In this document: positions 1 to 64,000 of the stretch, piece by piece
Position numbering within the stretch: the first letter of the stretch is position 1
How the letters are laid out: every line of letters starts with the position of its first letter
Source: Haladaptatus halobius
Lineage (GTDB): Archaea > Halobacteriota > Halobacteria > Halobacteriales > Haladaptataceae
Direction: 5' to 3'
Assembly: GCF_020618475.1 (NCBI RefSeq)
Contig: NZ_CP085336.1
Span: forward strand, 124,001 to 188,000
Length of the DNA stretch: 64,000 nucleotides
The notes under the pieces: generated by a model
What the model was told of the DNA's origin: nothing
Databases searched by the model: none
The model's input: only the letters and a program-made list of their open reading frames with translations
Translations under genes and position numbers: made by a program

Positions 1-256
1 CGGAGGTTCCCTGTCCCTCTTCGTAGTGTGGGTTATGAACTACGGATTTCTCGACGGTGGCGAGGATGTCGGCGACGAGCGCATCGTTGTAGCCGAGGAC
101 GACGATTACCTTATTTACCGATGAGGCTGTGAGTGTCCAAGCGGCCCGTCTGACGACCGGTACGCCGTCAAGCTTGCGCAGGAGCTTGTTCGGCGAACCG
201 AACCTGCTACTCGTACCGGCCGCGAGTAGGACGCCGACTACCGTCGAGTTCGTCAT
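1..256 (-). CDS. MobA/MocA-like nucleotidyltransferase, partial (3' end outside window)
   Basis: The reading frame opens with ATG at 254-256 on the minus strand and runs off the left edge, leaving the first 85 residues. They begin MTNSTVVGVLLAAGTSSRFG, followed by PNKLL. This is the LAAGxSxRxGxxK nucleotide-binding signature of the MobA/MocA (molybdenum cofactor guanylyl- or cytidylyltransferase) family. A later stretch VIVVLGYND and the segment HNPHYEEGQGTS are also typical (family knowledge). MocA-type enzymes make the cytosine dinucleotide cofactor used by xanthine-dehydrogenase-type hydroxylases. The neighbouring MoeA-like gene and the Mo-hydroxylase at 12.1-15.0 kb support that job (inference). 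Cytidylyl and guanylyl specificity cannot be told apart from this fragment. Confidence 0.8.
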   Translation of the reverse strand, partial: MTNSTVVGVLLAAGTSSRFGSPNKLLRKLDGVPVVRRAAWTLTASSVNKVIVVLGYNDALVADILATVEKSVVHNPHYEEGQGTS

Positions 257-685
257 CGTGTTATCTGCTCTGTACACGCTCTGGTTCTACGGGAGGTGGT
301 GACCACCTGTCCCGCGACCGAGTGGTCGATATCGAGCTCGGCTGATGTAGGTTTCTGCCAGTTAAAAAGTACTCGAACAAGTGGACGCTCTCTTGATCTA
401 CTGAACATGATGATTATGGAAGGTAATTGCACGGTAAGCGAAAACGACGTAGGAGTTCTGCTTGCCTGCCTCCATGAAGAAAACCATATCTGACTGGCAC
501 TTTTCAGCCTTGAAAAGACCACCAGAATAGAGTTAACACGCGCGTCCATGTGCGGCTGTGGTCTCTCCACGCATAAATTACTTGTCCGACCGTCAACCGA
601 CTGCCGGGAGCGACAAGCATGAATAGTACCGTTTCCGGCCGCCGGAGCATCAATCATTATCGATGTTGAACCCCAAACCGATGGT
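257..685. other. Intergenic region between divergent Mo-cofactor genes
   Basis: About 430 bases separate the divergent MobA-like and MoeA-like starts. No convincing protein is encoded on either strand. A short AT-rich stretch around 655-660 (CATTATC) sits about 27 bases before the MoeA-like ATG and may be its TATA element. No other structure was recognised. Confidence 0.4.
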
Positions 686-1903
686 ATGACTGACTATGAC
701 CACGACGTCATGCTATGGCGGGAGGCGGCCGTCGAGCGGGTGCGTTCTCTCCGATCGTCGTTCTTCGCAGACTGTGGCGTCGAAACCATTTCGCTCGATG
801 CCATTTCGGGACGCGTCCTCGCTAACGATGTCCAGGCCCCCAGCGATATTCCGCCTCACGACCGCGCAACGATGGACGGCTTCGCCTTCGACGCAGCCGA
901 CGATTATCCTCTGACCATCCTTGAGGGTGAAGTCTTTCCCGAGGATGAACCACCAGCGCTCGGTTCCGGCAAGGCGATCCGCATCGCGACTGGGGCACCC
1001 CTGCCCAGGCGTGCAAACGTTGTACTCAAGCGGGAAGAATCGAACGTAGAGGAGGGTCACCTGCACGGACCGTCGATATCACCAGGAACCTACGTCTACG
1101 AGCGCGGGAGCAATGTCGCTGCGGGAGAAACCCTGTTCGAGGCAGGTGAGCGTCTCTCGCCGAAGGATGCCATCCTGCTGGGTGATCTCGGATACGAGTC
1201 GGTTTCGGTTCACCAGCGCCTCTCGGTAGGGGTCGCAGCGACAGGTACCGAAATCCATGAGGGTCGGCTGACCGACCTCGATTCGTCTATGCTGATGGGG
1301 CTAATCCGTTCGTGGGGTCACGAAGTGACCTACGAGGGAACTGCGCCAGACGAGTACGAACGTATTGATGGCCTTGTCGACGAGATGGCCCGCAAGCACG
1401 ACGTGGTGGTAACGACGGGGGGAACTAGCGTTGGTCATAAAGACCACGTCATTCGGGCACTCAACGCCCTCGGAGAGGTGCTTTTCCACCGTGTTCGCCT
1501 CCGGCCTGGAAAACCTATCGCGTTCGCCCGCCTGCCCGACCATAACGCGATAGCAATTGCCATCCCGGGTAAACCCGTCGGCGCACACACCGTCGCGACG
1601 CTCATCACGCGCCCGTTTTTCACCGGTGAGGCGACGCTGCCAACCATCCAAGCGACACTGACCCGTGATGTTGGTCTGGGTTCTGCAGATTTCGAGTACG
1701 CTATCCCGGTCGCGCTGAACGGTAAAGAGGCAATGCCACTTGGCCATGCAGACTCAGCGCTGGCCGTTTACCGAGAAGCGTTCAACCCAAGCGTGCTGTC
1801 CTCTTCGACGCGGGCGACTCGTGCTGACGGCATCGTGCTGACGACGACTGCTCTCAACGCGGGTGAGACCATCGACGTCGTTCCGTATCTGGCAATCGAG
1901 TGA
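686..1903 (+). CDS. MoeA-like molybdopterin molybdenumtransferase
   Basis: This 405-residue protein matches the MoeA family, which inserts molybdate into adenylylated molybdopterin in the cytoplasm. Visible family marks are VLANDVQAPSDIPPHDRATMDGFA (residues about 50-72; the PxxDxSxMDGFA motif), then the MPT-binding domain with VVVTTGGTSVGHKDHV and RLRPGKPIAFA. The length is normal for the family. The usual closing of the third domain, PGKPVGA, is PGNPVS in many MoeA proteins, so this is a slightly divergent paralogue. It is divergent from a MobA/MocA-like gene and lies 10 kb upstream of a molybdenum hydroxylase, so it probably supplies cofactor to that enzyme (inference). Confidence 0.85.
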   Translation: MTDYDHDVMLWREAAVERVRSLRSSFFADCGVETISLDAISGRVLANDVQAPSDIPPHDRATMDGFAFDAADDYPLTILEGEVFPEDEPPALGSGKAIRIATGAPLPRRANVVLKREESNVEEGHLHGPSISPGTYVYERGSNVAAGETLFEAGERLSPKDAILLGDLGYESVSVHQRLSVGVAATGTEIHEGRLTDLDSSMLMGLIRSWGHEVTYEGTAPDEYERIDGLVDEMARKHDVVVTTGGTSVGHKDHVIRALNALGEVLFHRVRLRPGKPIAFARLPDHNAIAIAIPGKPVGAHTVATLITRPFFTGEATLPTIQATLTRDVGLGSADFEYAIPVALNGKEAMPLGHADSALAVYREAFNPSVLSSSTRATRADGIVLTTTALNAGETIDVVPYLAIE

Positions 1904-2090
1904 GCAGAGGAGGGGAACTGGTTATTGCTCCACTCGGTCAAGTATTGTTGTGGAGATGGTTACCATTCATACGACCAAACACCGAAGATTTTTGAGACCA
2001 CGGCGAAACCCGCTCATGCATATGAGGAAAGTGCCAGTCAAATGGATATCAACAACTCTCACCCGAATTGATGGACGATCTTTTGTTCAG

Positions 2091-3020
2091 CTATGAATGT
2101 GATTCAAGTCGGTCGCGCTCAATCTCAAATTCTGTTCTGTATCCCGCTTCCTTCAGCGCTGCTGTAGCTTCGTCGATGCTCCGGCTGTCGTTGACCAAGG
2201 AGACGATTTTGGATGTCGATATGACTGCAGCTGGATCGAAATAGAACGTAACCGTACTGGGCGGAGTGAGCCGTAGAGAAACATCTCCGCCGCGAATCTG
2301 TTTCTGCCCGTATGCTCCCTGTGCCGCTTCGACCGGTAATCTGCTCGCCTCTGTTTCGACCGTTTCGAGAACTGCCTCAAGTTCGTCCCTGACACGGCGT
2401 GTCAATCCCCACGCCCCGAGTAGGCCATCGCGCTCGGCAGCACGCACGATTCCCGCTTCCAGTTCGTCCAGCGTAAGTTCGCCGTCGCTTCCGTATCCGA
2501 ACACCCCGAGTAGGGTTTTGGCCGATAACGTTTCGAGGGTTGCGAGCCCGAACCCATCCGTAACGGGACTTCGGAGTCCTAATTCGTCCCCTCGAGCCAG
2601 GACGTCTCCTCCGGCGTCCACGCCAACCACGAGATCGAGGTCAAGGTCGGTGCATGCTTCCTCGACGCCTACACGCATCCCTTCTGCCCCTTTGCTCATA
2701 TCGATAAGGGCGACTTCTGTCGAGTAGTGACGTGCGACGTACGTTTCCGTGAATTCCAACCCATCGTGAGTGCGTGTTTCGCCAGTTGCGAGTCCGACAG
2801 TCGTGCTGATTTTGTCGAGGTTGAGTATCTCGTCAAAACTTCTCGGTCCTGGTTTCGAATCCTTCGGAACTGGTTCCCACGTTGTTCCTCCAAGGAGTAC
2901 GTCGACCCCATGAAGTTCAAGGAGGCGAGCAGTAGGTATACTCCCGACGATATCGCCGCTCCCGCCGATACCGAAGACGAGGGCGCGTTCACAACGGAAG
3001 CTCTCTTCGAGTGTGAGCAT
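2091..3020 (-). CDS. DUF1152 domain protein
   Basis: I place the start at the ATG at 3018-3020, giving 309 residues from MLTLEESFRCERALVFG. The frame stays open further upstream, but the extra residues lack family character. The N-terminus has a nucleotide-binding-like glycine motif, VFGIGGSGDIVGSIP. The middle contains DLVVGVDAGGDVLARGDE and VFGYGSDGELTLDEL, the conserved blocks of DUF1152, a family of unknown function found in archaea and bacteria. The gene stands alone, convergent with the MoeA-like gene and divergent from the ABC importer. A weak TATA-like CTTATGTT lies near 3047-3056. Its link to the catabolic block is unknown. Confidence 0.75.
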   Translation of the reverse strand: MLTLEESFRCERALVFGIGGSGDIVGSIPTARLLELHGVDVLLGGTTWEPVPKDSKPGPRSFDEILNLDKISTTVGLATGETRTHDGLEFTETYVARHYSTEVALIDMSKGAEGMRVGVEEACTDLDLDLVVGVDAGGDVLARGDELGLRSPVTDGFGLATLETLSAKTLLGVFGYGSDGELTLDELEAGIVRAAERDGLLGAWGLTRRVRDELEAVLETVETEASRLPVEAAQGAYGQKQIRGGDVSLRLTPPSTVTFYFDPAAVISTSKIVSLVNDSRSIDEATAALKEAGYRTEFEIERDRLESHS

Positions 3021-3254
3021 GTTCACTATCCATATACGACGCATCAACATAAGATGTGTCGTGCACTCTACCACCGAGAAACCGTCACCACTCACTCTCG
3101 TCACGCCGTGCTGGGCATGCCCGGCGCGTGGGTACGACGTGTATCGTAAGCGGTACTCGGGAACCAAGGAATGGATGACCAAATCTATATTTGCATATCT
3201 CTACTATTTCATTGAATTATTGGAAATATTTACATCATATAACTGATGTTGAGT

Positions 3255-3279
3255 TGTATAAACGCCAATATTTTTATAG
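3255..3279 (+). promoter_or_regulatory. TATA-type promoter elements of the ABC importer operon
   Basis: Two TATA-like boxes occur in an AT-rich stretch: GTATAAAC (3255-3262) and TTTTTATAG (3271-3279). The first would place transcription start next to the ATG at 3286; the second would place it near 3302, just before the AGGTG (3310-3314) that precedes the ATG at 3322. Inferred from spacing only. Confidence 0.5.
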
Positions 3280-3321
3280 TGTAGCTTGCCTTCTCCCATA
3301 TTGAGGAACAGGTGTTGGCAA

Positions 3322-4395
3322 ATGACACATGAGACGGCCTCAAGGCGGCGATTTCTCAAAGCAGCCGGGGCTATTGGAATGATGGCAGCCGCGGGGCGAG
3401 TGGGGGCGCAGAACCAGAATCAGAATCCGTACGGAGGAGTTACCGGACCATTCAGGCTTCGGATGTGGCACGAAGACTATGCCGGTGCGCGGCTCCAGGA
3501 GTTCGCGCAAAAGTGGAACATCAGCGCCACGAACAAAGGGTTCGAGGATCCGGCAGAGCCGTTTGCTCAGCTTCAGGCTGGTCAGTACACCGGTGACCTC
3601 ATTTCGTTCTTGCACGACTGGGGACAACGGGCGTGGCGGAGCGACCTACTCCAACCCATAGACACGACCAGACTCCAGTATCTGGATAGGTTGGACGATC
3701 GGTGGCAGACGATGAACGAGGTCGGCCAGAACCGGCAGTGGGGCATCCCGTACGACGTCGGGCTTTACCCTATCACCTACAACACGGAGGTGTTTTCGAA
3801 CCCACCCAACAGTTGGTCGGTGCTGTGGGACGAGGAGTACAGAGGCCGCATCACAATGCAGGATTCGTCGATTCAGGCTTGCCAGAACGCGGCCCTCTAC
3901 ACGGGCCAGAATCCAATCAACCCGGACGACTTCCAAGAGATCGAAGAGGCACTGATGCAACAGAAGCCACTCGTGCAGTCCTACTGGGGAACGTTCGAGA
4001 GCGGGATGCGGTTGTTCGTCGACGGCGAGGTAGACGTCGGCCAGATTACGTTCGGTCGTACCGTCCAAGCGATCGTCGATCACGGCGCGAACGTCAACTA
4101 CTCCGTGCCGAGGGAGGGAGCGATGACGTACTTCGACGAGTTCACCATCCCGAAGAACGCGAACAACGTCGGGACGGCGTACGCCTGGATTGACGACTAC
4201 CTCCAACAGGGTGGTCCCCGATTCACAGAATTGGAGCGATACCGGGCTACCACCGCGAACCTGACCGAAACCGTTCCCCAGAACCAACGGGAACTGTACG
4301 ATTGGTCGCCGGATTGGAACTTGGTCACGCAGAGCCTGCTGGACGAGCGGGTTCTACAGCAGTACGACCAAATCTGGACGCGAGTCAAGGGATGA
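3322..4395 (+). CDS. Extracellular solute-binding protein of a polyamine-type ABC importer
   Basis: The 357-residue product begins with a twin-arginine signal (SRRRFLKAAGAIGMMAAAGR) and cleavage is likely near VGAQ, so it is exported folded, as is usual in haloarchaea. The mature part resembles PotD-like periplasmic-binding proteins: WGIPYDVGLYPITYNTEVF and VDGEVDVGQITFGRT are typical of the family. It would capture the substrate and deliver it to the permeases encoded just downstream. I chose ATG 3322 because AGGTG lies 7 bases upstream and the twin-arginine motif then sits close to the N-terminus; an ATG at 3286 is possible. The ligand is not readable from sequence; polyamine-type proteins also bind amino-acid-like and carboxylate compounds. 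Confidence 0.88.
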   Translation: MTHETASRRRFLKAAGAIGMMAAAGRVGAQNQNQNPYGGVTGPFRLRMWHEDYAGARLQEFAQKWNISATNKGFEDPAEPFAQLQAGQYTGDLISFLHDWGQRAWRSDLLQPIDTTRLQYLDRLDDRWQTMNEVGQNRQWGIPYDVGLYPITYNTEVFSNPPNSWSVLWDEEYRGRITMQDSSIQACQNAALYTGQNPINPDDFQEIEEALMQQKPLVQSYWGTFESGMRLFVDGEVDVGQITFGRTVQAIVDHGANVNYSVPREGAMTYFDEFTIPKNANNVGTAYAWIDDYLQQGGPRFTELERYRATTANLTETVPQNQRELYDWSPDWNLVTQSLLDERVLQQYDQIWTRVKG

Positions 4396-4452
4396 TTCCC
4401 GCCCACGTTATTTAGTAAACGACCAGATAGACAAGTAAACATAAAAGAAGAT

Positions 4453-5589
4453 ATGACTAACTCGAACATACAAGTTGACGAAACGGAGGTGAGCGAGAAC
4501 CAGCAAACGGACATTGTCGAGGTAACGAACCTGTCGAAACACTACGACGACATCATCGCCGTGGACGACGTCAGCTTCAGCGTCCGGGACGGCGAATTCT
4601 TTTCGATCATCGGCCCGAGCGGTTCGGGAAAGACGACGCTACTGCGGATGCTTGCCGGATTCGAAGTGCCGACTCGCGGTACCGTCAAAATCGACGGTAT
4701 GGATTGCACCGCTCAGCCGCCGTATAAGCGCAACACGAACATGATCTTTCAGAACCTCGCCCTCTTCCCACACCTCGATGTAGGGAAGAACATCGCCTAC
4801 GGCCTCGTCGAGATCGGAGTCGACAGGGGAGAACGGCGACAGTTGGTAGACGAGGTTCTTCGAACGGTCGACCTAGAAGGGTATCAGGACCGTAAAATCA
4901 CCGAACTTTCCGGCGGCGAACAACAGCGAGTCGCACTCGCTCGCGGTCTCGTAAATGAACCTAGCGTCCTTCTCCTTGACGAGCCACTCGGCTCACTTGA
5001 CCGAAAGCTCAAAGAGACGATGAAACTCGAGCTGAAACGGATTCAGGAGCGGACGAACACGACGTTCATCTACGTGACCCACGACCAGAGCGTCGCGATG
5101 GCCATGTCCGACCGTATAACGATCTTGAATGACGGTAAGATTCAACAGATCGACTCGCCGGAACGAATCTACTCCAATCCGACCAACTCGTTCGTCGCGG
5201 ACTTCACCGGCGCGACGAATATCTACAAAGCGTCATTGGACGGGAGCGACAATGGATGGGCTACGGTGTCCATCGATGGCCAAACCCTCCGAGGCCGAGT
5301 CTCCGAATCGATGCCGACCGACGAACGTTCAACCGCTAACCTCGTCATTCGTCCCGAACACGTCTCGGTGTCGACAAACCAGGGTCGACTCGCGGGTACC
5401 GTAACCGACCGAGTGTACAAAGGGGCGCTGGTTGACCTCCTCGTAACCATCGATACCGGTTCTCGGACGCTCCAGCTCGAGGCAGAGGAGCACCTAGAGG
5501 TCGTCGATGGAATCGACGTCGGTGACTCCGTCTTCGTGGACTGGAAAGACGAAAACGCCCTCGTCGTTGGTTACCATGAGTCTCAGTGA
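4453..5589 (+). CDS. ABC importer ATPase, PotA type
   Basis: This 378-residue cytoplasmic ATPase powers the importer. Walker A is GPSGSGKT (residues 54-61), the Q-loop is MIFQNLALFPHL, the signature is LSGGEQQR (152-159), Walker B is VLLLDEP (172-178), and the H-loop is YVTHDQ. The C-terminal ~130 residues form the TOBE regulatory domain typical of PotA/MalK-like ATPases (VIRPEHVSVS). It lies 57 bases after the binding protein and its end overlaps the next permease by 14 bases, so the four genes form one operon. Confidence 0.93.
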   Translation: MTNSNIQVDETEVSENQQTDIVEVTNLSKHYDDIIAVDDVSFSVRDGEFFSIIGPSGSGKTTLLRMLAGFEVPTRGTVKIDGMDCTAQPPYKRNTNMIFQNLALFPHLDVGKNIAYGLVEIGVDRGERRQLVDEVLRTVDLEGYQDRKITELSGGEQQRVALARGLVNEPSVLLLDEPLGSLDRKLKETMKLELKRIQERTNTTFIYVTHDQSVAMAMSDRITILNDGKIQQIDSPERIYSNPTNSFVADFTGATNIYKASLDGSDNGWATVSIDGQTLRGRVSESMPTDERSTANLVIRPEHVSVSTNQGRLAGTVTDRVYKGALVDLLVTIDTGSRTLQLEAEEHLEVVDGIDVGDSVFVDWKDENALVVGYHESQ

Positions 5590-6475
5590 CGTCGTTCGCC
5601 ACCGGATACAGTGGACGTCCGAAGCGGTAGACCTATCGTGGCTGTGGCGGTCACTCATCGTCGGTCTCCCGGTGGCGTTCATCACCGTCTTTTTCCTCGT
5701 TCCGGTGGCACTCATGGTCGTTTCATCGGTGTATCCGGGTGTGACGGGCGCCCAAACGAACGAATTCACGTTCGAAGCGTACGAAGTGGCTTTGGATCCG
5801 ATCTACCTCAACTCCTTCTTCCGAAGTATCTGGTATGGCCTGGCAACGACGGTGATGTGTCTTCTACTCGGCTATCCGGTCGTTTACGCCGCCGTCAAGG
5901 TATTCCCACGATACGAAATACCCATCCTCCTCCTGTCAGTACTCCCGTTCTGGGTGATGTACCTCATCCGGATGTTCGGCTGGATCGCGATTCTGAAAAA
6001 CGACGGTGTGTTAGACGATATCGTGGCACTCCTCGGATTAGGCGTCGATATCAGTCTGCTCTACAGCGCCGAGGCGGTCGTCATCGGGCTAATCTTCTCG
6101 TGGTTCCCGCTCATGGTATTTCCGCTATACGCTTCACTGAAGAACCTCGACGATTCGCTGCTCGAAGCATCAAAGGATCTCGGTGCGAACTCAATTCGAA
6201 CGTTCCGGAGAGTGACCTTTCCGCAAACCAAGGCGGGAATCTTGGCAGGGTCGATCCTCGTGTTTGTACCTTCGTTCGGTTCGTTCGTGACCCCCATCCT
6301 CTTGGGCGGGACGACCAGTAGCCAGATGGTTGCGAACATCATCGGTCAGCAATTCAAGGAAGCGTTCAACTGGCCGCTCGGCGCGGCGCTTGGAACGATC
6401 ATGCTGGTCATCGTCCTTGCTAGCTTATTGATAGTCCAGCGGTACGCGACCATCATGGAGGTGCAAGAATCATGA
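5576..6475 (+). CDS. ABC importer permease 1, PotB type
   Basis: The product has 299 residues starting MSLSDVVRHRIQW at the ATG at 5576. This start overlaps the ATPase gene by 14 bases and is preferred over an ATG at 5507, which would lie deep inside that gene. About six transmembrane segments are visible, and the cytoplasmic EAA loop reads LLEASKDLGANSIRTFRRV (about residues 195-213), where the ATPase docks. It pairs with permease 2 immediately downstream (ATGA overlap). Confidence 0.9.
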   Translation: MSLSDVVRHRIQWTSEAVDLSWLWRSLIVGLPVAFITVFFLVPVALMVVSSVYPGVTGAQTNEFTFEAYEVALDPIYLNSFFRSIWYGLATTVMCLLLGYPVVYAAVKVFPRYEIPILLLSVLPFWVMYLIRMFGWIAILKNDGVLDDIVALLGLGVDISLLYSAEAVVIGLIFSWFPLMVFPLYASLKNLDDSLLEASKDLGANSIRTFRRVTFPQTKAGILAGSILVFVPSFGSFVTPILLGGTTSSQMVANIIGQQFKEAFNWPLGAALGTIMLVIVLASLLIVQRYATIMEVQES

Positions 6476-7323
6476 ATACGAAAACGTCATCGAAATCGGA
6501 GTTGGATCGTCGACCGAAGTACACCGACTTCCTCGACCAGTTCGTCAATCGAACGAGTCTCGGACTCGTTCTCGGGCTCGTTTTCTTCTTTCTCTGGCTC
6601 CCACTGGTTGTTATTGTGATTTACTCATTTTCGGGCTCAGGCACAATAATCTTCCCACCTAAGACTTGGACGCTAAAATACTACTGGGGACTGCTCAACG
6701 CGCCCAGTATTCATGGGGCGGTTAAAAATAGCTTAATAATCGCGGTCACCGCGGCGTCAATCGTCACGATGCTCGGCATCCTCGCAGGATACGCACTCAA
6801 CAAGTACAATGTTCCAGGCAAGCGATATTTCGAGTCGATCGCGTTGCTACCAATAATCGTTCCGCTAATCATCACCGGAATTGGCTACGTCATCTTCTAC
6901 TCGTTCTTCGAGATCCAATTCGGAATGGGGACGACGATCATCGCACACAGTACCTACACGTTTCCCTTCGGCGTTATCATCATCACGTCATCTATCGCCC
7001 GGGTCGACAGGAGTCTTGAGGAGGCAGCGATGGATCTCGGTTCCTCGGAATTTCGCGTCTTCCGCAAGGTGACGCTCCCACTCATTGTTCCCGGCATCTT
7101 CGCAACGTGGATTCTCGCCTTTACGCTCTCGCTCAACGAGTTCGTCATTACGTACTTCGTCAGTGGGACGTTCATGTCGACGCTTCCGATATGGATGTGG
7201 GATCAACTACGATTCGGTGTGACGCCGCTGACTTACAGTATTTCGGCGGTCACGCTCTTCGTCGCGCTAGGATTGGTATATGCCGTCCACCGAGTGATCG
7301 GCGTCCAACAGATCCGTGGTTGA
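6472..7323 (+). CDS. ABC importer permease 2, PotC type
   Basis: This 283-residue membrane protein starts at the ATG of an ATGA overlap with permease 1, so translation is coupled. It has six hydrophobic segments and the EAA motif LEEAAMDLGSSEFRVFRKV near residues 180-198. The first segment follows a charged N-terminus. Together with permease 1, the ATPase and the binding protein it completes a type I importer of the spermidine/putrescine class. A 100-base gap with its own TATA-like sequence follows, so the next gene may be separately transcribed. Confidence 0.9.
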   Translation: MNTKTSSKSELDRRPKYTDFLDQFVNRTSLGLVLGLVFFFLWLPLVVIVIYSFSGSGTIIFPPKTWTLKYYWGLLNAPSIHGAVKNSLIIAVTAASIVTMLGILAGYALNKYNVPGKRYFESIALLPIIVPLIITGIGYVIFYSFFEIQFGMGTTIIAHSTYTFPFGVIIITSSIARVDRSLEEAAMDLGSSEFRVFRKVTLPLIVPGIFATWILAFTLSLNEFVITYFVSGTFMSTLPIWMWDQLRFGVTPLTYSISAVTLFVALGLVYAVHRVIGVQQIRG

Positions 7324-7387
7324 TTTCCATATTCTCTGTCAACTGAACTATGATTCCATGGATTGAGCTTGCGAATCTGACATTGGT

Positions 7388-7423
7388 CTTTTTAGAAACC
7401 CACCACCAATGGTGATATGAGGT
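7388..7423 (+). promoter_or_regulatory. TATA-like box and Shine-Dalgarno for the DUF4392 gene
   Basis: CTTTTTAG (7388-7395) is TATA-like, and GAGGT (7419-7423) lies 5 bases before the ATG at 7429. The same GAGGT occurs 6 bases before the next gene's ATG (8488-8492), so both genes appear to use Shine-Dalgarno initiation. Confidence 0.45.
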
Positions 7424-7428
7424 AACAA

Positions 7429-8442
7429 ATGACGCAACCCGAGAAGGATGTGGCCACTATCGTCGACGATCTCATTACGACCGATATAGGGGGACGGGAT
7501 ACGATTTATCCCATCGCGGCTGCAGCAAGGGAGAAGCAGGGTACAAATCCTGCAATGCAGGCTGCAGAGCGACTAACGACTGACGTCGGAAGAGGAGATG
7601 TCGTACTCGTCTTAACCGGTTTTCTCATTCCGCCGACGATGATCCAGGAGACCGACGGCCCGCTCGGTGCGGTGTCGGTTGCTCGCGCTGTGGATATAGG
7701 CCTGGACGCTAACGCCATCATAGCGTGTGAACCGAATGCTGTCGAAATTTGCAAGGCAACTGCAACTGCCGGAGGATTGAACGTCCTCGATAGAATGTCG
7801 AATTACGAGAGTAAGCAGACCGTGAGTGTCGAGGCATTCCCGGCTGACCAAGATGAGGCGCGCGAGTACGCTGAGGAAGTAATCTCGGAACTCGATCCCG
7901 CTGTCGTCATCGCAATCGAAAAGGTTGGGCCAAATCGCGTTGGGGTGTATCACAATATGGCTGGATACAATATCACCGAGCACACGGCAAAGGTGGACGA
8001 ACTCTACGAACTACTCGATGACAGTGTAACGACGATAGCTGTCGGTGATGCGGGCAACGAAGTCGGCATGGGCGTCGTAGAGGAAACAGTACGACGCGAA
8101 ATCAAGTACGGGTCTTCATGCCAATGTGACTGCGATGAAGGCATCGCGGCAGCAGTTTCGGCTGACGTTCTCGTTCCAGCTACTGTTTCCAACTGGGGTG
8201 GCCACGCCATCGCAACTTGCCTTTCTGAGTTAGTTGGAACACCTCTCCTTCACGACGCGGAACTTGAACGTCGGATGCTTATCGAAGCCAGTATGGCTGG
8301 TAGTATCGATGGAATCGTCGGTGGAACAAACGCATGGTGTGACGGCCTCCCGACACACGTTCACGTGGCTATAATCGAACTGCTACACGAAATCTCCCGA
8401 TCGTCAGTACACGATCGTGGTGGCGGTGAACTGGCACGATGA
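7429..8442 (+). CDS. DUF4392 / D-glutamate-cyclase-like protein
   Basis: The 337-residue protein belongs to the DUF4392 (D-glutamate cyclase-like) family. Conserved blocks are VLVLTGFLIPPTMIQETDGP, PLGAVSVARAVD, VVIAIEKVGPNRVGVYHNM and, most diagnostic, VGDAGNEVGMG (about 205-215). A small cysteine cluster CQCDC lies at about 231-235 in SSCQCDCDEG. The mitochondrial family member converts D-glutamate to 5-oxoproline (established for that enzyme); other members are uncharacterised. Here the gene is embedded in a catabolic block between an ABC importer and two CoA-ligase-type genes, so it probably acts on a ring-opening or ring-closing intermediate (inference). The substrate is not predictable from sequence. 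Confidence 0.8.
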   Translation: MTQPEKDVATIVDDLITTDIGGRDTIYPIAAAAREKQGTNPAMQAAERLTTDVGRGDVVLVLTGFLIPPTMIQETDGPLGAVSVARAVDIGLDANAIIACEPNAVEICKATATAGGLNVLDRMSNYESKQTVSVEAFPADQDEAREYAEEVISELDPAVVIAIEKVGPNRVGVYHNMAGYNITEHTAKVDELYELLDDSVTTIAVGDAGNEVGMGVVEETVRREIKYGSSCQCDCDEGIAAAVSADVLVPATVSNWGGHAIATCLSELVGTPLLHDAELERRMLIEASMAGSIDGIVGGTNAWCDGLPTHVHVAIIELLHEISRSSVHDRGGGELAR

Positions 8443-8498
8443 ATCGTACACCGACCGAGTACCCTCTCTCTACCGTCGTCGATTTACGAGGTAAATGA

Positions 8499-9851
8499 AT
8501 GGACAAACGCAACGTCACCACTCACCCAGGTAACTGGAGTCGGTGGATAGATACCGCTGACCGGAAACGGATTCGAGCAGTACAAGATCAAAAAGTAAGC
8601 CGACAGGCCCGATGGGTATACACGAACTCGTCGTACTGGCGAGAGAAGTTCGACGAGGCGAACTGCCTACCGTCCGCGATTTCAGGCGTGGATGATTTGA
8701 CCGCAGTGCCCTTCGCGACGAAGGCTGAGTATCGGACGGCGCAGTCGGAACGCCCACCGTACGGCGGATTGCTGTGTCGTTCGCGCGAGGATCTGTACGA
8801 AAGCGGTGCGTTCGTGTGGGAAACCAGCGGAACGACCGGCGAGCCGGTACAGTTTCTGTGCTCTCAGAACGAGTACTTCAGAGTCGATGTCGAAGCCACG
8901 TGTCGGATATTGTGGACGACAGGTCTCCGACCAGGAGATACCGTCGCAATGTTCTGGCCGCTGACGCTCTGGGCGGTCGGACACGGAATCGTGGATGCTG
9001 CCAGAGAACTCGGGATGACTGTCTTTCCGCTAGGGCCGTCGTACAGTTCAGAATATCGAGTCGAAAAGCTCGCAGCGTATCAGCCCTCGACGATAATGAC
9101 GACACCCTCCTACGCACTTCGATTAGCCGAAGTCGCAAGTGAGAACGGTTTCGACCCGCACGCGCTTGATGTTGAACGCGTCATAGTGAGTGGCGAACCG
9201 CTCCCAGATGGGACGCGTACCGCCATTGCAGAGGCGTGGGGGGTCTCCGAACGGGTCTTCAATTACTATGGACTGTCAGAAGCATTCAACTGTCGCAGCA
9301 TCGAATGTGAGGAACACGACGGAATGCACGTCCTCGAAGATCTATATCTCTGCCAAGTCGTCGACCCGGATGGCAGAGACCCTGTTTCAGAAGGAGAGAC
9401 AGGTGAACTCGTCGTCACTGCCCTTGAACAGCGAGACATTGCCTCGGGGTTCCACTACCGTACCGGTGACCTCGCTCGATTCACGGATGACCCGTGCGCT
9501 TGCGGGCGGACGACCCGCCGAATCAAGATCGAATCTCGGAAAGACGATATGAAGACAATAAGGGGAGTTAACGTCTTCCCGCAGGCTATCGAGTCGATCA
9601 TCAGAAAAACGGATTCTGTAGCCGATGAGTTCCGTCTCGTGCTCGAACAGGTGGGGTCACTCGACCGACTGACGGTAGTTCTCGAACCCGAAGCAGATCT
9701 TTCCGAGGAGCATTACGAGTCGATACAAGACCAACTCGAACGCGATTTCGAAAAAGCGTTTGGTGGCCTGACAGTCATGGTTGAATTCGTAGCTCCCGAG
9801 ACGCTCGAACGGTTCGATTTTAAAGCAGATAGGTGGGTTGACAAACGCTAA
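8499..9851 (+). CDS. PaaK-type AMP-forming CoA ligase
   Basis: This 450-residue enzyme resembles phenylacetate-CoA ligases, which activate aromatic or other carboxylic acids as CoA thioesters using ATP. The P-loop-like motif is TSGTTGEP (residues 109-116). NYYGLSEAF supplies the YGxxE motif, and FHYRTGDLARF is the YRTGD motif. The C-terminal small domain begins after RRIKIESRKDDMK. A Cys pair in CACGRT near residue 332 is typical of PaaK relatives. GAGGT lies 6 bases before the ATG. Substrate class is inferred from the family only; the neighbouring racemase/isomerase and Mo-hydroxylase genes suggest a shared pathway. Confidence 0.87.
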   Translation: MDKRNVTTHPGNWSRWIDTADRKRIRAVQDQKVSRQARWVYTNSSYWREKFDEANCLPSAISGVDDLTAVPFATKAEYRTAQSERPPYGGLLCRSREDLYESGAFVWETSGTTGEPVQFLCSQNEYFRVDVEATCRILWTTGLRPGDTVAMFWPLTLWAVGHGIVDAARELGMTVFPLGPSYSSEYRVEKLAAYQPSTIMTTPSYALRLAEVASENGFDPHALDVERVIVSGEPLPDGTRTAIAEAWGVSERVFNYYGLSEAFNCRSIECEEHDGMHVLEDLYLCQVVDPDGRDPVSEGETGELVVTALEQRDIASGFHYRTGDLARFTDDPCACGRTTRRIKIESRKDDMKTIRGVNVFPQAIESIIRKTDSVADEFRLVLEQVGSLDRLTVVLEPEADLSEEHYESIQDQLERDFEKAFGGLTVMVEFVAPETLERFDFKADRWVDKR

Positions 9852-9885
9852 ATAGCGGATCTGCATGACCATTGTTAACATCGGG

Positions 9886-9893
9886 TTTATATT
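9886..9893 (+). promoter_or_regulatory. TATA box of the maleate-isomerase-like gene
   Basis: TTTATATT lies 23-30 bases before the ATG at 9916. This is the haloarchaeal spacing for a leaderless transcript starting at that ATG, and it argues against the ATG at 9865, which lies upstream of the box. Confidence 0.7.
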
Positions 9894-9915
9894 GGAATCT
9901 CCCGAATTAGGCAGT

Positions 9916-10635
9916 ATGTACGGTTACCGTGGTCGGTTAGGTCTCATCGTTCCCTCATCAAACACGACGAATGAATCGGAGTTCTGGAGATGGATACCAA
10001 ACGGTGTATCAGTTCATACCGCACGAATGCAACTTGAGGACGTAAACGAAGCGCAACTCGTCGAGATGGCTGCAGACGTCGAAACATGTATTTCGATGCT
10101 GAAAACAGCAGATGTCGATGCTATCGCGTTCGGCTGTACGACGGGAAGCTTAGTGAAAGGGAAGGGGTATGATGAGCAGATACAGGCGACGATAGAGACT
10201 GAAGCTGGTGTGCCAGCAGTCGCCACTTCGACGGCAATCAGAAGAGCGTTCGATATTCTTGATGCCCGGTCACTTGCAATCGCAACGCCATACACGGAGT
10301 CAATGAACGAAAGAGAGAAAGAATTCCTTGAAGAGAATGGGTACCGAATTACTGAAATCGTCGGACTTGATATCGAACCGAATACCGAAATCGGCCAGCA
10401 AACCCCGTCAACCGCGTATCGGTTGGCCGCCGATGTCAATAGCACGGCTGCCGATGCAGTATTTATCAGTTGCACGAATTTCAGAACGTTCGAGATCATT
10501 CCGCAGTTAGAGGCGGATCTCGGCAAGCCAGTCGTCACCAGCAACTCCGCAACTCTTTGGGCATCGTTAAACCTGCTTGACGTCAGCGCCGAGGAAGTCA
10601 ATTTAGGCACGCTGTTTGAACGATCGCTTCTGTAA
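9916..10635 (+). CDS. Maleate cis-trans isomerase / Asp-Glu racemase superfamily enzyme
   Basis: The 239-residue product starts MYGYRGRLGLIVPSSNTT at ATG 9916, chosen from the TATA spacing. PSSNTT, FGCTTGS (Cys about 74) and ISCTNFR (Cys about 186) are the paired-cysteine and Asn signature of maleate isomerase and arylmalonate decarboxylase relatives, which use two cysteines for cofactor-free chemistry. Maleate isomerase converts maleate to fumarate at the end of nicotinate and gentisate breakdown (established knowledge). Both cysteines being present favours isomerase or racemase over decarboxylase chemistry (inference). The gene sits between two CoA-ligase-type genes, which supports a catabolic role. 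Confidence 0.82.
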   Translation: MYGYRGRLGLIVPSSNTTNESEFWRWIPNGVSVHTARMQLEDVNEAQLVEMAADVETCISMLKTADVDAIAFGCTTGSLVKGKGYDEQIQATIETEAGVPAVATSTAIRRAFDILDARSLAIATPYTESMNEREKEFLEENGYRITEIVGLDIEPNTEIGQQTPSTAYRLAADVNSTAADAVFISCTNFRTFEIIPQLEADLGKPVVTSNSATLWASLNLLDVSAEEVNLGTLFERSLL

Positions 10636-10653
10636 TTACTTGATAAAATCATC

Positions 10654-12141
10654 ATGTCATCTGTTACACCACCGGATGGATCACAGGCCGCTTGGGAAGA
10701 CGCACAAGACGAAGTTGGTTCGTTGCTTGAGCCTGACGTAGTCGCTATCGTCGGCGCAAGCAACACCGAAGGTAAGCCCGGGAACGTTCTTCTGCGGAAC
10801 GTTCTCCAAAATAACTTCGACGGTCATGTCTATCCGATCAACCCGTCAGCTGATACTGTGCTCGGACTCGACGCCTACCCGAGTATCACCGACGTTCCGG
10901 AGGAGGTCGATACAGCGGTGTTTTGTGTTCCTGGGTCAGTCATCGAGACTATATTGCCCGACTGTGCTGCCAAAGGCGTCACAAGTATCGTCATCGTGTC
11001 GGCCGGATTTGCCGAAGCCGTCGACGAATCGCGGCAGGAACTCCAGCGCAAACTTACTGAACGTTGTATGGAGTATGGGATCCGTGCGGTCGGCCCGAAT
11101 ACGACAGGGATGGTCTCGATGAAAAAGGATCTCGTCGCAAGCTTCATGCCGTTTCCCCGGTGGCACGATGGCCGAATCGCTATCGCCGCCCAAACGGGTA
11201 TCTTCGCTGGGGTGTATATGGAGGAACTGATGGCACGGGAGGTTCAAAAACTCGGGTACAACTACAGCGTTGGACTGGGAAACAAGATGGATCTCGACGA
11301 AACTGATTTTGTCCGCTACGCTGGCCAGGACGACTCGATCGACATCCTCCAGTTGTACCTTGAATGCATCCGGCAGCCCGAGGAGTTCTTCCCCACAGCC
11401 GCCCATGTAGCAAAGCAGAAGCCCATCATTCTCTTGAAGTCCGGACGTACGTCAGCGGGACGTGACGCGGCCCGATGGCATACAGCCTCGTCACCGACCG
11501 TCGACGCGGAAGTCGAACAGGCGTGCCGTATGAGTGGCATCATCCGGGCCAACACTATTCCTCAGTTCACGAACTATGCAAAAGGGTTCGACTACCAACC
11601 GGCACCCCGCGGACGGAAAGTGGCGGTACTCTCATTGAGTGGGGCGAACGCCGTGCTCGCCTCCGATTACATCTCCCAGTCGGTGCTTGAGCTCGCCGAA
11701 CTTTCCGAGGCGACGCTCAGGCGAATCAAGGAACTCGTTCCCGAGTGGCAGCCGGTTCGCAACCCCGTCGATCAGTGGCTTGCGCTGCCCAGTGGGCCGC
11801 GCAAAGCCCAAGCGGTTCCGCTCGAAGCGGTGATCGCTGACGATAACGTCGACGCCATCGTTACTATTCACCTCGCGAGCGAGGAGCCCGACTTCGATGA
11901 GGTCGGTGAGATGTATCGAAGAGCGATGGTTTCCCATCCAGACAAACCCGTCCTCTCGTACATCATGGGCGCTGAAACGAAACACAGGTGGATCGAGTCC
12001 TTAGAGGGGACGGACGTTCCGGTATTCGAGTCTGCGTTCGACGCTATCGATACACTTGAACAGATGTATCGTTGGCATCGCTACTCCACCGGATACGAAT
12101 TGTACGACCCGACCATTTCTGTCCCCGGTGAAACGATCTAG
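10654..12141 (+). CDS. Acyl-CoA synthetase (ADP-forming) alpha-domain protein
   Basis: The 495-residue protein has a CoA-binding Rossmann domain (VAIVGASNTEGKPGN, residues 31-45), GPNTTG (147-152), and two succinyl-CoA-ligase-like domains with the predicted phosphohistidine in ARWHTAS (His about 276). These are the alpha parts of NDP-forming acetate/acyl-CoA synthetases. The ATP-grasp beta domain found in the ~700-residue fused enzymes is missing, and no separate beta subunit gene is visible in this window. It may pair with a beta subunit encoded elsewhere or act as a CoA-transferase-like protein. It lies 18 bases after the isomerase gene and converges, with a 1-base gap, on the Mo-hydroxylase genes. 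Confidence 0.8.
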   Translation: MSSVTPPDGSQAAWEDAQDEVGSLLEPDVVAIVGASNTEGKPGNVLLRNVLQNNFDGHVYPINPSADTVLGLDAYPSITDVPEEVDTAVFCVPGSVIETILPDCAAKGVTSIVIVSAGFAEAVDESRQELQRKLTERCMEYGIRAVGPNTTGMVSMKKDLVASFMPFPRWHDGRIAIAAQTGIFAGVYMEELMAREVQKLGYNYSVGLGNKMDLDETDFVRYAGQDDSIDILQLYLECIRQPEEFFPTAAHVAKQKPIILLKSGRTSAGRDAARWHTASSPTVDAEVEQACRMSGIIRANTIPQFTNYAKGFDYQPAPRGRKVAVLSLSGANAVLASDYISQSVLELAELSEATLRRIKELVPEWQPVRNPVDQWLALPSGPRKAQAVPLEAVIADDNVDAIVTIHLASEEPDFDEVGEMYRRAMVSHPDKPVLSYIMGAETKHRWIESLEGTDVPVFESAFDAIDTLEQMYRWHRYSTGYELYDPTISVPGETI

Positions 12142-12142
12142 T

Positions 12143-14515
12143 CTAGTAGTCTTTCGATTCCTTTAGGCCGGCTTCGACTTTCGCTTTCGTTATGGGCAGG
12201 TCGCTAATCCTCACCCCGACGGCGTCTTTGATAGCGTTCGCGACCGCTGCCGGTGGACCCATGTTCGTTACTTCACCAACACTTTTCGCGCCGAACGGTC
12301 CAGTTGGTTCATACGATTCGACCAAGATTGACTCGACGCGTTCGGGGATGTCAGTGCTCCGAAGTACGCCGTAGTTCTTGAGCCCGTCCACCTGTGGTGT
12401 ACCGTCCTCGTCGAATGTGAGCTCCTCTGAGAGTGCCTGTCCGAGTCCCATTACTGCGCCGCCAATCACCTGTCCGCGGGCATTCTCGGGGTTGATGGCG
12501 TAGCCACAATCGGCAGCGCTGATGAGGCTCAGCGCCTCGAACTCGCCGGTTTCCGTGTCGACTTCAACTTCGGCAGCTTGAGCTGCGAAGGGCTTGGGCG
12601 AGATCGGTGTGAAATGTTCCCCATAGCCCTTGAGTCGACGCTTCGGTCCATCGATGCCTACGAACGCTCTCTCTGCGAACTCTGTGAGAGCCAACTCCTC
12701 GCCGTCCGGTGCCTTAATGGTTCCCTCAGCCAATTCGAATGACGTTGGGTCGCCGTCGAGCCAGCGCGTTGCTACCAAACGGATCTTCTCGGCGAGATCA
12801 AGTGCGGCCTTCTCGGTCGCATTGCCACTTACATATGTCGTGCTACTCGCGTACGCACCGTTGTCCCAGGGTGTTGCGTCCGTATCGTCGGCTTTCACGT
12901 GAATCTCGTGGGTTTCCAGTCCGAGGACCCCAGCGGCGATTTGTGCCATCGTCGTTTCTGCACCCTGTCCGGCATCCCCCACGCCGACCATGAGTGTACA
13001 CGTACCGTCGTCTTCCAATGTGATTTCGGCACCCGAAAACTCACTGCTTGCGACACCTGATTTGTGCATCGTCAGCGCGACGCCACGGCCGCGCTTATAC
13101 CGCTCGTCTACATCCTGCTCCGGATAATTGTCCCAATCGACTGCATCGCAGACCTTTTCGAGGCATTCGCCGACACCGACCGATTCAAGCGCTCCCGCAC
13201 TCTGGCTGTATCCCGGTTCAAAGCCCTCGTCGCCCTCTTGGACGAGATTACGCCGTCGGAGCTCTGTGGGATCCATATCGATGGCCTCCGCCACATCGTC
13301 GATGTGGCTCTCGAGTCCGAACGAGCCCTGAACCGCACCGTAGCCGCGCATCGCGCCTGCCGGAGTGACGTTGGTGTAGACTGTACGACCGGTGAATAGC
13401 CGATTCTCGCACGGATAGATGGACATCGGTTCGTGTCCAGCATTCGACAGCACAGTGTAGGCGTGACATCCGTACGCACCAGTGTTGGAGGTAATGTCGA
13501 AATGAAGCGCGGTGATGGTTCCATCATCTTTGACGCCGGTTTTGACCGAGAGCGTCTGAGCATGTCGGGTCTGCGCAACGTGGAGATCCTCCTGACGGCT
13601 ATTTTCGATGCGAATGGTCTCGCCAGTCTCCAATGCGAGCGCCGCTGCGATGAGCTGGCTCGGTAAGATATCCTGTTTAACGCCGAAGCCGCCCCCGACG
13701 CGTGGCTTGATTACCCGCACGTCTTTTCGATTCATTCCGAGCGCTCTCGCTATGGTGTTCCGAGTGATGTGGGAGATTTGCGTACTCGTACGGAGTACGA
13801 GCCTCTCGCGGTCGTCGATCCAGGCAATTGTCGTGTTCATCTCCATCGGGGCCTGCTGAACGATCTGGGTCTCGTACACACCCTCGACGATAGTGTCAGC
13901 CTCCTCGAATCCAGCTTCGGCGTTACCCTCTTCGTGACGTGTTTCACAGACGATGTTGTGCTCTATATCTGCATTCCTCTGGGCGTTCTCGTAGTCGTTT
14001 TGATCGTGGATAACGGGCGCATCATCCTGCATCGCCTCCGCTGGATCCAGAACGTGCTCGAGCACGTCGTACTCTACGTCTATCTTCTCGACGGCTGTTT
14101 CGGCCGCTGTTTCAGTTTCGGCTGCGACCGCCGCGACTGGATCGCCGACGAATCGAACTTTCTCGTTGATGATAAACTCGTCGAATGGAGCTGGTTGGGG
14201 ATACGGAAACCCAGTTCGAGTGAAGCGCCGTTTCGGTACATCTTTGTGTGTAATAATCGCGTGAACTCCATCGACTTCCTCGGCGGTGCTCGTATCGATC
14301 GACGCGATTCGTGCGTGTGCGTACGGACTCCGGAGAACACACACCTCCAAGGCGTGCTCGGTCGGCACGTCGTCGGTATAGCGGGCTCGTCCCGTTACGA
14401 GCCCGTGGCCATCGACCTTCTGCACACTCTTTCCTACTTCGGTCTCCCCTTCAGCATGAGCCTCTATCGCTTCGGAATCGATTCCTTGGCCTGTCTCTAT
14501 CTCAGATTCTGCCAT
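12143..14515 (-). CDS. Molybdenum hydroxylase large subunit (xanthine dehydrogenase / CoxL family)
   Basis: This 790-residue subunit binds the molybdopterin cofactor and carries out substrate hydroxylation with water. The N-terminal a/b hammerhead domain starts near VGKSVQKVDGHGLVTG. The Mo-binding domain shows VGGGFGVKQD, AGAMRGYGAVQ and VGVGDAGQGAETTMAQ, and the C-terminal AKSVGEVTNMGPP supplies the conserved active-site Glu. The length is usual for CoxL/XdhA proteins. Its start overlaps almost directly with the end of the 2Fe-2S subunit gene (3-base gap). Purines, nicotinate and other N-heterocycles, aldehydes and CO are known substrates of the family; the CO dehydrogenase active-site motif with cysteine was not seen. 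Confidence 0.9.
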   Translation of the reverse strand: MAESEIETGQGIDSEAIEAHAEGETEVGKSVQKVDGHGLVTGRARYTDDVPTEHALEVCVLRSPYAHARIASIDTSTAEEVDGVHAIITHKDVPKRRFTRTGFPYPQPAPFDEFIINEKVRFVGDPVAAVAAETETAAETAVEKIDVEYDVLEHVLDPAEAMQDDAPVIHDQNDYENAQRNADIEHNIVCETRHEEGNAEAGFEEADTIVEGVYETQIVQQAPMEMNTTIAWIDDRERLVLRTSTQISHITRNTIARALGMNRKDVRVIKPRVGGGFGVKQDILPSQLIAAALALETGETIRIENSRQEDLHVAQTRHAQTLSVKTGVKDDGTITALHFDITSNTGAYGCHAYTVLSNAGHEPMSIYPCENRLFTGRTVYTNVTPAGAMRGYGAVQGSFGLESHIDDVAEAIDMDPTELRRRNLVQEGDEGFEPGYSQSAGALESVGVGECLEKVCDAVDWDNYPEQDVDERYKRGRGVALTMHKSGVASSEFSGAEITLEDDGTCTLMVGVGDAGQGAETTMAQIAAGVLGLETHEIHVKADDTDATPWDNGAYASSTTYVSGNATEKAALDLAEKIRLVATRWLDGDPTSFELAEGTIKAPDGEELALTEFAERAFVGIDGPKRRLKGYGEHFTPISPKPFAAQAAEVEVDTETGEFEALSLISAADCGYAINPENARGQVIGGAVMGLGQALSEELTFDEDGTPQVDGLKNYGVLRSTDIPERVESILVESYEPTGPFGAKSVGEVTNMGPPAAVANAIKDAVGVRISDLPITKAKVEAGLKESKDY

Positions 14516-14518
14516 CGT

Positions 14519-15040
14519 TTAGTCACTCCTTGCTTCAGTTTCGCCTTCGGAACGCATCTGATCTGCCGCGGCCTGAATGGCCTCGAACTGTTGGATGTAG
14601 CCCGTACATCGGCAGATGTTTCCCTTTAGTGCACTCCGGATTTCACTTTCCGTCGGATCGTCGTTCTTCTCTAAAAGCTGGACACCCGATAGAATCATCC
14701 CTGGGATGCAGAATCCACACTGCGCGGCGCCGTAGTTCAAAAACTCCTCTTGGAGAGGATGGAGTTCCCCGTCCTCAGAGACGAGTCCTTCAGCTGTCGT
14801 CAGTTCCTCGCCCTCATACCGTTCCGCCGGTACGAGACACGATCTGACGATCTGATTTTCTCCGTATAGAACGTTACACGCTCCACACACTCCTTCACTA
14901 CATCCGTTTTTGACACTGTAGTATCCAGCTCGCCGAAGGGCCGCCATGAGTGACTCCCCTTCGTCAAATTCTAATTTCTCGTTTTCGCCGTTGACAACGA
15001 CGTCAATCCTCTTCTTGGAATTCCCCACCCTAGCGCACAT
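14519..15040 (-). CDS. Molybdenum hydroxylase 2Fe-2S subunit (CoxS family)
   Basis: The 173-residue protein carries both iron-sulfur clusters of the hydroxylase. The plant-ferredoxin-type cluster uses C47, C52, C55 and C68 (NGCSEGVCGACN and RSC). The second cluster uses QCGFC and CRCTGY in the helical C-terminal domain. It lies directly upstream of the large subunit, so the two are co-transcribed. The FAD-binding medium subunit (CoxM) that usually accompanies these two is absent from this window, so electrons must leave by another route or the FAD subunit is encoded elsewhere. Confidence 0.92.
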   Translation of the reverse strand: MCARVGNSKKRIDVVVNGENEKLEFDEGESLMAALRRAGYYSVKNGCSEGVCGACNVLYGENQIVRSCLVPAERYEGEELTTAEGLVSEDGELHPLQEEFLNYGAAQCGFCIPGMILSGVQLLEKNDDPTESEIRSALKGNICRCTGYIQQFEAIQAAADQMRSEGETEARSD

Positions 15041-15213
15041 GCTATCAAGTCACAGTTCCCCATGGACACATAAAAACGTATTGCGTGTTTTACCAAGGTG
15101 AGGACGAGAAAACTGTCTTGAGTTTCGCAATCTGCGTATGATTTTTAGAATCCTTGCAATATCATGTCAAGTAGCCTGACAATCGGTCATCATGGGGTGA
15201 AATTGCACAAACC

Positions 15214-15220
15214 GTTATAT
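15214..15220 (+). promoter_or_regulatory. TATA box of the MDR dehydrogenase gene
   Basis: GTTATAT lies 24-30 bases before the ATG at 15244, the spacing of a leaderless haloarchaeal promoter. It is the evidence for choosing that start. Confidence 0.65.
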
Positions 15221-15243
15221 CTAATGCTATGATAGGCTACCAC

Positions 15244-16323
15244 ATGGGGGAGACAGTCAGTGGCGAAAGCAGTAGAGAACGGATGATGCATGCGGTAGGC
15301 TTTCACGAACACGGGGATATAGAAAAATTTCAATTACTTGAAGTCAAACGACCTGTACCGACGGATGACGAGGTGCTTGTGGACGTTGCGGCGGCCGCAC
15401 TCAACCATCAAGATTTGTTTGCGGTTCGAGAACTTGACCATTACGTCCCTGAGTACCCATTCTGGGGTGGCGGTGACATCTCAGGGCGAATCACTGAACT
15501 CGGCGAGGATGTGGATGGGTGGTCTATCGGTGATCCGGTCGTCGTGAACCCCGCAGTAACTTGCGGGGAATGTGAGTTCTGCATTCAGGGCGAGCACTCT
15601 ATGTGCAAACATTACCAGGTCTACGGCGAACATCGGAAAGGCGGATTTGCCGAGTACGTCACAGTACCGGCGGAAAACTTGGAACGAGTTCCTGAGAACT
15701 ATGACCTCGTCACAGCTGCAGCTGTTCCACTTGCGGCCGCCACAGCTTGGCGGGCGCTGTCGACACGTGGTCAAATCAAACCGTTCGAAGATGTCCTGAT
15801 CGTCGGTGCAACGGGTGGCGTCGGGACGTATGCGATTCAAATCGCTAAGAATGTCTTCAATGTGAACACGCTGTATGCCACAACCAGCACGGAGGAAAAA
15901 GCCGAGTTTCTCAGGGATATAGGTGTCGATCACGTCATCAACTACACTGAGGAGAATTTCGATGAGCGTATCTGGGAGATGACCAACAAGCGCGGCGTTG
16001 ACGTCGTGTACAACAACGTCGGTGGGAATACATGGGTGCCGGCGATGCGGTCACTGCGTAATGGCGGCCGTCTCATCGTTTCGGGTGCGACGGCCGGCCC
16101 CAATCCCGAAACGGAGATTCGTCTCATCTTCGTTCGGCAACTCGAAGTAATCGGTAGCACTCAGAACAGTCGTAAAGACTTTCAAGAGGTTCTGGAGTAC
16201 GTTTGGAACGGCACTATCGAACCTATTGTGCAAGAGGCTTACCCATTGGAGGAGTTCGATCGTGCCTTCAGCAAGATGGCCAACCGCGAACTCCATGGGA
16301 AAGTGTTGTTAAGTCAGGAGTGA
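15244..16323 (+). CDS. Zinc-binding medium-chain dehydrogenase/reductase (quinone oxidoreductase-like)
   Basis: The 359-residue enzyme has a GroES-like N-terminal domain and a Rossmann domain with VGATGGVGTYAIQIAK (NAD(P) binding). A structural zinc site is visible as CGECEFCIQGEHSMC. At the usual catalytic zinc position there is ALNHQDLF, with no cysteine, so it is probably a zinc-independent reductase rather than an alcohol dehydrogenase. The start at 15244 follows the TATA spacing; internal ATGs at 15283 and 15286 are alternatives. It is divergent from the Mo-hydroxylase genes and shares a 200-base promoter region with them. Confidence 0.85.
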   Translation: MGETVSGESSRERMMHAVGFHEHGDIEKFQLLEVKRPVPTDDEVLVDVAAAALNHQDLFAVRELDHYVPEYPFWGGGDISGRITELGEDVDGWSIGDPVVVNPAVTCGECEFCIQGEHSMCKHYQVYGEHRKGGFAEYVTVPAENLERVPENYDLVTAAAVPLAAATAWRALSTRGQIKPFEDVLIVGATGGVGTYAIQIAKNVFNVNTLYATTSTEEKAEFLRDIGVDHVINYTEENFDERIWEMTNKRGVDVVYNNVGGNTWVPAMRSLRNGGRLIVSGATAGPNPETEIRLIFVRQLEVIGSTQNSRKDFQEVLEYVWNGTIEPIVQEAYPLEEFDRAFSKMANRELHGKVLLSQE

Positions 16324-16509
16324 ACCTCTCGGAATCACTCTCTGAGATTTGTGGCCTAATCGTATCCGTGAACCACCTCGGAGTATATCTTCGAGGTACT
16401 CAGCCTGTTTTTATCTACAGGCGGCTACCGCAGATTTGTCTAGCCGTCTCGATGTCACCGACAAGAACCGATGTGATGGTCTCAACTCCGCTCCTCTAAA
16501 CCGACGCCC

Positions 16510-16519
16510 GTTTATATAT
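16510..16519 (+). promoter_or_regulatory. TATA box of the threonine-synthase-like gene
   Basis: GTTTATATAT lies 20-29 bases before the ATG at 16539. This fits leaderless initiation there rather than at the ATG at 16518, which overlaps the box. Confidence 0.7.
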
Positions 16520-16538
16520 GGCACACGTTAACACTACT

Positions 16539-17789
16539 ATGGCAATGAACCATGTGACCACATTAGAATGCACGCTGTGTGGCGCCACATATGACCCTGA
16601 TCAGGTCATCTATACCTGTCCGGAACACGAGGGGGTCAAGGGAATTTTAGAGGTCAACTACGATTACGACAGTATTCAGGACAACTTCGACGCTCCACTG
16701 GATGGTGACATTCGAAGTCAGTGGAAGTATTCGGCATTTCTCCCCGTTGACGATGACGCTGACATCATTTCTTTGAAGGAGGGCGGAACAGATCACTACA
16801 ACGCGCCACAACTCAGCGAACGACTGGGAGTTGAGACGCGAGTTAAGGACGACGGTCGCAATCCGACTGGCGTATTAAAAGATCGTGCGACGAGTGTAGC
16901 CGTGACAAAGGCGCGACACGCTGGCCGAGACGTCATCACGTGTGCATCAACCGGGAATGCTGCGGCCTCCTTGGCGGGATACGCCGCCCGCGCCGGGATG
17001 GACTGTCGAATATTCGTCCCCGGCAATGCTCCCGAGGAAAAACTCGCTCAGCCACTCGTCTATGGTGCCGACGTGCTCGGCGTTAACGGCAGCTACGACG
17101 AGGCTTATGACCTCAGCCTTGAAGTGACCGAGTCGTACGGCTGGTACAACCGCAACGCGGCCATCAATCCATTTCAGGTTGAGGGCAAGCGAACCGTCGG
17201 CCATGAGCTCGCCGAGCAGACTCAGGACGACGTTCCAGATTGGCTGGTGTTCTCGATGGGCGACGGCTGTACGATTTACGGCGGTTGGAAAGGATTCAGG
17301 GAATTCTATGATCTAGGATATGTTGACGACACGCCGAAAATGCTGGGCGTGCAGGCAGAGGGTGCAAGCGCGATTCACGACGCGTTTCATAGACACGAAA
17401 GTGCTAGTGACGTTGCAGAGACTATCGCCGACAGCATCGCCGTTGGCCGTCCACGAAACACGGTGAAGGCTTGTCGTGCCCTCGAAGAGAGTGGCGGAAC
17501 CTCCGTGCTCGTTTCCGACGAAGAGATTCTGGACGCAGAACGAATCCTTGGGAGCACCGAAGGTATTTACGCTGAACCGGCAGGAGCGGCACCGGTCGCC
17601 GGCGTGCGAGCTGCACTGGCGGACGGCATTATCGAGGAGGACGAAACGGTCCTAGTCGTTGTCACCGGCTATGGGCTGAAAGATACCAAGAGTGCTATGA
17701 AGGCCGGTGATGAGGTACAGCACATTGACGCTGACCTCTTAGAGGTTGAGCGTCTCTATCACGACGAGCTTATCAGACACTCCGACTGA
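16539..17789 (+). CDS. Threonine synthase family PLP enzyme
   Basis: The 416-residue protein has an N-terminal zinc-ribbon-like segment (LECTLCGATYDP and YTCPEHEG), then the fold-type-II PLP core: NPTGVLKDRATS carries the PLP lysine and CASTGNAAASLAGYAA the phosphate-binding loop. VVTGYGLKD is near the C-terminus. Threonine synthase turns O-phosphohomoserine into threonine (established), but relatives are lyases for serine, threonine or diaminopropionate. Because it ends a catabolic block, a degradative lyase role is possible (inference). The start is set by the TATA position. Confidence 0.8.
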   Translation: MAMNHVTTLECTLCGATYDPDQVIYTCPEHEGVKGILEVNYDYDSIQDNFDAPLDGDIRSQWKYSAFLPVDDDADIISLKEGGTDHYNAPQLSERLGVETRVKDDGRNPTGVLKDRATSVAVTKARHAGRDVITCASTGNAAASLAGYAARAGMDCRIFVPGNAPEEKLAQPLVYGADVLGVNGSYDEAYDLSLEVTESYGWYNRNAAINPFQVEGKRTVGHELAEQTQDDVPDWLVFSMGDGCTIYGGWKGFREFYDLGYVDDTPKMLGVQAEGASAIHDAFHRHESASDVAETIADSIAVGRPRNTVKACRALEESGGTSVLVSDEEILDAERILGSTEGIYAEPAGAAPVAGVRAALADGIIEEDETVLVVVTGYGLKDTKSAMKAGDEVQHIDADLLEVERLYHDELIRHSD

Positions 17790-18239
17790 CTGCACGTCAC
17801 AATATACTATTGTGACTTCGAAACTGAGCGATTACTTCGTTGAGCACGTAGGAAGGTATTATAGAATGGTTCTTCTGCCCAAAAATTTCGATCAAGTCTG
17901 GCTAAATCAGCTCAATATCTTCTTCACCACCCCAAGAGTGCCGCTGTAATCGGTGCGCGTTGGTTCGACGCAACCGGCAGTGGGATCAACCCTCTGGATT
18001 CATGCTACTGGAGCACATACCACACACTCGTGGGGAGAGTGTTTTGCCTGTCATCCACACGTCACTCACTTCCCCCACCTTTCCCCCTGGTTTCTCGCGT
18101 GCCTTAGCCAATCGGCGTCGCTCTTCACCAACAATCCTGGTACCACCGCTCGAACATACGCGCAGGTGCTATTCGAGGATTTTTGACGGGCAATTATATT
18201 TACCGGTGTAGAGAATTGTTCGAACAGGAGTAAGATCAA
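17790..18239. other. Intergenic region with a degenerate repeat shared with 36.4 kb
   Basis: No gene is supported here. The 20-mer TGCCGCTGTAATCGGTGCGC (17939-17958) matches 17 of 20 bases with 36419-36438. A TATA-like AATTATATTTA near 18190-18200 and GGAG at about 18228 precede the small membrane protein gene. Confidence 0.4.
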
Positions 18240-18482
18240 ATGACGACGACAGATACTAAAACAGACGAAAAGGCATCAAAAGACTCCGGCCCGTTCACGG
18301 GCGTCCGGAGTTTTCTCACGGCGTGTATGGTTCTCCTCATCGGGGTTGCAGTGGCTCACTGGGCGTTCACGGATAGCAACTTGAGCGGGATTATCTTCGC
18401 GCTTTATATTTCCGTCTTCATCTTAGCGGCAATCGGAGGACTCTGGTTCATTGACGTAATTTTGAGCTATCTTAAAAATTAG
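18240..18482 (+). CDS. Small two-segment membrane protein
   Basis: The 80-residue product has a charged N-terminus of about 25 residues, then two hydrophobic helices (about residues 27-43, containing ACMVLLIGVAVAHWAF, and 50-75, containing IIFALYISVFILAAIGGLW). The family was not recognised. GGAG 11 bases upstream and a TATA-like element further up support expression. It converges with the truncated nickel transporter gene, and no functional link is visible. Confidence 0.6.
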   Translation: MTTTDTKTDEKASKDSGPFTGVRSFLTACMVLLIGVAVAHWAFTDSNLSGIIFALYISVFILAAIGGLWFIDVILSYLKN

Positions 18483-18513
18483 TATCTCATACTAACCAAA
18501 ACTACTGGCTTGA

Positions 18514-19152
18514 TCATGGGGATCTTCTTTCTGGAAACGGCGAAGTGGCGCAGCTAACAACAGTCCAATGTAATTTCGTTGGGCGGTCAGAGATAGCCAG
18601 GTATTCGTGGTGATGTGTATGACCATCGTGGTGGTGTGACGGCTCGTCGAGCTCACGTGTGTAAACAACGTACTTCTGAACTCCATGATCGTGTATGCGA
18701 TCGTCATGGTCGTGATCGTGATCATGAGAATGGTTTGTCTGCGTATTCTCATCGTGAGTGTGAGAGTCATCGCCGTGAGAGTGACTCGTGCCGTGGGAAT
18801 GGCCGCCGTAGTATTCGCGAATCCCGAGGAGGATGAGGAGAACGCCAGCAACGAGGCTTACCGGCCCGCCAATAAAGATCGTCGTCGAGAACAGATCAAG
18901 TGGAATTGGTTCGTTGACTTGTGTGAAGTTGAAATGGGATTTTGCATAGAAGAAGAGAGCAACCATCACGAGACTACTAATGAGGTGGCCAACACCGAGA
19001 ATGAAACTCGCAGCGAAGCCCGCGAACCACTTGTTCGTCTGATCGAGCGCATACGCGGCAGCGACTGGCCACCCGTGACCTAGTTCGATGCCATGAACTG
19101 CTCCGAGTGCAATAGCACCGATCAGCAGCCCAAAGGCATCCGATTGCAACAT
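18514..19152 (-). pseudogene. NicO/RcnA-like nickel-cobalt transporter, truncated after its His-rich loop
   Basis: The frame starts at ATG 19150-19152 and encodes 212 residues. Three hydrophobic segments (GAIALGAVHGIELGHGWPVA, then AGFAASFILGVGHLISSLV and GGPVSLVAGVLLILLG) are followed by a histidine-rich stretch of about 65 residues with runs such as HSHDHDHDHDD and HHHDGHTHHHE. In complete NicO/RcnA-like proteins a second bundle of three membrane helices follows such a loop (family knowledge). Here the protein ends about 28 residues after the loop, and the downstream bases do not encode the missing half in any frame. It is divergent from nikR. It may be a decayed gene or a shortened metal-buffering membrane protein. 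Confidence 0.65.
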
Positions 19153-19189
19153 CCGTGAAGAACACAGGGAATCCCAACAGTTAGGGGTT

Positions 19190-19220
19190 GTTATGACTGA
19201 ACTTGGACGGGCGTAATAAC
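19190..19220. promoter_or_regulatory. Candidate NikR operator (inverted repeat)
   Basis: GTTATGAC (19190-19197), 15 bases, then GTAATAAC (19213-19220) form an inverted repeat matching at 7 of 8 positions. It lies between the divergent nickel transporter and nikR starts. The layout resembles the long-spaced dyad bound by bacterial NikR (GTATGA, 16 bases, TCATAC; established for E. coli). Binding here is inference. Confidence 0.55.
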
Positions 19221-19253
19221 GGGGTCTAAGTATCGCTCGCAACAAGAACGCGT

Positions 19254-19646
19254 ATGCGAACTAGCCTCAACGTCCCGCAGGAAGTCTTGGACTCGTTCGA
19301 TGCGACGTGGGAAGCAGAAGGAATGGAATCGCGCTCCCGAGCCGTTCGCGAAGCGATGCAGGAATACATCGAGCGCCATACACAGTTCGAAGATATCGAG
19401 GGAAATGCCATCGCAGTGGTTGCATTCGACTACGAACACACCCTCGTTATTGGTGAACTCCATACGGTTCAGCACGAATTTGAGGATGTGATCGGAACAA
19501 TGCAACATATGCATCACGGCGATTGGTGTTTAGAGACGATTTTCTGTACCGGGCCAGCAGACCGCATTCGTGAGTTGGTGTATCAACTCCGGGATTTCGA
19601 TGCCGTTGGTCGTGTGAACGTCATGTTTCTCCAGCCCGTCGCCTGA
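19254..19646 (+). CDS. nikR: Nickel-responsive regulator NikR
   Basis: The 130-residue protein has an N-terminal ribbon-helix-helix DNA-binding domain (MRTSLNVPQEVLDSFDATWE, residues 1-45) and a C-terminal ACT-like nickel-binding domain. H74, H85, H87 and C92 (TVQHEF and QHMHHGDWCLE) correspond to the E. coli nickel ligands H76, H87, H89 and C95, with one residue fewer in the last loop. NikR represses nickel uptake genes when nickel is plentiful. The divergent transporter remnant and the dyad between the genes fit self-contained local control. Confidence 0.92.
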   Translation: MRTSLNVPQEVLDSFDATWEAEGMESRSRAVREAMQEYIERHTQFEDIEGNAIAVVAFDYEHTLVIGELHTVQHEFEDVIGTMQHMHHGDWCLETIFCTGPADRIRELVYQLRDFDAVGRVNVMFLQPVA

Positions 19647-19751
19647 CTCGGAGCTGGTGGCGTAGTCCGTCAGGACTAAACTCGGACACAGTGGTATTTT
19701 CACCCCTGATTCAAAGAAATAACCCCAGCCATAGGATTACAACCCTACAGT

Positions 19752-19880
19752 ATGGACGCTACTTCTACCTTCGACGCTAGTCTGCAGACCACTCTATGTA
19801 ATAACTGCGTCAAACTTGAGGAGGAGATACTTGACTATGACGTCGCTGAATCAGTCAGCAACGGTAACAACTGCGCCTAG
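19752..19880 (+). CDS. Possible 42-residue CxxC protein
   Basis: ATG 19752 opens a 42-codon frame ending at TAG 19878-19880. It encodes a LCNNCVKLEEEILDYDV segment (CxxC) and a final Cys. No homologue was recognised, there is no clear TATA or Shine-Dalgarno sequence, and the frame may be chance. The rest of the 325-base gap between nikR and the SHOCT gene shows only the TATA box at 19898-19908. Confidence 0.25.
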   Translation: MDATSTFDASLQTTLCNNCVKLEEEILDYDVAESVSNGNNCA

Positions 19881-19897
19881 GCCGAGGGTTACGAGAG

Positions 19898-19932
19898 TAT
19901 ATAAATATCCCCAGTATAGTGGGAGTCAGCTC
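19898..19932 (+). promoter_or_regulatory. TATA box and leader motif of the SHOCT gene
   Basis: TATATAAATAT (19898-19908) predicts a start of transcription near 19927. TGGGAGTCAGCTC (19920-19932) overlaps that point, about 40 bases before the ATG. Nearly the same 13-mer, TGGGAGTCATCTC, lies the same distance before the merB-like start (20689-20701). Confidence 0.5.
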
Positions 19933-19971
19933 AATCACTTTCAATCACGTAGTCTCCCGCAGTGAACTCGC

Positions 19972-20400
19972 ATGGAAACCCTCCGTATGCCGTCGCACCG
20001 GCTTAAGAACAACATCACAGATGTCACCTCACTGCTCGTAACACTCGTGTGGATGCTGGCATTGTTCACTGGACAAGACTGGTGGCTTGCAGCACTCCTC
20101 GTCGGCTACGTGGCAATTGTTCCACTTGTTGCGTTACTCTCCGGTGACGAATCTGACCGAGAAACGTGGCGGAATACCTGCTCTAGCTGGTGCACGGGAA
20201 TGCTATCGAACAGATCCTCCGAGATGGTACCCACTGAGGTCGAAGAGAGCGAAGAAACGCCGCTCGAAACACTCCAGCAGCGCTATGCCCGTGGCGAACT
20301 GACGGACGAGCAATTCGAACGGAAGCTCGACCAATTGCTAGAGACGGAAATCCTTGAAGACGTAGCAGATCGCGAACGCATCCGTGAACGAGCCACGTAA
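19972..20400 (+). CDS. SHOCT-domain membrane protein
   Basis: The 142-residue product has two hydrophobic helices (about residues 20-55, VTSLLVTLVWMLALFTG and AALLVGYVAIVPLVALL) and a C-terminal SHOCT motif (LETLQQRYARGELTDEQFER). SHOCT is a short oligomerisation module found at the ends of many unrelated proteins. Its role here is unknown. A second ATG at 19987 (MPSHRLK) is an alternative start. Confidence 0.7.
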   Translation: METLRMPSHRLKNNITDVTSLLVTLVWMLALFTGQDWWLAALLVGYVAIVPLVALLSGDESDRETWRNTCSSWCTGMLSNRSSEMVPTEVEESEETPLETLQQRYARGELTDEQFERKLDQLLETEILEDVADRERIRERAT

Positions 20401-20476
20401 ACACGGATTTACAGTATCTATCTGGGTTTGGGTTTCTACTCATCGATGATACTAGCGTCGTTCTTCCTTGTTGGTA

Positions 20477-20507
20477 AAGTGCCTCGGGGTTAAGTCCCGA
20501 GGCACTT
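20477..20507. repeat. 12-bp perfect hairpin
   Basis: AAGTGCCTCGGG (20477-20488) and CCCGAGGCACTT (20496-20507) are perfect inverted arms with a 7-base loop. The hairpin stands 77 bases after the SHOCT gene in a 340-base gap with no gene. It could be a terminator or the end of a lost IS200/IS605-type element; no T-tract follows directly. Confidence 0.6.
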
Positions 20508-20675
20508 GGTCTGCTTTATCTGTAGAATTACGTTTCACCCTCTAATCTCGTTTTTACTTACCCTCTATCGCTCTGCACTCACAACTACCGTGCTAGTTAT
20601 CACACACTACTAATGTTTTTCACAGGAATATCCTGATACGGAGAACAGATAAACCCTGTAAGTGACCACTTAAAC

Positions 20676-20701
20676 ACTCCCACGTAGATGGGAGTCATCT
20701 C
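20676..20701 (+). promoter_or_regulatory. Dyad and shared leader motif before the merB-like gene
   Basis: ACTCCCA (20676-20682), 6 bases, TGGGAGT (20689-20695) is a perfect 7-bp inverted repeat. It overlaps TGGGAGTCATCTC (20689-20701), which also precedes the SHOCT gene. GAGGTGG at 20729-20735 is a good Shine-Dalgarno for ATG 20744. Confidence 0.45.
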
Positions 20702-20743
20702 CTCGAGGCTGGCGGACCAATGATATATGAGGTGGTCTACCAC

Positions 20744-21343
20744 ATGGCGACGCACGCAACCGACACGGAATACCGAGGAGCCGACATCCTACCAGCGCTT
20801 AGTGAACAACTCAAACTCATCTTCAGCCTCGATGATGCACCAGCGACGTTGGACGAGTGGGTTGAGATGACCGTCATGCTGCTCCGTGAGGATGATATTA
20901 CTGTCGACCTCGATGCGCTCTGCACCGATGACTCATCGTGGAACACAGCACGTATCGGTGAAACTACTCACCACTTCCACTGCGTTCTTGACGCGATCGT
21001 TGTTCCCTTCCTGGTGGATGAGCTCGATGAGATTGCGATTCGCGCGACGAGTCCGTTGACGGGAAGCATCGTCGAGCTACAGGTGACTCACGATGAAATG
21101 ATCAGCACTCCAGAGGAGGCGGTGGTGTCTATTGGTGTGGCAACAGACACCACCGAGCCGGATGCAGATGCACTCATCTCTGAAATTGCTTATGAACGAT
21201 TCTGTCCCTACACGAATGCATTCCCATCTCGGACTGAGTATGAACAATGGGCCGAGGAGACGGATGCCGAAACCATGGCAATCTCAACCGACGAGGCATA
21301 CGAGCTAGCTCGTGCACTTGACCGGGCGGTTCACGACGAGTGA
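20744..21343 (+). CDS. merB: MerB-like organomercurial lyase
   Basis: The 199-residue product matches alkylmercury lyase, which cleaves carbon-mercury bonds and hands Hg(II) to MerA. The key residues are all visible: FHCVLDAIVVPFL contains the Cys and Asp pair corresponding to E. coli MerB C96 and D99, and RFCPYTNAFPSR contains the second active-site Cys (C159). Flanking text such as ATSPLTGSIVELQVT follows the MerB pattern. I prefer ATG 20744 because GAGGTGG precedes it by 8 bases; an ATG at 20720 is possible. A mercury operon starts 7 kb downstream. Confidence 0.82.
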   Translation: MATHATDTEYRGADILPALSEQLKLIFSLDDAPATLDEWVEMTVMLLREDDITVDLDALCTDDSSWNTARIGETTHHFHCVLDAIVVPFLVDELDEIAIRATSPLTGSIVELQVTHDEMISTPEEAVVSIGVATDTTEPDADALISEIAYERFCPYTNAFPSRTEYEQWAEETDAETMAISTDEAYELARALDRAVHDE

Positions 21344-21433
21344 AAGCTAACACTCCCGCATCGTCCGAGATTCCCTGATCTCAGCGTCAATTTTCAGTCG
21401 GTGTATTCAGGATATCCATCGGCACGAACCTCG

Positions 21434-22075
21434 TTAGTTGGAACCGAGCATCTGCGTCAGTAGATTGCGCTCGGCGCGTTGCAGATGCTCCGAAACGGTC
21501 GATGAATCGAGTTCCAGTTCAGCCGCAATGTCTGCAATCGAAATACGGCGCGGTACGTCGAAATACCCCATCCGGAATGCAGTGCGGACGACGTGGCGTT
21601 GGCGAGTAGTCAAGGAGTCTAACAGCGACTCAGGGCCGCGATAGTCAGAGACTTTCTGTAGCAAGACGTGGAAACCTGCTTCATTGTATTCCTCTAGAAG
21701 GCGATTGAGCGCCTTCTGATCGCCGATGAGTGAGATATCGAGTCCGTCCTTGGTGATTCGTATTCCTCGGTTTGCAATCCCTAATTCGTGTTGAGGGCGC
21801 AGCGTCTTAGGGAGGCCGGGCATCGTGAGTTTGAGTAGATAGACGATGCCTGCATCTAGCTGGTCGACGCGTTCCCACCACTCGACGTAGTCAAGCGCGG
21901 ACAATTGCTCCTCCTGGAATGGGTGCTCGACTTGGACGGCTAGAATGCCGCCCGGGCCAGTGCAGACAAGTTCTGTAATCCCTCTGAGTCCTGCCTCACC
22001 GCACAGCGAGACGAACTCTTCGAGTCCGAGAGCCCTGAATTCCGACATTGGGATCCGAACAACGGCTTCGCGCAT
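21434..22075 (-). CDS. Bacterio-opsin-activator-type HTH regulator
   Basis: This 213-residue regulator has a C-terminal HTH_10 domain (LTTRQRHVVRTAFRMGYF, then IADIAAELELDSSTVSEHLQ). The N-terminal ~150 residues form a sensory region of the Bat-like type with no clear ligand motif. The start is ATG 22073-22075 (MREAVVRIPMSEFRALG). It is divergent from the FAD oxidoreductase and lies downstream of merB in the opposite orientation. Regulation of the neighbouring oxidoreductase is plausible but only inferred. Confidence 0.82.
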   Translation of the reverse strand: MREAVVRIPMSEFRALGLEEFVSLCGEAGLRGITELVCTGPGGILAVQVEHPFQEEQLSALDYVEWWERVDQLDAGIVYLLKLTMPGLPKTLRPQHELGIANRGIRITKDGLDISLIGDQKALNRLLEEYNEAGFHVLLQKVSDYRGPESLLDSLTTRQRHVVRTAFRMGYFDVPRRISIADIAAELELDSSTVSEHLQRAERNLLTQMLGSN

Positions 22076-22244
22076 TCCATGCAATAACTCGAGTGGAATG
22101 TGTATAGCTGTTGCGCGGCTGATTCGACTACTAGTGAGTTTACAGGGTCGAGCAAGTTGTGAACCAGTGATTTTGCTCCCCCAACAACGCTCATACTATA
22201 GCTTAATGAGTAGGGAGAACGTGTTTGCTGGATAGCGACCGACG

Positions 22245-23528
22245 ATGGCAACAACCGATGCAGATCGTGAGTCTTCGATTGAGTGTGATGTGGTCGTCGT
22301 CGGAGCAGGGCCGGCCGGCTGTGTGCTAAGCTATCTCCTTGCTCGCAGCGGCGTCGATACTGTGTTGCTGGAGCGCCACAGTGACTTACACCGCGAGTTT
22401 CGAGGGTTCTTCTGGCAACCGCTTGTCGGCCGACTCTTCGATGAGATGGGCATCCTCGAGGATGTCCTCGCGCTGCCCCACGAGAAGATACTGAATCCAC
22501 ACGTCGTCATCTATGGCCGTGAGTACGAGATGTTTGACTTTCGGGAGATGCCAGGGCCGCACAACTATGGGCTCCTGATGGAGCAACCACCGCTTCTCCA
22601 GTTGTTTCTCGAACAGGCGAACAACTATCCGACGTTCGAGTATCGCGACCAAACACCAGCAAAGGACTTGATCACCCATGATGGAGAAGTCGTCGGTGTA
22701 CGTGCAACAGATCGTGGGTCGGGCACTGATCTCACCATTGAGAGTCGACTCGTCGTGGGTGCTGATGGTCGGTATTCGACGATTCGGAAGAGCGCCGATA
22801 TCGATCCAGGCATGTTCACGTCGCGTCTCGAATTACTATGGTTCAAGCTTCCAAAAGCGGTCATTAACGAGGCTTCACAAGTGCGGTTTGGTGCCGGTGG
22901 GCAGCTTTTCTACTTTGGATTGGGTGAGAACGAGGCACAACTCGGTTGGGGGATCAAGAAAGGCAGTTATCCCGCACTCCGCAAGCGCGGTATCACGCAC
23001 TTTCATGAGCAACTCATCAAGACTGACCCGAATCTCGCTGGCGCGCTTCCCGAGCATCTCCCTGATTTCGAAGACTGTTCGCTCTTGCATATCGAACCGG
23101 GGTTGAGCGAGGAGTGGGCACGTGACGGACTTCTCCTCATAGGTGATGCAGCACACGTTGCAAGTCCCGTCGGCGCGCAGGGCAATAGTCTCGCCATCCA
23201 AGACGCAGTCGTTGCTCACCCGATCATCATGACCACACTATCGCAGACAGACGGCCCACTGCCGGCACAAGCACTCCAACAGGTTGAGGATGTGCGCAAG
23301 CCAGCCGTTGAAGGTGTCATCCGGTTCCAGCGTCGTGCTGAACGCGGATTTACCGCTCTGGTACTCTTCGGTGATCGTGTGCCGGATTCACTCAAGCGAC
23401 TCTTTTTGCAGACGTTGTTCACTATCGTGTCGCGAACACCACTAACACGTCGTGTGCGGGATCGGATGGCAGGAGGACAACGCGATGTGCAGGTCGCTAC
23501 CTCCTATTTCATCGACGCTGGAAGGTGA
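22245..23528 (+). CDS. FAD-dependent monooxygenase/oxidoreductase (UbiH-like)
   Basis: The 427-residue flavoprotein has the N-terminal dinucleotide motif VVVVGAGPAGCVLSYLLARS followed by the acidic end of the fold in LLERHSD. The second FAD motif is LLLIGDAAHVASPVGAQGNS. These mark group A aromatic or isoprenoid ring hydroxylases. The substrate is unknown. It has a TATA-like ACTATAGCTTAA about 40-50 bases upstream and sits between the merB-like gene and the disulfide reductase, but nothing in it is mercury-specific. Confidence 0.8.
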   Translation: MATTDADRESSIECDVVVVGAGPAGCVLSYLLARSGVDTVLLERHSDLHREFRGFFWQPLVGRLFDEMGILEDVLALPHEKILNPHVVIYGREYEMFDFREMPGPHNYGLLMEQPPLLQLFLEQANNYPTFEYRDQTPAKDLITHDGEVVGVRATDRGSGTDLTIESRLVVGADGRYSTIRKSADIDPGMFTSRLELLWFKLPKAVINEASQVRFGAGGQLFYFGLGENEAQLGWGIKKGSYPALRKRGITHFHEQLIKTDPNLAGALPEHLPDFEDCSLLHIEPGLSEEWARDGLLLIGDAAHVASPVGAQGNSLAIQDAVVAHPIIMTTLSQTDGPLPAQALQQVEDVRKPAVEGVIRFQRRAERGFTALVLFGDRVPDSLKRLFLQTLFTIVSRTPLTRRVRDRMAGGQRDVQVATSYFIDAGR

Positions 23529-23623
23529 CCTAAGTCCCATTCATCGTTTGTTAGGTGGCCGTTGACGAACAATTTTGTTTGTGACTTCCGTGGTAGATCG
23601 GTATGACATGTAATGGAAAATCT

Positions 23624-25009
23624 TTACGACGGCTTGTGTACGCCGCCAGCAGCTGAGTTGATAACCTCCGGTAGCGTCGGGTGAATGTGAATCATGTCTG
23701 CAATATCTTCAGCCGATCCGCCGAGTTTCATTGCAATGACGATCTCGTGAATTAGGTCGGCACCCTGCTCACCGACGATATGACCGCCGAGGATATCACC
23801 GGTGTCTGCGTCAGAAACGATTTTGACGAAGCCCTCGGTCTCACCGAGCGCTTTCGGTTTCCCCTGGTCAGCATAGTCCGATTGACCAACCGCGATTTCA
23901 TATCCCTGCTCTTTCGCTTGTTCTTCGGTCAGCCCGACGCGGCCAACCTGCGGGTCGGTGAAGACGGCGTGGGGGACAATTCGGTCGTGAGCTTCGATCG
24001 TCTTGTCCTTGATCAGGTGTCGATAGAGGAGGTCTGCGTCGTTCCGTGCAGAGTGCGTGAACATCGGTCCACCGACGACGTCACCGAGCGCCCAAACAGG
24101 ATCCGCCGTGGTCTGGAACTGTTCATCGATTTCGATAAAGCCTTTCTCGTCGGTTTCGATGCCCGCCTTCTCAAGGCCAATAGTATCACTATTGGGTTGG
24201 CGGCCAGCCGCGATGAGCACATGTGAGGCATCGACAGTTACCGTCTCCCCGTCTTCAGTTGCAGAAACCTTGATATCTGACTCGGTGGATTCGAGTTGGT
24301 CGACGCTTGCATTCGTTCGCACGTCGATCCCTTCGGACTCGAACACTTCCTGTATCTCGGTGCCTACGTCGGAATCTTCCTGTGGGAGCAGGCGATCACC
24401 TCGTTGGAACATCGTCACCTCTGTGCCGAATCGTTCGTACATCTGGGCGTACTCACAGCCGACGTATCCACCGCCGACGACTGCAAGATGGCGCGGGACT
24501 TCCGTGAGCTCGATTGCACTCGTACTGTCTAGGGTTGATACTTCATCGAGTCCTTCGATTGGCGGTTTTGCTGGTCGAGCGCCAGTGTTCACTACGATCT
24601 TGTCCGCGGTGAGCACGCGGTCATTGACTGTGATTTCGGTCGGCGATTCGAAGCGACCGCGTCCCTCGATGAGGTCGAGATTTTCCGTGTTCTCAACATT
24701 GGTGTAGGCACCCTCGCGGATACTTTCGAGAATACGCTGCTTCCGTTCGACGACGGCCTCCATGTCGGTATAGGCTTCTCCTTCACGATTGATCCCGAAC
24801 ACCTCCGCGCGGTCGACGAGGTTTGCGACTTCCGCGCTCCGGATCATCGTCTTCGTCGGGATGCACCCGCGATTCAGGCATGTCCCGCCGAGATAGCTAT
24901 CTTCGATTAGCGCCGTTTTCAGCCCTTTTCGTGCGCCTTTGATGCTCACTGGCAGTCCGGCCATGCCTCCGCCGAGAACGATGAGGTCGTAGGTGTCGGT
25001 GGTACTCAT
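23624..25009 (-). CDS. Class I pyridine-nucleotide-disulfide oxidoreductase (Lpd/MerA-like)
   Basis: The 461-residue flavoprotein has FAD-binding DLIVLGGGMAGLPVSIKG, the redox disulfide GGTCLNRGCIPTK, an NAD(P) motif VVGGGYVGCEYAQMYERFG and the second FAD motif VWALGDVVGG. The C-terminal active-site base is present as HIHPTLPEVINSA, so it can reduce a disulfide partner like dihydrolipoamide dehydrogenase. It lacks the C-terminal CysCys of MerA. It is the last gene of a minus-strand run after merA, tlpA-like and ccdA, so it may recycle a thiol used in mercury detoxification (inference). Confidence 0.85.
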   Translation of the reverse strand: MSTTDTYDLIVLGGGMAGLPVSIKGARKGLKTALIEDSYLGGTCLNRGCIPTKTMIRSAEVANLVDRAEVFGINREGEAYTDMEAVVERKQRILESIREGAYTNVENTENLDLIEGRGRFESPTEITVNDRVLTADKIVVNTGARPAKPPIEGLDEVSTLDSTSAIELTEVPRHLAVVGGGYVGCEYAQMYERFGTEVTMFQRGDRLLPQEDSDVGTEIQEVFESEGIDVRTNASVDQLESTESDIKVSATEDGETVTVDASHVLIAAGRQPNSDTIGLEKAGIETDEKGFIEIDEQFQTTADPVWALGDVVGGPMFTHSARNDADLLYRHLIKDKTIEAHDRIVPHAVFTDPQVGRVGLTEEQAKEQGYEIAVGQSDYADQGKPKALGETEGFVKIVSDADTGDILGGHIVGEQGADLIHEIVIAMKLGGSAEDIADMIHIHPTLPEVINSAAGGVHKPS

Positions 25010-25112
25010 TCTAATACTTGTTTGTACATCGAATCATAAAGAGTCACCGGCAAAGGTTCCAAGAGGGCATCCTCAAGAGTTGAGGTGAGCCAACCTGTAT
25101 GGTCGAGGCAAT

Positions 25113-25880
25113 TCACAGCATTTGGATCTGTGCGTAGTAGTAGAGCATGTATACCCCGGCTCCAATCAGCAGAACCGCGCTCGCCCGTTCGACGTATGGA
25201 ACAAGCGGCTGAATGCGGCGGGCGGTCTCCTCCTTCGCCACAGCTACAAGCACCGTCATCACCACGAACAGCCCGATCATCCCACTTGCGTATCCCGTCA
25301 AGACCGTGATCGCGCCTAGAATTCCATCAGTGGAAAGCGCTGTCAGTGTAATGCCGAAGAACACGGGGGCAGTACACCCGAGGGCGGCCCCAGCGAACAG
25401 CAGGCCAAAGACAAAGAACTGTTTTGGCGAGGCCTTACCCCACTCAGGTAATTGCACTGAGCGTGAGAGCCATGTCGCGCGATTTATGAGCATGAGCACG
25501 CCGAGACCGAGGACGACAAGTCCGACGATTGGAATCAACACTGGTATAATGCGCGTCAGGACATCGCCGAGGACGCCAGCAATGGCCGCAGTGACGGCAA
25601 ACACGCTCAGCATCCCCGCACTCGCCAACCCACCGAAGAGGACGCCGCGCCGGAGACTCGCCGTGACCGACCCGCCGTCAGCGCTCGTCGTTGTCTCTAG
25701 CGAGGTAGATGTCGAGGATGCGTCCGCCGAGAGGTAATATGAGAGATACGCGGGAAGCATCGGAAGTGCACACGGCGAGAAGAACGATGTAATCTCGCCG
25801 GAAAGCCCCCACGTAAACAGACTCCAGCTTACGCTCCTAATCGCGAGTGGTGCGACAGTAGAGAATAATTCGCTGCTCAT
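25113..25880 (-). CDS. ccdA: CcdA/DsbD-type thiol electron transporter
   Basis: The 255-residue membrane protein has about six transmembrane segments. The first contains the conserved Cys of ITSFFSPCALPMLPAYLS, and the second Cys lies in GAALGCTAPVFFG. CcdA proteins carry reducing power from cytoplasmic thioredoxin across the membrane to extracytoplasmic thioredoxin-like partners. The gene begins 3 bases after the TlpA-like gene, so the two are almost certainly partners. A Ser/Thr-rich insert (about residues 55-70) follows the first helix. Confidence 0.87.
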   Translation of the reverse strand: MSSELFSTVAPLAIRSVSWSLFTWGLSGEITSFFSPCALPMLPAYLSYYLSADASSTSTSLETTTSADGGSVTASLRRGVLFGGLASAGMLSVFAVTAAIAGVLGDVLTRIIPVLIPIVGLVVLGLGVLMLINRATWLSRSVQLPEWGKASPKQFFVFGLLFAGAALGCTAPVFFGITLTALSTDGILGAITVLTGYASGMIGLFVVMTVLVAVAKEETARRIQPLVPYVERASAVLLIGAGVYMLYYYAQIQML

Positions 25881-25883
25881 GAT

Positions 25884-26465
25884 TCAGAGGAGCTTCTTTA
25901 ATTCTCTCTTGAACTGCGTGACCGACGTGACGTCCGAGTCCGTATAGACGGTCACGCCGTCCTGATTGATAATATAGGTCGTGTCAAGCGACGTGAGACG
26001 ATACTTTTGGATGAGTTCCTTCGTTCCCATTGCGTGAATCCAGTCACCACCATATTTTTGCTTGAATGTCTGGAGATCTTGCATACTGTCTCGATCCGGG
26101 TCCATATCGATGGAAATCAGACGAACATCCTCTCCGAATTTCTCATGCACCTGCTTCAGATTGTGCTCCTCTTGCTTGCAGGACGTGCACCAGGCAGCCA
26201 TGAAAAACAGCGCTGTTGGCTTCTCAACGGGGTGGAGTGAGACTGTGTTCCCTGCCGTTGTCTGTAGGCTGAAGTTCGGAAGTTTCTGATCAACATGTAG
26301 TTCCGTCTTTGCCTCTGAGCTTGCGGACTTACTAGCCCCACCGTTTTCACTCGATGAGTCGGGGTGTTGAGTCTGCTCTTGAGAGGAGTCGTTGCCTCCG
26401 GAACAGCCTGCAAGCCCAGTTACTGTGCCGGCACCGATCATGGTGAGTAGAGTTCGTCGTCTCAT
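25884..26465 (-). CDS. TlpA-like thioredoxin lipoprotein
   Basis: The 193-residue protein starts MRRRTLLTMIGAG with a lipobox LAGCSGG, so it should be anchored outside the membrane. After a Ser/Gln-rich linker of about 45 residues comes a thioredoxin fold with the redox motif AAWCTSCKQEE and the conserved TYIINQDG. It would receive electrons from the adjacent CcdA and keep an extracellular protein or metal-binding thiol reduced. It lies 60 bases downstream of merA on the same strand. Confidence 0.86.
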   Translation of the reverse strand: MRRRTLLTMIGAGTVTGLAGCSGGNDSSQEQTQHPDSSSENGGASKSASSEAKTELHVDQKLPNFSLQTTAGNTVSLHPVEKPTALFFMAAWCTSCKQEEHNLKQVHEKFGEDVRLISIDMDPDRDSMQDLQTFKQKYGGDWIHAMGTKELIQKYRLTSLDTTYIINQDGVTVYTDSDVTSVTQFKRELKKLL

Positions 26466-26526
26466 AGTTCAATGTATATTGAGATATTGATTTATTATGC
26501 TCTGTTTAACCATCTTTTCCTGGTGG

Positions 26527-27993
26527 TCACTCAACGCAGCAACTCATCGTCGAGACATCACGCCGGAATGCCTGGCAAGCGTGTTTGAATGCTTCACTGA
26601 ACGTCGGGAAGGGGTGGATTGTGTCGATGATATCGTCGACGGTCAGCCCGAATTTGACGGCGAGCGTCGCTTCGGGGATCATATCAGCCGCCCGTGGCGT
26701 GATCATGTGGACGCCGACGATTTTGTCGGTTTCGTGGTGCTTGACCACTTGGAGCAGGCCCCGAGTGTCCTCAACGGCCTTCGCTTTCGGCACGTCTTCC
26801 ATATCGACCGTCCGGCAGGTACAGGTTCCGTGTTCGGCCATGTATTCGAGCTCGGTCGTCCCGACGGCGGCGACCTCAGGACTCGTGAAGACAACCTTCG
26901 GTACCGTGTTGTAGTCAATCGTCTTCCCTTCGTTCTCGAATGCGTTTTTCACCGCGTGGTTACCCTCTTTCGCTGCCACGGTTTCAAGCATCGGCTCGCC
27001 GATGATATCGCCCGCCGCATAGACATCAGGGTTCGCCGTCTGGAAGTGCTCGTCAACGACGACGGCCCCTGCTTCGTCGATTTCGACGCCGATCGCATCA
27101 AGGCCGATATCCTCGCTGTTCGGGCGGACGCCGGTGGCGACGAACAGGTCGGTCGCGGTAAAGTCCTGGTGTTCACTGTCGACGTCGGCAGTGACGACGA
27201 CACCGTGTTCGACGGCTTGTGTCCCACCGTCCGCTGCGACGGTAGCTGTGGATTCGATGTACCTAATATCGACGCCAGTAACAACCTCGATACCTTCGGC
27301 TTCGAAGCAGCGCTGGAGCTCACGCCCGAGCTGGCCCTCCATCGTCGAAAGAACGTGCTCGGAGCGCTGGAGGATCGTGACGTCCGTCCCCATGTGATGG
27401 AGAATCTGGCTCCACTCGAGACCGATATAGCCACCACCGATCATGATGATACTCTTAGGGAGATTACGTCGCTCAAGAATCGTCTCACTCGTCTCGTAGG
27501 CGACATCCTCGATTCCGTCGAAAGGTGCGATCCAGGGCGAACTCCCCGTGGCGATGAGCGCCTTCTCGCCCGTGATGGTGGTACCCTCGGCGTCTCCGTC
27601 GACGATTTCGATCGTCGTACTGTCGGTGAATCGGCCGGAGCCCTCGTAGATGTCCGTCTCGAAGTAGTCGGCAACGTCGACGTAGTTCTGCTCGCGCAAC
27701 TGTGCGACGAGCCGATCCTTCTCGTCGAGGGCGTTGGCCCAGTCGGTCGTCGACTCGTTCTCGCCGTACTGCACCGCATCAAATGGGTTTAGAGGCGGTT
27801 CAAACGCCGTCTTCCCAACTTCAAGGAGGTGCTTACTCGGCACGCACCCAACGTTCACGCAGGTTCCGCCAAGCGGCAATCCACTGTTCACGAGGGCAGT
27901 TGAGAGCTTGCGTCGACTGGCTTCGGTTATCGCGGCGAACGCGGCGGCCCCACCACCTAGAATGACGAGATCGTATTCACGATCAGAACTCAT
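26527..27993 (-). CDS. merA: Mercuric reductase MerA
   Basis: This 488-residue enzyme reduces Hg(II) to volatile Hg(0) with NADPH in the cytoplasm. FAD binding is seen at DLVILGGGAAAFAAITEA, the redox pair at GGTCVNVGCVPSK (identical to well-known MerA proteins), the NADPH motif at IGGGYIGLEWSQ, and the C-terminal vicinal cysteines at STMSCCVE, which deliver mercury to the active site. The N-terminal heavy-metal-binding domain of many bacterial MerA proteins is absent, as is common in archaea. The start MSSDREYDL at 27993 is preferred to an upstream ATG at 28044. It is divergent from an ArsR-type regulator, which likely controls it. Confidence 0.93.
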   Translation of the reverse strand: MSSDREYDLVILGGGAAAFAAITEASRRKLSTALVNSGLPLGGTCVNVGCVPSKHLLEVGKTAFEPPLNPFDAVQYGENESTTDWANALDEKDRLVAQLREQNYVDVADYFETDIYEGSGRFTDSTTIEIVDGDAEGTTITGEKALIATGSSPWIAPFDGIEDVAYETSETILERRNLPKSIIMIGGGYIGLEWSQILHHMGTDVTILQRSEHVLSTMEGQLGRELQRCFEAEGIEVVTGVDIRYIESTATVAADGGTQAVEHGVVVTADVDSEHQDFTATDLFVATGVRPNSEDIGLDAIGVEIDEAGAVVVDEHFQTANPDVYAAGDIIGEPMLETVAAKEGNHAVKNAFENEGKTIDYNTVPKVVFTSPEVAAVGTTELEYMAEHGTCTCRTVDMEDVPKAKAVEDTRGLLQVVKHHETDKIVGVHMITPRAADMIPEATLAVKFGLTVDDIIDTIHPFPTFSEAFKHACQAFRRDVSTMSCCVE

Positions 27994-28062
27994 TTCAACG
28001 TTTGTTTTGATATCGATGGTTAAAGTGATGCCGAATTTCGCCAACTACGTCTCTCCGTAACA

Positions 28063-28071
28063 CCTATACTA
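28063..28071 (+). promoter_or_regulatory. TATA box of the ArsR-type regulator
   Basis: CCTATACTA (28063-28071) lies 23-31 bases before ATG 28094, the leaderless spacing. The 100-base divergent region also serves merA and probably holds the regulator's operator; no clear dyad was identified. Confidence 0.5.
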
Positions 28072-28093
28072 CTATACATCAATACAGGTTATA

Positions 28094-28444
28094 ATGAGTA
28101 TCTCACTCTTCCAATCAACTGATGACGTCAATGAAGCCCGAGCAACCATCTTCCGCGCACTGGGAGACGAGACGCGGCTTCGCATCTATCAGACAATTAT
28201 CGAAGCCGACGACCCACTGAACGTCACTGAGATCTGTGAGCGCACTGATCTCTCGGCGAACCTCGTCTCGCATCACCTCCAGTGTTTGAAGAATTGCCAG
28301 CTCGTCACGGTTGAACGCGATGGCCGCCAGCGATTCTACGAAATCGCTCGATCCGAAGGGACTCAGCTGCTCGAACTCGCTGATGAGTGCATCCGGCAGA
28401 ATATCGAGAGCGTACTCGGCTGTGAAATCGTCAGAGAGGACTGA
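28094..28444 (+). CDS. ArsR-family metal-responsive regulator, likely mercury sensor
   Basis: The 116-residue winged-helix protein shows the ArsR fold: IFRALGDETRLRIYQTII, then the recognition helix in LSANLVSHHLQCLKN and the wing VERDGRQRFYEIA. Cysteines C48, C64, C68, C99 and C110 are candidates for metal binding, with C64 and C68 in the recognition helix region as in classical ArsR/CadC-type sensors. It is divergent from merA and followed by a 3-base gap to the CPGC protein gene. Mercury sensing is inferred from context. Confidence 0.85.
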   Translation: MSISLFQSTDDVNEARATIFRALGDETRLRIYQTIIEADDPLNVTEICERTDLSANLVSHHLQCLKNCQLVTVERDGRQRFYEIARSEGTQLLELADECIRQNIESVLGCEIVRED

Positions 28445-28447
28445 GCG

Positions 28448-28987
28448 ATGAAAGAACTATCCCGTTCACTAGCCAAGCTTGACGGATCACTCTCGCAGCT
28501 CGAAGCGTTCTTTGCGGACACAGCCGGAACTCCACGATTTATCGCTCTTCTTTCTCCGACATGCCCAGGCTGTATCAATGGTGCTGACGCAGTGCGAGAA
28601 GCAATACTCGAAGAGCAAGACACAGAATTGGCCGTCGCGATCATTTGAATCCCGATGCTCGACGGGGATACACCAGACGAAATTGAGCAGACATCGCGAC
28701 GGTTCGCCGATATGACATCACACAATTACATCACACAATTTGTCGATACAGACCGAATCGCAGATGCGCACATCGCGAAGGCATTAGGTGCGACGAACGG
28801 AATTGCCTGGGATATTTATCTCTTCTACGACTCAGACGAGCAGTGGGAGAACGGTGCTGCAACACCACATGACTGGGTTCACCAGTTACGCCCCTGTTCC
28901 TGGGCACCAGTTGAGCGTCTTCGATGCGGCGATGACCTCAAAGCTGCTCTCCGACAGCAAGCGCATCGAATGATAGAGAATCAATAA
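28448..28987 (+). pseudogene. CPGC thioredoxin-like mercury-operon protein interrupted by one TGA
   Basis: One frame of 180 codons encodes a thioredoxin-like protein with the redox motif SPTCPGCING (C39, C42). Codon 67, TGA at 28646-28648, interrupts it; the frame then continues with IPMLDGDTPDEIEQ, NGIAWDIYLFYDSDEQW and HDWVHQLRP without any shift. In related proteins that I remember, a Trp (TGG) stands before the PML segment, so a single G-to-A change explains the stop. It follows the ArsR gene by 3 bases and probably served in mercury thiol chemistry. It may be a fresh pseudogene, a readthrough gene or a sequencing error. Confidence 0.75.
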
Positions 28988-29070
28988 GTTCAGATGGGAA
29001 TTCCGGGGTTATAGCGTTAGAATACAAACCCCTCGGGGTCTATCGCAGTGGAACGCGATGAACTTCCTCT

Positions 29071-29100
29071 TAAGCGGAAGTGGACACCGCCCGGTACCCC
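29071..29100 (+). repeat. Recurrent TAAGCGGAAGTRG element, copy 1
   Basis: TAAGCGGAAGTGG (29071-29083) is followed after a few bases by CCCGGTACCCC. The same pair of blocks recurs at 30043, 34057 and 47030. The surrounding 28988-29682 stretch holds no recognisable gene. Confidence 0.5.
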
Positions 29101-29682
29101 CGAATGGATCTCTGCGCACTGGGTTGGAAACATTTCCAGTGCTTTCGTAGGTTAGTATGCTGTACTAACTCAGATATCCCCGAGATTCATGGTACTCCAG
29201 CACACACCGCCAACCGTGGGGAGGCCGCAGCTCGGTCATCGAACTCATACTGCACCCAATTTCACCTCTCCCCCTCCCCACGACCCGACTGCTAACGCTG
29301 TTGCTCACGAGAAGTATCGTCACAATTTTGACTTTCTTATACAGGAGACGAGAACCATCGATTCTATTTGCCGCTTCCCAAATAACCATGTTACATTATA
29401 TCATACTCTTTACTATCGGGTATCAGTGAGAACAATGGACTGTGCCACTGACGCCCGATGAACGTGGGCTACGACGGAGCAACACCTACCTCTATCACCC
29501 ACGTTTCAAAGAAAGCCATTTAGTCAAAACTATATTATTTGCACGCTTATGTAACCAGAGTCATTAAGTCATTATCGTTCATGTTAGTAGTTGTTGTGCG
29601 GTAGGCGAAGACAATAGGTGGGAGGAGCGAACGCCATCATCGCATGACAAACACTAGCTGTCGCTCCATCGTCACGGCGGTT

Positions 29683-29748
29683 ATGGTGGTAAACAGAGAA
29701 ACGTGTCCTCCATCGTGTCTCGACACACGTTTCTCGATCAACCACCAT
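29683..29748. repeat. 66-base imperfect palindrome with 24-base arms
   Basis: ATGGTGGT (29683-29690) and GAGAAACGTGT (29696-29706) pair with ACACGTTTCTC (29725-29735) and ACCACCAT (29741-29748). A 5-base mismatched bulge lies on each side and an 18-base loop in the middle. It lies just upstream of the integrase remnant and may be a recombination, replication or transposon-end structure. Confidence 0.6.
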
Positions 29749-29770
29749 TCTGACGCTGTCGTCACAAGGG

Positions 29771-30055
29771 TATCGCGTACCACTGTCCCCTAGAAAGGAG
29801 ACAGATAATGAGGACTATCGACGGGTATCTACGCACGACTTGCGCCGCTGCTGGGTGAACCACCTACTTGTTGAGAAGAACGTGTCACCACGGATTGTCA
29901 TGGCGCTCGGTGGCTGGTTGAGCTATGACGCGATTGAGCCGTATCTCGCTGCACTCACAGAAGCGAATATCATTGAATCGATGAGCGCCGTTGAGTTGTG
30001 GTTGGCCAATCAAGGGCCGAGAATCACTACTCCTGAATTTCATAAGCGGAAGTAG
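29771..30055 (+). pseudogene. Tyrosine recombinase (integrase) C-terminal remnant
   Basis: The frame encodes EDYRRVSTHDLRRCWVNHLL, then ALGGWLSYDAIEPYLAA. HDLRR supplies the H-x-x-R of the tyrosine recombinase active site, GGW the position of the second His/Trp, and the tyrosine in PYL fits the nucleophile. The N-terminal DNA-binding and first catalytic Arg parts are missing and no start codon is present. It is a leftover of an integrated element. The last codons overlap copy 2 of the TAAGCGGAAGTRG element (30043-30055). Confidence 0.75.
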
Positions 30056-30069
30056 AAGCGCCCCGGGAG
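30043..30069 (+). repeat. Recurrent TAAGCGGAAGTRG element, copy 2
   Basis: TAAGCGGAAGTAG (30043-30055) is followed by GCCCCGGGAG. It overlaps the end of the integrase remnant. Compare the copies at 29071, 34057 and 47030. Confidence 0.5.
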
Positions 30070-30154
30070 ATGCGTGAGAAAATATGCGTGACTGCTTCTC
30101 ATTAGGCTCTCGGTGATAGTCTATCGGTGCGTCGGGGCTTGATTCCGAGGCAGT

Positions 30155-30502
30155 TCACCGATGCATTCTATTGTAGGCCGCAATATCCGCCTGCGTCAGC
30201 TCACCATCGCCGTTGAAGTCCAGCGCAGCGACTTGCGCGTCAGTCAATGTAATTTCGCCCCGCCGATAGACGTTCACGAGCTGCGCCAGTCGAGAGACAT
30301 CCTGCCCATCAATATTGCCGTCGCCATTCAGATCCTCGAACAAGCCATCTCCATCATGCTCCACTGGCGGAAGTTGCATCCCATTCGGCAGTGTGATCGG
30401 TTCGACGAACGGACTTATCTCCAGGATGGATACGTACGCCGATCCCAAACCACCCCTGTTGGTGTTATTCCATTGTGCGCCAATGACCGCGGCGAAACCG
30501 TT
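30155..30502 (-). pseudogene. Dockerin-domain C-terminal fragment of a secreted protein
   Basis: The open frame runs from a TAA at 30503-30505 to the stop at 30155 without a start codon. It encodes GFAAVIGAQWNNTNRGG, a linker, then a type I dockerin pair of calcium-binding loops: DLNGDGNIDGQD and DFNGDGELTQAD. Haloarchaeal dockerins are usually at the C-terminus of large exported proteins (family knowledge). Here only about 115 residues remain, so the gene is a 3' remnant. Confidence 0.7.
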
Positions 30503-30812
30503 TTAGCTGAAGAATTGATAGCGTAAATAATCGTTATAAATGTAAATTACTAAATGTTTTCCCAACGAATTCCTTGGTATCATCCTATCTGGGCTGCTCG
30601 AAGTGACTCTGGTGGAACTCGCGCGACTAGCGTGTCAGTAGGTAGGAAATCTGGCTTGATGGCGGATCAACGTGGTTCAGTTGTAAACAGGCTGCTACCG
30701 CCGCTCGCTCATGTGGGTGTTTTGCGTCATCACGACCACAAAGAGCAAATAATGATCGGAGCCATCCGTCAAATGGAGCAGCTTTTCAGTGAGGCGAATC
30801 AATCGAAAACAA

Positions 30813-31730
30813 GTGAAAATTCTAAACCGACACTTCGGATTGTTTACAATCACCGCCGTCCTTTTTGGAGGGACATTCGTCGCTGCTAGAGCCGGTCTAT
30901 AATTCTTTCCACCGCTATTGTTCGTCGCACTCCGGTTCGATCTTGCAGCCCTCGTTCTTCTCCCATACGTGATTCTCACACAGGATGACTGGCGGCCTCG
31001 TACATGGCACGATTTTATCGGGATTTTCGTGACGGGAGTCATGGCACTTGGTGGGAGCAACGCGTTGCTTTTCATCGGTCAACAATTTACCACAAGCGCT
31101 GTTGCGGCTATCATCTACAGTTTCGCTCCGATTCTTACACCTATCTTTGCGCTCATCCTCCTATCAGATGAACGCCTCTCCATTCGGGGTGCCGTCGGTC
31201 TTTTTGTCGGACTGCTCGGTGTCGGCATCGTCGTTGCTCCGTCACCAACAGCACTTCTCTTGAACCAGAACACTGGCCAAGTGATCTTGCTGTGTGGCGC
31301 GATCAATGTCTCACTTGGGAGCGTGCTCATTCAACGCGTGGATGCCCCACTGCCGAGTACGACCGAAACTGCATGGGGATTACCGCTAGGAGCAGCTGTA
31401 CTTCACCTGACAAGCATTCTAACCGGCGAGTCGATCAAAACGGTCGAATGGTCGCCAACTGCGTTATTGACACTCATCTATGTCGGCATTTTCGCCGGGG
31501 CAGTAGCATATACCGCCTACTTTGCGCTCCTTTCTGAAACAGGAGCGATTCAAACGAATTTGATCAACTATGCAATCCCGATCGTCACGACGTTCTTTGG
31601 CTGGCTATTGCTTGGAGAATCAATTACGCTCACGACGTACGCTGGTTTTCTCATCATATTTGCTGGCTTTGGCTTGATTAAGTACCGAGCGATCAGATCG
31701 ATTTTTTCTTCTAGTCGGCAATTGAGCTAA
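30813..31730 (+). pseudogene. EamA/DMT-family transporter interrupted by one TAA
   Basis: From GTG 30813 the frame encodes FGLFTITAVLFGGTFVAARA then GL, TAA (30900-30902), then FFPPLLFVALRFDLAALVLL and nine further membrane segments to 31730. Related transporters have an acidic or other residue at the stop position, so GAA-to-TAA is a likely single change. The remaining 276 residues are intact and contain two EamA repeats. Translation could restart at TTG 30918, but helix 1 would be lost. Substrate unknown; family members export metabolites. Confidence 0.75.
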
Positions 31731-32012
31731 CCAGTGCTGGTTTGATTCACACAGGTACGTCCATCCCTCAATGATGAAATCGAAAAGACGTTAATGATGA
31801 CTCATCCAACCCATTCGCTGAAACGTCGAATCAGGGCGATAGCTCTTCATAGAGATACATCCATGGACGATTCGAATCGGAATTCAATGTCTGCACCTGC
31901 CATATCAACTACTCGCAGGCGGGACGAACATATTGTTCCCGTGAACAATCTTTCTATTGTAATACTGATAATTCCCCAAAAGTATGTCACACCATCTCTT
32001 GGACAGGTAGTT

Positions 32013-32423
32013 ATGTATCCCACAAAGCACGCCTCTGAGGCTCCTAGTGATGGTGTTCGTGAGACTGCCGTCGATGCACTCAGCACGCTCGCAAGCGAAC
32101 ATCGCATTGCAATCCTGCGTGCACTAGCGACGGCCGAGAAACCACTCACGTTCTCGGAACTGCGTGAGCGGGTCGGCATCCACGATACTGGCCGCTTCAA
32201 CTATCATCTCTCAAAGCTTCGAGAGCGGTTTGTCCGTGAGACCGACGATGGCTATGATCTTGGGCATGCTGGTGAACGTGTCATCCTTGCCGCTGCTGAT
32301 GTTGATCCTGAGAGTGCTCGGGCACTTGCCGAAGCAACTGAAGGAACAGAGAATGATGTGTGTCCCGTCTGCAACGAGAAGGAGTGTAACCGACTTCTCT
32401 ACATTCATCTTGTCGGCCGATAG
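32013..32423 (+). CDS. ArsR-like winged-helix regulator with C-terminal zinc motif
   Basis: The 136-residue protein starts at ATG 32013. It has a winged-helix domain (ALSTLASEHRIAILRALATA, then FSELRERVGIHDTGRFNYHL) and ends with CPVCNEKECNRLLYIH, a likely zinc site. This layout is common among haloarchaeal regulators. Its target is unknown. The frame is open upstream to 31794, but that part looks non-coding. Confidence 0.75.
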   Translation: MYPTKHASEAPSDGVRETAVDALSTLASEHRIAILRALATAEKPLTFSELRERVGIHDTGRFNYHLSKLRERFVRETDDGYDLGHAGERVILAAADVDPESARALAEATEGTENDVCPVCNEKECNRLLYIHLVGR

Positions 32424-32530
32424 TTGATATTCGTCTCTTATTGGCTTCACAGGAGCAGCTGGGTAAGGTAAATCCCCGCCGATCTGAGAGTCAATAATTA
32501 CTCTGCTCTATTCTGGACCAGCCTCCGGAT

Positions 32531-33094
32531 TTAGCTCACACTCGATGCACTGCGACGCTGAACATCGTTGATTGCTGCTTTGACTGTCTGAAACATTCCC
32601 TCTTCAGACAACGTCCCAGTATCTATCACAAGGTCATAGATCGACAAATCAGCGATATCGATATCATAGTAGTCCTGATAGCGCTGGGCATCACTCATCT
32701 CACGTTCTCGCAGCTCTATGGGCGTCTCTGCTCTCTCATCAAGTCTCTGTGCCCGCTCCTCAACTGGCGCATCCAACCACACGGAAAGATCTGCTTGGCC
32801 ATTTGCATGCCATCCCGCAAGTCGAGATTCAACGATCAAGCCGGTATCACCCGATTCTCGTTTTCCTTCGAGATGTGCGTTGATTTCTGCTTCGAGTCGG
32901 TCATCAATTTCTCGGTCAATGCGAGGATCGTCTTCAGCCACAGTAGCGAATTCAGCAATCGTCATCCCCTGGTCTTCGGCCATATTTCGAAAGATATCCC
33001 CACCATTCATCACTGTGAACCCACAGTCATCAGCGAGCATTTTAGCAAGCGTTGACGTGCCAGAGGCTGGTGGTCCGGAAAGTGTGATGAGAAG
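32531..33094 (-). pseudogene. cmk: Cytidylate kinase-like gene lacking a start codon
   Basis: The frame opens right after TAG (33095-33097) and encodes LLITLSGPPASGTSTLAKM, an intact P-loop, followed by an archaeal CMP kinase-like body (GFTVMNGGDIFRNMAEDQG, VESRLAGWHA, VWLDAPVEERAQRLDERA). No ATG, GTG or TTG lies between the TAG and the P-loop; the first ATG (33040) would remove the nucleotide-binding loop. A change of the start codon to TAG is the simplest reading. Haloarchaea normally carry another cytidylate kinase gene in a ribosomal cluster, so this looks like a decaying second copy. Confidence 0.75.
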
Positions 33095-33264
33095 CTACTG
33101 TCCCATGTCGTTGATGTGCTATTCTCAAAGTTATCTTTTTGGGTGCAATTAGTCTGGCAGCATTGCAGACAGCATTGAATCAATCGATCTCGAAGAGAGG
33201 CACTTCTATGGATAATTTCACAACCGTGACCAGACACTCTGAACGGTAGAGTGAGCTAAGCGGT

Positions 33265-33960
33265 TTACCGGGTACTTGATCGTGGCTCCTCTATCCAGGG
33301 GAGGGAAAGAAGATCAGCAATCGACTTGATTTGATGAGTCGGCGTATAGTCCTTGTCGCCATCACGATCAGAAATCCAGATAGAGTCAAGCCCGGCAGCA
33401 GTTGCCCCAGCAATATCCGTTTCGAGTGAATCACCGACGTGTACTGTGGTCTCGGATGTTGCATTGAGCGACTGCATCGCTCGTTCAAACGGTTCTGTAT
33501 CGGGTTTCGGCGGGACATCGTGACCCGCAATAACAATTGTATCAATCCACCGTTCAAGGTTCACAGCGGTGATTTTCTGTTGTTGTGCATCCGGTGCTCC
33601 GTTCGTCACGATAGCAAGTCGGTACTCTCGGCTGAGTTCGTTCAAGACGCGAGTGACAGATGGGAGTAACTTGACGTTTGTCTGATCGCGCTCATCACTG
33701 AATATCTGCGCAATGTCCCGTCCACGTTGTCGTTCGTACCCGTTTGCAGCAGCAAGCACTGCGAAGCATTCAGAACGAAGTTCATCCATCGAATCACATT
33801 TCTCTGCAAACTCATCGTACCGGGCATAGTATTCTTCAACCGAGAAAATTGGTTCACGTCCCACGATTTTGAAGGACGCCTGTAGCACCTCACCAGGAGA
33901 TCTCTCATACTCCACTAACGTATCATCGAGATCAAACAGGATTGCCTCGGTCTGTTCCAT
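33265..33960 (-). CDS. HAD-superfamily hydrolase
   Basis: The 231-residue protein has all four HAD motifs: ILFDLDDTL (nucleophile Asp near residue 10), IVTNG, the Lys in DVPPKPDTEPF, and HVGDSLETDIAGA. An alpha-helical cap (residues 20-90) places it with the phosphoglycolate-phosphatase-like group. The substrate is not predictable. Confidence 0.85.
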   Translation of the reverse strand: MEQTEAILFDLDDTLVEYERSPGEVLQASFKIVGREPIFSVEEYYARYDEFAEKCDSMDELRSECFAVLAAANGYERQRGRDIAQIFSDERDQTNVKLLPSVTRVLNELSREYRLAIVTNGAPDAQQQKITAVNLERWIDTIVIAGHDVPPKPDTEPFERAMQSLNATSETTVHVGDSLETDIAGATAAGLDSIWISDRDGDKDYTPTHQIKSIADLLSLPWIEEPRSSTR

Positions 33961-34056
33961 AGCGGTATTTACCTGACGATTATATTAGAACTCTCCGGAT
34001 TCATATCAGAAAATTATTCTATTCAGAATCCTGAATTGGACATTGTCCAAAATCGA

Positions 34057-34123
34057 TAAGCGGAAGTGGCGATTCCCCGGTACCTCTGTCTCAATCTACG
34101 TGGTGTGTGTGAGATGCATTTCT
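34057..34123 (+). repeat. Recurrent TAAGCGGAAGTRG element, copy 3
   Basis: TAAGCGGAAGTGG (34057-34069), CCCCGGTACC (34075-34084), then TCTCAATCTACGTGG. The copy at 47030 has the same three blocks in the same order and both end in ATGCAT, so roughly 70 bases are related. Confidence 0.55.
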
Positions 34124-34148
34124 TGACATATATAATATTCGGGGGAAA

Positions 34149-34156
34149 TTTATAAG
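34149..34156 (+). promoter_or_regulatory. TATA box of the Cdc48-N-like gene
   Basis: TTTATAAG (34149-34156) predicts transcription start near 34178, 20 bases before ATG 34198 and 41 before ATG 34219. Confidence 0.55.
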
Positions 34157-34197
34157 CATCCATAATATGCAAAATATGTACATAGAAGAGCCGAAAA

Positions 34198-34902
34198 ATG
34201 CTCTTCTTGGGGACGACAATGAGCATGCCACGCCCAAATGTACCCGATCGACTCATCGAAGAAGTTGAATCGCTCCACGAAAACCGGCAATCATACGAGG
34301 CCGGAAGTTTCCAAGAAGCTCTTGCCACCGTCATTGAGATGGCGACGCCCAAACTCGTTGAGGAAGTTGGCCTCCTCGTCGGTAAGTCGTATCCAGATGA
34401 TTCGGGCCGGAACATTGTTCGCCTTCACCGAGATACGTTCCAACAACTAGACGTTCCTCCTGGCCGCCCTGTTGAAATCACTGGTAAGCAGACGACGATA
34501 GCCACTGCAGAAGAGATGAAGAAAGCAGATCCCAATCCGGCAACGATTCGAATGGATGGATTCGTCCGCGAAAATGTAGGTGTGGATGTGGACGAGAGTG
34601 CCCGTGTCCAGCGAGCATCAGGAATCCCCGACGCAGACACAGTCACTTTCGAACGAACCGCCTCTAACGCGGTCACATTCGACCTTCCAGATACAGGGCT
34701 TGAGGACTTGGGAACTGACGCCACGGAAGTGATTCACAGACAAGTCAGGAATCGCTATCTCTCGAGGAGAGATATTGTTCCCATCATGCCAGATGATGAG
34801 AGCGCTAATCGGGCCGTCGTTCTCACTGTCACTGAAACTAACCCTGAAGCCCACGTTTACATCAATGATTCAACCGAGATCGCCCTTACCGAATCAGAAT
34901 AA
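34198..34902 (+). CDS. Orphan Cdc48 N-terminal-domain-like protein without ATPase domains
   Basis: The 234-residue protein contains a double-psi-barrel of the Cdc48/VAT N-terminal type: NIVRLHRDTFQQLDVPPGRP, VEITGKQTTIA, and TIRMDGFVRENVGVDVDE followed by SARVQRA. A second region (about residues 140-190) resembles the Cdc48 domain 2 sub-barrel. No AAA+ ATPase domain follows; the frame ends at residue 234. The N-terminal ~55 residues form a helical extension resembling no domain I know. Cdc48 N domains bind substrates and adaptors, so this could be an adaptor or a competitor of the full ATPase (inference). ATGs at 34219 and 34225 are alternative starts. Confidence 0.65.
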   Translation: MLFLGTTMSMPRPNVPDRLIEEVESLHENRQSYEAGSFQEALATVIEMATPKLVEEVGLLVGKSYPDDSGRNIVRLHRDTFQQLDVPPGRPVEITGKQTTIATAEEMKKADPNPATIRMDGFVRENVGVDVDESARVQRASGIPDADTVTFERTASNAVTFDLPDTGLEDLGTDATEVIHRQVRNRYLSRRDIVPIMPDDESANRAVVLTVTETNPEAHVYINDSTEIALTESE

Positions 34903-34998
34903 CCCCGCAATAGGTAAGTACACGCTCTATTGTCTGTATATCCTCGGTGAATTGTAAAATTGTGGTGCGTACTTAGCATGCTTACAGATGAATTAGAG

Positions 34999-35589
34999 CT
35001 ATTTCACAGCGTGGAAGATCGTTGGGCCATCACCGTCGATGACTTCGACTTCGTTGAATCCAGCACTGACGAAGGTATCTTTGAGGTTGTTCGGGTCGTG
35101 GAATCGGCCGTCAAATACCGTGCCCATCTTTGCTTCCGTTTCTTGGATCTTATCGCGGATAATGAAGAGATACGTGGTCGTATAGTGCCCCTCGGATGAG
35201 GTGAGTGCGCTGATAGAATGACGCTCAACAGCATATCGTTCAGATTCGGCAGTTTGAACGTCTTTAGTTCCGTTATCCATGTCATCACACAGAGGTTAGA
35301 AGAAGGTCACGAATGCACCTTCCTCTCGGAGACTCTCGTGGGTATTCTCGGCAACTGATTCGAGACTGTGGTCGTCGGTAAGATGAAGAAGTCCCCCCAT
35401 GAGAATGGCAATATCGAATACTCGACCTTCATCAGCAGCAGACCACTCCGTAAAGTTCGCCCTGAGGACGTCTGCATGCGTGATTTTTTTCTTTGCTACC
35501 ATGAGCATCTGTTCGTTCGCGTCAACTCCCAGTATTTTATATCGCGAGAATGTCTTGACAAAAATGCCACCGTATTCGATATCTCCTGT
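34999..35589 (-). pseudogene. SAM-dependent methyltransferase remnant with internal TAA and lost 5' end
   Basis: The frame opens after TGA (35590-35592) and encodes TGDIEYGGIFVKTFSRYKIL then GVDANEQML (SAM-binding motifs I and II), continues with FDIAILMGGLLHLTDD to AFVTFF, meets TAA (35296-35298), then resumes in frame as PLCDDMDNGTKDVQTAESER. The N-terminal part before motif I is missing. The internal stop probably replaced a Glu codon. Clearly a decayed class I methyltransferase. Confidence 0.75.
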
Positions 35590-35622
35590 TCACGCTAGGT
35601 TCTAATCATCATCTACGTTTAT

Positions 35623-36129
35623 CTACTGTTGAGCGAGAATTTTGTACTTATAGAATCTCGACAATCCAATAAACGCTAGCGCGGATGTGGCGATATTCGT
35701 TCCAAGTCGAATCCAATGTCCGGTCTGGAACTCCCATGCGGTCTGTTTTAATACTACAACTGAATGTACTGCTACTCCTTCCTCAAACATAATGGTATTT
35801 CGTGGCCAAAAGAAGAACACCGATAATAAGAATTCACCCACGATAAGGAGAGCTACACTAGCTACAAGCCAGTAGCGAACGCTCTCCACTCGCCAGTTTA
35901 GGAGTACCGCAGCTATTCCAGTAACCACTGCAAGCATTCCCACTGGTGGGAAAAAGTCGCTTGGACCGCTCACGACCATGAAATTCATACTTGTCTGAAA
36001 TGAATCCGGAACATTATGGAAGATGTTCGGATACACAACGAATGTCTCGAACACAATCGCTCCGAGTAGGATCATTACTGCCCACAAATAGATGAGGCTG
36101 AATGCGAAACCAAGTTTCTCTCTGTTCAT
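35623..36129 (-). CDS. Four-helix membrane protein (DUF1772-like)
   Basis: From ATG 36127-36129 the product has 168 residues with four hydrophobic segments (FAFSLIYLWAVMILLGAIVF, FFPPVGMLAVVTGIAAVLL, YWLVASVALLIVGEFLL and a final ATSALAFIGLSRF). The arrangement resembles DUF1772-type membrane proteins, but I am not sure of the family. No operon partner is visible. Confidence 0.55.
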   Translation of the reverse strand: MNREKLGFAFSLIYLWAVMILLGAIVFETFVVYPNIFHNVPDSFQTSMNFMVVSGPSDFFPPVGMLAVVTGIAAVLLNWRVESVRYWLVASVALLIVGEFLLSVFFFWPRNTIMFEEGVAVHSVVVLKQTAWEFQTGHWIRLGTNIATSALAFIGLSRFYKYKILAQQ

Positions 36130-36418
36130 TATGGGTCTCACGAGTACACAGACGGAGAGAATATCGATAAGAGCGGAAGCACAACCGCTGAACCAGCAGT
36201 TTTGCATAAGATATTTATACACCTAATTCGGTAGTGAGAGGACGCTAGTAGGCTTCAGCCGTTTATCGCGTTGATCCTACCCTTGTTTGAGCTATCGTTT
36301 CAGAGATCGTATCCGGGTAGTCACGAAGAAGATAAAGTGTGAATGAGTTTCGTCTGAGAAACATCGGAAGTCTAGTGCTCTAAGCCAGTTCGACCTTGTT
36401 TTCCCCACCTCCCGGGAA

Positions 36419-36501
36419 TGCCGGCGTAATCGATGCGCAAATCGTTAGAGCGGTCTTCTTAACCAACAACGGTAGTAGTTAGCCCGCCAGCGTTGGTTAA
36501 G
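36419..36501. repeat. Inverted repeat and degenerate repeat block in a gene-poor gap
   Basis: CTTAACCAAC (36458-36467) and GTTGGTTAAG (36492-36501) are perfect arms with a 24-base loop. Just before them, 36419-36438 matches 17939-17958, and TCGTTAGAGCGG (about 36442-36453) recurs at about 40493-40504. These suggest remnants of a short mobile element. The gap 36130-36887 otherwise holds only the doubtful micro-protein below. Confidence 0.45.
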
Positions 36502-36629
36502 ATTCTTACCAGTTTTCGATCCTCACGTACCGGTGATGGATCAGCATCGGCGAGGATCAGTTACCTCACTAAATTATTCTGCATACGGCCCCAACTGAGA
36601 GAGATACTTATACTTAAACTCGAACTCTC

Positions 36630-36722
36630 ATGAGAGCTCGATGTCCCGATGGACGATGTGGAGAAGAACGCCCGTTTCTATCCGGCGGTAATCAAACATG
36701 GTTTGGAAAATGTGACAACTGA
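36630..36722 (+). CDS. Possible 30-residue zinc-finger-like micro-protein
   Basis: ATG 36630 opens a 30-codon frame with RCPDGRCGEE and a C-terminal KCDN. A TATA-like CTTATACTT (36607-36615) precedes it at leaderless spacing. A fourth cysteine codon follows the stop, so this may be a truncated CxxC micro-protein. Confidence 0.3.
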   Translation: MRARCPDGRCGEERPFLSGGNQTWFGKCDN

Positions 36723-36887
36723 GCATGTTTATAGCGAAATAGGGGAGTGATTTTTGACGCAGAAGCAACCACGTTCGATCTAGGTCATGAACAGGGATTT
36801 ATAATTGATCAATCCATTCTCGGTGTTTGAGAATAAGGAGTCGGTATTTTTTGCCACCAAGGTGTTACTCTAAAATGGAGTTCAGTC

Positions 36888-37718
36888 ATGAACCACGATC
36901 CCGACCGCCGAACGTTGCTCACAGTAACCGGCGCAACCCTCGCCAGTGCCTCGCTCGCCGGCTGTCTCTCATCGGCAGCTCCCGGCAGTTCCAACAACAA
37001 AACATCAACCAAGAATGCCAATACCAATCCCGATGTAACCGTCAAGGTTGGCCCAGGAGGGAATTTAATATTTGAACCGTCCGAACTCGAAGTTCGGCCA
37101 GGGACTACCGTCCAATGGGTCTGGGAGTCTGACACCCACAACGTTGTCGTGGAAAGCCAGCCGACAGACGCTAGCTGGGACGGATCGCCCGGCCCGAAAA
37201 CCAAAGTTTACGATACTGGTTATAGCCTCACGCACACCTTCGATGTCCTTGGGACATACGAATACTACTGTAAACCCCACCTGGCTGCGGGAATGACCGG
37301 GACAGTCGCCGTAACGAAGTCACCAAGTGAAACCACCACGTCAGAGTCAGAACCGCCCACTGACTCAGAAGAGGAAGAAGATACACTGCTGAACGAACCT
37401 CAAACAATCAGGGATCTAACTGGGCAAAGTGAGATAACGGTCGCTGTTGGCCCAGATGGCACGCTCCAATTCGATCCGGCAGGGGCTCGAATCTCCTGTG
37501 GGACGACTATCAAGTGGGCATGGAAATCGAATACCCATAACGTCGTCCCCGAGAGTCAGCCTGATGAAGCCAATTGGAATGGGACGCCGAGCGCGCCGAG
37601 CAAGACGTTCGATTCGGGATATAGCTATACGCACACCTTCGAGACGGTCGGCGAGTACGAGTACTACTGCCAGCCACACAAATCCGCCGGAATGGTCGGA
37701 AAATTGATTGTTGAGTAA
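36888..37718 (+). CDS. Two-domain halocyanin (blue copper protein)
   Basis: The 276-residue lipoprotein begins with a twin-arginine signal (DRRTLLTVTG) and lipobox SLAGCLSS. It then carries two plastocyanin-like domains joined by an acidic Ser/Thr/Glu linker (about residues 145-175). Each domain has a full type 1 copper ligand set: THNVV (His) with YYCKPHLAAGM in domain 1 and THNVV with YYCQPHKSAGM in domain 2. Halocyanins shuttle electrons at the outer membrane face. The two domains are close copies, showing an internal duplication. Confidence 0.9.
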   Translation: MNHDPDRRTLLTVTGATLASASLAGCLSSAAPGSSNNKTSTKNANTNPDVTVKVGPGGNLIFEPSELEVRPGTTVQWVWESDTHNVVVESQPTDASWDGSPGPKTKVYDTGYSLTHTFDVLGTYEYYCKPHLAAGMTGTVAVTKSPSETTTSESEPPTDSEEEEDTLLNEPQTIRDLTGQSEITVAVGPDGTLQFDPAGARISCGTTIKWAWKSNTHNVVPESQPDEANWNGTPSAPSKTFDSGYSYTHTFETVGEYEYYCQPHKSAGMVGKLIVE

Positions 37719-37938
37719 TCTACCGGTTTCTCTCTTTCCTGCCCCGCTGATGTAAGCGCTCTCCGCAGATTATCGACTACAAACGTGAGATACGAGTCAC
37801 GCCCATTCGCCCACGAGTCATGGCCTGTTCGATTGGTAACGACCGGTTCAATCTCGTCCCGTTGCTGCCAGAATCCCATCGTCATTGATTTGTCTGATGT
37901 CTTTGATCTGTTTTCATATGAATCTCCCTGCTAGTTGG

Positions 37939-38709
37939 ATGACGGATACTGTCGACGCGAATGGGATTGAGTTACAGTACTACCGAACTGGCGATGGACC
38001 GCCGCTGGTCATGGCCCACGGGTTCTCTGATAATGGACGGTGCTGGACACCATTGGCCGCAGACCTTGCAGATGACTACGATCTTGTGATGTACGATGCA
38101 CGCGGGCACGGACATTCTGATGCCCCCGAAACGGATTACGCTATTGAGGATCGAGTTGCCGATCTCGTCGGACTCATGGATGCACTCTCCCTCGTTGATC
38201 CGATTCTTCTGGGACACTCAATGGGTGGGTCAACCGTGGCGTGGACGGCCGCACTGCATCCAGATCTCCCGCGTGCGCTTGTTCTTGAAGATCCCGCTGG
38301 AATGTATGGTGATCCGGAGACGGGTCCCGATGAGCGAGCACGGATGGTTCGCGAGAACGTGCAGGACTTAGCGACCCAATCAGTCGAAGAGCTTGCATCT
38401 GAATATAGCGATCGCGATCCAGAGTTGGCCCGCCGTCTCGCAGTCGCAGATACCGAGTGCCGTCCACAGATCGCTGAAATCGCACGCGAGGGATATCCTG
38501 AGTTGGGAGACGCGTTTGCAGAGATTACGTGCCCGACGCTTGTGCTGAAGGCTGACGCAGACCCACAAACTCGGGCAACCGACCTCGACATCGCCGATGC
38601 ATTAGACAGTGGGCGCTTGGTTCACGTTCCTGGAGCCGGCCATTGTATCTTCCGTGATCAATACGACGCAGCCTATGCAGAGTTACGCACGTTCCTCAAA
38701 GATGTATGA
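37939..38709 (+). CDS. Alpha/beta-hydrolase
   Basis: The 256-residue enzyme starts at ATG 37939 (MTDTVDANGIELQYYRTGDG). The oxyanion region is VMAHGFSDNG, the nucleophile elbow GHSMGG, and the catalytic His lies in PGAGHCIF; the Asp is probably in LKADADPQ. It may hydrolyse an ester, lactone or haloalkane. It is followed by a small SD-led gene and an isochorismatase-type hydrolase, which suggests one operon. Confidence 0.82.
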   Translation: MTDTVDANGIELQYYRTGDGPPLVMAHGFSDNGRCWTPLAADLADDYDLVMYDARGHGHSDAPETDYAIEDRVADLVGLMDALSLVDPILLGHSMGGSTVAWTAALHPDLPRALVLEDPAGMYGDPETGPDERARMVRENVQDLATQSVEELASEYSDRDPELARRLAVADTECRPQIAEIAREGYPELGDAFAEITCPTLVLKADADPQTRATDLDIADALDSGRLVHVPGAGHCIFRDQYDAAYAELRTFLKDV

Positions 38710-38730
38710 TTTCCCCGAGAGAAAGGAGGG

Positions 38731-38850
38731 ATGATCCGAAACACAACCGTTCCCGTTTGTCCGACAGGTGATATCATCGACCATCACCGCTATACGGTCA
38801 CACAAGAGCAATATCAAACAGCGACTCAATCAGCCGAGGAAACTCAATGA
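38731..38850 (+). CDS. 39-residue small protein with strong Shine-Dalgarno, coupled to the next gene
   Basis: ATG 38731 is preceded immediately by GAAAGGAGGG (38721-38730), a full anti-SD match but with almost no spacer. The frame runs 39 codons (MIRNTTVPVCPTGD, then QEQYQTATQSAEETQ) and its TGA overlaps the ATG of the isochorismatase gene (ATGA at 38847-38850). The overlap argues that it is real and translated with that gene. No homologue was recognised. Confidence 0.55.
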   Translation: MIRNTTVPVCPTGDIIDHHRYTVTQEQYQTATQSAEETQ

Positions 38851-39413
38851 TCGAAATTTCCAGTACCACTGCCTTGCTTATCATTGACGTTCAGCAGGGC
38901 TTTGAGAATCCCGTCTGGGGCGACCGAAATAATCCCAACGCTGAAACTCAGATTCAGCAGTTGCTTGAGACCTGGCGCGAAACAGAGCAACCAATTATTC
39001 ACGTTCAACATATGTCCCAGGAAGCCGAGTCTCCGCTTCGTCCGAACCATCCGGGTAATGAATTCAAGCCGGAAACCGCACCCGAGGCTGATGAGCCGGT
39101 CTTCCAGAAGAACGTGAATAGCGCATTCATCGGGACAAACTTAGAAACATACCTTCGTGAGCGGGAGATTGAATCGCTTGTCATCACCGGTCTGACCACG
39201 AATCACTGTGTTTCAACGACAACACGGATGGCTGAAAATCTTGGATTTAAGCCGATTGTGGTCACTGACGCTACAGCCGCATTTGATCAGCAAGGGGCTG
39301 ATGGGCAAAAATATGGTGCCGCGACAATCCATGAGGTTGCATTAGCGAATCTCCGTGAGGAGTTTGCCATGACTGCGACAACCGATGAACTTCAATCTCA
39401 TGTGAATAATTAG
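38847..39413 (+). CDS. Isochorismatase-family cysteine hydrolase
   Basis: The 188-residue protein carries the catalytic triad of the family: Asp in LLIIDVQQGF (near residue 14), Lys in VFQKNVNSAF (near residue 89), and the nucleophilic Cys in TTNHCVSTTTRM (near residue 120). Members hydrolyse isochorismate, nicotinamide or other amides. The typical nicotinamidase metal-binding His residues were not seen, so a general amidohydrolase is more likely. It is translationally coupled to the 39-residue gene. Confidence 0.87.
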   Translation: MIEISSTTALLIIDVQQGFENPVWGDRNNPNAETQIQQLLETWRETEQPIIHVQHMSQEAESPLRPNHPGNEFKPETAPEADEPVFQKNVNSAFIGTNLETYLREREIESLVITGLTTNHCVSTTTRMAENLGFKPIVVTDATAAFDQQGADGQKYGAATIHEVALANLREEFAMTATTDELQSHVNN

Positions 39414-39669
39414 AAATATACTCTTTATCGCTTGGCTTGTCAGGTAGTATCCTGTGCTAACAGACGAGGATAGATTGTTGTACCGGCGCTCGGTCGCCAC
39501 CTATTTTCCATCTCACTCATCCTTTAACGGCGAAAGAGATAGCCGAGGGCCACGACGAGGGTGGCGAGCATCTATTGCGTATTCAAGAGATTCTGAGATC
39601 AGACTATATAACGGACTCCGATTTGCCACAAGGATTAATCGCTTTATCGGTACGCCGTGAATATCATCT

Positions 39670-40329
39670 ATGCGTATCGCTATCGTCATCTTTGACGGAT
39701 TCGACAACCTGGATGCGATCGGGCCGTTCGAGGTCTTCAACCACGCTCGTACCTTCGGTGCCGAAGTAGAGGTCGGCCTGTACACGCTCGCCCCACAGGA
39801 GGTCGTCACGTCAAGCCATGGGTTGAAAGTCGAACCCGATGGCGTTTTAGTGAGTAAAACGAGTGAGAACTCGTCGCAAACGGAGGGAAGTCCCGATGTA
39901 CTCTCTGGTGTCCCGGATCTCGTGGTCGTGCCCGGTGGTGGCTGGGGGAACCGGGCCGAGGAGGGCACTTGGGGCGAAGCTAAGCGGGGTGACCTCCCTG
40001 AAGCGCTGACACGCCTCCACGATGGCGGTGCGACGGTCGCCAGTGTGTGTACGGGCGGGATGATTCTCGCACAGGCGGGGCTCACGGACGGCAGACCCGC
40101 TGTGACGCACCATGACGCGCTCGCAGATCTCCGCGACTCGGGCGCCGAAGTAGTTGAGGCACGTGTTATTGACGACGGCGACCTCGTAACGGCGGGCGGC
40201 GTCACGTCAGGCATCGATCTTGCGCTCCATCTCGTTGAGCGAGAGTTCGGACAGGACATAGCAACGCGTGTGGCAACCGAGATGGAGTACGAGTCTCACG
40301 GCGAGGTATATCAGAGCGAGGTCGGGTGA
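39670..40329 (+). CDS. DJ-1/PfpI-family protein
   Basis: The 219-residue protein has the flavodoxin-like DJ-1 fold: IVIFDGFDNLDAIGPFEVF at the start and the nucleophile elbow VASVCTGGMILAQAG, with the reactive Cys. A 20-residue polar insert follows the first third (KTSENSSQTEGS). Relatives include glyoxalase-like, isonitrile-hydratase-like and transcription-associated proteins; the DLDAxGPxEVF start favours the isonitrile-hydratase/AraC-associated group. Confidence 0.83.
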   Translation: MRIAIVIFDGFDNLDAIGPFEVFNHARTFGAEVEVGLYTLAPQEVVTSSHGLKVEPDGVLVSKTSENSSQTEGSPDVLSGVPDLVVVPGGGWGNRAEEGTWGEAKRGDLPEALTRLHDGGATVASVCTGGMILAQAGLTDGRPAVTHHDALADLRDSGAEVVEARVIDDGDLVTAGGVTSGIDLALHLVEREFGQDIATRVATEMEYESHGEVYQSEVG

Positions 40330-40513
40330 ATTGATACTAGATTCCATACTGTGCTCATCCCATCCAATTCCATGCATTCAGCACGTAAGTTTTGAGGTAT
40401 ATCTCAGAGCGTTCGCTCGCCTGGTAAAGTTTCGTCTATAATCGTTGACACCCAATAAAAGAACTGTGCGAGGGAATTAAGCGCTCCCCAGTCGTTAGAG
40501 CGGCTTTCCTGTC

Positions 40514-40768
40514 TTAGTCGACGTTCGAACAGGTCTGCTCTTGGTTGTCACCGGAGTTGAGCACGTTCGCGTTCGCGCCCACTCCAACACCAACGAAGCC
40601 ACTGCCACTTCCGGATGCGCTGTCACCGGACTGCGTACATTCGTTCGACTGCGTGTCTCCACTGCTCGATCCATCAGCGGGTTTCTCTGCACTGTAATCG
40701 GATCCGCCAGCCAGCGCGGGCGTCGCAAAGGCACCGCTAAACACGGTGGCGACGACTGCCAGTGCCAT
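40514..40768 (-). CDS. Small secreted Gly/Ser-rich protein
   Basis: The 84-residue product begins with a signal peptide (MALAVVATVFSGAFATPALA) and has a mature part rich in Ser, Gly and Asp with two cysteines (NECTQSG and EQTCSNVD). The Gly/Val repeat SGFVGVGVGANANVLNSGDN is typical of small exported haloarchaeal proteins of unknown role. ATG 40766-40768 is preferred; a TTG immediately before is possible. Confidence 0.6.
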   Translation of the reverse strand: MALAVVATVFSGAFATPALAGGSDYSAEKPADGSSSGDTQSNECTQSGDSASGSGSGFVGVGVGANANVLNSGDNQEQTCSNVD

Positions 40769-41316
40769 CAAGATGTGTAGTGTCCGTTTCGTAGGTTCTC
40801 ACGTCTTTCTCTCTTCTATGGGTGAGTCTTGCTTTCTCGCCCACCCACGTCCCAGCCACTATGGTGGCAGTAATAAACACGCATATCCGTTGATAATGTT
40901 TGCGTGGCCTCTGAAGAGTCCAATTTGACTTTACTGACTTCTTCCGAAATAAACTTCGAGTCCTGCTCAGCTTTCAAAATCAACGCTGCTAATTACAGCT
41001 CTCAAGAAAACAACCGTTTATTTGTTATTTTGGTGCAACTGGAGCGTTCCACACGAAATAGAACTCTCCATCACCACTGGTGATCTTATAATTCACGATC
41101 AATCATTCTTTCTGGCTTATAGTCGTTCTAAGTCAATTCAATCTTTTTATTCACAGTCAATCCCCAGTTATCGGGTTATACACATTGTTACCTGAGCAAC
41201 TGTCAAAATCAATAGTTCATATACAGGGTTAGCGCGAACCGTACTCTGCATTACCACCAGCTATCAAACGATAACTGAACGCCAAAAGAATGTCAGAGCG
41301 GGATTCAGCTACCAAT
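40769..41316. other. AT-rich gene-free gap
   Basis: About 550 AT-rich bases with no supported gene on either strand and no clear repeat. Confidence 0.4.
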
Positions 41317-41544
41317 CTATTTCAAATGCCGACCGGCGTGCCAAACACGTCCTTGTGGATGTTCGCGTTTGAGCCAGTCAGCGGCTTCGAGTTGGCGCAA
41401 CACCGCTCGAATAAGACTTTCAGAGGGTGGGTCTTCGAACGAACTCGATAAGCGAGCTTTGAGTTCAGAGAGCCGGAAGTGGCCCTGTTCACGTGCAAGG
41501 AGAAGAGCCTCAGAGGCGATAGAGACTGCTCGGTGTTCCACCAC
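41317..41544 (-). CDS. Small winged-helix protein
   Basis: The 75-residue product reads as a winged helix: AVSIASEALLLAREQGHFRL, ESLIRAVLRQLEAADWLKR, then the wing HPQGRVWHAG. I do not recognise a named family. A decayed copy of its last part lies upstream on the same strand at 41728-41824. Confidence 0.6.
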   Translation of the reverse strand: MVEHRAVSIASEALLLAREQGHFRLSELKARLSSSFEDPPSESLIRAVLRQLEAADWLKREHPQGRVWHAGRHLK

Positions 41545-41727
41545 AGTGATCTATTTCAAAGTTGGTGGAGAGACCCTAATAACCATTCGAATCTGTCGTC
41601 TTAAAACCGACCCAATTCTCTTCATTTGAGAAATATACCATAATCAAGACTTAAAATAGGAGAAAAGCCGAAAAAGACCGGTGGGATAGAAGATCTTACT
41701 CTATGAGGAGGAGTAAGACTTCAATTT

Positions 41728-41824
41728 ATAGATTGTCAATATTGTCGCTCGCATACCAAATGCGTCCCTCTGGGTGGTCACGTTCAAGCCAATCACCTTC
41801 ATTGGTGTCGTTATACTTTTTCTT
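41728..41824 (-). pseudogene. Remnant duplicate of the small winged-helix gene
   Basis: The minus-strand frame encodes CIRKKKYNDTNEGDWLERDH then PEGRIWYASDNIDNL and a stop. It aligns with the end of the gene at 41317-41544 (DWLKREHPQGRVWHAG). No start or helix-turn-helix part is left. The rest of the gap to 42258 is gene-free. Confidence 0.55.
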
Positions 41825-42258
41825 CCGAATGCAGCCATCTCCGCGGTGGCTGCCATCTGCTTTGTAACGCTTTCATTGCCCTAGCGAGCGACCGGGACGA
41901 ATAACTTCGATTTCGAGGACAATCGACGACTACGTTCCTCGTGGTTTCGGGGATCTCATCACTACCGACGCTATAGACGACGGCTAAATCCAGCTGTTGC
42001 CATCCCGCCGGTGCACGTCGGATACAGTTCCGTACTGGTGTACGTCACCATTTTGCCCAGATGTAGTAGTTAAATTTTTTGTATACTTTGTACACAATAT
42101 GGGGTTTGTGATGGCAGCGGTAATCGTTCACTGTGAACTCACAAGCCATTGGTTTCTTAGTCGTGGGAGTAACCCTCACGCAATCTATTTGACTGGCCAG
42201 ATCGTCAGTTAGGATAGAGACTAACTGACTCGCTAGTCAGCCATAGGTGAACTAACAG

Positions 42259-42861
42259 ATGAATGATAACACAACCGATGAATTGATGCGAGCAACGTAT
42301 ACGGCACTCTGCAAGCACGGTTACGCAGCCCTCCGTATGCAGGATATCGCCAACGAATCCTCAAAGAGCAAGGCGACACTCCACTACCACTATGACACCA
42401 AACACGACTTACTACATGCATTTCTGGAGTATCTTTATGAGTCGTTCGCCGAGCGTATCGAAACTCTCGAAGGTGAAACACCGACAGAGCGACTTATCGC
42501 ATTTATCGAGATAGTTCTGACTCCACGTGATCGAGACAAGCATCAGGAATTTCAGACGGCAATCCTCGAAATCAAAGCACAAGGACCATACGACGAAACC
42601 TATCGAACGGAACTCAAGAAGTTCGACCAATTACTATCCAACCGGCTCCACTCGATTCTCCAGGATGGACAAGAACAAGAAGTCTTCCGACGGGATATCA
42701 ATGCCGACGATACTGCTGATTTCATCGTGACTGTCCTCAATGGCGCACAGACACGGTACGTTGCAGTCGGTCATCCAGTCGACCGAACACGACAGGAGCT
42801 TATCGACTACATCGTCCGACAGCTTCTTATCGATGATACTGAGGAGGTTGTCGCTGAGTGA
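42259..42861 (+). CDS. TetR-family regulator
   Basis: The 200-residue protein has an N-terminal TetR helix-turn-helix (GYAALRMQDIANESSKSKAT then LHYHYDTKHDLLHAF) and a helical ligand-binding domain. Its TGA overlaps the GTG start of the MATE transporter, so it probably controls that efflux gene in response to its substrate. An AT-rich region and a CTAACTGACTCGCTAGTCAG dyad-like stretch (about 42222-42241) precede it and may be its operator. Confidence 0.88.
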   Translation: MNDNTTDELMRATYTALCKHGYAALRMQDIANESSKSKATLHYHYDTKHDLLHAFLEYLYESFAERIETLEGETPTERLIAFIEIVLTPRDRDKHQEFQTAILEIKAQGPYDETYRTELKKFDQLLSNRLHSILQDGQEQEVFRRDINADDTADFIVTVLNGAQTRYVAVGHPVDRTRQELIDYIVRQLLIDDTEEVVAE

Positions 42862-44348
42862 GCATCCAGACACACCTACGTGGGCTGTTCAAATCTCCTG
42901 AAGAACTAGATCTCATATCAGGAAGTATCGCGAAGCCATTGCTGTACCTTTCGTTTCCGATCGTCATCACGAACCTCTTCCAGACGGCGTACAACCTCGC
43001 GGACACATTCTGGCTCGGTCAATACAGTACGACTGCACTCGCCGCGATCAGCTTCGCATTCCCGATGGTATTCTTACTCATTGCACTCGCACTCGGATTG
43101 TCGGTGGCAGGGAGCGTGCTCGTGGCGCAGCATGTAGGAGCTGGTCAAGAACAGCAAGCTGAGTACGCAGCATCGCAGACAATGATCTTCTCGGTTGTTG
43201 TCTCGCTTCTCCTTGGTGGCGCTGGTTACCTGCTAATCGATGAGTTCCTTGCACTCTTAGGTGCTTCCGAGAGTGTTGCTCCGCTCGCGACGGCCTACAT
43301 GCAAGTCTTTTCCCTTGGATTAGTTGCTGTCTTTGGATTTGCCGTGTTCATCGCATTGATGCGCGGCTATGGCGATACAGTGACGCCAATGTTTGTCATG
43401 TTTGGCTCTGTTGTGCTCAACATCATACTTGACCCATTCCTCATCTTCGGGTTTGAACAGAACCCAGTATTCGGATACCTTAGCCTCCAAGGTTTAGAGA
43501 CGCACTTGTTCGCACTCACTGGCTATACTGGATCTGGTATCAAGGGAGCTGCCATCGCGACCGTGTTCTCTCGCGTACTAGCGCTTGGCGTTGGCCTCGT
43601 CATTATGTTTCAGGGAACGCGGGGTGTCCAAATTCACCTCAACCAGATGGTACCAGATTTCGCCTATGCCCGGCGGCTCGTCGATATTGGACTGCCTGCA
43701 TCAGTAGAGGGAACCAGTCGTGCCCTCTCGGTCAATCTCATGTTGGTGGTGATCGCTGCGTTTCCCGAGACAGTGGTCGCTGCCTATGGGATTGGAACGC
43801 GAGTGTTTTCGGTTATTTTCTTGCCGGCAATCGCGTTTTCACAGGGGATTGAGACGATGACTGGCCAGAACATTGGGGCCGGTAAAATTGACCGTGCTGA
43901 GCAGGCAAATCACTACGGTGCAAAGGTAATGCTAGTGACGCTCACTGCGTTCGGTCTGCTTGTACTGTTTGCAGCCGAACCCATCGTCGCTGTGTTCACG
44001 ACGAATCTTACGGTCGTTGATATCGGCGCAACGTTTATGCGATATACTGCATTGACGTTTGGGTTCATTGGCGTGATGCGCGCATATAGTGGTGGGTTCC
44101 GTGGCGCTGGAAAGACGCTTCTCGCGGCTGCCGTTGCTATTCTCACATTGGGAGTGATCCGATTTCCTCTCGCGTGGATTGGTGCAGATGTGGTTGGATC
44201 ATCTGGTATTTGGCTTGCATTTGCCGTCTCAAACGTTATCGGTGGGGTCATTGCCTACCTCTGGTTCCGTCGCGGAACCTGGCGGAACGCCGACCTCACG
44301 AAAGGACATGCAGTCGGGAACCAATCAGAGATCCCTGGAGACGATTAA
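42858..44348 (+). CDS. MATE-family efflux transporter
   Basis: The 496-residue membrane protein has about 12 transmembrane helices in two halves. SFPIVITNLFQTAYNLADTF and VAQHVGAGQEQQAEYA mark the first half, TMTGQNIGAGKIDRAEQA the second. MATE proteins export cationic drugs in exchange for Na+ or H+. It starts with GTG 42858, overlapping the TetR gene (GTGA). Confidence 0.92.
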   Translation: MSIQTHLRGLFKSPEELDLISGSIAKPLLYLSFPIVITNLFQTAYNLADTFWLGQYSTTALAAISFAFPMVFLLIALALGLSVAGSVLVAQHVGAGQEQQAEYAASQTMIFSVVVSLLLGGAGYLLIDEFLALLGASESVAPLATAYMQVFSLGLVAVFGFAVFIALMRGYGDTVTPMFVMFGSVVLNIILDPFLIFGFEQNPVFGYLSLQGLETHLFALTGYTGSGIKGAAIATVFSRVLALGVGLVIMFQGTRGVQIHLNQMVPDFAYARRLVDIGLPASVEGTSRALSVNLMLVVIAAFPETVVAAYGIGTRVFSVIFLPAIAFSQGIETMTGQNIGAGKIDRAEQANHYGAKVMLVTLTAFGLLVLFAAEPIVAVFTTNLTVVDIGATFMRYTALTFGFIGVMRAYSGGFRGAGKTLLAAAVAILTLGVIRFPLAWIGADVVGSSGIWLAFAVSNVIGGVIAYLWFRRGTWRNADLTKGHAVGNQSEIPGDD

Positions 44349-44459
44349 GAGTTTCCGAGCAATCGTTCGTGTATTAAATATCAATGTATGGTGGAATAGT
44401 CTGGCACAGATCCATATCTTCGATATTACTCTTGGAATACCCTCGTAAGTACAGAAAGA

Positions 44460-44813
44460 TCAGTACTGATCCGGATCGATATTGAAAACTAAATCTCCAT
44501 TTTTGAATCCACGAACGCGACTATCTCCCTCACTCAAAACAATCGTGACAGCATCGGTTTCACCCGTAATCGCCGCTGCTGCATTATGCCGCGTCCCAAG
44601 TCCTTTCGGGATATCAAGATCGTCAATCGACGGTTCAAGATATCGATATGCACTCACAATCTTCCCTGCATCAGAAATAACGAATGCGCCGTCGAGTCGT
44701 GAGAACTCTTTCAACATGTCTTTGTGTATCTGGCTGATTTCACTACTGTTGGCCGTATTTAATCGTGGACTAAGATATGCATTCGCTGTTCGGGTTGTCC
44801 AGCGACAATGCAT
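44460..44813 (-). CDS. Short diadenylate-cyclase (DisA_N/DAC) domain protein, N-terminus missing
   Basis: The 117-residue frame ends with the core of a DAC domain: LDGAFVISDAGKIVSAYRYL, then GLGTRHNAAAAITGETDAVT and VLSEGDSRVRGFKNGDLVF. DGA and RHxxA are the ATP-binding and catalytic motifs that make cyclic di-AMP. The first half of a normal DAC domain (about 60-70 residues with its GTLFVLGD-like strand) is absent, and a stop lies in frame upstream of ATG 44813. It is either a truncated gene or a regulatory fragment; DacZ is presumably encoded elsewhere. Confidence 0.65.
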   Translation of the reverse strand: MHCRWTTRTANAYLSPRLNTANSSEISQIHKDMLKEFSRLDGAFVISDAGKIVSAYRYLEPSIDDLDIPKGLGTRHNAAAAITGETDAVTIVLSEGDSRVRGFKNGDLVFNIDPDQY

Positions 44814-44947
44814 ATAGTCGTTGAGATTCAGACTTCTATCACCTGTTCGTTTATTTTACATGGTTTATTACTCCTGAGATTTCAGTAAAGCTACGAGCTC
44901 AACTGCGCCGGTATCAATACGGTGATCCACCCGAGGGAACCGGGATT

Positions 44948-45988
44948 TTAACTGGCAGTTGTCCCGAACGCGTCGACACCGACCCAACTCACGACGAATC
45001 CGCCGATGAGAATCGGAATCCAGTACACAAATCCACGGAATATCACGACTGCAGCAAGCGCCGTCTCTAATCCAATTGCGATACTCGGTAAGCTTGCAAG
45101 AATCGCCACAAGGACAGTCTCAATGCCACCAGTACCACCCGGAAGCGGTGTAATGCTGGCGAGGGCACCCATCGGGACAACGAACAGCATCACCGAGAAC
45201 GGAATTGATGTCCCGATTGCCCAGAACGCCGCCCACAGTGCTATCATTTGTAAAACCCATCCGAGAGTTGAGGCGGTGAGCGTAAGAACAATTCCTCGGC
45301 GATTGGTCGCTATACGTTCAATTGCGACAAAGAATCCCTCAATCCTGGATTTGACATCGGAGTCGTCGGGAGGTGAGATACCAGGCAGAACTTTCGTAAG
45401 TCGCTGGACGAGTGGTGTGAGCACGGATTCGAGTCTCTGTTCAACGGCGTCTCGATTCCGCCATCCGAGGTAAATCAACGCAGGGACAACAGCGGCGAGT
45501 CCGACCACAAGACCAGTCGCAACCCGTAACCGTTGGCTAAAGGTGATTTCAGTGGCGAAGTACGCCGCTCCGATAAGCGCAAGCGTGATCGATGGAAGGA
45601 AATTAATTGTATCGACGCTCGCAATCGCTGCGAGGCCGCGCTCGTACTCGGTCTCGGCAACCTTCGAGATGAGGAGGGCTGCAACAGGTTCTCCGCCTGC
45701 CTGTCCGAACGGGGTTACATTGTTCGAAAATATGGCCCCGTTGAGGACAAGGAACGATCGAACCACCGAGAGGCGCACACCTAGAACTGCCAGTACTGTC
45801 CGAAGACCAAGTGCCCATGCGGTGAGCCATCCAACTGTGACTGCACCGACGAGAACGACGAGACCGGTATCAGCGCGCGACAATACTCGGAGGAGATCCT
45901 CGATACCCACAAGATAAAGTATCCCACTTAGTATGACGAGGGTACCAAGGAATCCAACAGCGGTGACTCGTCGCTGGTTCGTAGTCAT
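44948..45988 (-). CDS. UPF0104/YbhN-type flippase-like membrane protein
   Basis: From ATG 45986-45988 the product has 346 residues and about eight membrane segments. VLNGAIFSNNVTPFGQAGGE and ITPLPGGTGGIETVLVAIL are the hallmark motifs of the lysylphosphatidylglycerol synthetase/UPF0104 membrane domain. Such proteins are thought to flip lipids or polyprenols. The frame is open upstream to 46192, but that part is non-hydrophobic and lacks family features. Confidence 0.85.
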   Translation of the reverse strand: MTTNQRRVTAVGFLGTLVILSGILYLVGIEDLLRVLSRADTGLVVLVGAVTVGWLTAWALGLRTVLAVLGVRLSVVRSFLVLNGAIFSNNVTPFGQAGGEPVAALLISKVAETEYERGLAAIASVDTINFLPSITLALIGAAYFATEITFSQRLRVATGLVVGLAAVVPALIYLGWRNRDAVEQRLESVLTPLVQRLTKVLPGISPPDDSDVKSRIEGFFVAIERIATNRRGIVLTLTASTLGWVLQMIALWAAFWAIGTSIPFSVMLFVVPMGALASITPLPGGTGGIETVLVAILASLPSIAIGLETALAAVVIFRGFVYWIPILIGGFVVSWVGVDAFGTTAS

Positions 45989-46144
45989 AGCATGTTTGCA
46001 CCCAGCAACTGTATCAATCCACTGGCCTTCTCGCGAAGAGCGGTACGTCAGTGAGAGCTTGATGCCAATCTGTCTGGGTAACGGAATTGTGGTAGGTCGA
46101 TCACAATCCCGGATACCAGGTTCGAACATACGCAACACGATAAT

Positions 46145-46539
46145 TTGATTCCGGTGGATGGATACGATGCAAGCGCGGTTGCGATGGATCACGGCGTCTC
46201 AATCGCAGAACCAGATGCGGCGGCGATATCACTTTCTGCACGTCGTGGATGTAGGATGGAGATGTCCGCACCCGGTATCGGAACTATCGCGGACAAACTT
46301 ACGGAAACACTCGAACAAGAAGCGGAAGACGTGCTTGGCACAGCTGACGTTCGGGCCGAAGAACCGAGCATTACGTTCGAACGCTCTGTTCTCGAAGGGA
46401 TCCCCCACGAAGCAATCGCTGAGTAAAGCACGAACAAGACATCAATTTCATCATCATGAGGGTGAGCGCCTGTTCAGGACTGCAAAAGCATCTTCTCGGA
46501 AGTACAGTTGTCTTTTCAGAGGTCGAGTTGTCGGCGTAG
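46145..46539 (+). pseudogene. Universal stress protein gene broken by frameshifts
   Basis: Pieces of a UspA-like protein appear in three frames in the right order: IPVDGYDASAVAMDHGVSIA, then FLHVVDVGW, then APGIGTIADKLTETLEQEAE and ERSVLEGIPHEAIAE, then KHEQDINFIIM and SGLQKHLLGSTVVF. The last block is the GxSGLxxxLLGS ATP-binding end of Usp proteins. At least three frame changes are needed to join them, so the gene is dead. Confidence 0.75.
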
Positions 46540-46574
46540 CGGTTTGCGAAAAGGCAGGGTACGGGGTGCGATTG

Positions 46575-46883
46575 TTAGGCTGTCGGCGCTTCCTGCTCGA
46601 GATACTCTTGTTCCCAGTCTCTTCTCATTTCGATTTCTCGCTGGCCACGCTGAGTCAGCGTATAGATGTTCGTCCGGCGATCTTTTTCGCTCTTCTCAAT
46701 CAGCCCTTTGTCGACGAGTGTATCCAGATTTGGATAGAGTCGCCCGTGATGGACTTCCTTGTCGTAGTAGTCTTCTAGGTCATCTTTGATGGCAAGTCCA
46801 TGTGGTTCATCTAACCCCTTCACCACGTACAACAGGTCTCGTTGAAAGCCAGTCAGATCGTGCATTGTTCTCCCACTAGCCAT
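46575..46883 (-). CDS. PadR-family regulator
   Basis: The 102-residue winged-helix protein contains LTGFQRDLLYVVKGLDEPHG, then HHGRLYPNLDTLVDKGLIEK and the wing RTNIYTLTQRG, which define PadR-type repressors. ATG 46881-46883 is used; GTG 46889 and ATG 46865 are alternatives. A TATA-like CATAAATATG lies 12-22 bases upstream. Confidence 0.83.
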   Translation of the reverse strand: MASGRTMHDLTGFQRDLLYVVKGLDEPHGLAIKDDLEDYYDKEVHHGRLYPNLDTLVDKGLIEKSEKDRRTNIYTLTQRGQREIEMRRDWEQEYLEQEAPTA

Positions 46884-47029
46884 TGCCACATATTTATGAA
46901 ATCCTTTACGGTATGTGTGAGTTCACAGGGTTGACCAGTTATATGCACATGATTTGAAATGCAGATATTTTTATCTTAAACCATAAATATGAGCGTTATC
47001 AAAATTGCTGTTACTACTGGCTAAAATCG

Positions 47030-47110
47030 TAAGCGGAAGTAGACCATCCCCGGAACCCCACTCTCAATCTATGCGGAGTTCGTGGTACGAATGCATCTCC
47101 TAATCTCCTC
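47030..47110 (+). repeat. Recurrent TAAGCGGAAGTRG element, copy 4
   Basis: TAAGCGGAAGTAG (47030-47042), CCCCGGAACC (47049-47058), then TCTCAATCTATGCGG and ATGCAT, the same block order as at 34057. The rest of the 46890-47352 gap includes an imperfect stem from CCCCACCTGC to GTAGGGTTGTGG (about 47235-47285) but no gene. Confidence 0.55.
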
Positions 47111-47352
47111 CCCACGCCCAACTCTAAGTGAAGTAACGGCCCAAACGAGTCTCCAATTGAGCCCGAAGCGTCATTCCTTTTAATTCGCCTCAACGCCTAC
47201 CCAGATGGGTTCGAGGCCGAATACAGGGACAAGCCCCACCTGCCACGAGCGAAGTCGTCAGACTGAGCGAAGTAGGGTTGTGGAGTTGATATATTAATGC
47301 CATATCCTTCCAAGATGGATAACTTACCTATTTTCGTGTTCTATATGGGGAT

Positions 47353-48117
47353 ATGCGATCAGAGGACAGAAAGACGATTAAATCGGTCGAGAGGGCCTTT
47401 CGTATACTTGAGTGTCTTGTGAGAAAGGACGGAGTAGGAGTGAACGAACTTGCCAAAGAACTTGACTACTCACCGAGCACAGTCCATGTCCACCTAACCA
47501 CTCTTCAACAACTCGGTTACCTTATCACGGTCAACGGAGAGTACGATATCTCGAATCGGTTTTTATACTTTGCGAGACATGCGCAGACCAGAGTGGATGG
47601 ACTTGATGTGATCAAGGCCAACGTCAGACGGTTAGCTGAAGAGACAGACGAACGTGTACAGTTCATGATTGAGGAATATGGACGTGGAATATACATCGAT
47701 AAAGCCGAAGGCAAACACGGGGCACCGAATAACACGTTCCTCGGAAAACCTCGCTACCTCCATATGTGCGCTTCAGGTAAGGCGATATTAGCGAATCTGC
47801 CGAAAGAACGTGTTACTGAGATCATCGATTACTGGGGTCTTCCGAAGCAGACAGAGAATACTATTACCGACGAAGAAACGCTCTTTTCAGAACTCGAAAA
47901 AGTCAGAGAAGAGATTGCGACGAATAAGGGCGAAACCGTAGATGGATTAATTGCTGTAGGTGCACCGATTCTATCGGTCGACGACCGGGTGATTGGGTCT
48001 ATTAGCATCTCCGGGCCAGCACACAGGATATCAACTAACGGAGAAGTAAAAAAGGTCTATCGTGACAAACTGATTGGTGCGACCGAGGACATTACACTTA
48101 ACCTCAGATACCCCTGA
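47353..48117 (+). CDS. IclR-family regulator
   Basis: The 254-residue protein has an N-terminal winged helix (KSVERAFRILECLVRKDGVG and LDYSPSTVHVHLTTLQQLGY) and the IclR effector domain (LHMCASGKAILANLPKERV, then AVGAPILSVDDRVIGSISIS and GPAHR). IclR proteins sense small carboxylic or aromatic compounds. No catabolic operon is next to it, so the target is unknown. Confidence 0.9.
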   Translation: MRSEDRKTIKSVERAFRILECLVRKDGVGVNELAKELDYSPSTVHVHLTTLQQLGYLITVNGEYDISNRFLYFARHAQTRVDGLDVIKANVRRLAEETDERVQFMIEEYGRGIYIDKAEGKHGAPNNTFLGKPRYLHMCASGKAILANLPKERVTEIIDYWGLPKQTENTITDEETLFSELEKVREEIATNKGETVDGLIAVGAPILSVDDRVIGSISISGPAHRISTNGEVKKVYRDKLIGATEDITLNLRYP

Positions 48118-48690
48118 GCTGCTAACATCATTCGAAAGTGCCGGTATCGAGCAAGGATTCAGTTATAGAGAAACTATTCTTCCCTCCCAAGCACGAGCCG
48201 TCATTAGACGACCACTCGTCACGAATGATGGTCTCTTCTTTTGATCAACTGCTGTTACACTACCGGTAATTAGTGCGCCATCATCTAAGCGAATCGAAGA
48301 TAGAGTCGGCGAATAACAGCACTGACTATACGTAGTTGAAAATCTCGAAACAATCTTGGAGGTATCTAAAATAGAATATTAGTGTTATCATCATTGGCTA
48401 CACTGTCATCCACTACCCCAGATTCATGATCTAGATGATAATTATCTTGCAACACTCAAACATCCCATTCAACGATAGCGAATAATCGAAATTGTTGATT
48501 GAATCCTGGATTTGCCTTAGCTGACCTAGGTAGACAACACATTCGATGTAATTCTAATATCTGAGGAGCATTCGTCATTGGTGAATAAAGTTGTACTCTT
48601 GAGAGTTATATTCGATATCTCTGAACAATTTCACAATATTAGTTTGACCAATAACCTTATCACTCCACAAATCAACGATTTAATCGTCGT
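48118..48690. other. AT-rich gene-free gap
   Basis: About 570 bases with no supported gene. A TATA-like ACCTTATCACT (about 48655-48665) lies at leaderless spacing before the next ATG. Confidence 0.4.
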
Positions 48691-49404
48691 ATGTCCAATA
48701 TTGCTGCAGAGACGATACAAGAGGAGGTGAAAGTCCTCGCCTTCGATCTGTGGGACACGCTGCTCGATCGTGAAGCGACACTAGTCCCTGCGCTGGATGA
48801 ATTGCTTAACGACCATGGAAGCGATCACGATCCGGAAATCTTGCTTCGGCGGTATCTGGCAATGCACTTCCGGGACTCGATGATTGATTCGTTGATTCCT
48901 GGACCCCACACTCCATTCAAGGAGATCAGCCGTCGGGCACTCAGCTACCGCTTGAAACAAATAGGTCTTGACGTCCCAGATGAGGAAGTTCGTGGGGTCA
49001 TCCGGCAGTGGAAAACCCTTCAGCCATATCCAGATGTCGACGCCGCTTTGGACCGCTTAGCTGAGGAGTACAAACTGGTTGGCCTCTCAAACGGCGATCC
49101 GGATATGCTCGATGCAGTACGTCCAAACTTCGAAACAGAGCTAGATGGTGTCGTGTCAGTTGCTGATGCTGGAGCGTACAAACCACATCGCGCATCATAC
49201 GATCTGTGCTGTGAAGAACTCGATGTTGCACCTCACGAGGTAGTATTTGTAACTGCTCATACATTCGATCTCGTGGGGGCGAAGGCAATCGGAATGCGTG
49301 GAGCATTCCTGAACAGGCACGAGAATCCATACGGTAGCTGGATTCACCAGCCGGATATTACCGTTGCCGACACCGAAGAGTTGGCTGATGTGCTCACTTC
49401 ATAG
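48691..49404 (+). CDS. Haloacid-dehalogenase-type HAD hydrolase
   Basis: The 237-residue protein matches type II haloacid dehalogenases: nucleophile D19 in VLAFDLWDTLLD, the Ser/Thr motif in LVGLSNGDPDML, Lys in AGAYKPHRASYD and the closing FVTAHTFDLVGAKAIGM. In true dehalogenases the second Asp of motif 1 is absent and the residue after the nucleophile differs, as here (FDLWDT). It may also be a phosphatase. Confidence 0.85.
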   Translation: MSNIAAETIQEEVKVLAFDLWDTLLDREATLVPALDELLNDHGSDHDPEILLRRYLAMHFRDSMIDSLIPGPHTPFKEISRRALSYRLKQIGLDVPDEEVRGVIRQWKTLQPYPDVDAALDRLAEEYKLVGLSNGDPDMLDAVRPNFETELDGVVSVADAGAYKPHRASYDLCCEELDVAPHEVVFVTAHTFDLVGAKAIGMRGAFLNRHENPYGSWIHQPDITVADTEELADVLTS

Positions 49405-49470
49405 AGGAGACCGGGACTGCTACATCTTTACCGAAGCAACTGTCTAAAGGACTGGTCAAGATTGGCACCG

Positions 49471-49503
49471 CTTCAACCCCAGAAAATAGACGACTATAAC
49501 TAC
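49471..49503 (+). repeat. Degenerate direct repeat flanking the thioesterase gene, copy 1
   Basis: CTTCAACCC, GAAAA and a TATAA core occur in order here and again at 50088-50122, on either side of the thioesterase gene. Confidence 0.35.
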
Positions 49504-49598
49504 CAAGAAAACGTGATCCAACCAACGAATCTGTACAAACGACTCGCTCTCAGCGTTGTGGGTCCTACTGACACTAGCGTACGGAAGATAGGAATCAC

Positions 49599-50018
49599 AT
49601 GAACGAATTCAACTACGTCAAGAACATCGCCGTTCGATTCGGCGATCTCGATACGCTTGGCCACGTGAACAATGTTGCATACGTCAAGTATCTCGAGGAG
49701 GCACGGCGAGGCTACTACGACGATGTTGTCGGTGTTCCCTTCGAAACGCTCCATACGGTCATCGCTATGTTACAGATCGAGTATCACAGCGAAATTACTC
49801 CCAATCAATCGGTTGACGTCGGAGTTCGCGTCCCTCAGCTAGGTGACTCCAGTGTTCCTATGGAGTACGAAATCCGAACTACTGGATCTAATTCTGGGAA
49901 AACGACGATTGCAGCCACAGCGGAAACAATCCAGGTTAATACTGATCCCGAAACGGGAGAGGCTGCTACAATCCCGGTGGATTGGAGAACTGCGATTAGC
50001 AATTACGAGGATCTCTAG
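49599..50018 (+). CDS. 4HBT-type acyl-CoA thioesterase
   Basis: The 139-residue hot-dog-fold protein has VRFGDLDTLGHVNNVAYVKY, with the catalytic Asp in the first helix region, and LEEARRGYYDDVVG. It would hydrolyse acyl-CoA thioesters, either aromatic (4-hydroxybenzoyl) or fatty acyl. Confidence 0.87.
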   Translation: MNEFNYVKNIAVRFGDLDTLGHVNNVAYVKYLEEARRGYYDDVVGVPFETLHTVIAMLQIEYHSEITPNQSVDVGVRVPQLGDSSVPMEYEIRTTGSNSGKTTIAATAETIQVNTDPETGEAATIPVDWRTAISNYEDL

Positions 50019-50472
50019 GATCTCGGAAGGATTATGGTTACCCACCTGTGTTGGAATTTCTGCGGTACTGATGGAAAAATAATACTCCTTCAACCCGCGA
50101 AAAATGGATGGTTATAATCATCGGAGTGGAAACGTTTTTCACCCGGATCTCGTTGAGGATCTCAGCGAACCCGTTGACGGCGAAGAATCGTCAGAAATAC
50201 GTAGATCTACCAATCAACAGTGTCACTCGTAATAATATCTGTCTAATAGGGTTTCGACGGAGCCACGCAGTTCTGTGCTGACTTCGCGCCGTGTATGCAG
50301 CACGACCACTGAAACCTATCACCGATTGAGAGTTTCAACAAGGCCAGAGGAGTGAGTTATCGCTCTCGCACAATGCATTCTCGGTACTTGTCAAGAGTGG
50401 CATGTTGATTACATAAGGTGTATTCAGCACAGAGTCGGGAATTCGAGAGATCTTATTGGCGGTGAAAGTATT
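50019..50472. other. Gap with direct repeat copy 2
   Basis: No gene is supported. 50088-50122 holds the second copy of the CTTCAACCC...TATAA repeat. A 42-codon frame from ATG 50104 lacks any recognisable feature. Confidence 0.35.
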
Positions 50473-51252
50473 CTAGCAACTGACCGACTGAGCATCATCG
50501 AGATACCGTTCGAACAGGGAATTTGCCCACTCACGGAGCGGGCTTGACTCGGACTCGATCACCGCGCGGATAACACCGTGTTCGTCTCGGAGAATCAGCC
50601 GAACCACCTCGTCTACGATTTCGACGGCACATGGGATCTCCCCGTTATAAACCGAGATTGCCGTCGTATCGGCGTCGAGAATCGTCTCCAACTGGTCACG
50701 CCACTCGGGGTTGTCATACAGCAACTGAATCGCGTCGTCACTATATTCGGCCTCGTACCGTTGACCGCTTTCTCGGACCGCAGTCACGTTCGCCTCAAGG
50801 CAGTTCTTGTTGTATGCATACGAGAGTATGCGAACATGCTGTCCAGTACGCAATGAGTGTTCGACTCGATCCATTGGTGCATTCGGCTCAATTGGCGTCG
50901 GCGTGATTACTTCGGCATCAGCGAGCCAGCTCACGTCGAATCCATCAATACCCGTTGGAAGCCACGGCTCAAACTCCTGCAAATCGTCGCTCACGCTGAG
51001 AGCTTGTTGGAGGGCACTCAGACAGTCAGCGACCCACAAGCCGAGAGCGGTCGTTTCGTAGACGGCGTCCCGTTTCTATATCCACTGACGGCTCTCGAAA
51101 TCTTGGAGAATCCGACTGAGAGTCGCTTGCGAAGCACCGAGCTCGTCCTGCAATTCACGGCGGGTGAACGCGTCTCTCGTGAGTAATTTGAGCACCTGAA
51201 CCCGATTCTCCGACCGGGACAGATACTCGATTCCATAGAGTGACTGATCCAT
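50473..51252 (-). pseudogene. Haloarchaeal winged-helix regulator interrupted by one TAG
   Basis: ATG 51250-51252 opens MDQSLYGIEYLSRSENRVQV and a helix-turn-helix (RRELQDELGASQATLSRILQ), then TAG at codon 59 (51076-51078), and the frame continues as KRDAVYETTALGLWVADCLS to the stop at 50473. The C-terminal ~190 residues form the usual sensory domain of these regulators. GAG-to-TAG would explain the stop. Both halves are otherwise intact. Confidence 0.72.
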
Positions 51253-51547
51253 ATGGACTGAAGACTACAAGTCAGTATAAGGGCCAGTATCTCGGGGTTT
51301 TCATTCGTGAAACATTTTCACCGGCGCGAATAACTTCCAGGTATGATATAACTTCGAGTGGGTCGAAAGCTATGCCGTGCAACAGACTGAACGGAAGCGG
51401 GTGTCAGACCAATGAATGGAGAGCTCCTCGCGGATTTGACAGGGTATTTCTGCCCGAGGAAGAATTCGGCATGAGAGAACTGTCTCGGTTCATCGAACTC
51501 CCGGTATGAATTAGTGGACAGCATCTTTGGAAGAGCGGGTTGACCCG

Positions 51548-52450
51548 ATGGTCGGCGTCGCGGTCGCAATCATCGCCATCAGCACGAGCGCGATCCTCGT
51601 CCGGTGGAGCGGGGCGCCGAGCATCGTGAAGGCGTTCTACCGTGTGCTGTTCATGACGGGCGCGGTCGCGCCGTTCGCGCTCCGCGACGTTGATAGCCTC
51701 AGGGCTATCTCGGGCCGTGACCTGGGCTTCGCTGTAGTCTCAGGGTTGGCGCTCGCGGCCTACTTCGGGAGTTTTTTCGAGAGTCTTGAGTGGACATCGG
51801 TGGCAGCGTCAGTGACGCTAATCACCACTCAACCGATATTCGTGGGTGTTGGCGCGGCGTTCCTCCTCAACGAACGACTCACTTCGAGGACGGTCGTCGG
51901 GATGACTGTCGCGTTTGCAGGGGCGTTCGCGATGTCGGTCGGACCACTCGTGGTCAATCCGCTCTTCGGTGGTGGGGACATCGTCGCGTCGCTCGCCACC
52001 GCATTCGCAGGTAGCCCTGCCCAACTTTACGGCAACGCCCTTGCGTTCGGTGGGGCGATCGCAGGCGCCATTTATACCCTCACAGGGCGCTCACTCCGCC
52101 AGCAGCTCTCGCTGTTCGTCTACACGTTCATCATCTACATCGTGTGTACGGTTGCCCTCGGCTGGCTCGCCATCGGGACCGGCGCACAATTGCTCGGCTA
52201 TGCGCAGACGGAGTGGATACTCTTCCTCGCGATGGCGCTCATTCCAGGCATGTTCGGCCAAACAGTCATCAACTGGGCGCTGAAGTACGTTGAGTCGAGT
52301 GTCGTGAGCGTCTCGCTACTGGGCGACCCAGTTGCAGCCACGATTCTCGCGCTCGTGTTGCTCGGTGAGGTTCCGGAAGCCGTGACGATTCTCGGCGGCG
52401 TCGTCGTGCTGGTGGGAATCTACCTCACGAATCGTGCACGGGTGACATAA
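51548..52450 (+). CDS. EamA/DMT-family transporter
   Basis: The 300-residue membrane protein has ten hydrophobic helices and two EamA repeats. VAVAIIAISTSAILVRWSGA at the start, LERLTSRTVVG-like text after helix 4, and VVSVSLLGDPVAATILALVL in the last repeat fit the family. Substrate unknown. It is intact, in contrast to the related remnant at 30.8 kb. ATG 51548 is preferred to a TTG at 51527. Confidence 0.85.
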   Translation: MVGVAVAIIAISTSAILVRWSGAPSIVKAFYRVLFMTGAVAPFALRDVDSLRAISGRDLGFAVVSGLALAAYFGSFFESLEWTSVAASVTLITTQPIFVGVGAAFLLNERLTSRTVVGMTVAFAGAFAMSVGPLVVNPLFGGGDIVASLATAFAGSPAQLYGNALAFGGAIAGAIYTLTGRSLRQQLSLFVYTFIIYIVCTVALGWLAIGTGAQLLGYAQTEWILFLAMALIPGMFGQTVINWALKYVESSVVSVSLLGDPVAATILALVLLGEVPEAVTILGGVVVLVGIYLTNRARVT

Positions 52451-52569
52451 ATCGTCGATATGTCCCGAACACGCGATAGTTTAGGATTGGTACAACTATA
52501 TCGATAGGCAAGTGCGCTCGGTTTACCAACGATTTTACCGGGAAACGTGTCTAACCAATAGGATTTCAA

Positions 52570-52953
52570 CAGAGCCAACCGCATCGAGCAGCTCGAAACC
52601 GACGATATCATTCAGGGCTATCATCCCAAAATTGATTATGAGGCAGCGAACCTCTCACTCCGCGTGTTGTTCGTGTGTACCGCCCCGGCAGTTGAATGTG
52701 CTGCGTTCGTCGAAAAAAAACACTTGACGTGCAGGGCGTCGTCGATGTGCGCGAGATGCTCACCGACCGTCGGAATATCCATGTGGAAGTTGTGGGGACG
52801 AGCACGGAAGATATCACGCGGATCACGGACGCACTGCACGAACTCGGGTTGACGATCAACAGTTCAGAGATCATGCGTCAGCGGCGCGTCCAACCGTTCA
52901 ATCACTTCTTTTTCACGGGTGCGCTTGACGACGACGCCGAGCGTGAAGACTGA
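52570..52953 (+). pseudogene. Lrp/AsnC-type regulator remnant with a poly-A frameshift
   Basis: The first frame gives NRIEQLETDDIIQGYHPKID and LSLRVLFVCTAPAVECAAFV; after a run of eight A residues (about 52717-52724) the protein continues in another frame as TLDVQGVVDVREMLTDRRNI and TSTEDITRITDALHELGLTI. Two extra A residues in the run account for the shift. The helix-turn-helix start is also missing, so the gene is not functional. Confidence 0.7.
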
Positions 52954-53120
52954 CCACCACTCGATTTTATTGTGGAAATCACAGTTTTAACTGCATTAAT
53001 TAGGCATCTCACACCGTATCCCTCAACTATACACAATCCTTCCGCGCTGAGCTGCGCTTCCCACAATGCCTAGGAATAATTATAAACAATTGTTATTGGT
53101 TCGAGGGTCAAAACATAGCT

Positions 53121-53528
53121 ATGGAAGGCCAGTTCGAGAAGATACCTCCTCAAGATGCCACCGCCGAGCAGACGAATCGCCTTTTCAATATTCTTGCGGA
53201 TCGACGGCGACGATATATATTGCAACGGCTCCAAACGGCGAACCAACCGATCTCTCTTGAGGAGTTAGTGGCCGACATTAGTGCCTGGGAAGATGCGCCA
53301 CCCCCTGAAACCGCTCTGACGGACAGAGTGGACGAAGTCACCGTCTCACTCCAGCACTGCCATCTCCCGAAGCTTGCCGATGCAGGGCTCATCGAATACG
53401 ATCGGTCTACTAAAAACGTGGCGCATACTGATCATCCGCAGGTTAATGCACTAGTTGATAGTTTCTCCGAACTCTTTCCAGGTGAGGATGAGAGAGGGAG
53501 GACGACTGAAGGGCATGAAAGGATGTGA
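53121..53528 (+). CDS. DUF7344-type winged-helix protein
   Basis: The 135-residue protein contains LFNILADRRRRYILQRLQTA, then SLQHCHLPKLADAGLIEYDR, the two conserved blocks of the haloarchaeal DUF7344 wHTH family. A TATA-like ATAATTATAAAC lies about 35-45 bases upstream. Function unknown, presumably transcription control. Confidence 0.8.
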   Translation: MEGQFEKIPPQDATAEQTNRLFNILADRRRRYILQRLQTANQPISLEELVADISAWEDAPPPETALTDRVDEVTVSLQHCHLPKLADAGLIEYDRSTKNVAHTDHPQVNALVDSFSELFPGEDERGRTTEGHERM

Positions 53529-53654
53529 GAAGCGGTGATTTTTGCGGAGAGGTGAGCTATTAGAGCACCTCCCACGTTTGGTTATTTGCCGTCGAACTCG
53601 TGCAACCGATTGTTACCGTAATATTTTGTGGTATTTTACCGTTTGGACGCCTGT

Positions 53655-53822
53655 ATGACCGATTTAATCATCAAATCGGCAGTGAGAAACCAGATTGACG
53701 ACAAGAATGTTTCGAGTGACTTCTATGATGCACTCGATGGTGAAGTTGCAACCGTGCTCGAAAACGCCGTCCGCCGAGCCGAAGAAAACGACCGGAAAAC
53801 CGTCCAATCCCGCGATTTGTAG
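53655..53822 (+). CDS. DUF1931 histone-fold-like small protein
   Basis: From ATG 53655 the 55-residue product reads MTDLIIKSAVRNQIDDKNVS and EVATVLENAVRRAEENDRKT. This matches archaeal DUF1931 proteins, which adopt a histone-like fold. It ends with VQSRDL, a typical end. An upstream in-frame start at 53628 lacks support. Confidence 0.75.
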   Translation: MTDLIIKSAVRNQIDDKNVSSDFYDALDGEVATVLENAVRRAEENDRKTVQSRDL

Positions 53823-53999
53823 CGACTTACCATATCGCTGTTTTGAAGCGTCGATCACCCGTGGTAAACGCTTCAGAGGAAGGGACAGCACGAAGTCCTG
53901 GCCATGTGCGTTCTACGAGTACAACAACACGGTCATCATGGGGAACAACGAGAATGCTGGCAAGTCACAATACAACTCGTCGTGAATACTCCAGGGACG

Positions 54000-54197
54000 T
54001 TATTCGTCGGGTTCTTCTACGGCAAACACGATCTCGACGGGTGTGACGTGTTTGCCACTGAATTGGTGGAGGATTTCGTCCTCAACATCCGTAATACGGC
54101 CATCGATACTAAATGAAATTTTCTCGTCCGTCGTTGAGACGCCGATGTCTGTCAGTTCTAAGTGTGCACCGTCTTGCAGCCGAAGTGCAATTTCCAT
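54000..54197 (-). CDS. Small conserved haloarchaeal protein of unknown function
   Basis: ATG 54195-54197 opens a 65-residue acidic protein (MEIALRLQDGAHLELTDIGV and VEIVFAVEEPDE at the end). I do not recognise the family, but the composition is that of a real haloarchaeal protein. No operon partner is visible. Confidence 0.45.
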   Translation of the reverse strand: MEIALRLQDGAHLELTDIGVSTTDEKISFSIDGRITDVEDEILHQFSGKHVTPVEIVFAVEEPDE

Positions 54198-54437
54198 AGC
54201 CGACTGACGGAGAGCATGAATAGTAGCTGTTCCGATTCCGTCGCTAACCAAACGACAATATTCAGTGGTATATCAACGACCACTCTTTGCAAAATAATCT
54301 TGTAGAGAAGCCCAAGACTCGGTCGTACCGACGGAAAATAAGGGACTGCAGGACAGTCCCTAAATAAATTTCAATTGAGTATGAGAAACAATTATTGCAG
54401 TGATGGCCGTTTTCCTGTTTGGAGGAGGTGGAGATAG

Positions 54438-54596
54438 ATGCCAATTCCATACTACCCCTCCGACGATCCCGAAGACGAGCCTGCGCCGGATATCGACGGG
54501 ATTGTCGACACCATCCTCAATGGTGGCGACACTCCATCGCTGCGACCGGGCAGGACATTATCACTCTTACCTTATTTTTCCGAAGTTTCTGCGTGA
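54438..54596 (+). CDS. Possible 52-residue protein with strong Shine-Dalgarno
   Basis: GGAGGAGGTGG (54421-54431) precedes ATG 54438. The frame encodes MPIPYYPSDDPEDEPAPDID and GIVDTILNGGDTPSL, an acidic start typical of halophiles, and ends at TGA 54594-54596. No homologue was recognised. It could be the start of a truncated gene. Confidence 0.35.
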   Translation: MPIPYYPSDDPEDEPAPDIDGIVDTILNGGDTPSLRPGRTLSLLPYFSEVSA

Positions 54597-54757
54597 ACGA
54601 TGGCTGTTCAGACAGCGCTACCATCATACGCAACTTCTCATCCATCTCATTCCAAGTACCTAGAATTCTGCGAAGAAGACGCTGGCGATGAGTATACTCA
54701 ATATCATGACTGATTGGCTATGAGGAATACAGAACACTGGATATATTTCGGCTGGGC

Positions 54758-54955
54758 CTATTCATATTCTCCGCTTTGTTGCACCGATTGGTCAATGAAG
54801 TCGCGGTAGGCATCATAGCACGTTTCGCAGACGACGTGCTCGTCGTCGAGCGGTTCATAGCCGAGGTTCGCACTTTGAAGTGTTAGCCACACGCGTGGAT
54901 CCCCATCGGTAAGGTGGTGGCCACACCGGATACAGGTTTGTTCAGAAGACACCAT
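54758..54955 (-). CDS. Small double CxxC zinc-finger protein
   Basis: From ATG 54953-54955 the 65-residue protein has CIRCGHHLTDGDPRVWLTL and HVVCETCYDAYRDFIDQ, giving two CxxC pairs about 30 residues apart, a zinc ribbon. A TATATC element lies about 15-25 bases upstream on the minus strand. Such micro-proteins are common and mostly uncharacterised in haloarchaea. Confidence 0.7.
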   Translation of the reverse strand: MVSSEQTCIRCGHHLTDGDPRVWLTLQSANLGYEPLDDEHVVCETCYDAYRDFIDQSVQQSGEYE

Positions 54956-55401
54956 ATTCGGTCGTGGAGATATAGTATGGGATGTGTTAACAATCTTCGG
55001 TTGAGAGACAGAATCGATGGAAAAGGCGTTGCTGGAGGTGAGAATCGAGTGAAAAGAGGAGTGGGATCTGATCATGGTGTTGGGCATTGTCCTGTTGAAA
55101 AATATAGGATCCCCGCTTACCTTATCGAACAGTTCAGTGCGCAAAGTGGCTGTTCTCGTAGAGATGCTCGCGCGGGGTGGTTCACGTGCGTGGGTGTTGA
55201 CAATCTCGTGCGCGAACAGCATGCAGAGGAGCTGTCGGAATGGCGGAGCCAGTCTGACTCAGTCACCGAGAACATCAACTTGAAACGTCCGTCTCACTCC
55301 GGCATGTTTAGACGACAGAGATCGCTAACGTCGGTCATCCCTGAAGCAGTGATCATCATCAACATCCGGAGCGGTCATCCAGCCGGGAGCATGATGTTTA
55401 C

Positions 55402-55884
55402 TTACTCGGGCTCTGATGGCCGAAGAACTAAGACCGGGATTGGCGCGGAGCGAATCACGCGTTCGGTCACACTTCCAAGGAAATATCGAGACAACCCCGT
55501 GCGGCCGTGGGTCCCCATTACAACGAGATCGATATCGTGGTCATCGATATAGTCAAGAATTGTTTCGTCAGCGAACCCACGTTGCACTGCTGTGACCGTC
55601 TCAAGGTCAAGTTGGTTGGCTGTCTCTGCAATGGCCGCCGTCGCTTGTTCACCAACTTTTTCGAACGCAATCCGTGTTTCTTCAAGATCCGCTTCAGACA
55701 CCGGGCCCAGTTCGTGAGCGGGGTCAACTGTCGACTGCTGCAGTGGTTGGACGACGTAGAGAACATGAACCGTAGCATCGCAGAGTTTCGCGACTTGTAG
55801 TCCATGCTCGGCCGCTTCTTCCGCTCGATTGCTTCCATCGACCGGGAGAAGAATCGTGTCATATAATGGTAACTCTCCGCTCAT
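55402..55884 (-). CDS. Universal stress protein (UspA family)
   Basis: The 160-residue protein begins YDTILLPVDGSNRAEEAAEH and ends with the ATP-binding motif MGTHGRTGLSRYFLGSVTER followed by SAPIPVLVL. All UspA features are present. It is the intact relative of the broken copy at 46.1 kb. Confidence 0.9.
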   Translation of the reverse strand: MSGELPLYDTILLPVDGSNRAEEAAEHGLQVAKLCDATVHVLYVVQPLQQSTVDPAHELGPVSEADLEETRIAFEKVGEQATAAIAETANQLDLETVTAVQRGFADETILDYIDDHDIDLVVMGTHGRTGLSRYFLGSVTERVIRSAPIPVLVLRPSEPE

Positions 55885-55918
55885 CGTTCCTAATCGAAAA
55901 GGATTCAACCCCCCTCAC

Positions 55919-55937
55919 AATGGCCTTTTCGGCCATT
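55919..55937. repeat. 7-bp hairpin upstream of the Usp gene
   Basis: AATGGCC (55919-55925), 5-base loop, GGCCATT (55931-55937). It lies 35 bases before the Usp start on the minus strand and may be a terminator or regulatory dyad. Confidence 0.4.
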
Positions 55938-56117
55938 CACATTTCCGTTCGTAGTAGTCCATAGATCCAGCACTATATCAACAATGACCAACGAGTGCAA
56001 TTTCTTCTACGAAAAAGTCACGCTGCGTGATCGCGCTTAATCGCCAGTCGTTGTGATCCTCTACAAAGGGCGCAACCCGCCACTATCTACTTAGAAGACA
56101 ATTCCGTACCAGCCAGT

Positions 56118-56498
56118 ATGAGCCCCCACCTATCGGACGAAACGGCCGACCAATTGATTCGTGTATGTCGAACACAGATTGGTGATGAACTTCGAAGCAT
56201 GACCTTCTTCACGCCAACAGAGGTGACCCATCTATAACTCCGAGAGGATCTTAAACGCGGTGATCAACTGGGCTTTGTCGAGACTGAGCGCCACGGCTTT
56301 GAGACCCAGCGTAGCTATAACTGGTCCGAACTCGGTGAATACAACTTCACCCTTCGTGCGTTCGATAATGGGTATCTCGTCCGAGTGCTTGTCGAGGATT
56401 GCGGTGTTTATCTTACGACCGATTCGCTGACCATGGATCAATTTGACGAGGTGACAGTTGCTCTTAGGCAGTTGCTCAACGACCTTCAGCAGGCATAA
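56118..56498 (+). pseudogene. DUF7522-like haloarchaeal protein interrupted by one TAA
   Basis: ATG 56118 opens MSPHLSDETADQLIRVCRTQ and runs to THL, then TAA at codon 40 (56235-56237), then continues in frame as LREDLKRGDQLGFVETERHG and NFTLRAFDNGYLVRVLVED to the stop at 56498. I recall Tyr at this position in related proteins (VYLR), so TAC/TAT-to-TAA explains it. The family assignment is from memory and tentative. Confidence 0.65.
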
Positions 56499-56513
56499 CG
56501 GACTACGTCGTCT

Positions 56514-56735
56514 TCAGTTGTCTCGGTCTGGCTGGACGTTCACGTCGAAATAGCTCCGATAGAAGCCCGCATCGAACGTGATGATCGTGCCAGCGTCGAC
56601 GGCGGCGTGGGCGCCGATCAGGAAATCAGGAGAGAGGTGTTGACGGGGCGCGAGCGAACGCCCACACGACACCTCTGTTTGTTCACCACAGTCTGGGCAC
56701 TGGAGCCCGTCACCGCGACGTGAGAGGTAGGTGCT
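56514..56735 (-). pseudogene. PIN-domain (VapC-like) remnant with zinc ribbon
   Basis: The minus-strand frame opens after TAG (56736-56738) and encodes a zinc-ribbon-like LQCPDCGEQTEVSCGRSLAP, followed by SPDFLIGAHAAVDAGTIITF and DAGFYRSYFDV, the C-terminal part of a PIN ribonuclease domain with conserved Asp residues. The N-terminal half with the first catalytic Asp is missing, as is any antitoxin gene. Confidence 0.6.
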
Positions 56736-56772
56736 CTACTTAGTTTTCCAACGTATGCTCTGATCCTGAGTG

Positions 56773-57149
56773 TTACTCACGGTCTGACTTGAGTGTCTCA
56801 GTGACAAGCTGTTTTACGCCACAGCGGATTCGTTCTGATGCAGCGTTTTGGGAGATCCCCAGTTGAGTAGCTAACTCGGCAAGTGAACTCTCTCGAGGAA
56901 TCTCAAAGTAACCATAATCAACAGCCGATAAGAGCGTCTCTCGTTGTGTATCAGTTAGTCCTGATATCGAGTCAATCACATCGTTTTGAGAGCATCCTCA
57001 AATGCGTCGAAGTTTCTGTCTGCCCAGAGAAGCACACGGATGCGATCCTCCAATGGATCGGATCGTTCCCACGTAAGTTCCATATTGAGAACTTGTTCCG
57101 ATGTGTCACGTAGAATCGGATGGTCTATAGTGTACTCCACGATGATCAT
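56773..57149 (-). pseudogene. Bacterio-opsin-activator-type regulator with internal deletion
   Basis: ATG 57147-57149 opens MIIVEYTIDHPILRDTSEQV and runs 57 codons to DAFEDALKTM and a TGA. The HTH_10 end (GLTDTQRETLLSAVDYGYFE and AELATQLGISQNAASERIRC) follows at once in another frame, overlapping the TGA. The ~130-residue middle sensory part present in full-length relatives is missing, so a deletion joined the two ends. Confidence 0.75.
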
Positions 57150-57273
57150 GGCATCACCTTGCCTGTCGCATTGTGTTGTTTGGATGTCTATGACGGGGTT
57201 GGGCCGAGGTACAGATAAAAACCGTGAAAATTCACGCAATCTCCCTTTGCAGTAGCGTAAACAAAGTCCTGCG

Positions 57274-57648
57274 ATGGGAGTCAAGAATTCTGGGCAGGAA
57301 ACCCTCGATGCATGCTGTGGCATTCTGAGTAATCAACGACGCCAGTATCTGTGTGCTCACCTACTACAATCAGGCGAGGATGTCTATTCGCTCGATGAGC
57401 TCGTCGAGCGGGTACTAGAGCGAGAACGGGGGCAAGACAGTGCTCCACAGTTAGAGAAGCATCGACAGCGAACCTCTATCGAGCTACACCATCGACACCT
57501 CCCAAAATTGGCCGATACCGGCCTCATCGATTATGACGCTCGGACTCATACCGTCCGGTGTCAAGAGTCGCTGATCCGAGATGACATCCCCGAACTCCTC
57601 AAGCAGAAAATCACTACTATAGAAGAATATCTGGACAATCAAGACTGA
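57274..57648 (+). CDS. DUF7344-type winged-helix protein
   Basis: The 124-residue protein contains ACCGILSNQRRQYLCAHLLQ and IELHHRHLPKLADTGLIDYD, the family blocks also seen at 53.1 kb. It is divergent from the broken HTH_10 gene with a 120-base gap. Confidence 0.8.
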   Translation: MGVKNSGQETLDACCGILSNQRRQYLCAHLLQSGEDVYSLDELVERVLERERGQDSAPQLEKHRQRTSIELHHRHLPKLADTGLIDYDARTHTVRCQESLIRDDIPELLKQKITTIEEYLDNQD

Positions 57649-57820
57649 TAGTCCTTGTACCAATCGACGGCCATCTATTACAGTTTGGACATTGTCTGCA
57701 AACTCTTCGACACCCCTCAGTCGATCGTTTCGACCGGCAGGTCGAGGAGTGTTCAGTAGTTAAGTGACCGATCCCCTTGTCCAAAACACCTATACAAGCG
57801 ATTTGAGATTGTTACTCTTG

Positions 57821-58060
57821 ATGGCCGAAAAAACGCTGCACGAAGAGAAAACTTCGCGAGAGAAAGTGGCAGATAAACTACAAGAAATCGCACACGAACT
57901 CCGAGGAGAGGGTAACGCCAATATCGATGTCGGCAATAAAACGGTTACTCTCTTGCCGTCGAGTACTATTGGCTATGAAATTGGTATCCGAGAATCATCA
58001 TCGGTGCTCCGGGGGAGTCGCGAATCAGTAACGATTAAACTCGACTGGAAACCAGAATAA
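57821..58060 (+). CDS. amphi-Trp domain protein
   Basis: From ATG 57821 the 79-residue product reads MAEKTLHEEKTSREKVADKL and ends VTIKLDWKPE, with IDVGNKTVTLLPSSTIGYEI between. This is the amphi-Trp domain common in haloarchaea, of unknown function. An upstream in-frame start at 57764 adds 19 residues without family character. Confidence 0.8.
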   Translation: MAEKTLHEEKTSREKVADKLQEIAHELRGEGNANIDVGNKTVTLLPSSTIGYEIGIRESSSVLRGSRESVTIKLDWKPE

Positions 58061-58115
58061 TAAACAAATTGTAGGATCAAAACTAATAATTTAATACTAT
58101 AAATTATTGAATTAA

Positions 58116-59156
58116 ATGACACCATCATTTTCGAGTGTTCTTGGAGTTGTCCAATCGGTTCGAACCGAGATGCAGCAAAAACAAGTAACGTTTCTTGCAG
58201 GGAGTATCGCATATTACGCCATTATCTCATTGCTTCCCATCTTACTCCTTACCTTTCTTCTATTTGCAGCCATTGGCAACAATGACCTCCAAGCTCAAGT
58301 AATTCGGTTTGCAAGGTCTCTTGCACCAGCGATTGGCGAGCTTGCGAAGACTACCCTTGAAAGTGAACAGGGAAGAGCAAGCGCCTCAGTTGTCGGGATC
58401 ATAACGCTCACCTGGGGTGCGTTGAAGCTGTTCCGCGGATTGGATACCGCATTCTCCGAAGTTTATGCAGTCGAAGGAGATGAATCGATACTCGATCAAC
58501 TCCGTGATGGCCTCATTGTCCTGTTCGCGATCGGATTCGCAATAATCGCGACAATCGTTGCAGGCGCACTGCTTGCCCTCTTTCCTGCAGTTCCGTTTAT
58601 CGAACTGCTTAACCCAATTGTGTTGATCGTGGCGCTCATCATCGCCTTTTTCCCGATGTATTATCTTTTCCCTGGGGTCGAAACCTCGCCCCGTGGTGTT
58701 CTTCCGGGGACAGTATTTGCAGCAGCGGGATGGACAGCACTTCAGGGTCTCTTCCAGATTTATGTTTGGGTAGTTGGACCGAGTGCTTCAGGCGTTCTTG
58801 GCGCGGTACTTCTCGTAGTGACGTGGCTCTATTTTAGTGGGTTAATATTGCTAATTGGAGTGGTGTTGAACGCCGTTCTCGCAAAAAGAACTGAAACACC
58901 GGGTGAACAAGTACAAACACAACAGCGGTCACTTACCCGTGATGAGGCAGCACGATATCTTCGGATCCTTCGGGAACAAGCATTTGGACGCTATGAACGA
59001 ATGCAAGCAGTGGAGATATCGACGGACGAATCGTTCTTGAACTCGATTACAGATCGACCTGCTACAATTGAGCTCGTGGAGGAAATAAGGGAAATGGACG
59101 ATGGCCAGCAATACGAACTACGAATTCGGTGGGACGATAACAACGATGACCACTGA
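58116..59156 (+). CDS. YihY/BrkB-family membrane protein
   Basis: The 346-residue protein has six membrane helices. VTFLAGSIAYYAIISLLPIL, KLFRGLDTAFSEVYAVEGDE and LFPGVETSPRGVLPGTVFAA are the family blocks. About 80 hydrophilic residues follow the last helix. Proposed roles range from transport to envelope integrity; none is proven. AT-rich TATA-like DNA (58085-58115) precedes the ATG. Confidence 0.88.
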   Translation: MTPSFSSVLGVVQSVRTEMQQKQVTFLAGSIAYYAIISLLPILLLTFLLFAAIGNNDLQAQVIRFARSLAPAIGELAKTTLESEQGRASASVVGIITLTWGALKLFRGLDTAFSEVYAVEGDESILDQLRDGLIVLFAIGFAIIATIVAGALLALFPAVPFIELLNPIVLIVALIIAFFPMYYLFPGVETSPRGVLPGTVFAAAGWTALQGLFQIYVWVVGPSASGVLGAVLLVVTWLYFSGLILLIGVVLNAVLAKRTETPGEQVQTQQRSLTRDEAARYLRILREQAFGRYERMQAVEISTDESFLNSITDRPATIELVEEIREMDDGQQYELRIRWDDNNDDH

Positions 59157-59470
59157 GAAGTATGTAAACACAATGGTCATGTAATCGCTGTTCTACTCTC
59201 GGTTCGAAGTATATCAATACATTCCGTGTTAAACAGTAATTCAATAGATCCACTCCAAACAGGTGGTAGACTGGCGACAACAGCAATCATTGCAATTACG
59301 TGATTCTTGCAGCACTTAGCTGGAACAAACGGGTTCGCGAGAGAAGACCACGAGAACTCACGCATCAGTTCATACAGTTGCTCCCGTCGCTTCCGCGAGC
59401 GGAGCGACGGGGTAACCTTCCCGGTGATTTCGAGCATCGTCTCAACGAGATACGCTTCCTTGGCGTGATC

Positions 59471-59493
59471 GAGGCGGACGCTTAGTCCGCCTC
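59471..59493. repeat. 9-bp perfect hairpin inside transposase remnant region
   Basis: GAGGCGGAC (59471-59479), loop GCTTA, GTCCGCCTC (59485-59493). It lies just beyond the stop of the transposase remnant and may be part of the old element. Confidence 0.45.
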
Positions 59494-59522
59494 GTTCTTC
59501 CCAAAACGCCTCGTTCGCCCGC

Positions 59523-59984
59523 TCAGCGAACGTCACCAGCGTAGATGTCGTCGATTTGAAGGCAGGAAGTGACGAGCTTGTTGCCCAGCTCCGTTTCAGC
59601 AACGACGGGATTGTACAACCGGGCGACGCCATCGGTGGCGTCGCCGGTTTTCGGAGCGAACGTATCGTCGATGTAAAAGAGCACGTCGTCACCAGCACCG
59701 ACCTGGAGCTGGTCGAAGACGTACTCAGCGTGGCATTGAGCGAGATTGGTGGGTGATCAGTCAGCACCGCCGACGAAGTAGTCGTAAGCCTTGCGGGATT
59801 TCGCGCTCCCGTCGGGACGCGAAATCCCTCGGGAGAGTCCACTAACAGTCCGCTGCGTTTCGGCGAGAATCAGCGCGCTCACGAGGTGTTTGAACGAATC
59901 AGCGTTACGGCTGTCGGAGAAGGCTGCCTCAAACGTCGAGAGAGATTGTTCGAACCACGGTGGGAGACGAGTAACCCCGAGCAC
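59523..59984 (-). pseudogene. DDE transposase N-terminal remnant
   Basis: A GTG at 59982-59984 opens LGVTRLPPWFEQSLSTFEAA and RTVSGLSRGISRPDGSAKSR, then TGA (59757-59759), then in frame SPTNLAQCHAEYVFDQLQVG, VLFYIDDTFAPKTGD (likely first catalytic Asp) and a second TGA (59523-59525). The text fits IS4-like DDE transposases. The TGA after GGAD probably replaced Trp. The C-terminal half is gone; 59177-59520 holds another short coding-like stretch I could not place. Confidence 0.6.
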
Positions 59985-60201
59985 AGTACGAAAACATCAG
60001 GTCCGCACCGGAAACCGCCGTTCGATGTTTCTACCTACTGCTCGTTGACTGGTCAGCGGGCGCAGGGAAAAATTGCCAAGCTGAGATGTGACCGTAACTA
60101 TCCGTTTTATAACGAAATTCCAACCCTCTGATTGTACCAACCTTGAAATGTATATTTGAATTATGAAAAGTAGTTAAGAGGTTGTGGGTCTCATATTAGG
60201 T

Positions 60202-60606
60202 ATGGACTTCAAAGTAAGATCCATCGTATACGGAATCGTCGCAACGATCATCGTCGGTCTCCTGAGCGGTGCCGTCGTCCCATTCACGAATATGACACTC
60301 CCCGTCACCGGTGTTTTGGTGACCGGCATCATCGGTGGTCTCGTGGCCGGATACGTTTCCGGAACCAAACTCAATGACGGCGCGCTTAACGGCGGTGTCG
60401 CAAGCGCCGCGGGGGCCATCATTGCCCTCGTCGTCCTGACCGTTGCGGGATTGATGGCTGGCCCACTTGCAGCGATGGGTCTGTTCGCCTTCGGCGTGCT
60501 GTTCGTCATCGTCGCCGCAATCCCCGGCGCTGTGGGTGGTGCGCTCGGGGCGTGGTTGCAGGGTCGCTCGGCCAAACGCAGGGCAGGGCGCCCGGCCAGT
60601 CGCTGA
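60202..60606 (+). CDS. DUF5518 membrane protein
   Basis: The 134-residue protein from ATG 60202 (MDFKVRSIVYGIVATIIVGL) has four hydrophobic helices with Gly-rich turns, such as GIIGGLVAGYVSGTKLNDGA, as in DUF5518 proteins of haloarchaea. Function unknown. Confidence 0.75.
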   Translation: MDFKVRSIVYGIVATIIVGLLSGAVVPFTNMTLPVTGVLVTGIIGGLVAGYVSGTKLNDGALNGGVASAAGAIIALVVLTVAGLMAGPLAAMGLFAFGVLFVIVAAIPGAVGGALGAWLQGRSAKRRAGRPASR

Positions 60607-60753
60607 TCTGAACCGTTTTTTGCCCGGTTCGAACCGCATCGCTCCTAATTCTGTTTTTGAGGGCCGTTCTGAAATCGACTATCCAGTCAAACATCCTCTG
60701 GATTACTCTTCGGCGTCAGTGACTAGATATTGACTAATAAATCAAAGGAGTAG

Positions 60754-61050
60754 TTAGTGTGGCAGTTCTTTTCGTCCTGTCCTCACATACGACCAGCACG
60801 GGAAACCACCGAGGCCGTCACAATCACAGTCTTCTGGTTCGGCATCGTCTTCGCTGTCCTCCGATGGGAATGCCTCGAGCGTGCCATCGTCGGTTGCGTT
60901 GTCGACCGCAGCCATGTGTTTGCAGTAGGCGTTGCGGTGGAGGTGGTGCGGACACGTACAGGTCATCAGCTCGCCGGTCACGTCGTCCAGCGTCACGACG
61001 TAGTGGTGCTCAGCGGGGTTGTCGTGGCTCTCATTGGTCACGTCGACCAT
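60754..61050 (-). CDS. SWIM zinc-finger protein, probably N-terminally truncated
   Basis: The frame contains a SWIM motif (CTCPHHLHRNAYCKH, CxCx(n)CxH) and an acidic Cys-rich tail (EPEDCDCDGLGGFPC). MVDVTNESHDNPAEHHYVV is the first ATG-led part, but matching residues (YKPEQCLEALG) continue upstream to about 61086 with no clear start. SWIM fingers bind DNA or proteins and are often next to mobile elements. Confidence 0.55.
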   Translation of the reverse strand: MVDVTNESHDNPAEHHYVVTLDDVTGELMTCTCPHHLHRNAYCKHMAAVDNATDDGTLEAFPSEDSEDDAEPEDCDCDGLGGFPCWSYVRTGRKELPH

Positions 61051-61295
61051 TCCGAGAGCCTCAAGGCACTGCTCAGGCTTGTATATCGTCTCTGAATGAA
61101 GACATATGATTACCTGGATGAATGCTCGATACCACTCGCCGTGATAGTGACCGATGAGCGTTCGCGAGAGTGCCGTCGTTAGTGATTCGAACCTGTGTCC
61201 CAGTCGTACCACGGTCTTGAACCCAAATGTCGAGACGATACTGCCCTGGGTCACCGACAAAGACCTCTGGTTGCACCTGCTCGCCAGGAGCAAGT

Positions 61296-61448
61296 GAGCG
61301 ATATGACGACCAGCAAATCTCGTTTGTTGATCACACGAGTGCGGTGCTTGCGCGTGAATACGAGATCGATCATATCTTTGCCTTTGATCGGGATTTCACG
61401 ACGCTTGGGCTCACTCGTGTTCCTGCGGATATCCACTTTCCCGAGTGA
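61296..61448 (+). pseudogene. PIN-domain C-terminal fragment
   Basis: The plus frame encodes ERYDDQQISFVDHTSAVLAR then EYEIDHIFAFDRDFTTLGL and a stop. This is the end of a VapC-like PIN domain with two of the acidic residues (VDH and FDRDF). The N-terminal catalytic part is absent. Minus-strand DNA just before it (61130-61290) encodes a secreted-protein-like fragment (GDPGQYRLDIWVQDRG), so the area is a mosaic of gene ends. Confidence 0.6.
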
Positions 61449-61611
61449 ATTCCTCGAAGCATCAACGGATGGATATGCTAACCCAAATAGGTGCTAATAT
61501 GACAACAAGAGGTGCGAAATTCTCTGTCGCCCATTATTTCGAAAAGAATGAAGTAGAAATCCGTTCTAGAAAACATAGGTTTTATCTATCTCAGCACCTT
61601 TCATAAATATT

Positions 61612-62652
61612 GTGAACTATTCGAAGACACTTCTCGCGGTGGCGCTTGCTCTAATGCTTGTTATCGCAGGATGTAGTACTACTAGCGAAACAACAACAAC
61701 ATCGACAACACCTGCAGCCGACACTACGCAGTCATCAGCGACAACGCAAACATCGACAACCGAAACTCCCACCGCAACACAGACCACGACAACACTAGTA
61801 GCGACATCTTCAACAGCAGCACAAAATAGTACGACCACAACACAAACCACGACAGCGCAACCGACAACAATCACAACATCGGCGCCAACACCAACTCCAA
61901 CACAATCCACAGCGTCGACTCCGACACCAACGCAGACAACTACACTAGAACCAACGACGCAAGCAGCTCGAGGGCCAGAGAGCGGGACTGCATGGACAGT
62001 TACTGTCACTCGAGTCATCGATGGGGACACAATGGAAGTCGAGTTCCCGAACGGTGAAACGGACACACTCCGCCTTTTGGGAGTCGACACGCCCGAAACA
62101 ACATTGAGCCGGACAAATCCTAGTGAGTTCGAGGGAATCCCAGACTCAACGGCTGGACGCGACCATCTGTATGAATGGGGAGAGCGGGCAAGTCAGTTTG
62201 CGACGGACGAATTAGATGGGAAGACGGTTCGGATTGAGACCGACCCGGAAGCCGATCGCCGGGGGAGCTTTGGACGGCTCTTAGTCTATATCTACGTCGA
62301 TGGTGAGAACTTCAACCGACAGCTATTGACGGACGGCTATGCTCGGTTGTACGAGAGTTCGTTCTCGAAACGGAGCGACTTCGAGACTGCCGAAGCGAAC
62401 GCCCAGCAGAACGAGGTTGGATTGTGGGACTTCGACGAGCCAACCTCGACGCCAGAACCAACTCCGACGGCGACTGAAATGACCGAGGCGCCGTCTGATG
62501 GAGTGGATATCCCACCACTGCCGTCGGATGGCGACTACGATTGCAGTCACTTCGATACACACGAACAAGCGCAGGCAGTGTATGATCAGGATCCAAGCGA
62601 CCCCCATCGCCTTGATGCTGATGATGACGGCGTTGCCTGTGAATCGCTCTAA
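61612..62652 (+). CDS. Exported thermonuclease lipoprotein with Excalibur domain
   Basis: GTG 61612 opens a 346-residue lipoprotein: signal [18 protein letters not shown] (lipobox IAGC), a Thr/Ser/Pro-rich linker of about 100 residues that is probably glycosylated, then a staphylococcal-nuclease domain ([45 protein letters not shown]) and a C-terminal Excalibur calcium-binding motif ([18 protein letters not shown], then [12 protein letters not shown]). The catalytic Arg and Glu positions of SNase seem present. It would degrade extracellular DNA. Confidence 0.9.
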
Positions 62653-62733
62653 GCAATTTCGTAAATGGAGACTCTCCAGGATACAGCGGGTTTCCACGAA
62701 ATGTTTAATACTGGTTGACCAGATTCCAGTGGT

Positions 62734-62964
62734 ATGTCTCAGGGCGAATTTATTGCTATTGTTGGAGCCTGCATTCTATTTGGCCCAATCATGGCGATTT
62801 GGCCATATGAATCTGCAAAATGGACCGAGACTATCGATTCGATTGGACGAAAACCAGCGGGAAGAGTTGAGCCAGCAGAGTGGAACGTTCGGCTCACGCG
62901 TGTTGCTGGCATCTTTCTCATCTTCGCCGGTTCTGTGATGCTGTATTTTGAACTGATCGCATGA
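62734..62964 (+). CDS. Small two-helix membrane protein
   Basis: The 76-residue product has two hydrophobic segments (FIAIVGACILFGPIMAIWPY and GIFLIFAGSVMLYFELI) around a polar loop. A TATA-like TTTAATACT (about 62704-62712) sits at leaderless spacing. Family not recognised. Confidence 0.6.
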   Translation: MSQGEFIAIVGACILFGPIMAIWPYESAKWTETIDSIGRKPAGRVEPAEWNVRLTRVAGIFLIFAGSVMLYFELIA

Positions 62965-63081
62965 GTCATGACAGTCCGATGCTGGGCCTTTAGTGCAGAG
63001 GTTACTGTTCAAACTGTGGATATAAATCTGCTTTCACCCTTTTCAACCTGTCAGTCTTGATTGGCGTTCGCAAGATCGAGT

Positions 63082-63270
63082 TCACCAATCGATGTAGGTG
63101 AGAACCGCTGTTGCACTCTCAGTCAGGCCGATGATCAGCCGTTTGTCCCCGTCATTTTCGAGCAGTCGCGTTGCAATCTGTTCGGCGTCGATCTCATTGG
63201 CCCGCGTTTCCTCCAAGACGATCGCAGGCTCGCTGTGGAGTGTATCGAACAGGGCCGTCTCACGGAGCAT
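63082..63270 (-). CDS. Hypothetical small acidic protein
   Basis: A 62-residue acidic frame (ALFDTLHSEPAIVLEETRAN and LIIGLTESATAVLTYIDW). No homologue or promoter was recognised, and it could be a remnant. The gap 63271-63621 that follows holds no supported gene. Confidence 0.35.
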   Translation of the reverse strand: MLRETALFDTLHSEPAIVLEETRANEIDAEQIATRLLENDGDKRLIIGLTESATAVLTYIDW

Positions 63271-63621
63271 ACAAGGAGGTTTTGCTCCGAATCAGTGTAA
63301 ACAGCCGCCAGCCAGAGCGAAAGTGGAGACGCCAGGGGTAGTATAGTCTACTAACATGGCCGTGTTGAAACCTCCAAGAGGTGATCGGTTCTAGCGGTTG
63401 GACTGAATACAGGGCGCACATTCAGCAGTCAGCGTACTGGTTCTCATAGGATACAAATCGTTCAATATGGAGGGTCTATGTCTCAGTCACGGTGAAAGAA
63501 CCAGAGGAAATTGGATGTGCTCACCTTCGAGGCTTTTCGGGCTACTATCAGTTCTCATTTCGCTTTCAGTGTCAGTGACATCCGTGATAGGTATGTACGT
63601 CGGCGTGCATCAATTTGGACA

Positions 63622-64000
63622 ATGGCTACTGAAGCGACGTTTACGATCCCTTCTGACCAATTCCCTTTGGGGAGCGTATTCAATCAGCTTCCGGAAGTGA
63701 CAGTCGAATTGGAGCGCCTTATCCCGGCGCAAGACGTGGTGATTCCCTACTTCTGGGTTCGAGGGACAAAAGTTGATGACATCGAGGATGCGTTTATCAA
63801 CCATCCGGGAGTAAAGAGCATCCACCTCGTCGATTCCGTCGAGGATGAATATTTATTGCGTGTCGAGTGGGCGCTGGGGTATAACGGCGTTCTGAGTACG
63901 CTGATCGAGACGGACGTCCCGCTCATTAAAGCAGTCGGCACTAAACATCAGTGGACGTTCGACATTCGTGGCGACGATCGAAGCGATATTGCGGACTTCC
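63622..64000 (+). CDS. Bacterio-opsin-activator-type HTH regulator, partial (3' end outside window)
   Basis: ATG 63622 opens MATEATFTIPSDQFPLGSVF and continues with PAQDVVIPYFWVRGTKVDDI, SVEDEYLLRVEWALGYNGVL and WTFDIRGDDRSDI to the window end. This is the sensory N-terminal domain of Bat-type regulators; the HTH_10 part should follow outside the window. Confidence 0.8.
   Translation, partial: MATEATFTIPSDQFPLGSVFNQLPEVTVELERLIPAQDVVIPYFWVRGTKVDDIEDAFINHPGVKSIHLVDSVEDEYLLRVEWALGYNGVLSTLIETDVPLIKAVGTKHQWTFDIRGDDRSDIADF

Follow-up and report, generated by a model that had tools for sequence, protein, structure and literature searches.

A DUF4392 protein of Haladaptatus halobius with a predicted TON_0340-like dimetal site and a recurring cysteine loop, encoded in an import-linked gene run

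Introduction

The Pfam family PF14336 (GLUCM-like_C) was formerly known as DUF4392. Its members range from archaea to humans (PMC5132392), and its reaction is unsettled, with a weak Mn phosphatase activity described for a single-domain archaeal protein and a D-glutamate cyclase activity for a two-domain mouse protein. For the archaeal protein, TON_0340 of Thermococcus onnurineus, the part of the published account used here reports six acidic residues, all invariant, as ligands of metal, together with two bound Mn2+ ions, a small cavity and a slow phosphatase activity that depends on Mn (PMC5132392). The mouse protein, 9030617O03Rik (mammalian DGLUCY), carries a DUF4392 domain fused to a DUF1445 (PF07286) domain and is a D-glutamate cyclase; in the portion of that report on which we draw, the activity was tested on the whole protein, not on single domains (PMC5339696). 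The Pfam name D-Glu_cyclase belongs to the other domain of the pair, PF07286. Family members that lack PF07286 are therefore a natural place to learn what the DUF4392 domain does alone, and we describe one such member here.

Results and discussion

A full-length PF14336 protein with the fold and metal ligands of TON_0340

The window (the whole stretch of DNA that was analysed, 64,000 nucleotides of H. halobius contig NZ_CP085336.1) contains at positions 7429–8442 of the + strand an ORF that begins with ATG and, with its stop codon included, encodes 337 amino acids. A reading made beforehand from the sequence only had named it a DUF4392 gene, and this is borne out: residues 12–319 of the product match positions 1–290 of the 291-position PF14336 profile (E 5.6e-72), with a score of 243.1 bits against a curated cut-off of 27.9. 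The protein is the sole PF14336 member of the genome.

An AlphaFold model of the protein, built with a 22-row alignment, has a mean pLDDT of 93.4. Foldseek returned 15 matches at E ≤ 0.001, all of them TON_0340 chains, and among PDB entries, too, every relative is TON_0340 (4FC5, 4DWZ, 5GKX and 5GL2–5GL4). It was also the best match in VIA-align, with a Z score of 37.5 and an rmsd of 1.7 over 267 aligned residues, values that indicate the same fold. The next matches in that comparison, well below it at Z of about 10–10.8, were RecJ/DHH phosphoesterases, and rows with Z below about 9, these two groups aside, were not taken as kinship. The RecJ/DHH proteins have a related alpha/beta fold but only 11–16% identity over about 165 residues, and the DHH motif that marks them is absent from the sequence of the 7429–8442 product, so that the similarity is one of fold and not of membership.

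All six metal ligands of TON_0340 (E59, D61, E115, D157, E161 and D246) are kept. They map, on the + strand, to E74 and D76 of an ETDG motif (7648–7659), E164 (7918–7920), D207 and E211 of the motif GDAGNEVGMG (residues 206–215; 8044–8073) and D305 (8341–8343). None of the six columns varies across the 37 rows of our alignment A1, which comprises 37 of the 48 distinct ORFs recovered with a purpose-built profile and omits the other 11. Both proteins have a single domain; TON_0340 differs in its length (268 residues) and in the absence of a loop insertion that carries the sequence CQCDC in the H. halobius protein. From the sequence and the predicted model it can safely be said that the gene, part of an import-linked run, appears to encode a TON_0340-type two-metal enzyme that is intact and carries a recurring CxCxC loop.

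The cysteine loop recurs in distant lineages

The CQCDC cluster that the earlier reading had noticed after GDAGNEVGMG occupies residues 231–235 (C231, C233 and C235; 8119–8133, + strand). It lies in an insertion of ~8 residues, 15 residues past that motif and ahead of an SNWGG stretch, which is missing from TON_0340 and from TRAP-linked haloarchaeal forms of the family. The protein has seven cysteines among its 337 residues, compared with none or one in each of the four importer proteins encoded upstream, and the number of chance CxCxC matches expected at its own cysteine frequency is 0.003. Stronger evidence than this expectation is the conservation of CxCxC across lineages: a chance motif is ruled out, because the pattern is retained in an orthologue of 68% identity over 337 residues (from Natrinema hispanicum and N. 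limicola; loop CQCGCG) and turns up again in distant lineages. In the corresponding alignment columns we find CQCGCG in three Rhodobacterales-type proteins, CGCPCG in a genome of the alphaproteobacterial class (G512), CRCGCG in an archaeon of another class (G990) and CLCSCQ in genome G728. The earlier reading had named loss of the cluster in orthologues as evidence against itself, and the opposite is observed.

These loops share a frame, [YF]G..C.C.C..G, located between the GD.GNE motif and SN.G, to which the H. halobius protein conforms; we propose the grouping 'CxCxC form of PF14336' for proteins that possess it. The pattern is present in eight of 38 tree rows and was not seen in the 11 ORFs omitted from A1. 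Placing it on the tree requires five changes, of which the starred branches force at least three, and the CxCxC members thus do not make up one clade; shuffled labels needed as few changes in nine of 500 cases. The branch leading to G512 is very long and its position unsure. Intermediate loops also exist, with two of the three cysteines in one genome (DCRC, G1478) and a single cysteine at two loci (L028 and L032). This distribution could reflect an ancient motif with several losses, or a motif gained more than once.

In the predicted model the loop connects a helix (residues 215–224) to a strand (247–250), and the block 231–240 has a mean pLDDT of 94. In a parallel alpha/beta protein of the usual topology, a loop in this position would be expected on the opposite side of the sheet to the ligands, and hence at a distance from the catalytic pocket. 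We found no description of a Cys loop in this family in the literature searched, which included a word search of PMC5132392.

The gene run in the window

The earlier reading had also placed the gene between an importer and CoA ligases, and this setting is confirmed. The genes form a co-directional run on the + strand, with gaps of 105 bases between the importer and the DUF4392 gene, 56 from there to a PaaK-like gene, 13 to a racemase-type gene and 18 to an AcdA-like gene. Upstream are a substrate-binding protein of the polyamine type (3286–4395, with a possible start at 3325; PF13416, E 1.4e-18; PotD-like, far under the cut-off), a PotA-like ATPase recognised by profile match (4453–5589) and two permeases of an ABC importer. 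The first permease (5507–6475, with its true start probably after 5589) is 27% identical to the permease of a Haladaptatus importer, and the second lies at 6472–7323.

Downstream, profile matches identify a PaaK-like, AMP-forming CoA ligase (8499–9851), which scores below the PaaK equivalog cut-offs (273.2 versus 700 for NF041878 and 230.7 versus 646.3 for TIGR02155), and a protein like the alpha subunit of ADP-forming acyl-CoA synthetases, or acetate-CoA ligases (10654–12141), in which a Pfam scan found no ATP-grasp part. Between them lies a gene for an Asp/Glu-racemase-superfamily protein (Pfam Amdase; 9865–10635), the product of which carries both racemase-type active-site cysteines, in GCTTGS and SCTNF. 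True arylmalonate decarboxylases are marked by a glycine (G74) in place of one cysteine and by a lone C188 (PMC4996985, in the part of it used here). Because both cysteines are present, a racemase or isomerase is more likely on sequence grounds; the score against the NCBIfam model for the decarboxylase is 110.6, versus a cut-off of 225.

Two further loci adjoin the run on the − strand. Molybdenum hydroxylase large and 2Fe-2S subunits (XdhA-like) are encoded convergently with it at 12143–15040, where a scan of nearby proteins revealed no FAD subunit, and a DUF1152 protein (PF06626, E 5.7e-84) is encoded at 2091–3089.

Gene partners of the relatives

Importer genes occur within 5 kb of the DUF4392 gene at 10 of 14 annotated plasmid loci, a count that includes an MFS gene (L022) and a lone binding protein (L112); the four loci without one are L024, L030, L114 and L115. 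TRAP or peptide-ABC genes adjoin it at L014–L016, L061 and L062. The transporters near relatives are of TRAP, tripartite tricarboxylate, amino-acid ABC, peptide ABC and OPT kinds, and the enzyme partners also vary (PLP enzymes, aldehyde dehydrogenase, amidase, AtuA, HyuA/B and CoA-transferase). An Amdase-family gene adjoins DUF4392 at one other locus, in Salipiger abyssi; the Amdase-family protein there lacks the first of the two active-site cysteines, so this pair and the one in the window may not be equivalent.

The sequence-only reading had conceded that finding the family beside unrelated genes elsewhere would count against it, and this is in part what we see. The Natrinema orthologue adjoins an OPT transporter and genes that are Trk-like by eye, rather than CoA ligases, and BLASTP at E ≤ 1e-20 found no match in the Natrinema loci for the window's importer, PaaK-like, AcdA-like, Mo-hydroxylase, ADH or PALP proteins. 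The Rhodobacterales-type CxCxC loci (L024, L096 and L097) encode proteins with all six ligands and the loop at the same place, but with 32–33% identity to the window protein; their partners are class III and class V aminotransferase-fold proteins, an aldehyde dehydrogenase and a weak-match UPF0425_C protein. The window, Natrinema, G990, G512 and Rhodobacterales-type loci all differ, no partner is common to the CxCxC members, and a single conserved catabolic operon was not found.

Some carriers have more than one copy of the gene. Near-identical CxCxC copies are located on two contigs of Natrinema hispanicum DSM 18328 (L009 and L012), both preceded by the same OPT and Trk-like genes, and probably represent a recent duplication of several kb. 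Two diverged DUF4392 paralogues are found at each of L022, L023, L025 and L033, on symbiotic and other plasmids; at L022 and L023 they flank a protein annotated as selenocysteine synthase, and in L022 this flanked protein matches only UPF0425_C, and that weakly. This paralogue arrangement is an uncharacterised catabolic cassette.

Amide or lactam chemistry as the preferred reading

Taking sequence and model together, we tentatively favor a dimetal enzyme of amide or lactam chemistry, either a cyclase or an amide hydrolase, that would act on an imported carboxylate and have a peripheral Cys site. The six acidic residues would hold two metal ions (Mn2+ or Mg2+), the ABC importer would bring in a small amino- or dicarboxylic compound, and the DUF4392 enzyme would close or open an amide or lactam of that compound; the product could then pass to central metabolism via the racemase-type protein and both CoA ligases. 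The CQCDC loop, conserved in one form of the family, would serve to bind a thiophilic metal or to stabilise a contact and would have no part in the chemistry.

Support for this reading comes from the partners of relatives, which act on amino acids, amides and carboxylates (PLP enzymes, amidase, HyuA/B, PF07286), from the short gaps of the co-directional run and from the importers near relatives. Against it, we came across no report of a substrate or an activity for a CxCxC member, the sole activity found for a single-domain member is a weak phosphatase in the part of the literature drawn on (PMC5132392), the Natrinema orthologue has no CoA ligases beside it and the neighbors of the CxCxC members all differ. 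The cyclase or lactam hydrolase activity suggested by the sequence-only reading is possible; the reaction it proposed goes further than the evidence.

The kinship with TON_0340 would also fit the kind of activity proposed for that protein, with the enzyme as a Mn-dependent phosphatase or phosphoesterase that acts on a small metabolite. With Mn2+, TON_0340 slowly hydrolyses AMP and other compounds, and its activity is lost in the E59Q and D157L variants (PMC5132392); the equivalent residues E74 and D207 are kept here, and the next-best folds are those of RecJ/DHH phosphoesterases, at Z of about 10. The TON_0340 rate is low, however (kcat/KM of 190 per M per s), and that account gives its substrate as unknown (PMC5132392), while the literal DHH motif is absent from our protein and its neighbors, an importer and CoA ligases, include no kinase or phosphate gene. 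We consider a phosphatase unlikely.

PF07286 and the D-glutamate cyclase question

The presence of PF07286 was determined in 75 genomes, of unequal completeness, and the domain was found in 15 of 21 bacterial carriers of PF14336 versus four of 34 non-carrier bacteria drawn from the same genome lists (Fisher 1.6e-5). The matches to the two domains are 102 bases apart in G1330 and 163 in G1306. On the strength of this enrichment and of the near-adjacent matches, the sequences indicate that PF14336 and PF07286 are genuine partners in many bacteria, as they are in mammals. By contrast, PF07286 is absent from the 7429–8442 product, from the H. halobius genome and from every one of the 10 archaeal PF14336 carriers searched, H. 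halobius among them. It is found in none of nine CxCxC carriers, which are not independent of each other (three are Natrinema, and G1443 and G1462 are close), versus 15 of 22 other carriers (15 of 17 among bacteria).

The sequence-only reading held that the characterised relative makes 5-oxoproline from D-glutamate, which is true of the two-domain mouse protein (PMC5339696); for single-domain TON_0340, a weak Mn-dependent phosphatase activity is described (PMC5132392). A D-glutamate cyclase proper would convert D-glutamate to 5-oxo-D-proline and pass it to 5-oxoprolinase (PxpABC-like) genes elsewhere in the genome. In its favor, besides the mouse activity, are a racemase-type protein two genes downstream and a PxpA gene (PF03746), on another contig of the H. 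halobius genome, near CT_A_B and biotin-carboxylase genes. The inference is nevertheless weak, since the activity belongs to a two-domain protein, the Pfam name belongs to PF07286 and that domain is absent here; in addition, glutamate needs no two CoA ligases. PxpA occurs in only one of the 10 archaeal PF14336 carriers searched, for which reason we rejected a link to PxpABC 5-oxoprolinase as a family rule. This activity seems improbable for the window protein. The PxpABC-like cluster itself (L118, contig C4, at about 353.5–358.1 kb) is next to a biotin carboxylase gene, and PxpA occurs in two of 30 genomes searched.

The split between CxCxC and PF07286 would help to establish what function DUF4392 has on its own, and the Cys loop is a clear, testable mark of one PF14336 form without PF07286. 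That form is spread over haloarchaea, another class of Halobacteriota and Pseudomonadota. It is possible, if rather doubtful, that the loop marks a functional form that works without PF07286 and has, in addition to the carboxylate dimetal site, a further metal site of thiolates (Zn or Fe-S), and that in the window the imported carboxylate leaves as a CoA thioester; the DUF4392 literature that we found, in the parts consulted, describes no such route for PF14336.

A stronger role, in which the loop is a working part that binds Zn or an Fe-S cluster and controls or performs a reaction unlike that of the rest of the family, appears quite unlikely to us. The recurrence of CxCxC in separate lineages in the same frame, its presence in carriers without PF07286 and the high confidence of the predicted loop would all agree with it. 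Relatives on the same branch as the Rhodobacterales-type proteins, however, have a similar loop that lacks cysteine (RPDG, RPEG) or keeps two of the three (DCRC) and share several gene partners with them, and the cysteines therefore appear not to be essential on that branch. The H. halobius protein is a Cys-loop variant of a known family and is not strange enough to represent a new kind of system.

Distribution of the family

PF14336 is rare, being found in eight of 391 genomes of the class (H. halobius included), in none of the two other same-genus and eight same-family genomes of the sample, and in seven of 294 genomes of the phylum (two over the cut-off). Among relatives of a Paracoccaceae MAG it occurs in nine of 385 genomes of the class, nine of 398 of the phylum and four of 140 of the order; the corresponding counts are one of two genomes for the order of G512 and two of 59 (one over the cut-off) for the class of G990. 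Alternatively, the gene could be a passenger that arrived by horizontal transfer and is unconnected to the importer and the CoA ligases. This view would be consistent with the rarity of the family and with the different neighbors of the 68% identical orthologue, but sits poorly with its co-directional position between importer and ligases, with short gaps, and with the importers common beside the family, and we hold it to be a poor prospect.

A scan of viral contigs gave one candidate homologue, to our reading a structural protein of a phage in which GDAGNE occurs by chance. Two unusual ORFs were also observed among the cellular relatives. One haloarchaeon (G068) has an N-terminally truncated DUF4392 gene (L020, 10211–10555), and a genome of the same genus (G284) has a TRAP-linked full copy; in G445, a single ORF (L057, 8389–10389) contains two tandem DUF4392 matches.

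Follow-up and report, generated by a model that had tools for sequence, protein, structure and literature searches.

A TlpA-CcdA pair with a mer-type TlpA in a haloarchaeal mercury locus

The mercury locus described here, part of a 64-kb stretch of Haladaptatus halobius DNA that we call the window, is a haloarchaeal version of a module in which a thioredoxin-fold lipoprotein, TlpA, and a membrane protein, CcdA, are encoded beside mercuric reductase (MerA). Judged from sequence, membership of tlpA-ccdA in the mercury system is well supported, as a previous sequence-only reading had inferred: the gene order recurs in Halegenticoccus soli, bacterial mer operons carry the same pair, operator-like sites accompany the genes, and TlpA is of the mercury-linked type. 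That reading placed merA, a TlpA-like gene, ccdA and a second disulfide reductase head to tail and divergent from arsR, and both the order and the coordinates were confirmed (Table 1). It also knew of no description of this gene arrangement, which as stated is wrong, since staphylococcal and actinomycete mer operons contain TlpA/CcdA and a 2025 review tabulates actinomycete TrxA/CcdA entries as ‘mercury transporter’ (PMC12195606). These bacterial proteins carry the annotation ‘mercury transporter’ or ‘ORF3’.

Table 1. Genes and operator-like sites of the mercury locus in the 64-kb window
Feature	Position	Strand	Evidence or remark
Second FAD disulfide reductase, mer-associated clade	23624-25009	-	TIGR01350, 451 bits (cut-off 408.8)
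Operator-like site, directly upstream of second reductase	25010-25030		Score 19.5, second in 64 kb
ccdA (putative), membrane protein	25113-25880	-	Alignment and blastp to CcdAs
tlpA, Tat lipoprotein, thioredoxin fold, mer type	25884-26465	-	PF00578 (AhpC-TSA), 53 bits (cut-off 26)
Operator-like site, directly upstream of tlpA	26468-26488		Score 14.6, third in 64 kb
merA, mercuric reductase	26527-27993	-	TIGR02053, 503 bits (cut-off 454)
Operator-like site, directly upstream of merA	27994-28014		Score 20.4, best in 64 kb
arsR-type regulator, divergent from merA	28094-28444	+	NF033788, 80.6 bits (cut-off 55)
CPGC gene, 3 bp after arsR	28448-28987	+	In-frame TGA at 28646-28648
merB, organomercurial lyase	20720-21343	+	PF03243, 62 bits (cut-off 27)

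By sequence, MerA has the redox motif GGTCVNVGC and a C-terminal cysteine pair (SCCVE) and lacks an NmerA domain. The tlpA and ccdA genes are 3 bp apart, with gaps of 61 bp between merA and tlpA and 103 bp between ccdA and the reductase gene. The window also holds merB, which the sequence-only reading had overlooked; merB adjoins merA in Halorussus, and here it probably belongs to one mercury island with the merA cluster. The CPGC thioredoxin-like gene reported beside arsR is indeed present, but its frame is broken by a TGA codon. No homologue of it was found in 393 other haloarchaeal genomes or in the plasmids searched, and it is probably either decayed or affected by a sequencing error. Selenocysteine at this codon was judged unlikely, since its use is not known from haloarchaea. 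AlphaFold predictions made without an alignment for TlpA and the CPGC protein reached a mean pLDDT of about 42 and were not used as evidence.

TlpA carries a twin-arginine signal, the lipobox LAGC and the active-site motif WCTSC, and thus joins an AhpC-TSA/thioredoxin fold with a CxxC to a membrane anchor, the combination by which TlpA/ResA proteins are recognized. In the alignment, the cis-proline that faces the CxxC is missing, with Asp161 at that column. The same column holds Asp or Glu in merA-linked TlpAs and Pro in all 16 of the haloarchaeal couples displayed. With merA and ccdA as neighbors, an FMAxWC motif and an acidic cis-Pro site, the protein belongs to the mer-linked type represented by staphylococcal ORF3. 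The TlpA tree puts it together with the other mer-linked TlpAs on one side of a branch (91/97). Its best plasmid matches were TlpAs of staphylococcal mer operons, and besides Halegenticoccus its closest relatives come from Staphylococcus, Actinobacteria and further phyla, where they are encoded within mer operons, mostly with ccdA as the adjacent gene. Of 26 motif-matched loci, 16 had a merA gene within about 6 kb, against 0 of 39 for ordinary haloarchaeal TlpA/CcdA homologues, figures to be read knowing that merA-linked TlpAs outside Staphylococcus came mostly from the motif scan, which favors this TlpA type.

The product of ccdA matched no Pfam or NCBIfam family model, and we regard it as a probable CcdA from alignment. 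It aligns over its full length with 19 haloarchaeal CcdAs at 29–39% identity, with C37 and C169 invariant in the 20 sequences, and blastp against annotated CcdAs gave 23–31% identity (E 6e-27 to 3e-25). A scan of genome contigs with the single CcdA sequence gave no match, its patterns not being conserved. A plasmid search with CcdA also returned none and is uninformative: its low-complexity filter hides hydrophobic queries, and it likewise missed a CC protein that a plasmid record does contain.

Linkage of tlpA and ccdA to merA in relatives, on which the sequence-only reading had partly staked its proposal, is found both in Halegenticoccus soli and in bacterial mer operons. Halegenticoccus, a member of a second family, has the identical five-gene order at 63–77% identity. 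In staphylococcal mer operons (pSK62 and pI258 type; S. equorum, S. simulans), tlpA-ccdA lies inside the operon beside merA, as here, and the TlpA is 40–42% identical to the window TlpA over the core, with Glu at the cis-Pro site; in S. equorum and S. simulans an FAD oxidoreductase gene closes the operon, too. The staphylococcal operons differ in having a MerR regulator, an NmerA-bearing MerA, a MerT/CC importer and a CcdA of another lineage. Actinobacterial mer operons (Arthrobacter, Rhodococcus, Corynebacterium) likewise have ccdA-tlpA beside merA, often with merB and an FAD oxidoreductase, and their TlpA shares Asp at the cis-Pro site with the window TlpA. However, ccdA comes first, the regulator is of MerR type, CcdA ends in a CC motif, and a CC importer is often present. 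Its recurrence in mercury operons of such unrelated bacteria suggests that the pair has a part in dealing with mercury at the membrane. Among haloarchaea it is rare, occurring at 2 of about 76 merA loci; its absence from the other roughly 74 means that it is dispensable for resistance.

The sequence-only reading saw no MerT/MerP/MerC-type importer, and our scan agreed, finding no small MerT/MerF-like CC membrane protein in the 64-kb window. A CC importer is lacking at both haloarchaeal loci that have the pair, while four sister loci have one. Halomarina PSR21, Halorussus vallis and Halorarius halobius share orthologous arsR, merA and second reductase genes and the same operator upstream of merA, but lack tlpA-ccdA, and their arsR is followed by one or two genes for small CC membrane proteins. 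Replacement of an importer by the pair is not general, since the bacterial modules retain a CC importer beside TlpA-CcdA.

To locate candidate operators, we scored the whole 64 kb with a matrix built solely from the merA promoters of relatives, the window being left out. In Halegenticoccus the top two matches lie upstream of merA and tlpA, the tlpA site at the same position as in the window (score 14.0), and in Halomarina the best match is directly upstream of the second reductase, again at the same place. Haloarchaeal loci with the other regulator lack an operator-like site at merA and at the reductase. The ArsR-type regulator matches its family model and has five cysteines (C48, C64, C68, C99 and C110) that are invariant in 10 orthologues; its operator is predicted by the matrix only. 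Since merA, tlpA and the reductase have this putative operator in common, we predict that they are co-regulated. The genes had been called an operon, and they do run head to tail on one strand, but an operator-like site lies both in the merA-tlpA gap and in the ccdA-reductase gap, which makes three transcription starts probable instead of a single operon. A scan for bacterial-type promoters and terminators gave background level only.

The second reductase scores above the cut-off for dihydrolipoamide dehydrogenase, and its gene is found in the company of merA rather than of E1/E2 genes. It adjoins merA at 14 other loci, and other paralogues are at most 40% identical to it. The suggestion that it feeds the CcdA-TlpA relay specifically did not hold up, because at least 13 haloarchaeal merA loci carry the reductase after merA without tlpA/ccdA, and we rejected it as a dedicated electron donor to CcdA on the same grounds. 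One candidate identity for the second reductase is bis-gamma-glutamylcystine reductase, a proven enzyme in Halobacterium (UniProt Q9HSN0; background in PMC7278568).

We consider it about an even bet that TlpA is an outward-facing dithiol protein, held reduced by CcdA, that captures Hg(II) for delivery to MerA inside the cell. With mercury bound to its cysteines, a single ArsR-type repressor would probably allow joint expression of merA, tlpA-ccdA and the second reductase. Anchored outside the membrane, TlpA would present its CxxC dithiol for capture of Hg(II) rather than mainly for protein reduction; we propose capture because TlpA has lost the cis-proline of thioredoxin folds, which according to Su et al. 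(2007, as cited in PMC2757866) prevents the binding of metals. The acidic residue in its place might, however, serve another purpose. CcdA would carry electrons from cytoplasmic thiols so that the TlpA dithiol stays reduced, and MerA would then receive the Hg(II) on the inner side and reduce it to Hg(0). Within the cytoplasm the second reductase, probably with NADPH, may keep the cell's own thiols reduced for MerA.

The pair might instead send electrons outward to keep the thiols of surface proteins reduced, or to restore them, under mercury and oxidative stress, TlpA carrying no Hg(II) and the bacterial client being the cysteine pair of a MerT/MerF-type importer; we think this possible but rather doubtful. 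Such CcdA-to-lipoprotein routes are established in pneumococcus, where Etrx-CcdA likewise joins CcdA to a surface TlpA-like lipoprotein (PMC3914529), although there the client is methionine sulfoxide reductase and no mercury genes are present. The bacterial modules adjoin a CC importer, which needs reduction to function, and tlpA of Thermus thermophilus is induced by Hg(II) (PMC6445937), yet loss of the cis-proline speaks against an ordinary disulfide reductase, and the two haloarchaeal loci lack a CC importer or other obvious client. That CcdA itself imports Hg(II) through its two membrane cysteines, with TlpA as external donor, we hold to be improbable: the ‘mercury transporter’ labels, the MerT/MerF-like CC ending of actinobacterial mer-CcdAs and the lack of another importer in the window would fit, but the known role of CcdA proteins is to carry electrons, the bacterial operons encode a CC importer of their own, and the window CcdA lacks a CC at its C terminus. 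It is very improbable that the pair is a passenger, an ordinary thiol or cytochrome-maturation couple that landed between merA and the reductase by chance. Although tlpA-ccdA couples often occur in haloarchaea without merA, and the window CcdA groups with these and not with bacterial mer-CcdAs, the order recurs in a second family, merA, tlpA and the reductase have operator-like sites in common, TlpA is of the mer type, and the pair recurs in several phyla.

For the TlpA/CcdA of the staphylococcal mer operon we found no tested role in the literature, as far as searched. Now that this type of TlpA turns up in haloarchaea together with a CcdA and an operator that are both archaeal, a function dedicated to mercury becomes much more likely. 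More tentatively, mer-type TlpA could be an extracytoplasmic mercury chaperone of a new class: a thioredoxin fold that became a metal carrier when an acidic residue took the place of its cis-proline, that CcdA keeps reduced, and that is common to bacteria and archaea and substitutes for MerP and CC importers in some haloarchaea. If Hg(II) capture by TlpA is correct, the textbook mer pathway would gain a redox-driven step, and there would be a hint at how cells without MerT/MerP deal with extracellular Hg(II).

In the window, which comes from a 1.41-Mb contig within a 7.3-Mb genome, merA, tlpA, ccdA and a second FAD disulfide reductase run head to tail, with arsR and the CPGC gene divergent from them, just as the sequence-only reading had laid them out. 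The ArsR has five invariant cysteines. No homologue of the CPGC protein was found among 393 other haloarchaeal genomes. We also found merB, which the earlier reading had missed, and two genes that recur near haloarchaeal merA, encoding NikR-like and NicO-like proteins (12 loci each, window included). An island of Halorussus vallis, which belongs to the same family (Haladaptataceae), likewise unites merB, an HTH_10 regulator, the reductase and the NikR-like and NicO-like genes.

Features of the window and of fetched loci of relatives (L plus number, with positions in that locus)
Feature	Position	Strand	Remarks
NicO-like membrane protein	18514-19245	-	
NikR-like regulator	19254-19646	+	
Operator-like match	20673-20693		27 bp upstream of merB; weak (score 11.5), near chance level
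merB (organomercurial lyase)	20720-21343	+	PF03243, 62 bits
Second FAD disulfide reductase	23624-25009	-	passes curated cut-off
ccdA	25113-25880	-	no family model match; aligns with haloarchaeal CcdAs, both membrane cysteines invariant
tlpA	25884-26465	-	head to tail after merA
merA	26527-27993	-	passes curated cut-off
ArsR-family gene	28094-28444	+	divergent from merA; passes curated cut-off
CPGC gene	28448-28987	+	coupled to arsR; in-frame TGA at codon 67, frame open beyond
Dockerin-domain ORF	30155-30448	-	dockerin type I (PF00404, 40 bits) in a haloarchaeon
Two-helix CC proteins	L211:8312-8551, L214:8279-8518, L256:7246-7548, L259:7288-7524		coupled to arsR, haloarchaeal mer loci
Actinobacterial mer-linked CcdAs	L273:3910-4866, L274:3865-4833		C-terminal CC motif resembling MerT/MerF

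To place this cluster, we surveyed 394 genomes of the class, which gave 61 merA loci (window counted), and added 11 further loci from plasmids, three more genomes of the family and Halegenticoccus, for about 76 haloarchaeal loci in all; neighbourhood conclusions are based on loci of 12-19 kb. An HxlR-type regulator with the CDVDGTCYCPLTG motif is divergent from merA in 48 of the 61 (cluster c1); with its ArsR type, the window belongs to the minority. tlpA-ccdA adjoins merA in only two of the ~76, the window and Halegenticoccus soli NZ_PEND01000002 (L277), which keeps arsR, merA, tlpA, ccdA and reductase in identical order. The expected linkage to merA in relatives was thus found, and it extends to bacterial mer operons. 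In the nearest plasmid relative, Halomarina PSR21, arsR, merA and reductase are 80-90% identical to those of the window and no gene lies between merA and reductase, which argues that the tlpA-ccdA pair is an accessory cassette.

The merA-arsR intergenic regions of seven relatives share a 21-bp site adjoining the merA start. With a weight matrix built from these seven, window left out, we scanned both strands of the 64 kb. The three top matches immediately precede merA (20.4), reductase (19.5) and tlpA (14.6), where chance would give ~0.8 matches scoring at least 14 per such window; ccdA, 3 bp after tlpA, has no match. The top two in Halegenticoccus, outside the matrix set, are at merA (27.7) and tlpA (14.0), and the top match in Halomarina, with its own site excluded from the matrix, is directly upstream of the reductase. 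Loci with the HxlR-type regulator lack the site at merA and at the reductase. Because operator-like sites precede merA, tlpA and reductase, a single regulon with three separate starts is predicted, not one transcript; we infer both the protein that binds the predicted operator and its inducer.

The reductase adjoins merA in 15 haloarchaeal loci (window and Halegenticoccus counted) and is at most 40% identical to other haloarchaeal paralogues. It scores as dihydrolipoamide dehydrogenase. NAD-type enzymes have Glu at a place of the nucleotide-binding strand where this one (FQRGDR) has Arg, and we therefore read it as using NADPH. A thiol-recycling role is plausible, since the main small thiol of haloarchaea is gamma-glutamylcysteine, whose disulfide reductase was formerly annotated as MerA (PMC7278568).

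In a plain protein search of plasmids, the first-ranked matches of the window TlpA were TlpAs of Staphylococcus mer operons. Gene order is merR-tlpA-ccdA-merT-merA-merB in pSK62 and merR-CC protein-tlpA-ccdA-merA-FAD oxidoreductase in S. equorum and S. simulans, the latter with a shortened tlpA; in Arthrobacter and Rhodococcus, ccdA-tlpA adjoins merA and merB. Scanning genomes for the motif [LI][YF]FMA[SAT]WC, which selects this TlpA type, gave 26 related loci; merA lies within ~6 kb in 16 of them. We also fetched 39 loci containing the closest TlpA/CcdA homologues of haloarchaea, in many cases an ordinary tlpA-ccdA couple, and none had merA. In the tree, merA-linked TlpAs lie to one side of a branch (91/97). 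Both haloarchaeal mer-CcdAs group with haloarchaeal CcdAs, and the bacterial ones form a separate branch (98/99) that includes one unlinked actinobacterial CcdA. From these groupings, TlpA belongs to a mer type common to archaea and bacteria, and CcdA is probably a local recruit.

The cis-proline facing the CxxC of thioredoxin folds is reported to keep metals off (Su et al., 2007, as cited in PMC2757866). This site, which falls outside the scan motif, is Pro in 16 aligned haloarchaeal tlpA-ccdA couples. Of four bacterial non-mer TlpAs, three also have Pro, and one, encoded in a metal-related plasmid island, has Gly. The merA-linked TlpAs have Asp or Glu (Asp161 in the window), leaving out L297, whose broken frame makes it unreadable; three TlpAs without merA nearby (L292, L293, L296) have other residues. 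This replacement of the residue said to exclude metals speaks, short of proof, for metal binding rather than ordinary disulfide reduction.

Sister loci with orthologous arsR (L211, L049/L257, L256, L259) have one or two CC proteins after arsR, of 79-100 residues with two helices and CC in the first, like MerF/MerT. The one tested had no Pfam match, and they look like undescribed importers of this type. Neither haloarchaeal tlpA-ccdA locus has one, in line with the earlier failure to see an importer in the window. This is compatible with tlpA-ccdA replacing the importer in haloarchaea, though with two loci it is no more than a hint, and bacterial modules combine the pair with a CC importer.

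The sequence-only reading knew of no description of the arrangement, but its bacterial form can already be seen in public annotation. Entries named TrxA/CcdA 'mercury transporter' and 'mercury resistance operon ORF3' appear in a 2025 review (PMC12195606). The pair goes unmentioned in the searched reviews on how mer evolved and on metal resistance in haloarchaea, and we found no functional study of TlpA-CcdA in mercury resistance in the open-access literature. The haloarchaeal version, predicted operator, mosaic origin and cis-proline mark appear to be new. As for function, the main rival to mercury capture is an outward electron relay shielding surface thiols or, in bacteria, importer cysteines. 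In pneumococcus, CcdA is established as feeding TlpA lipoproteins at the cell surface (PMC3914529), and from this precedent combined with the cis-proline mark we propose capture: TlpA, its dithiol held reduced by CcdA, would take up Hg(II) outside the cell, for transfer inward to MerA.
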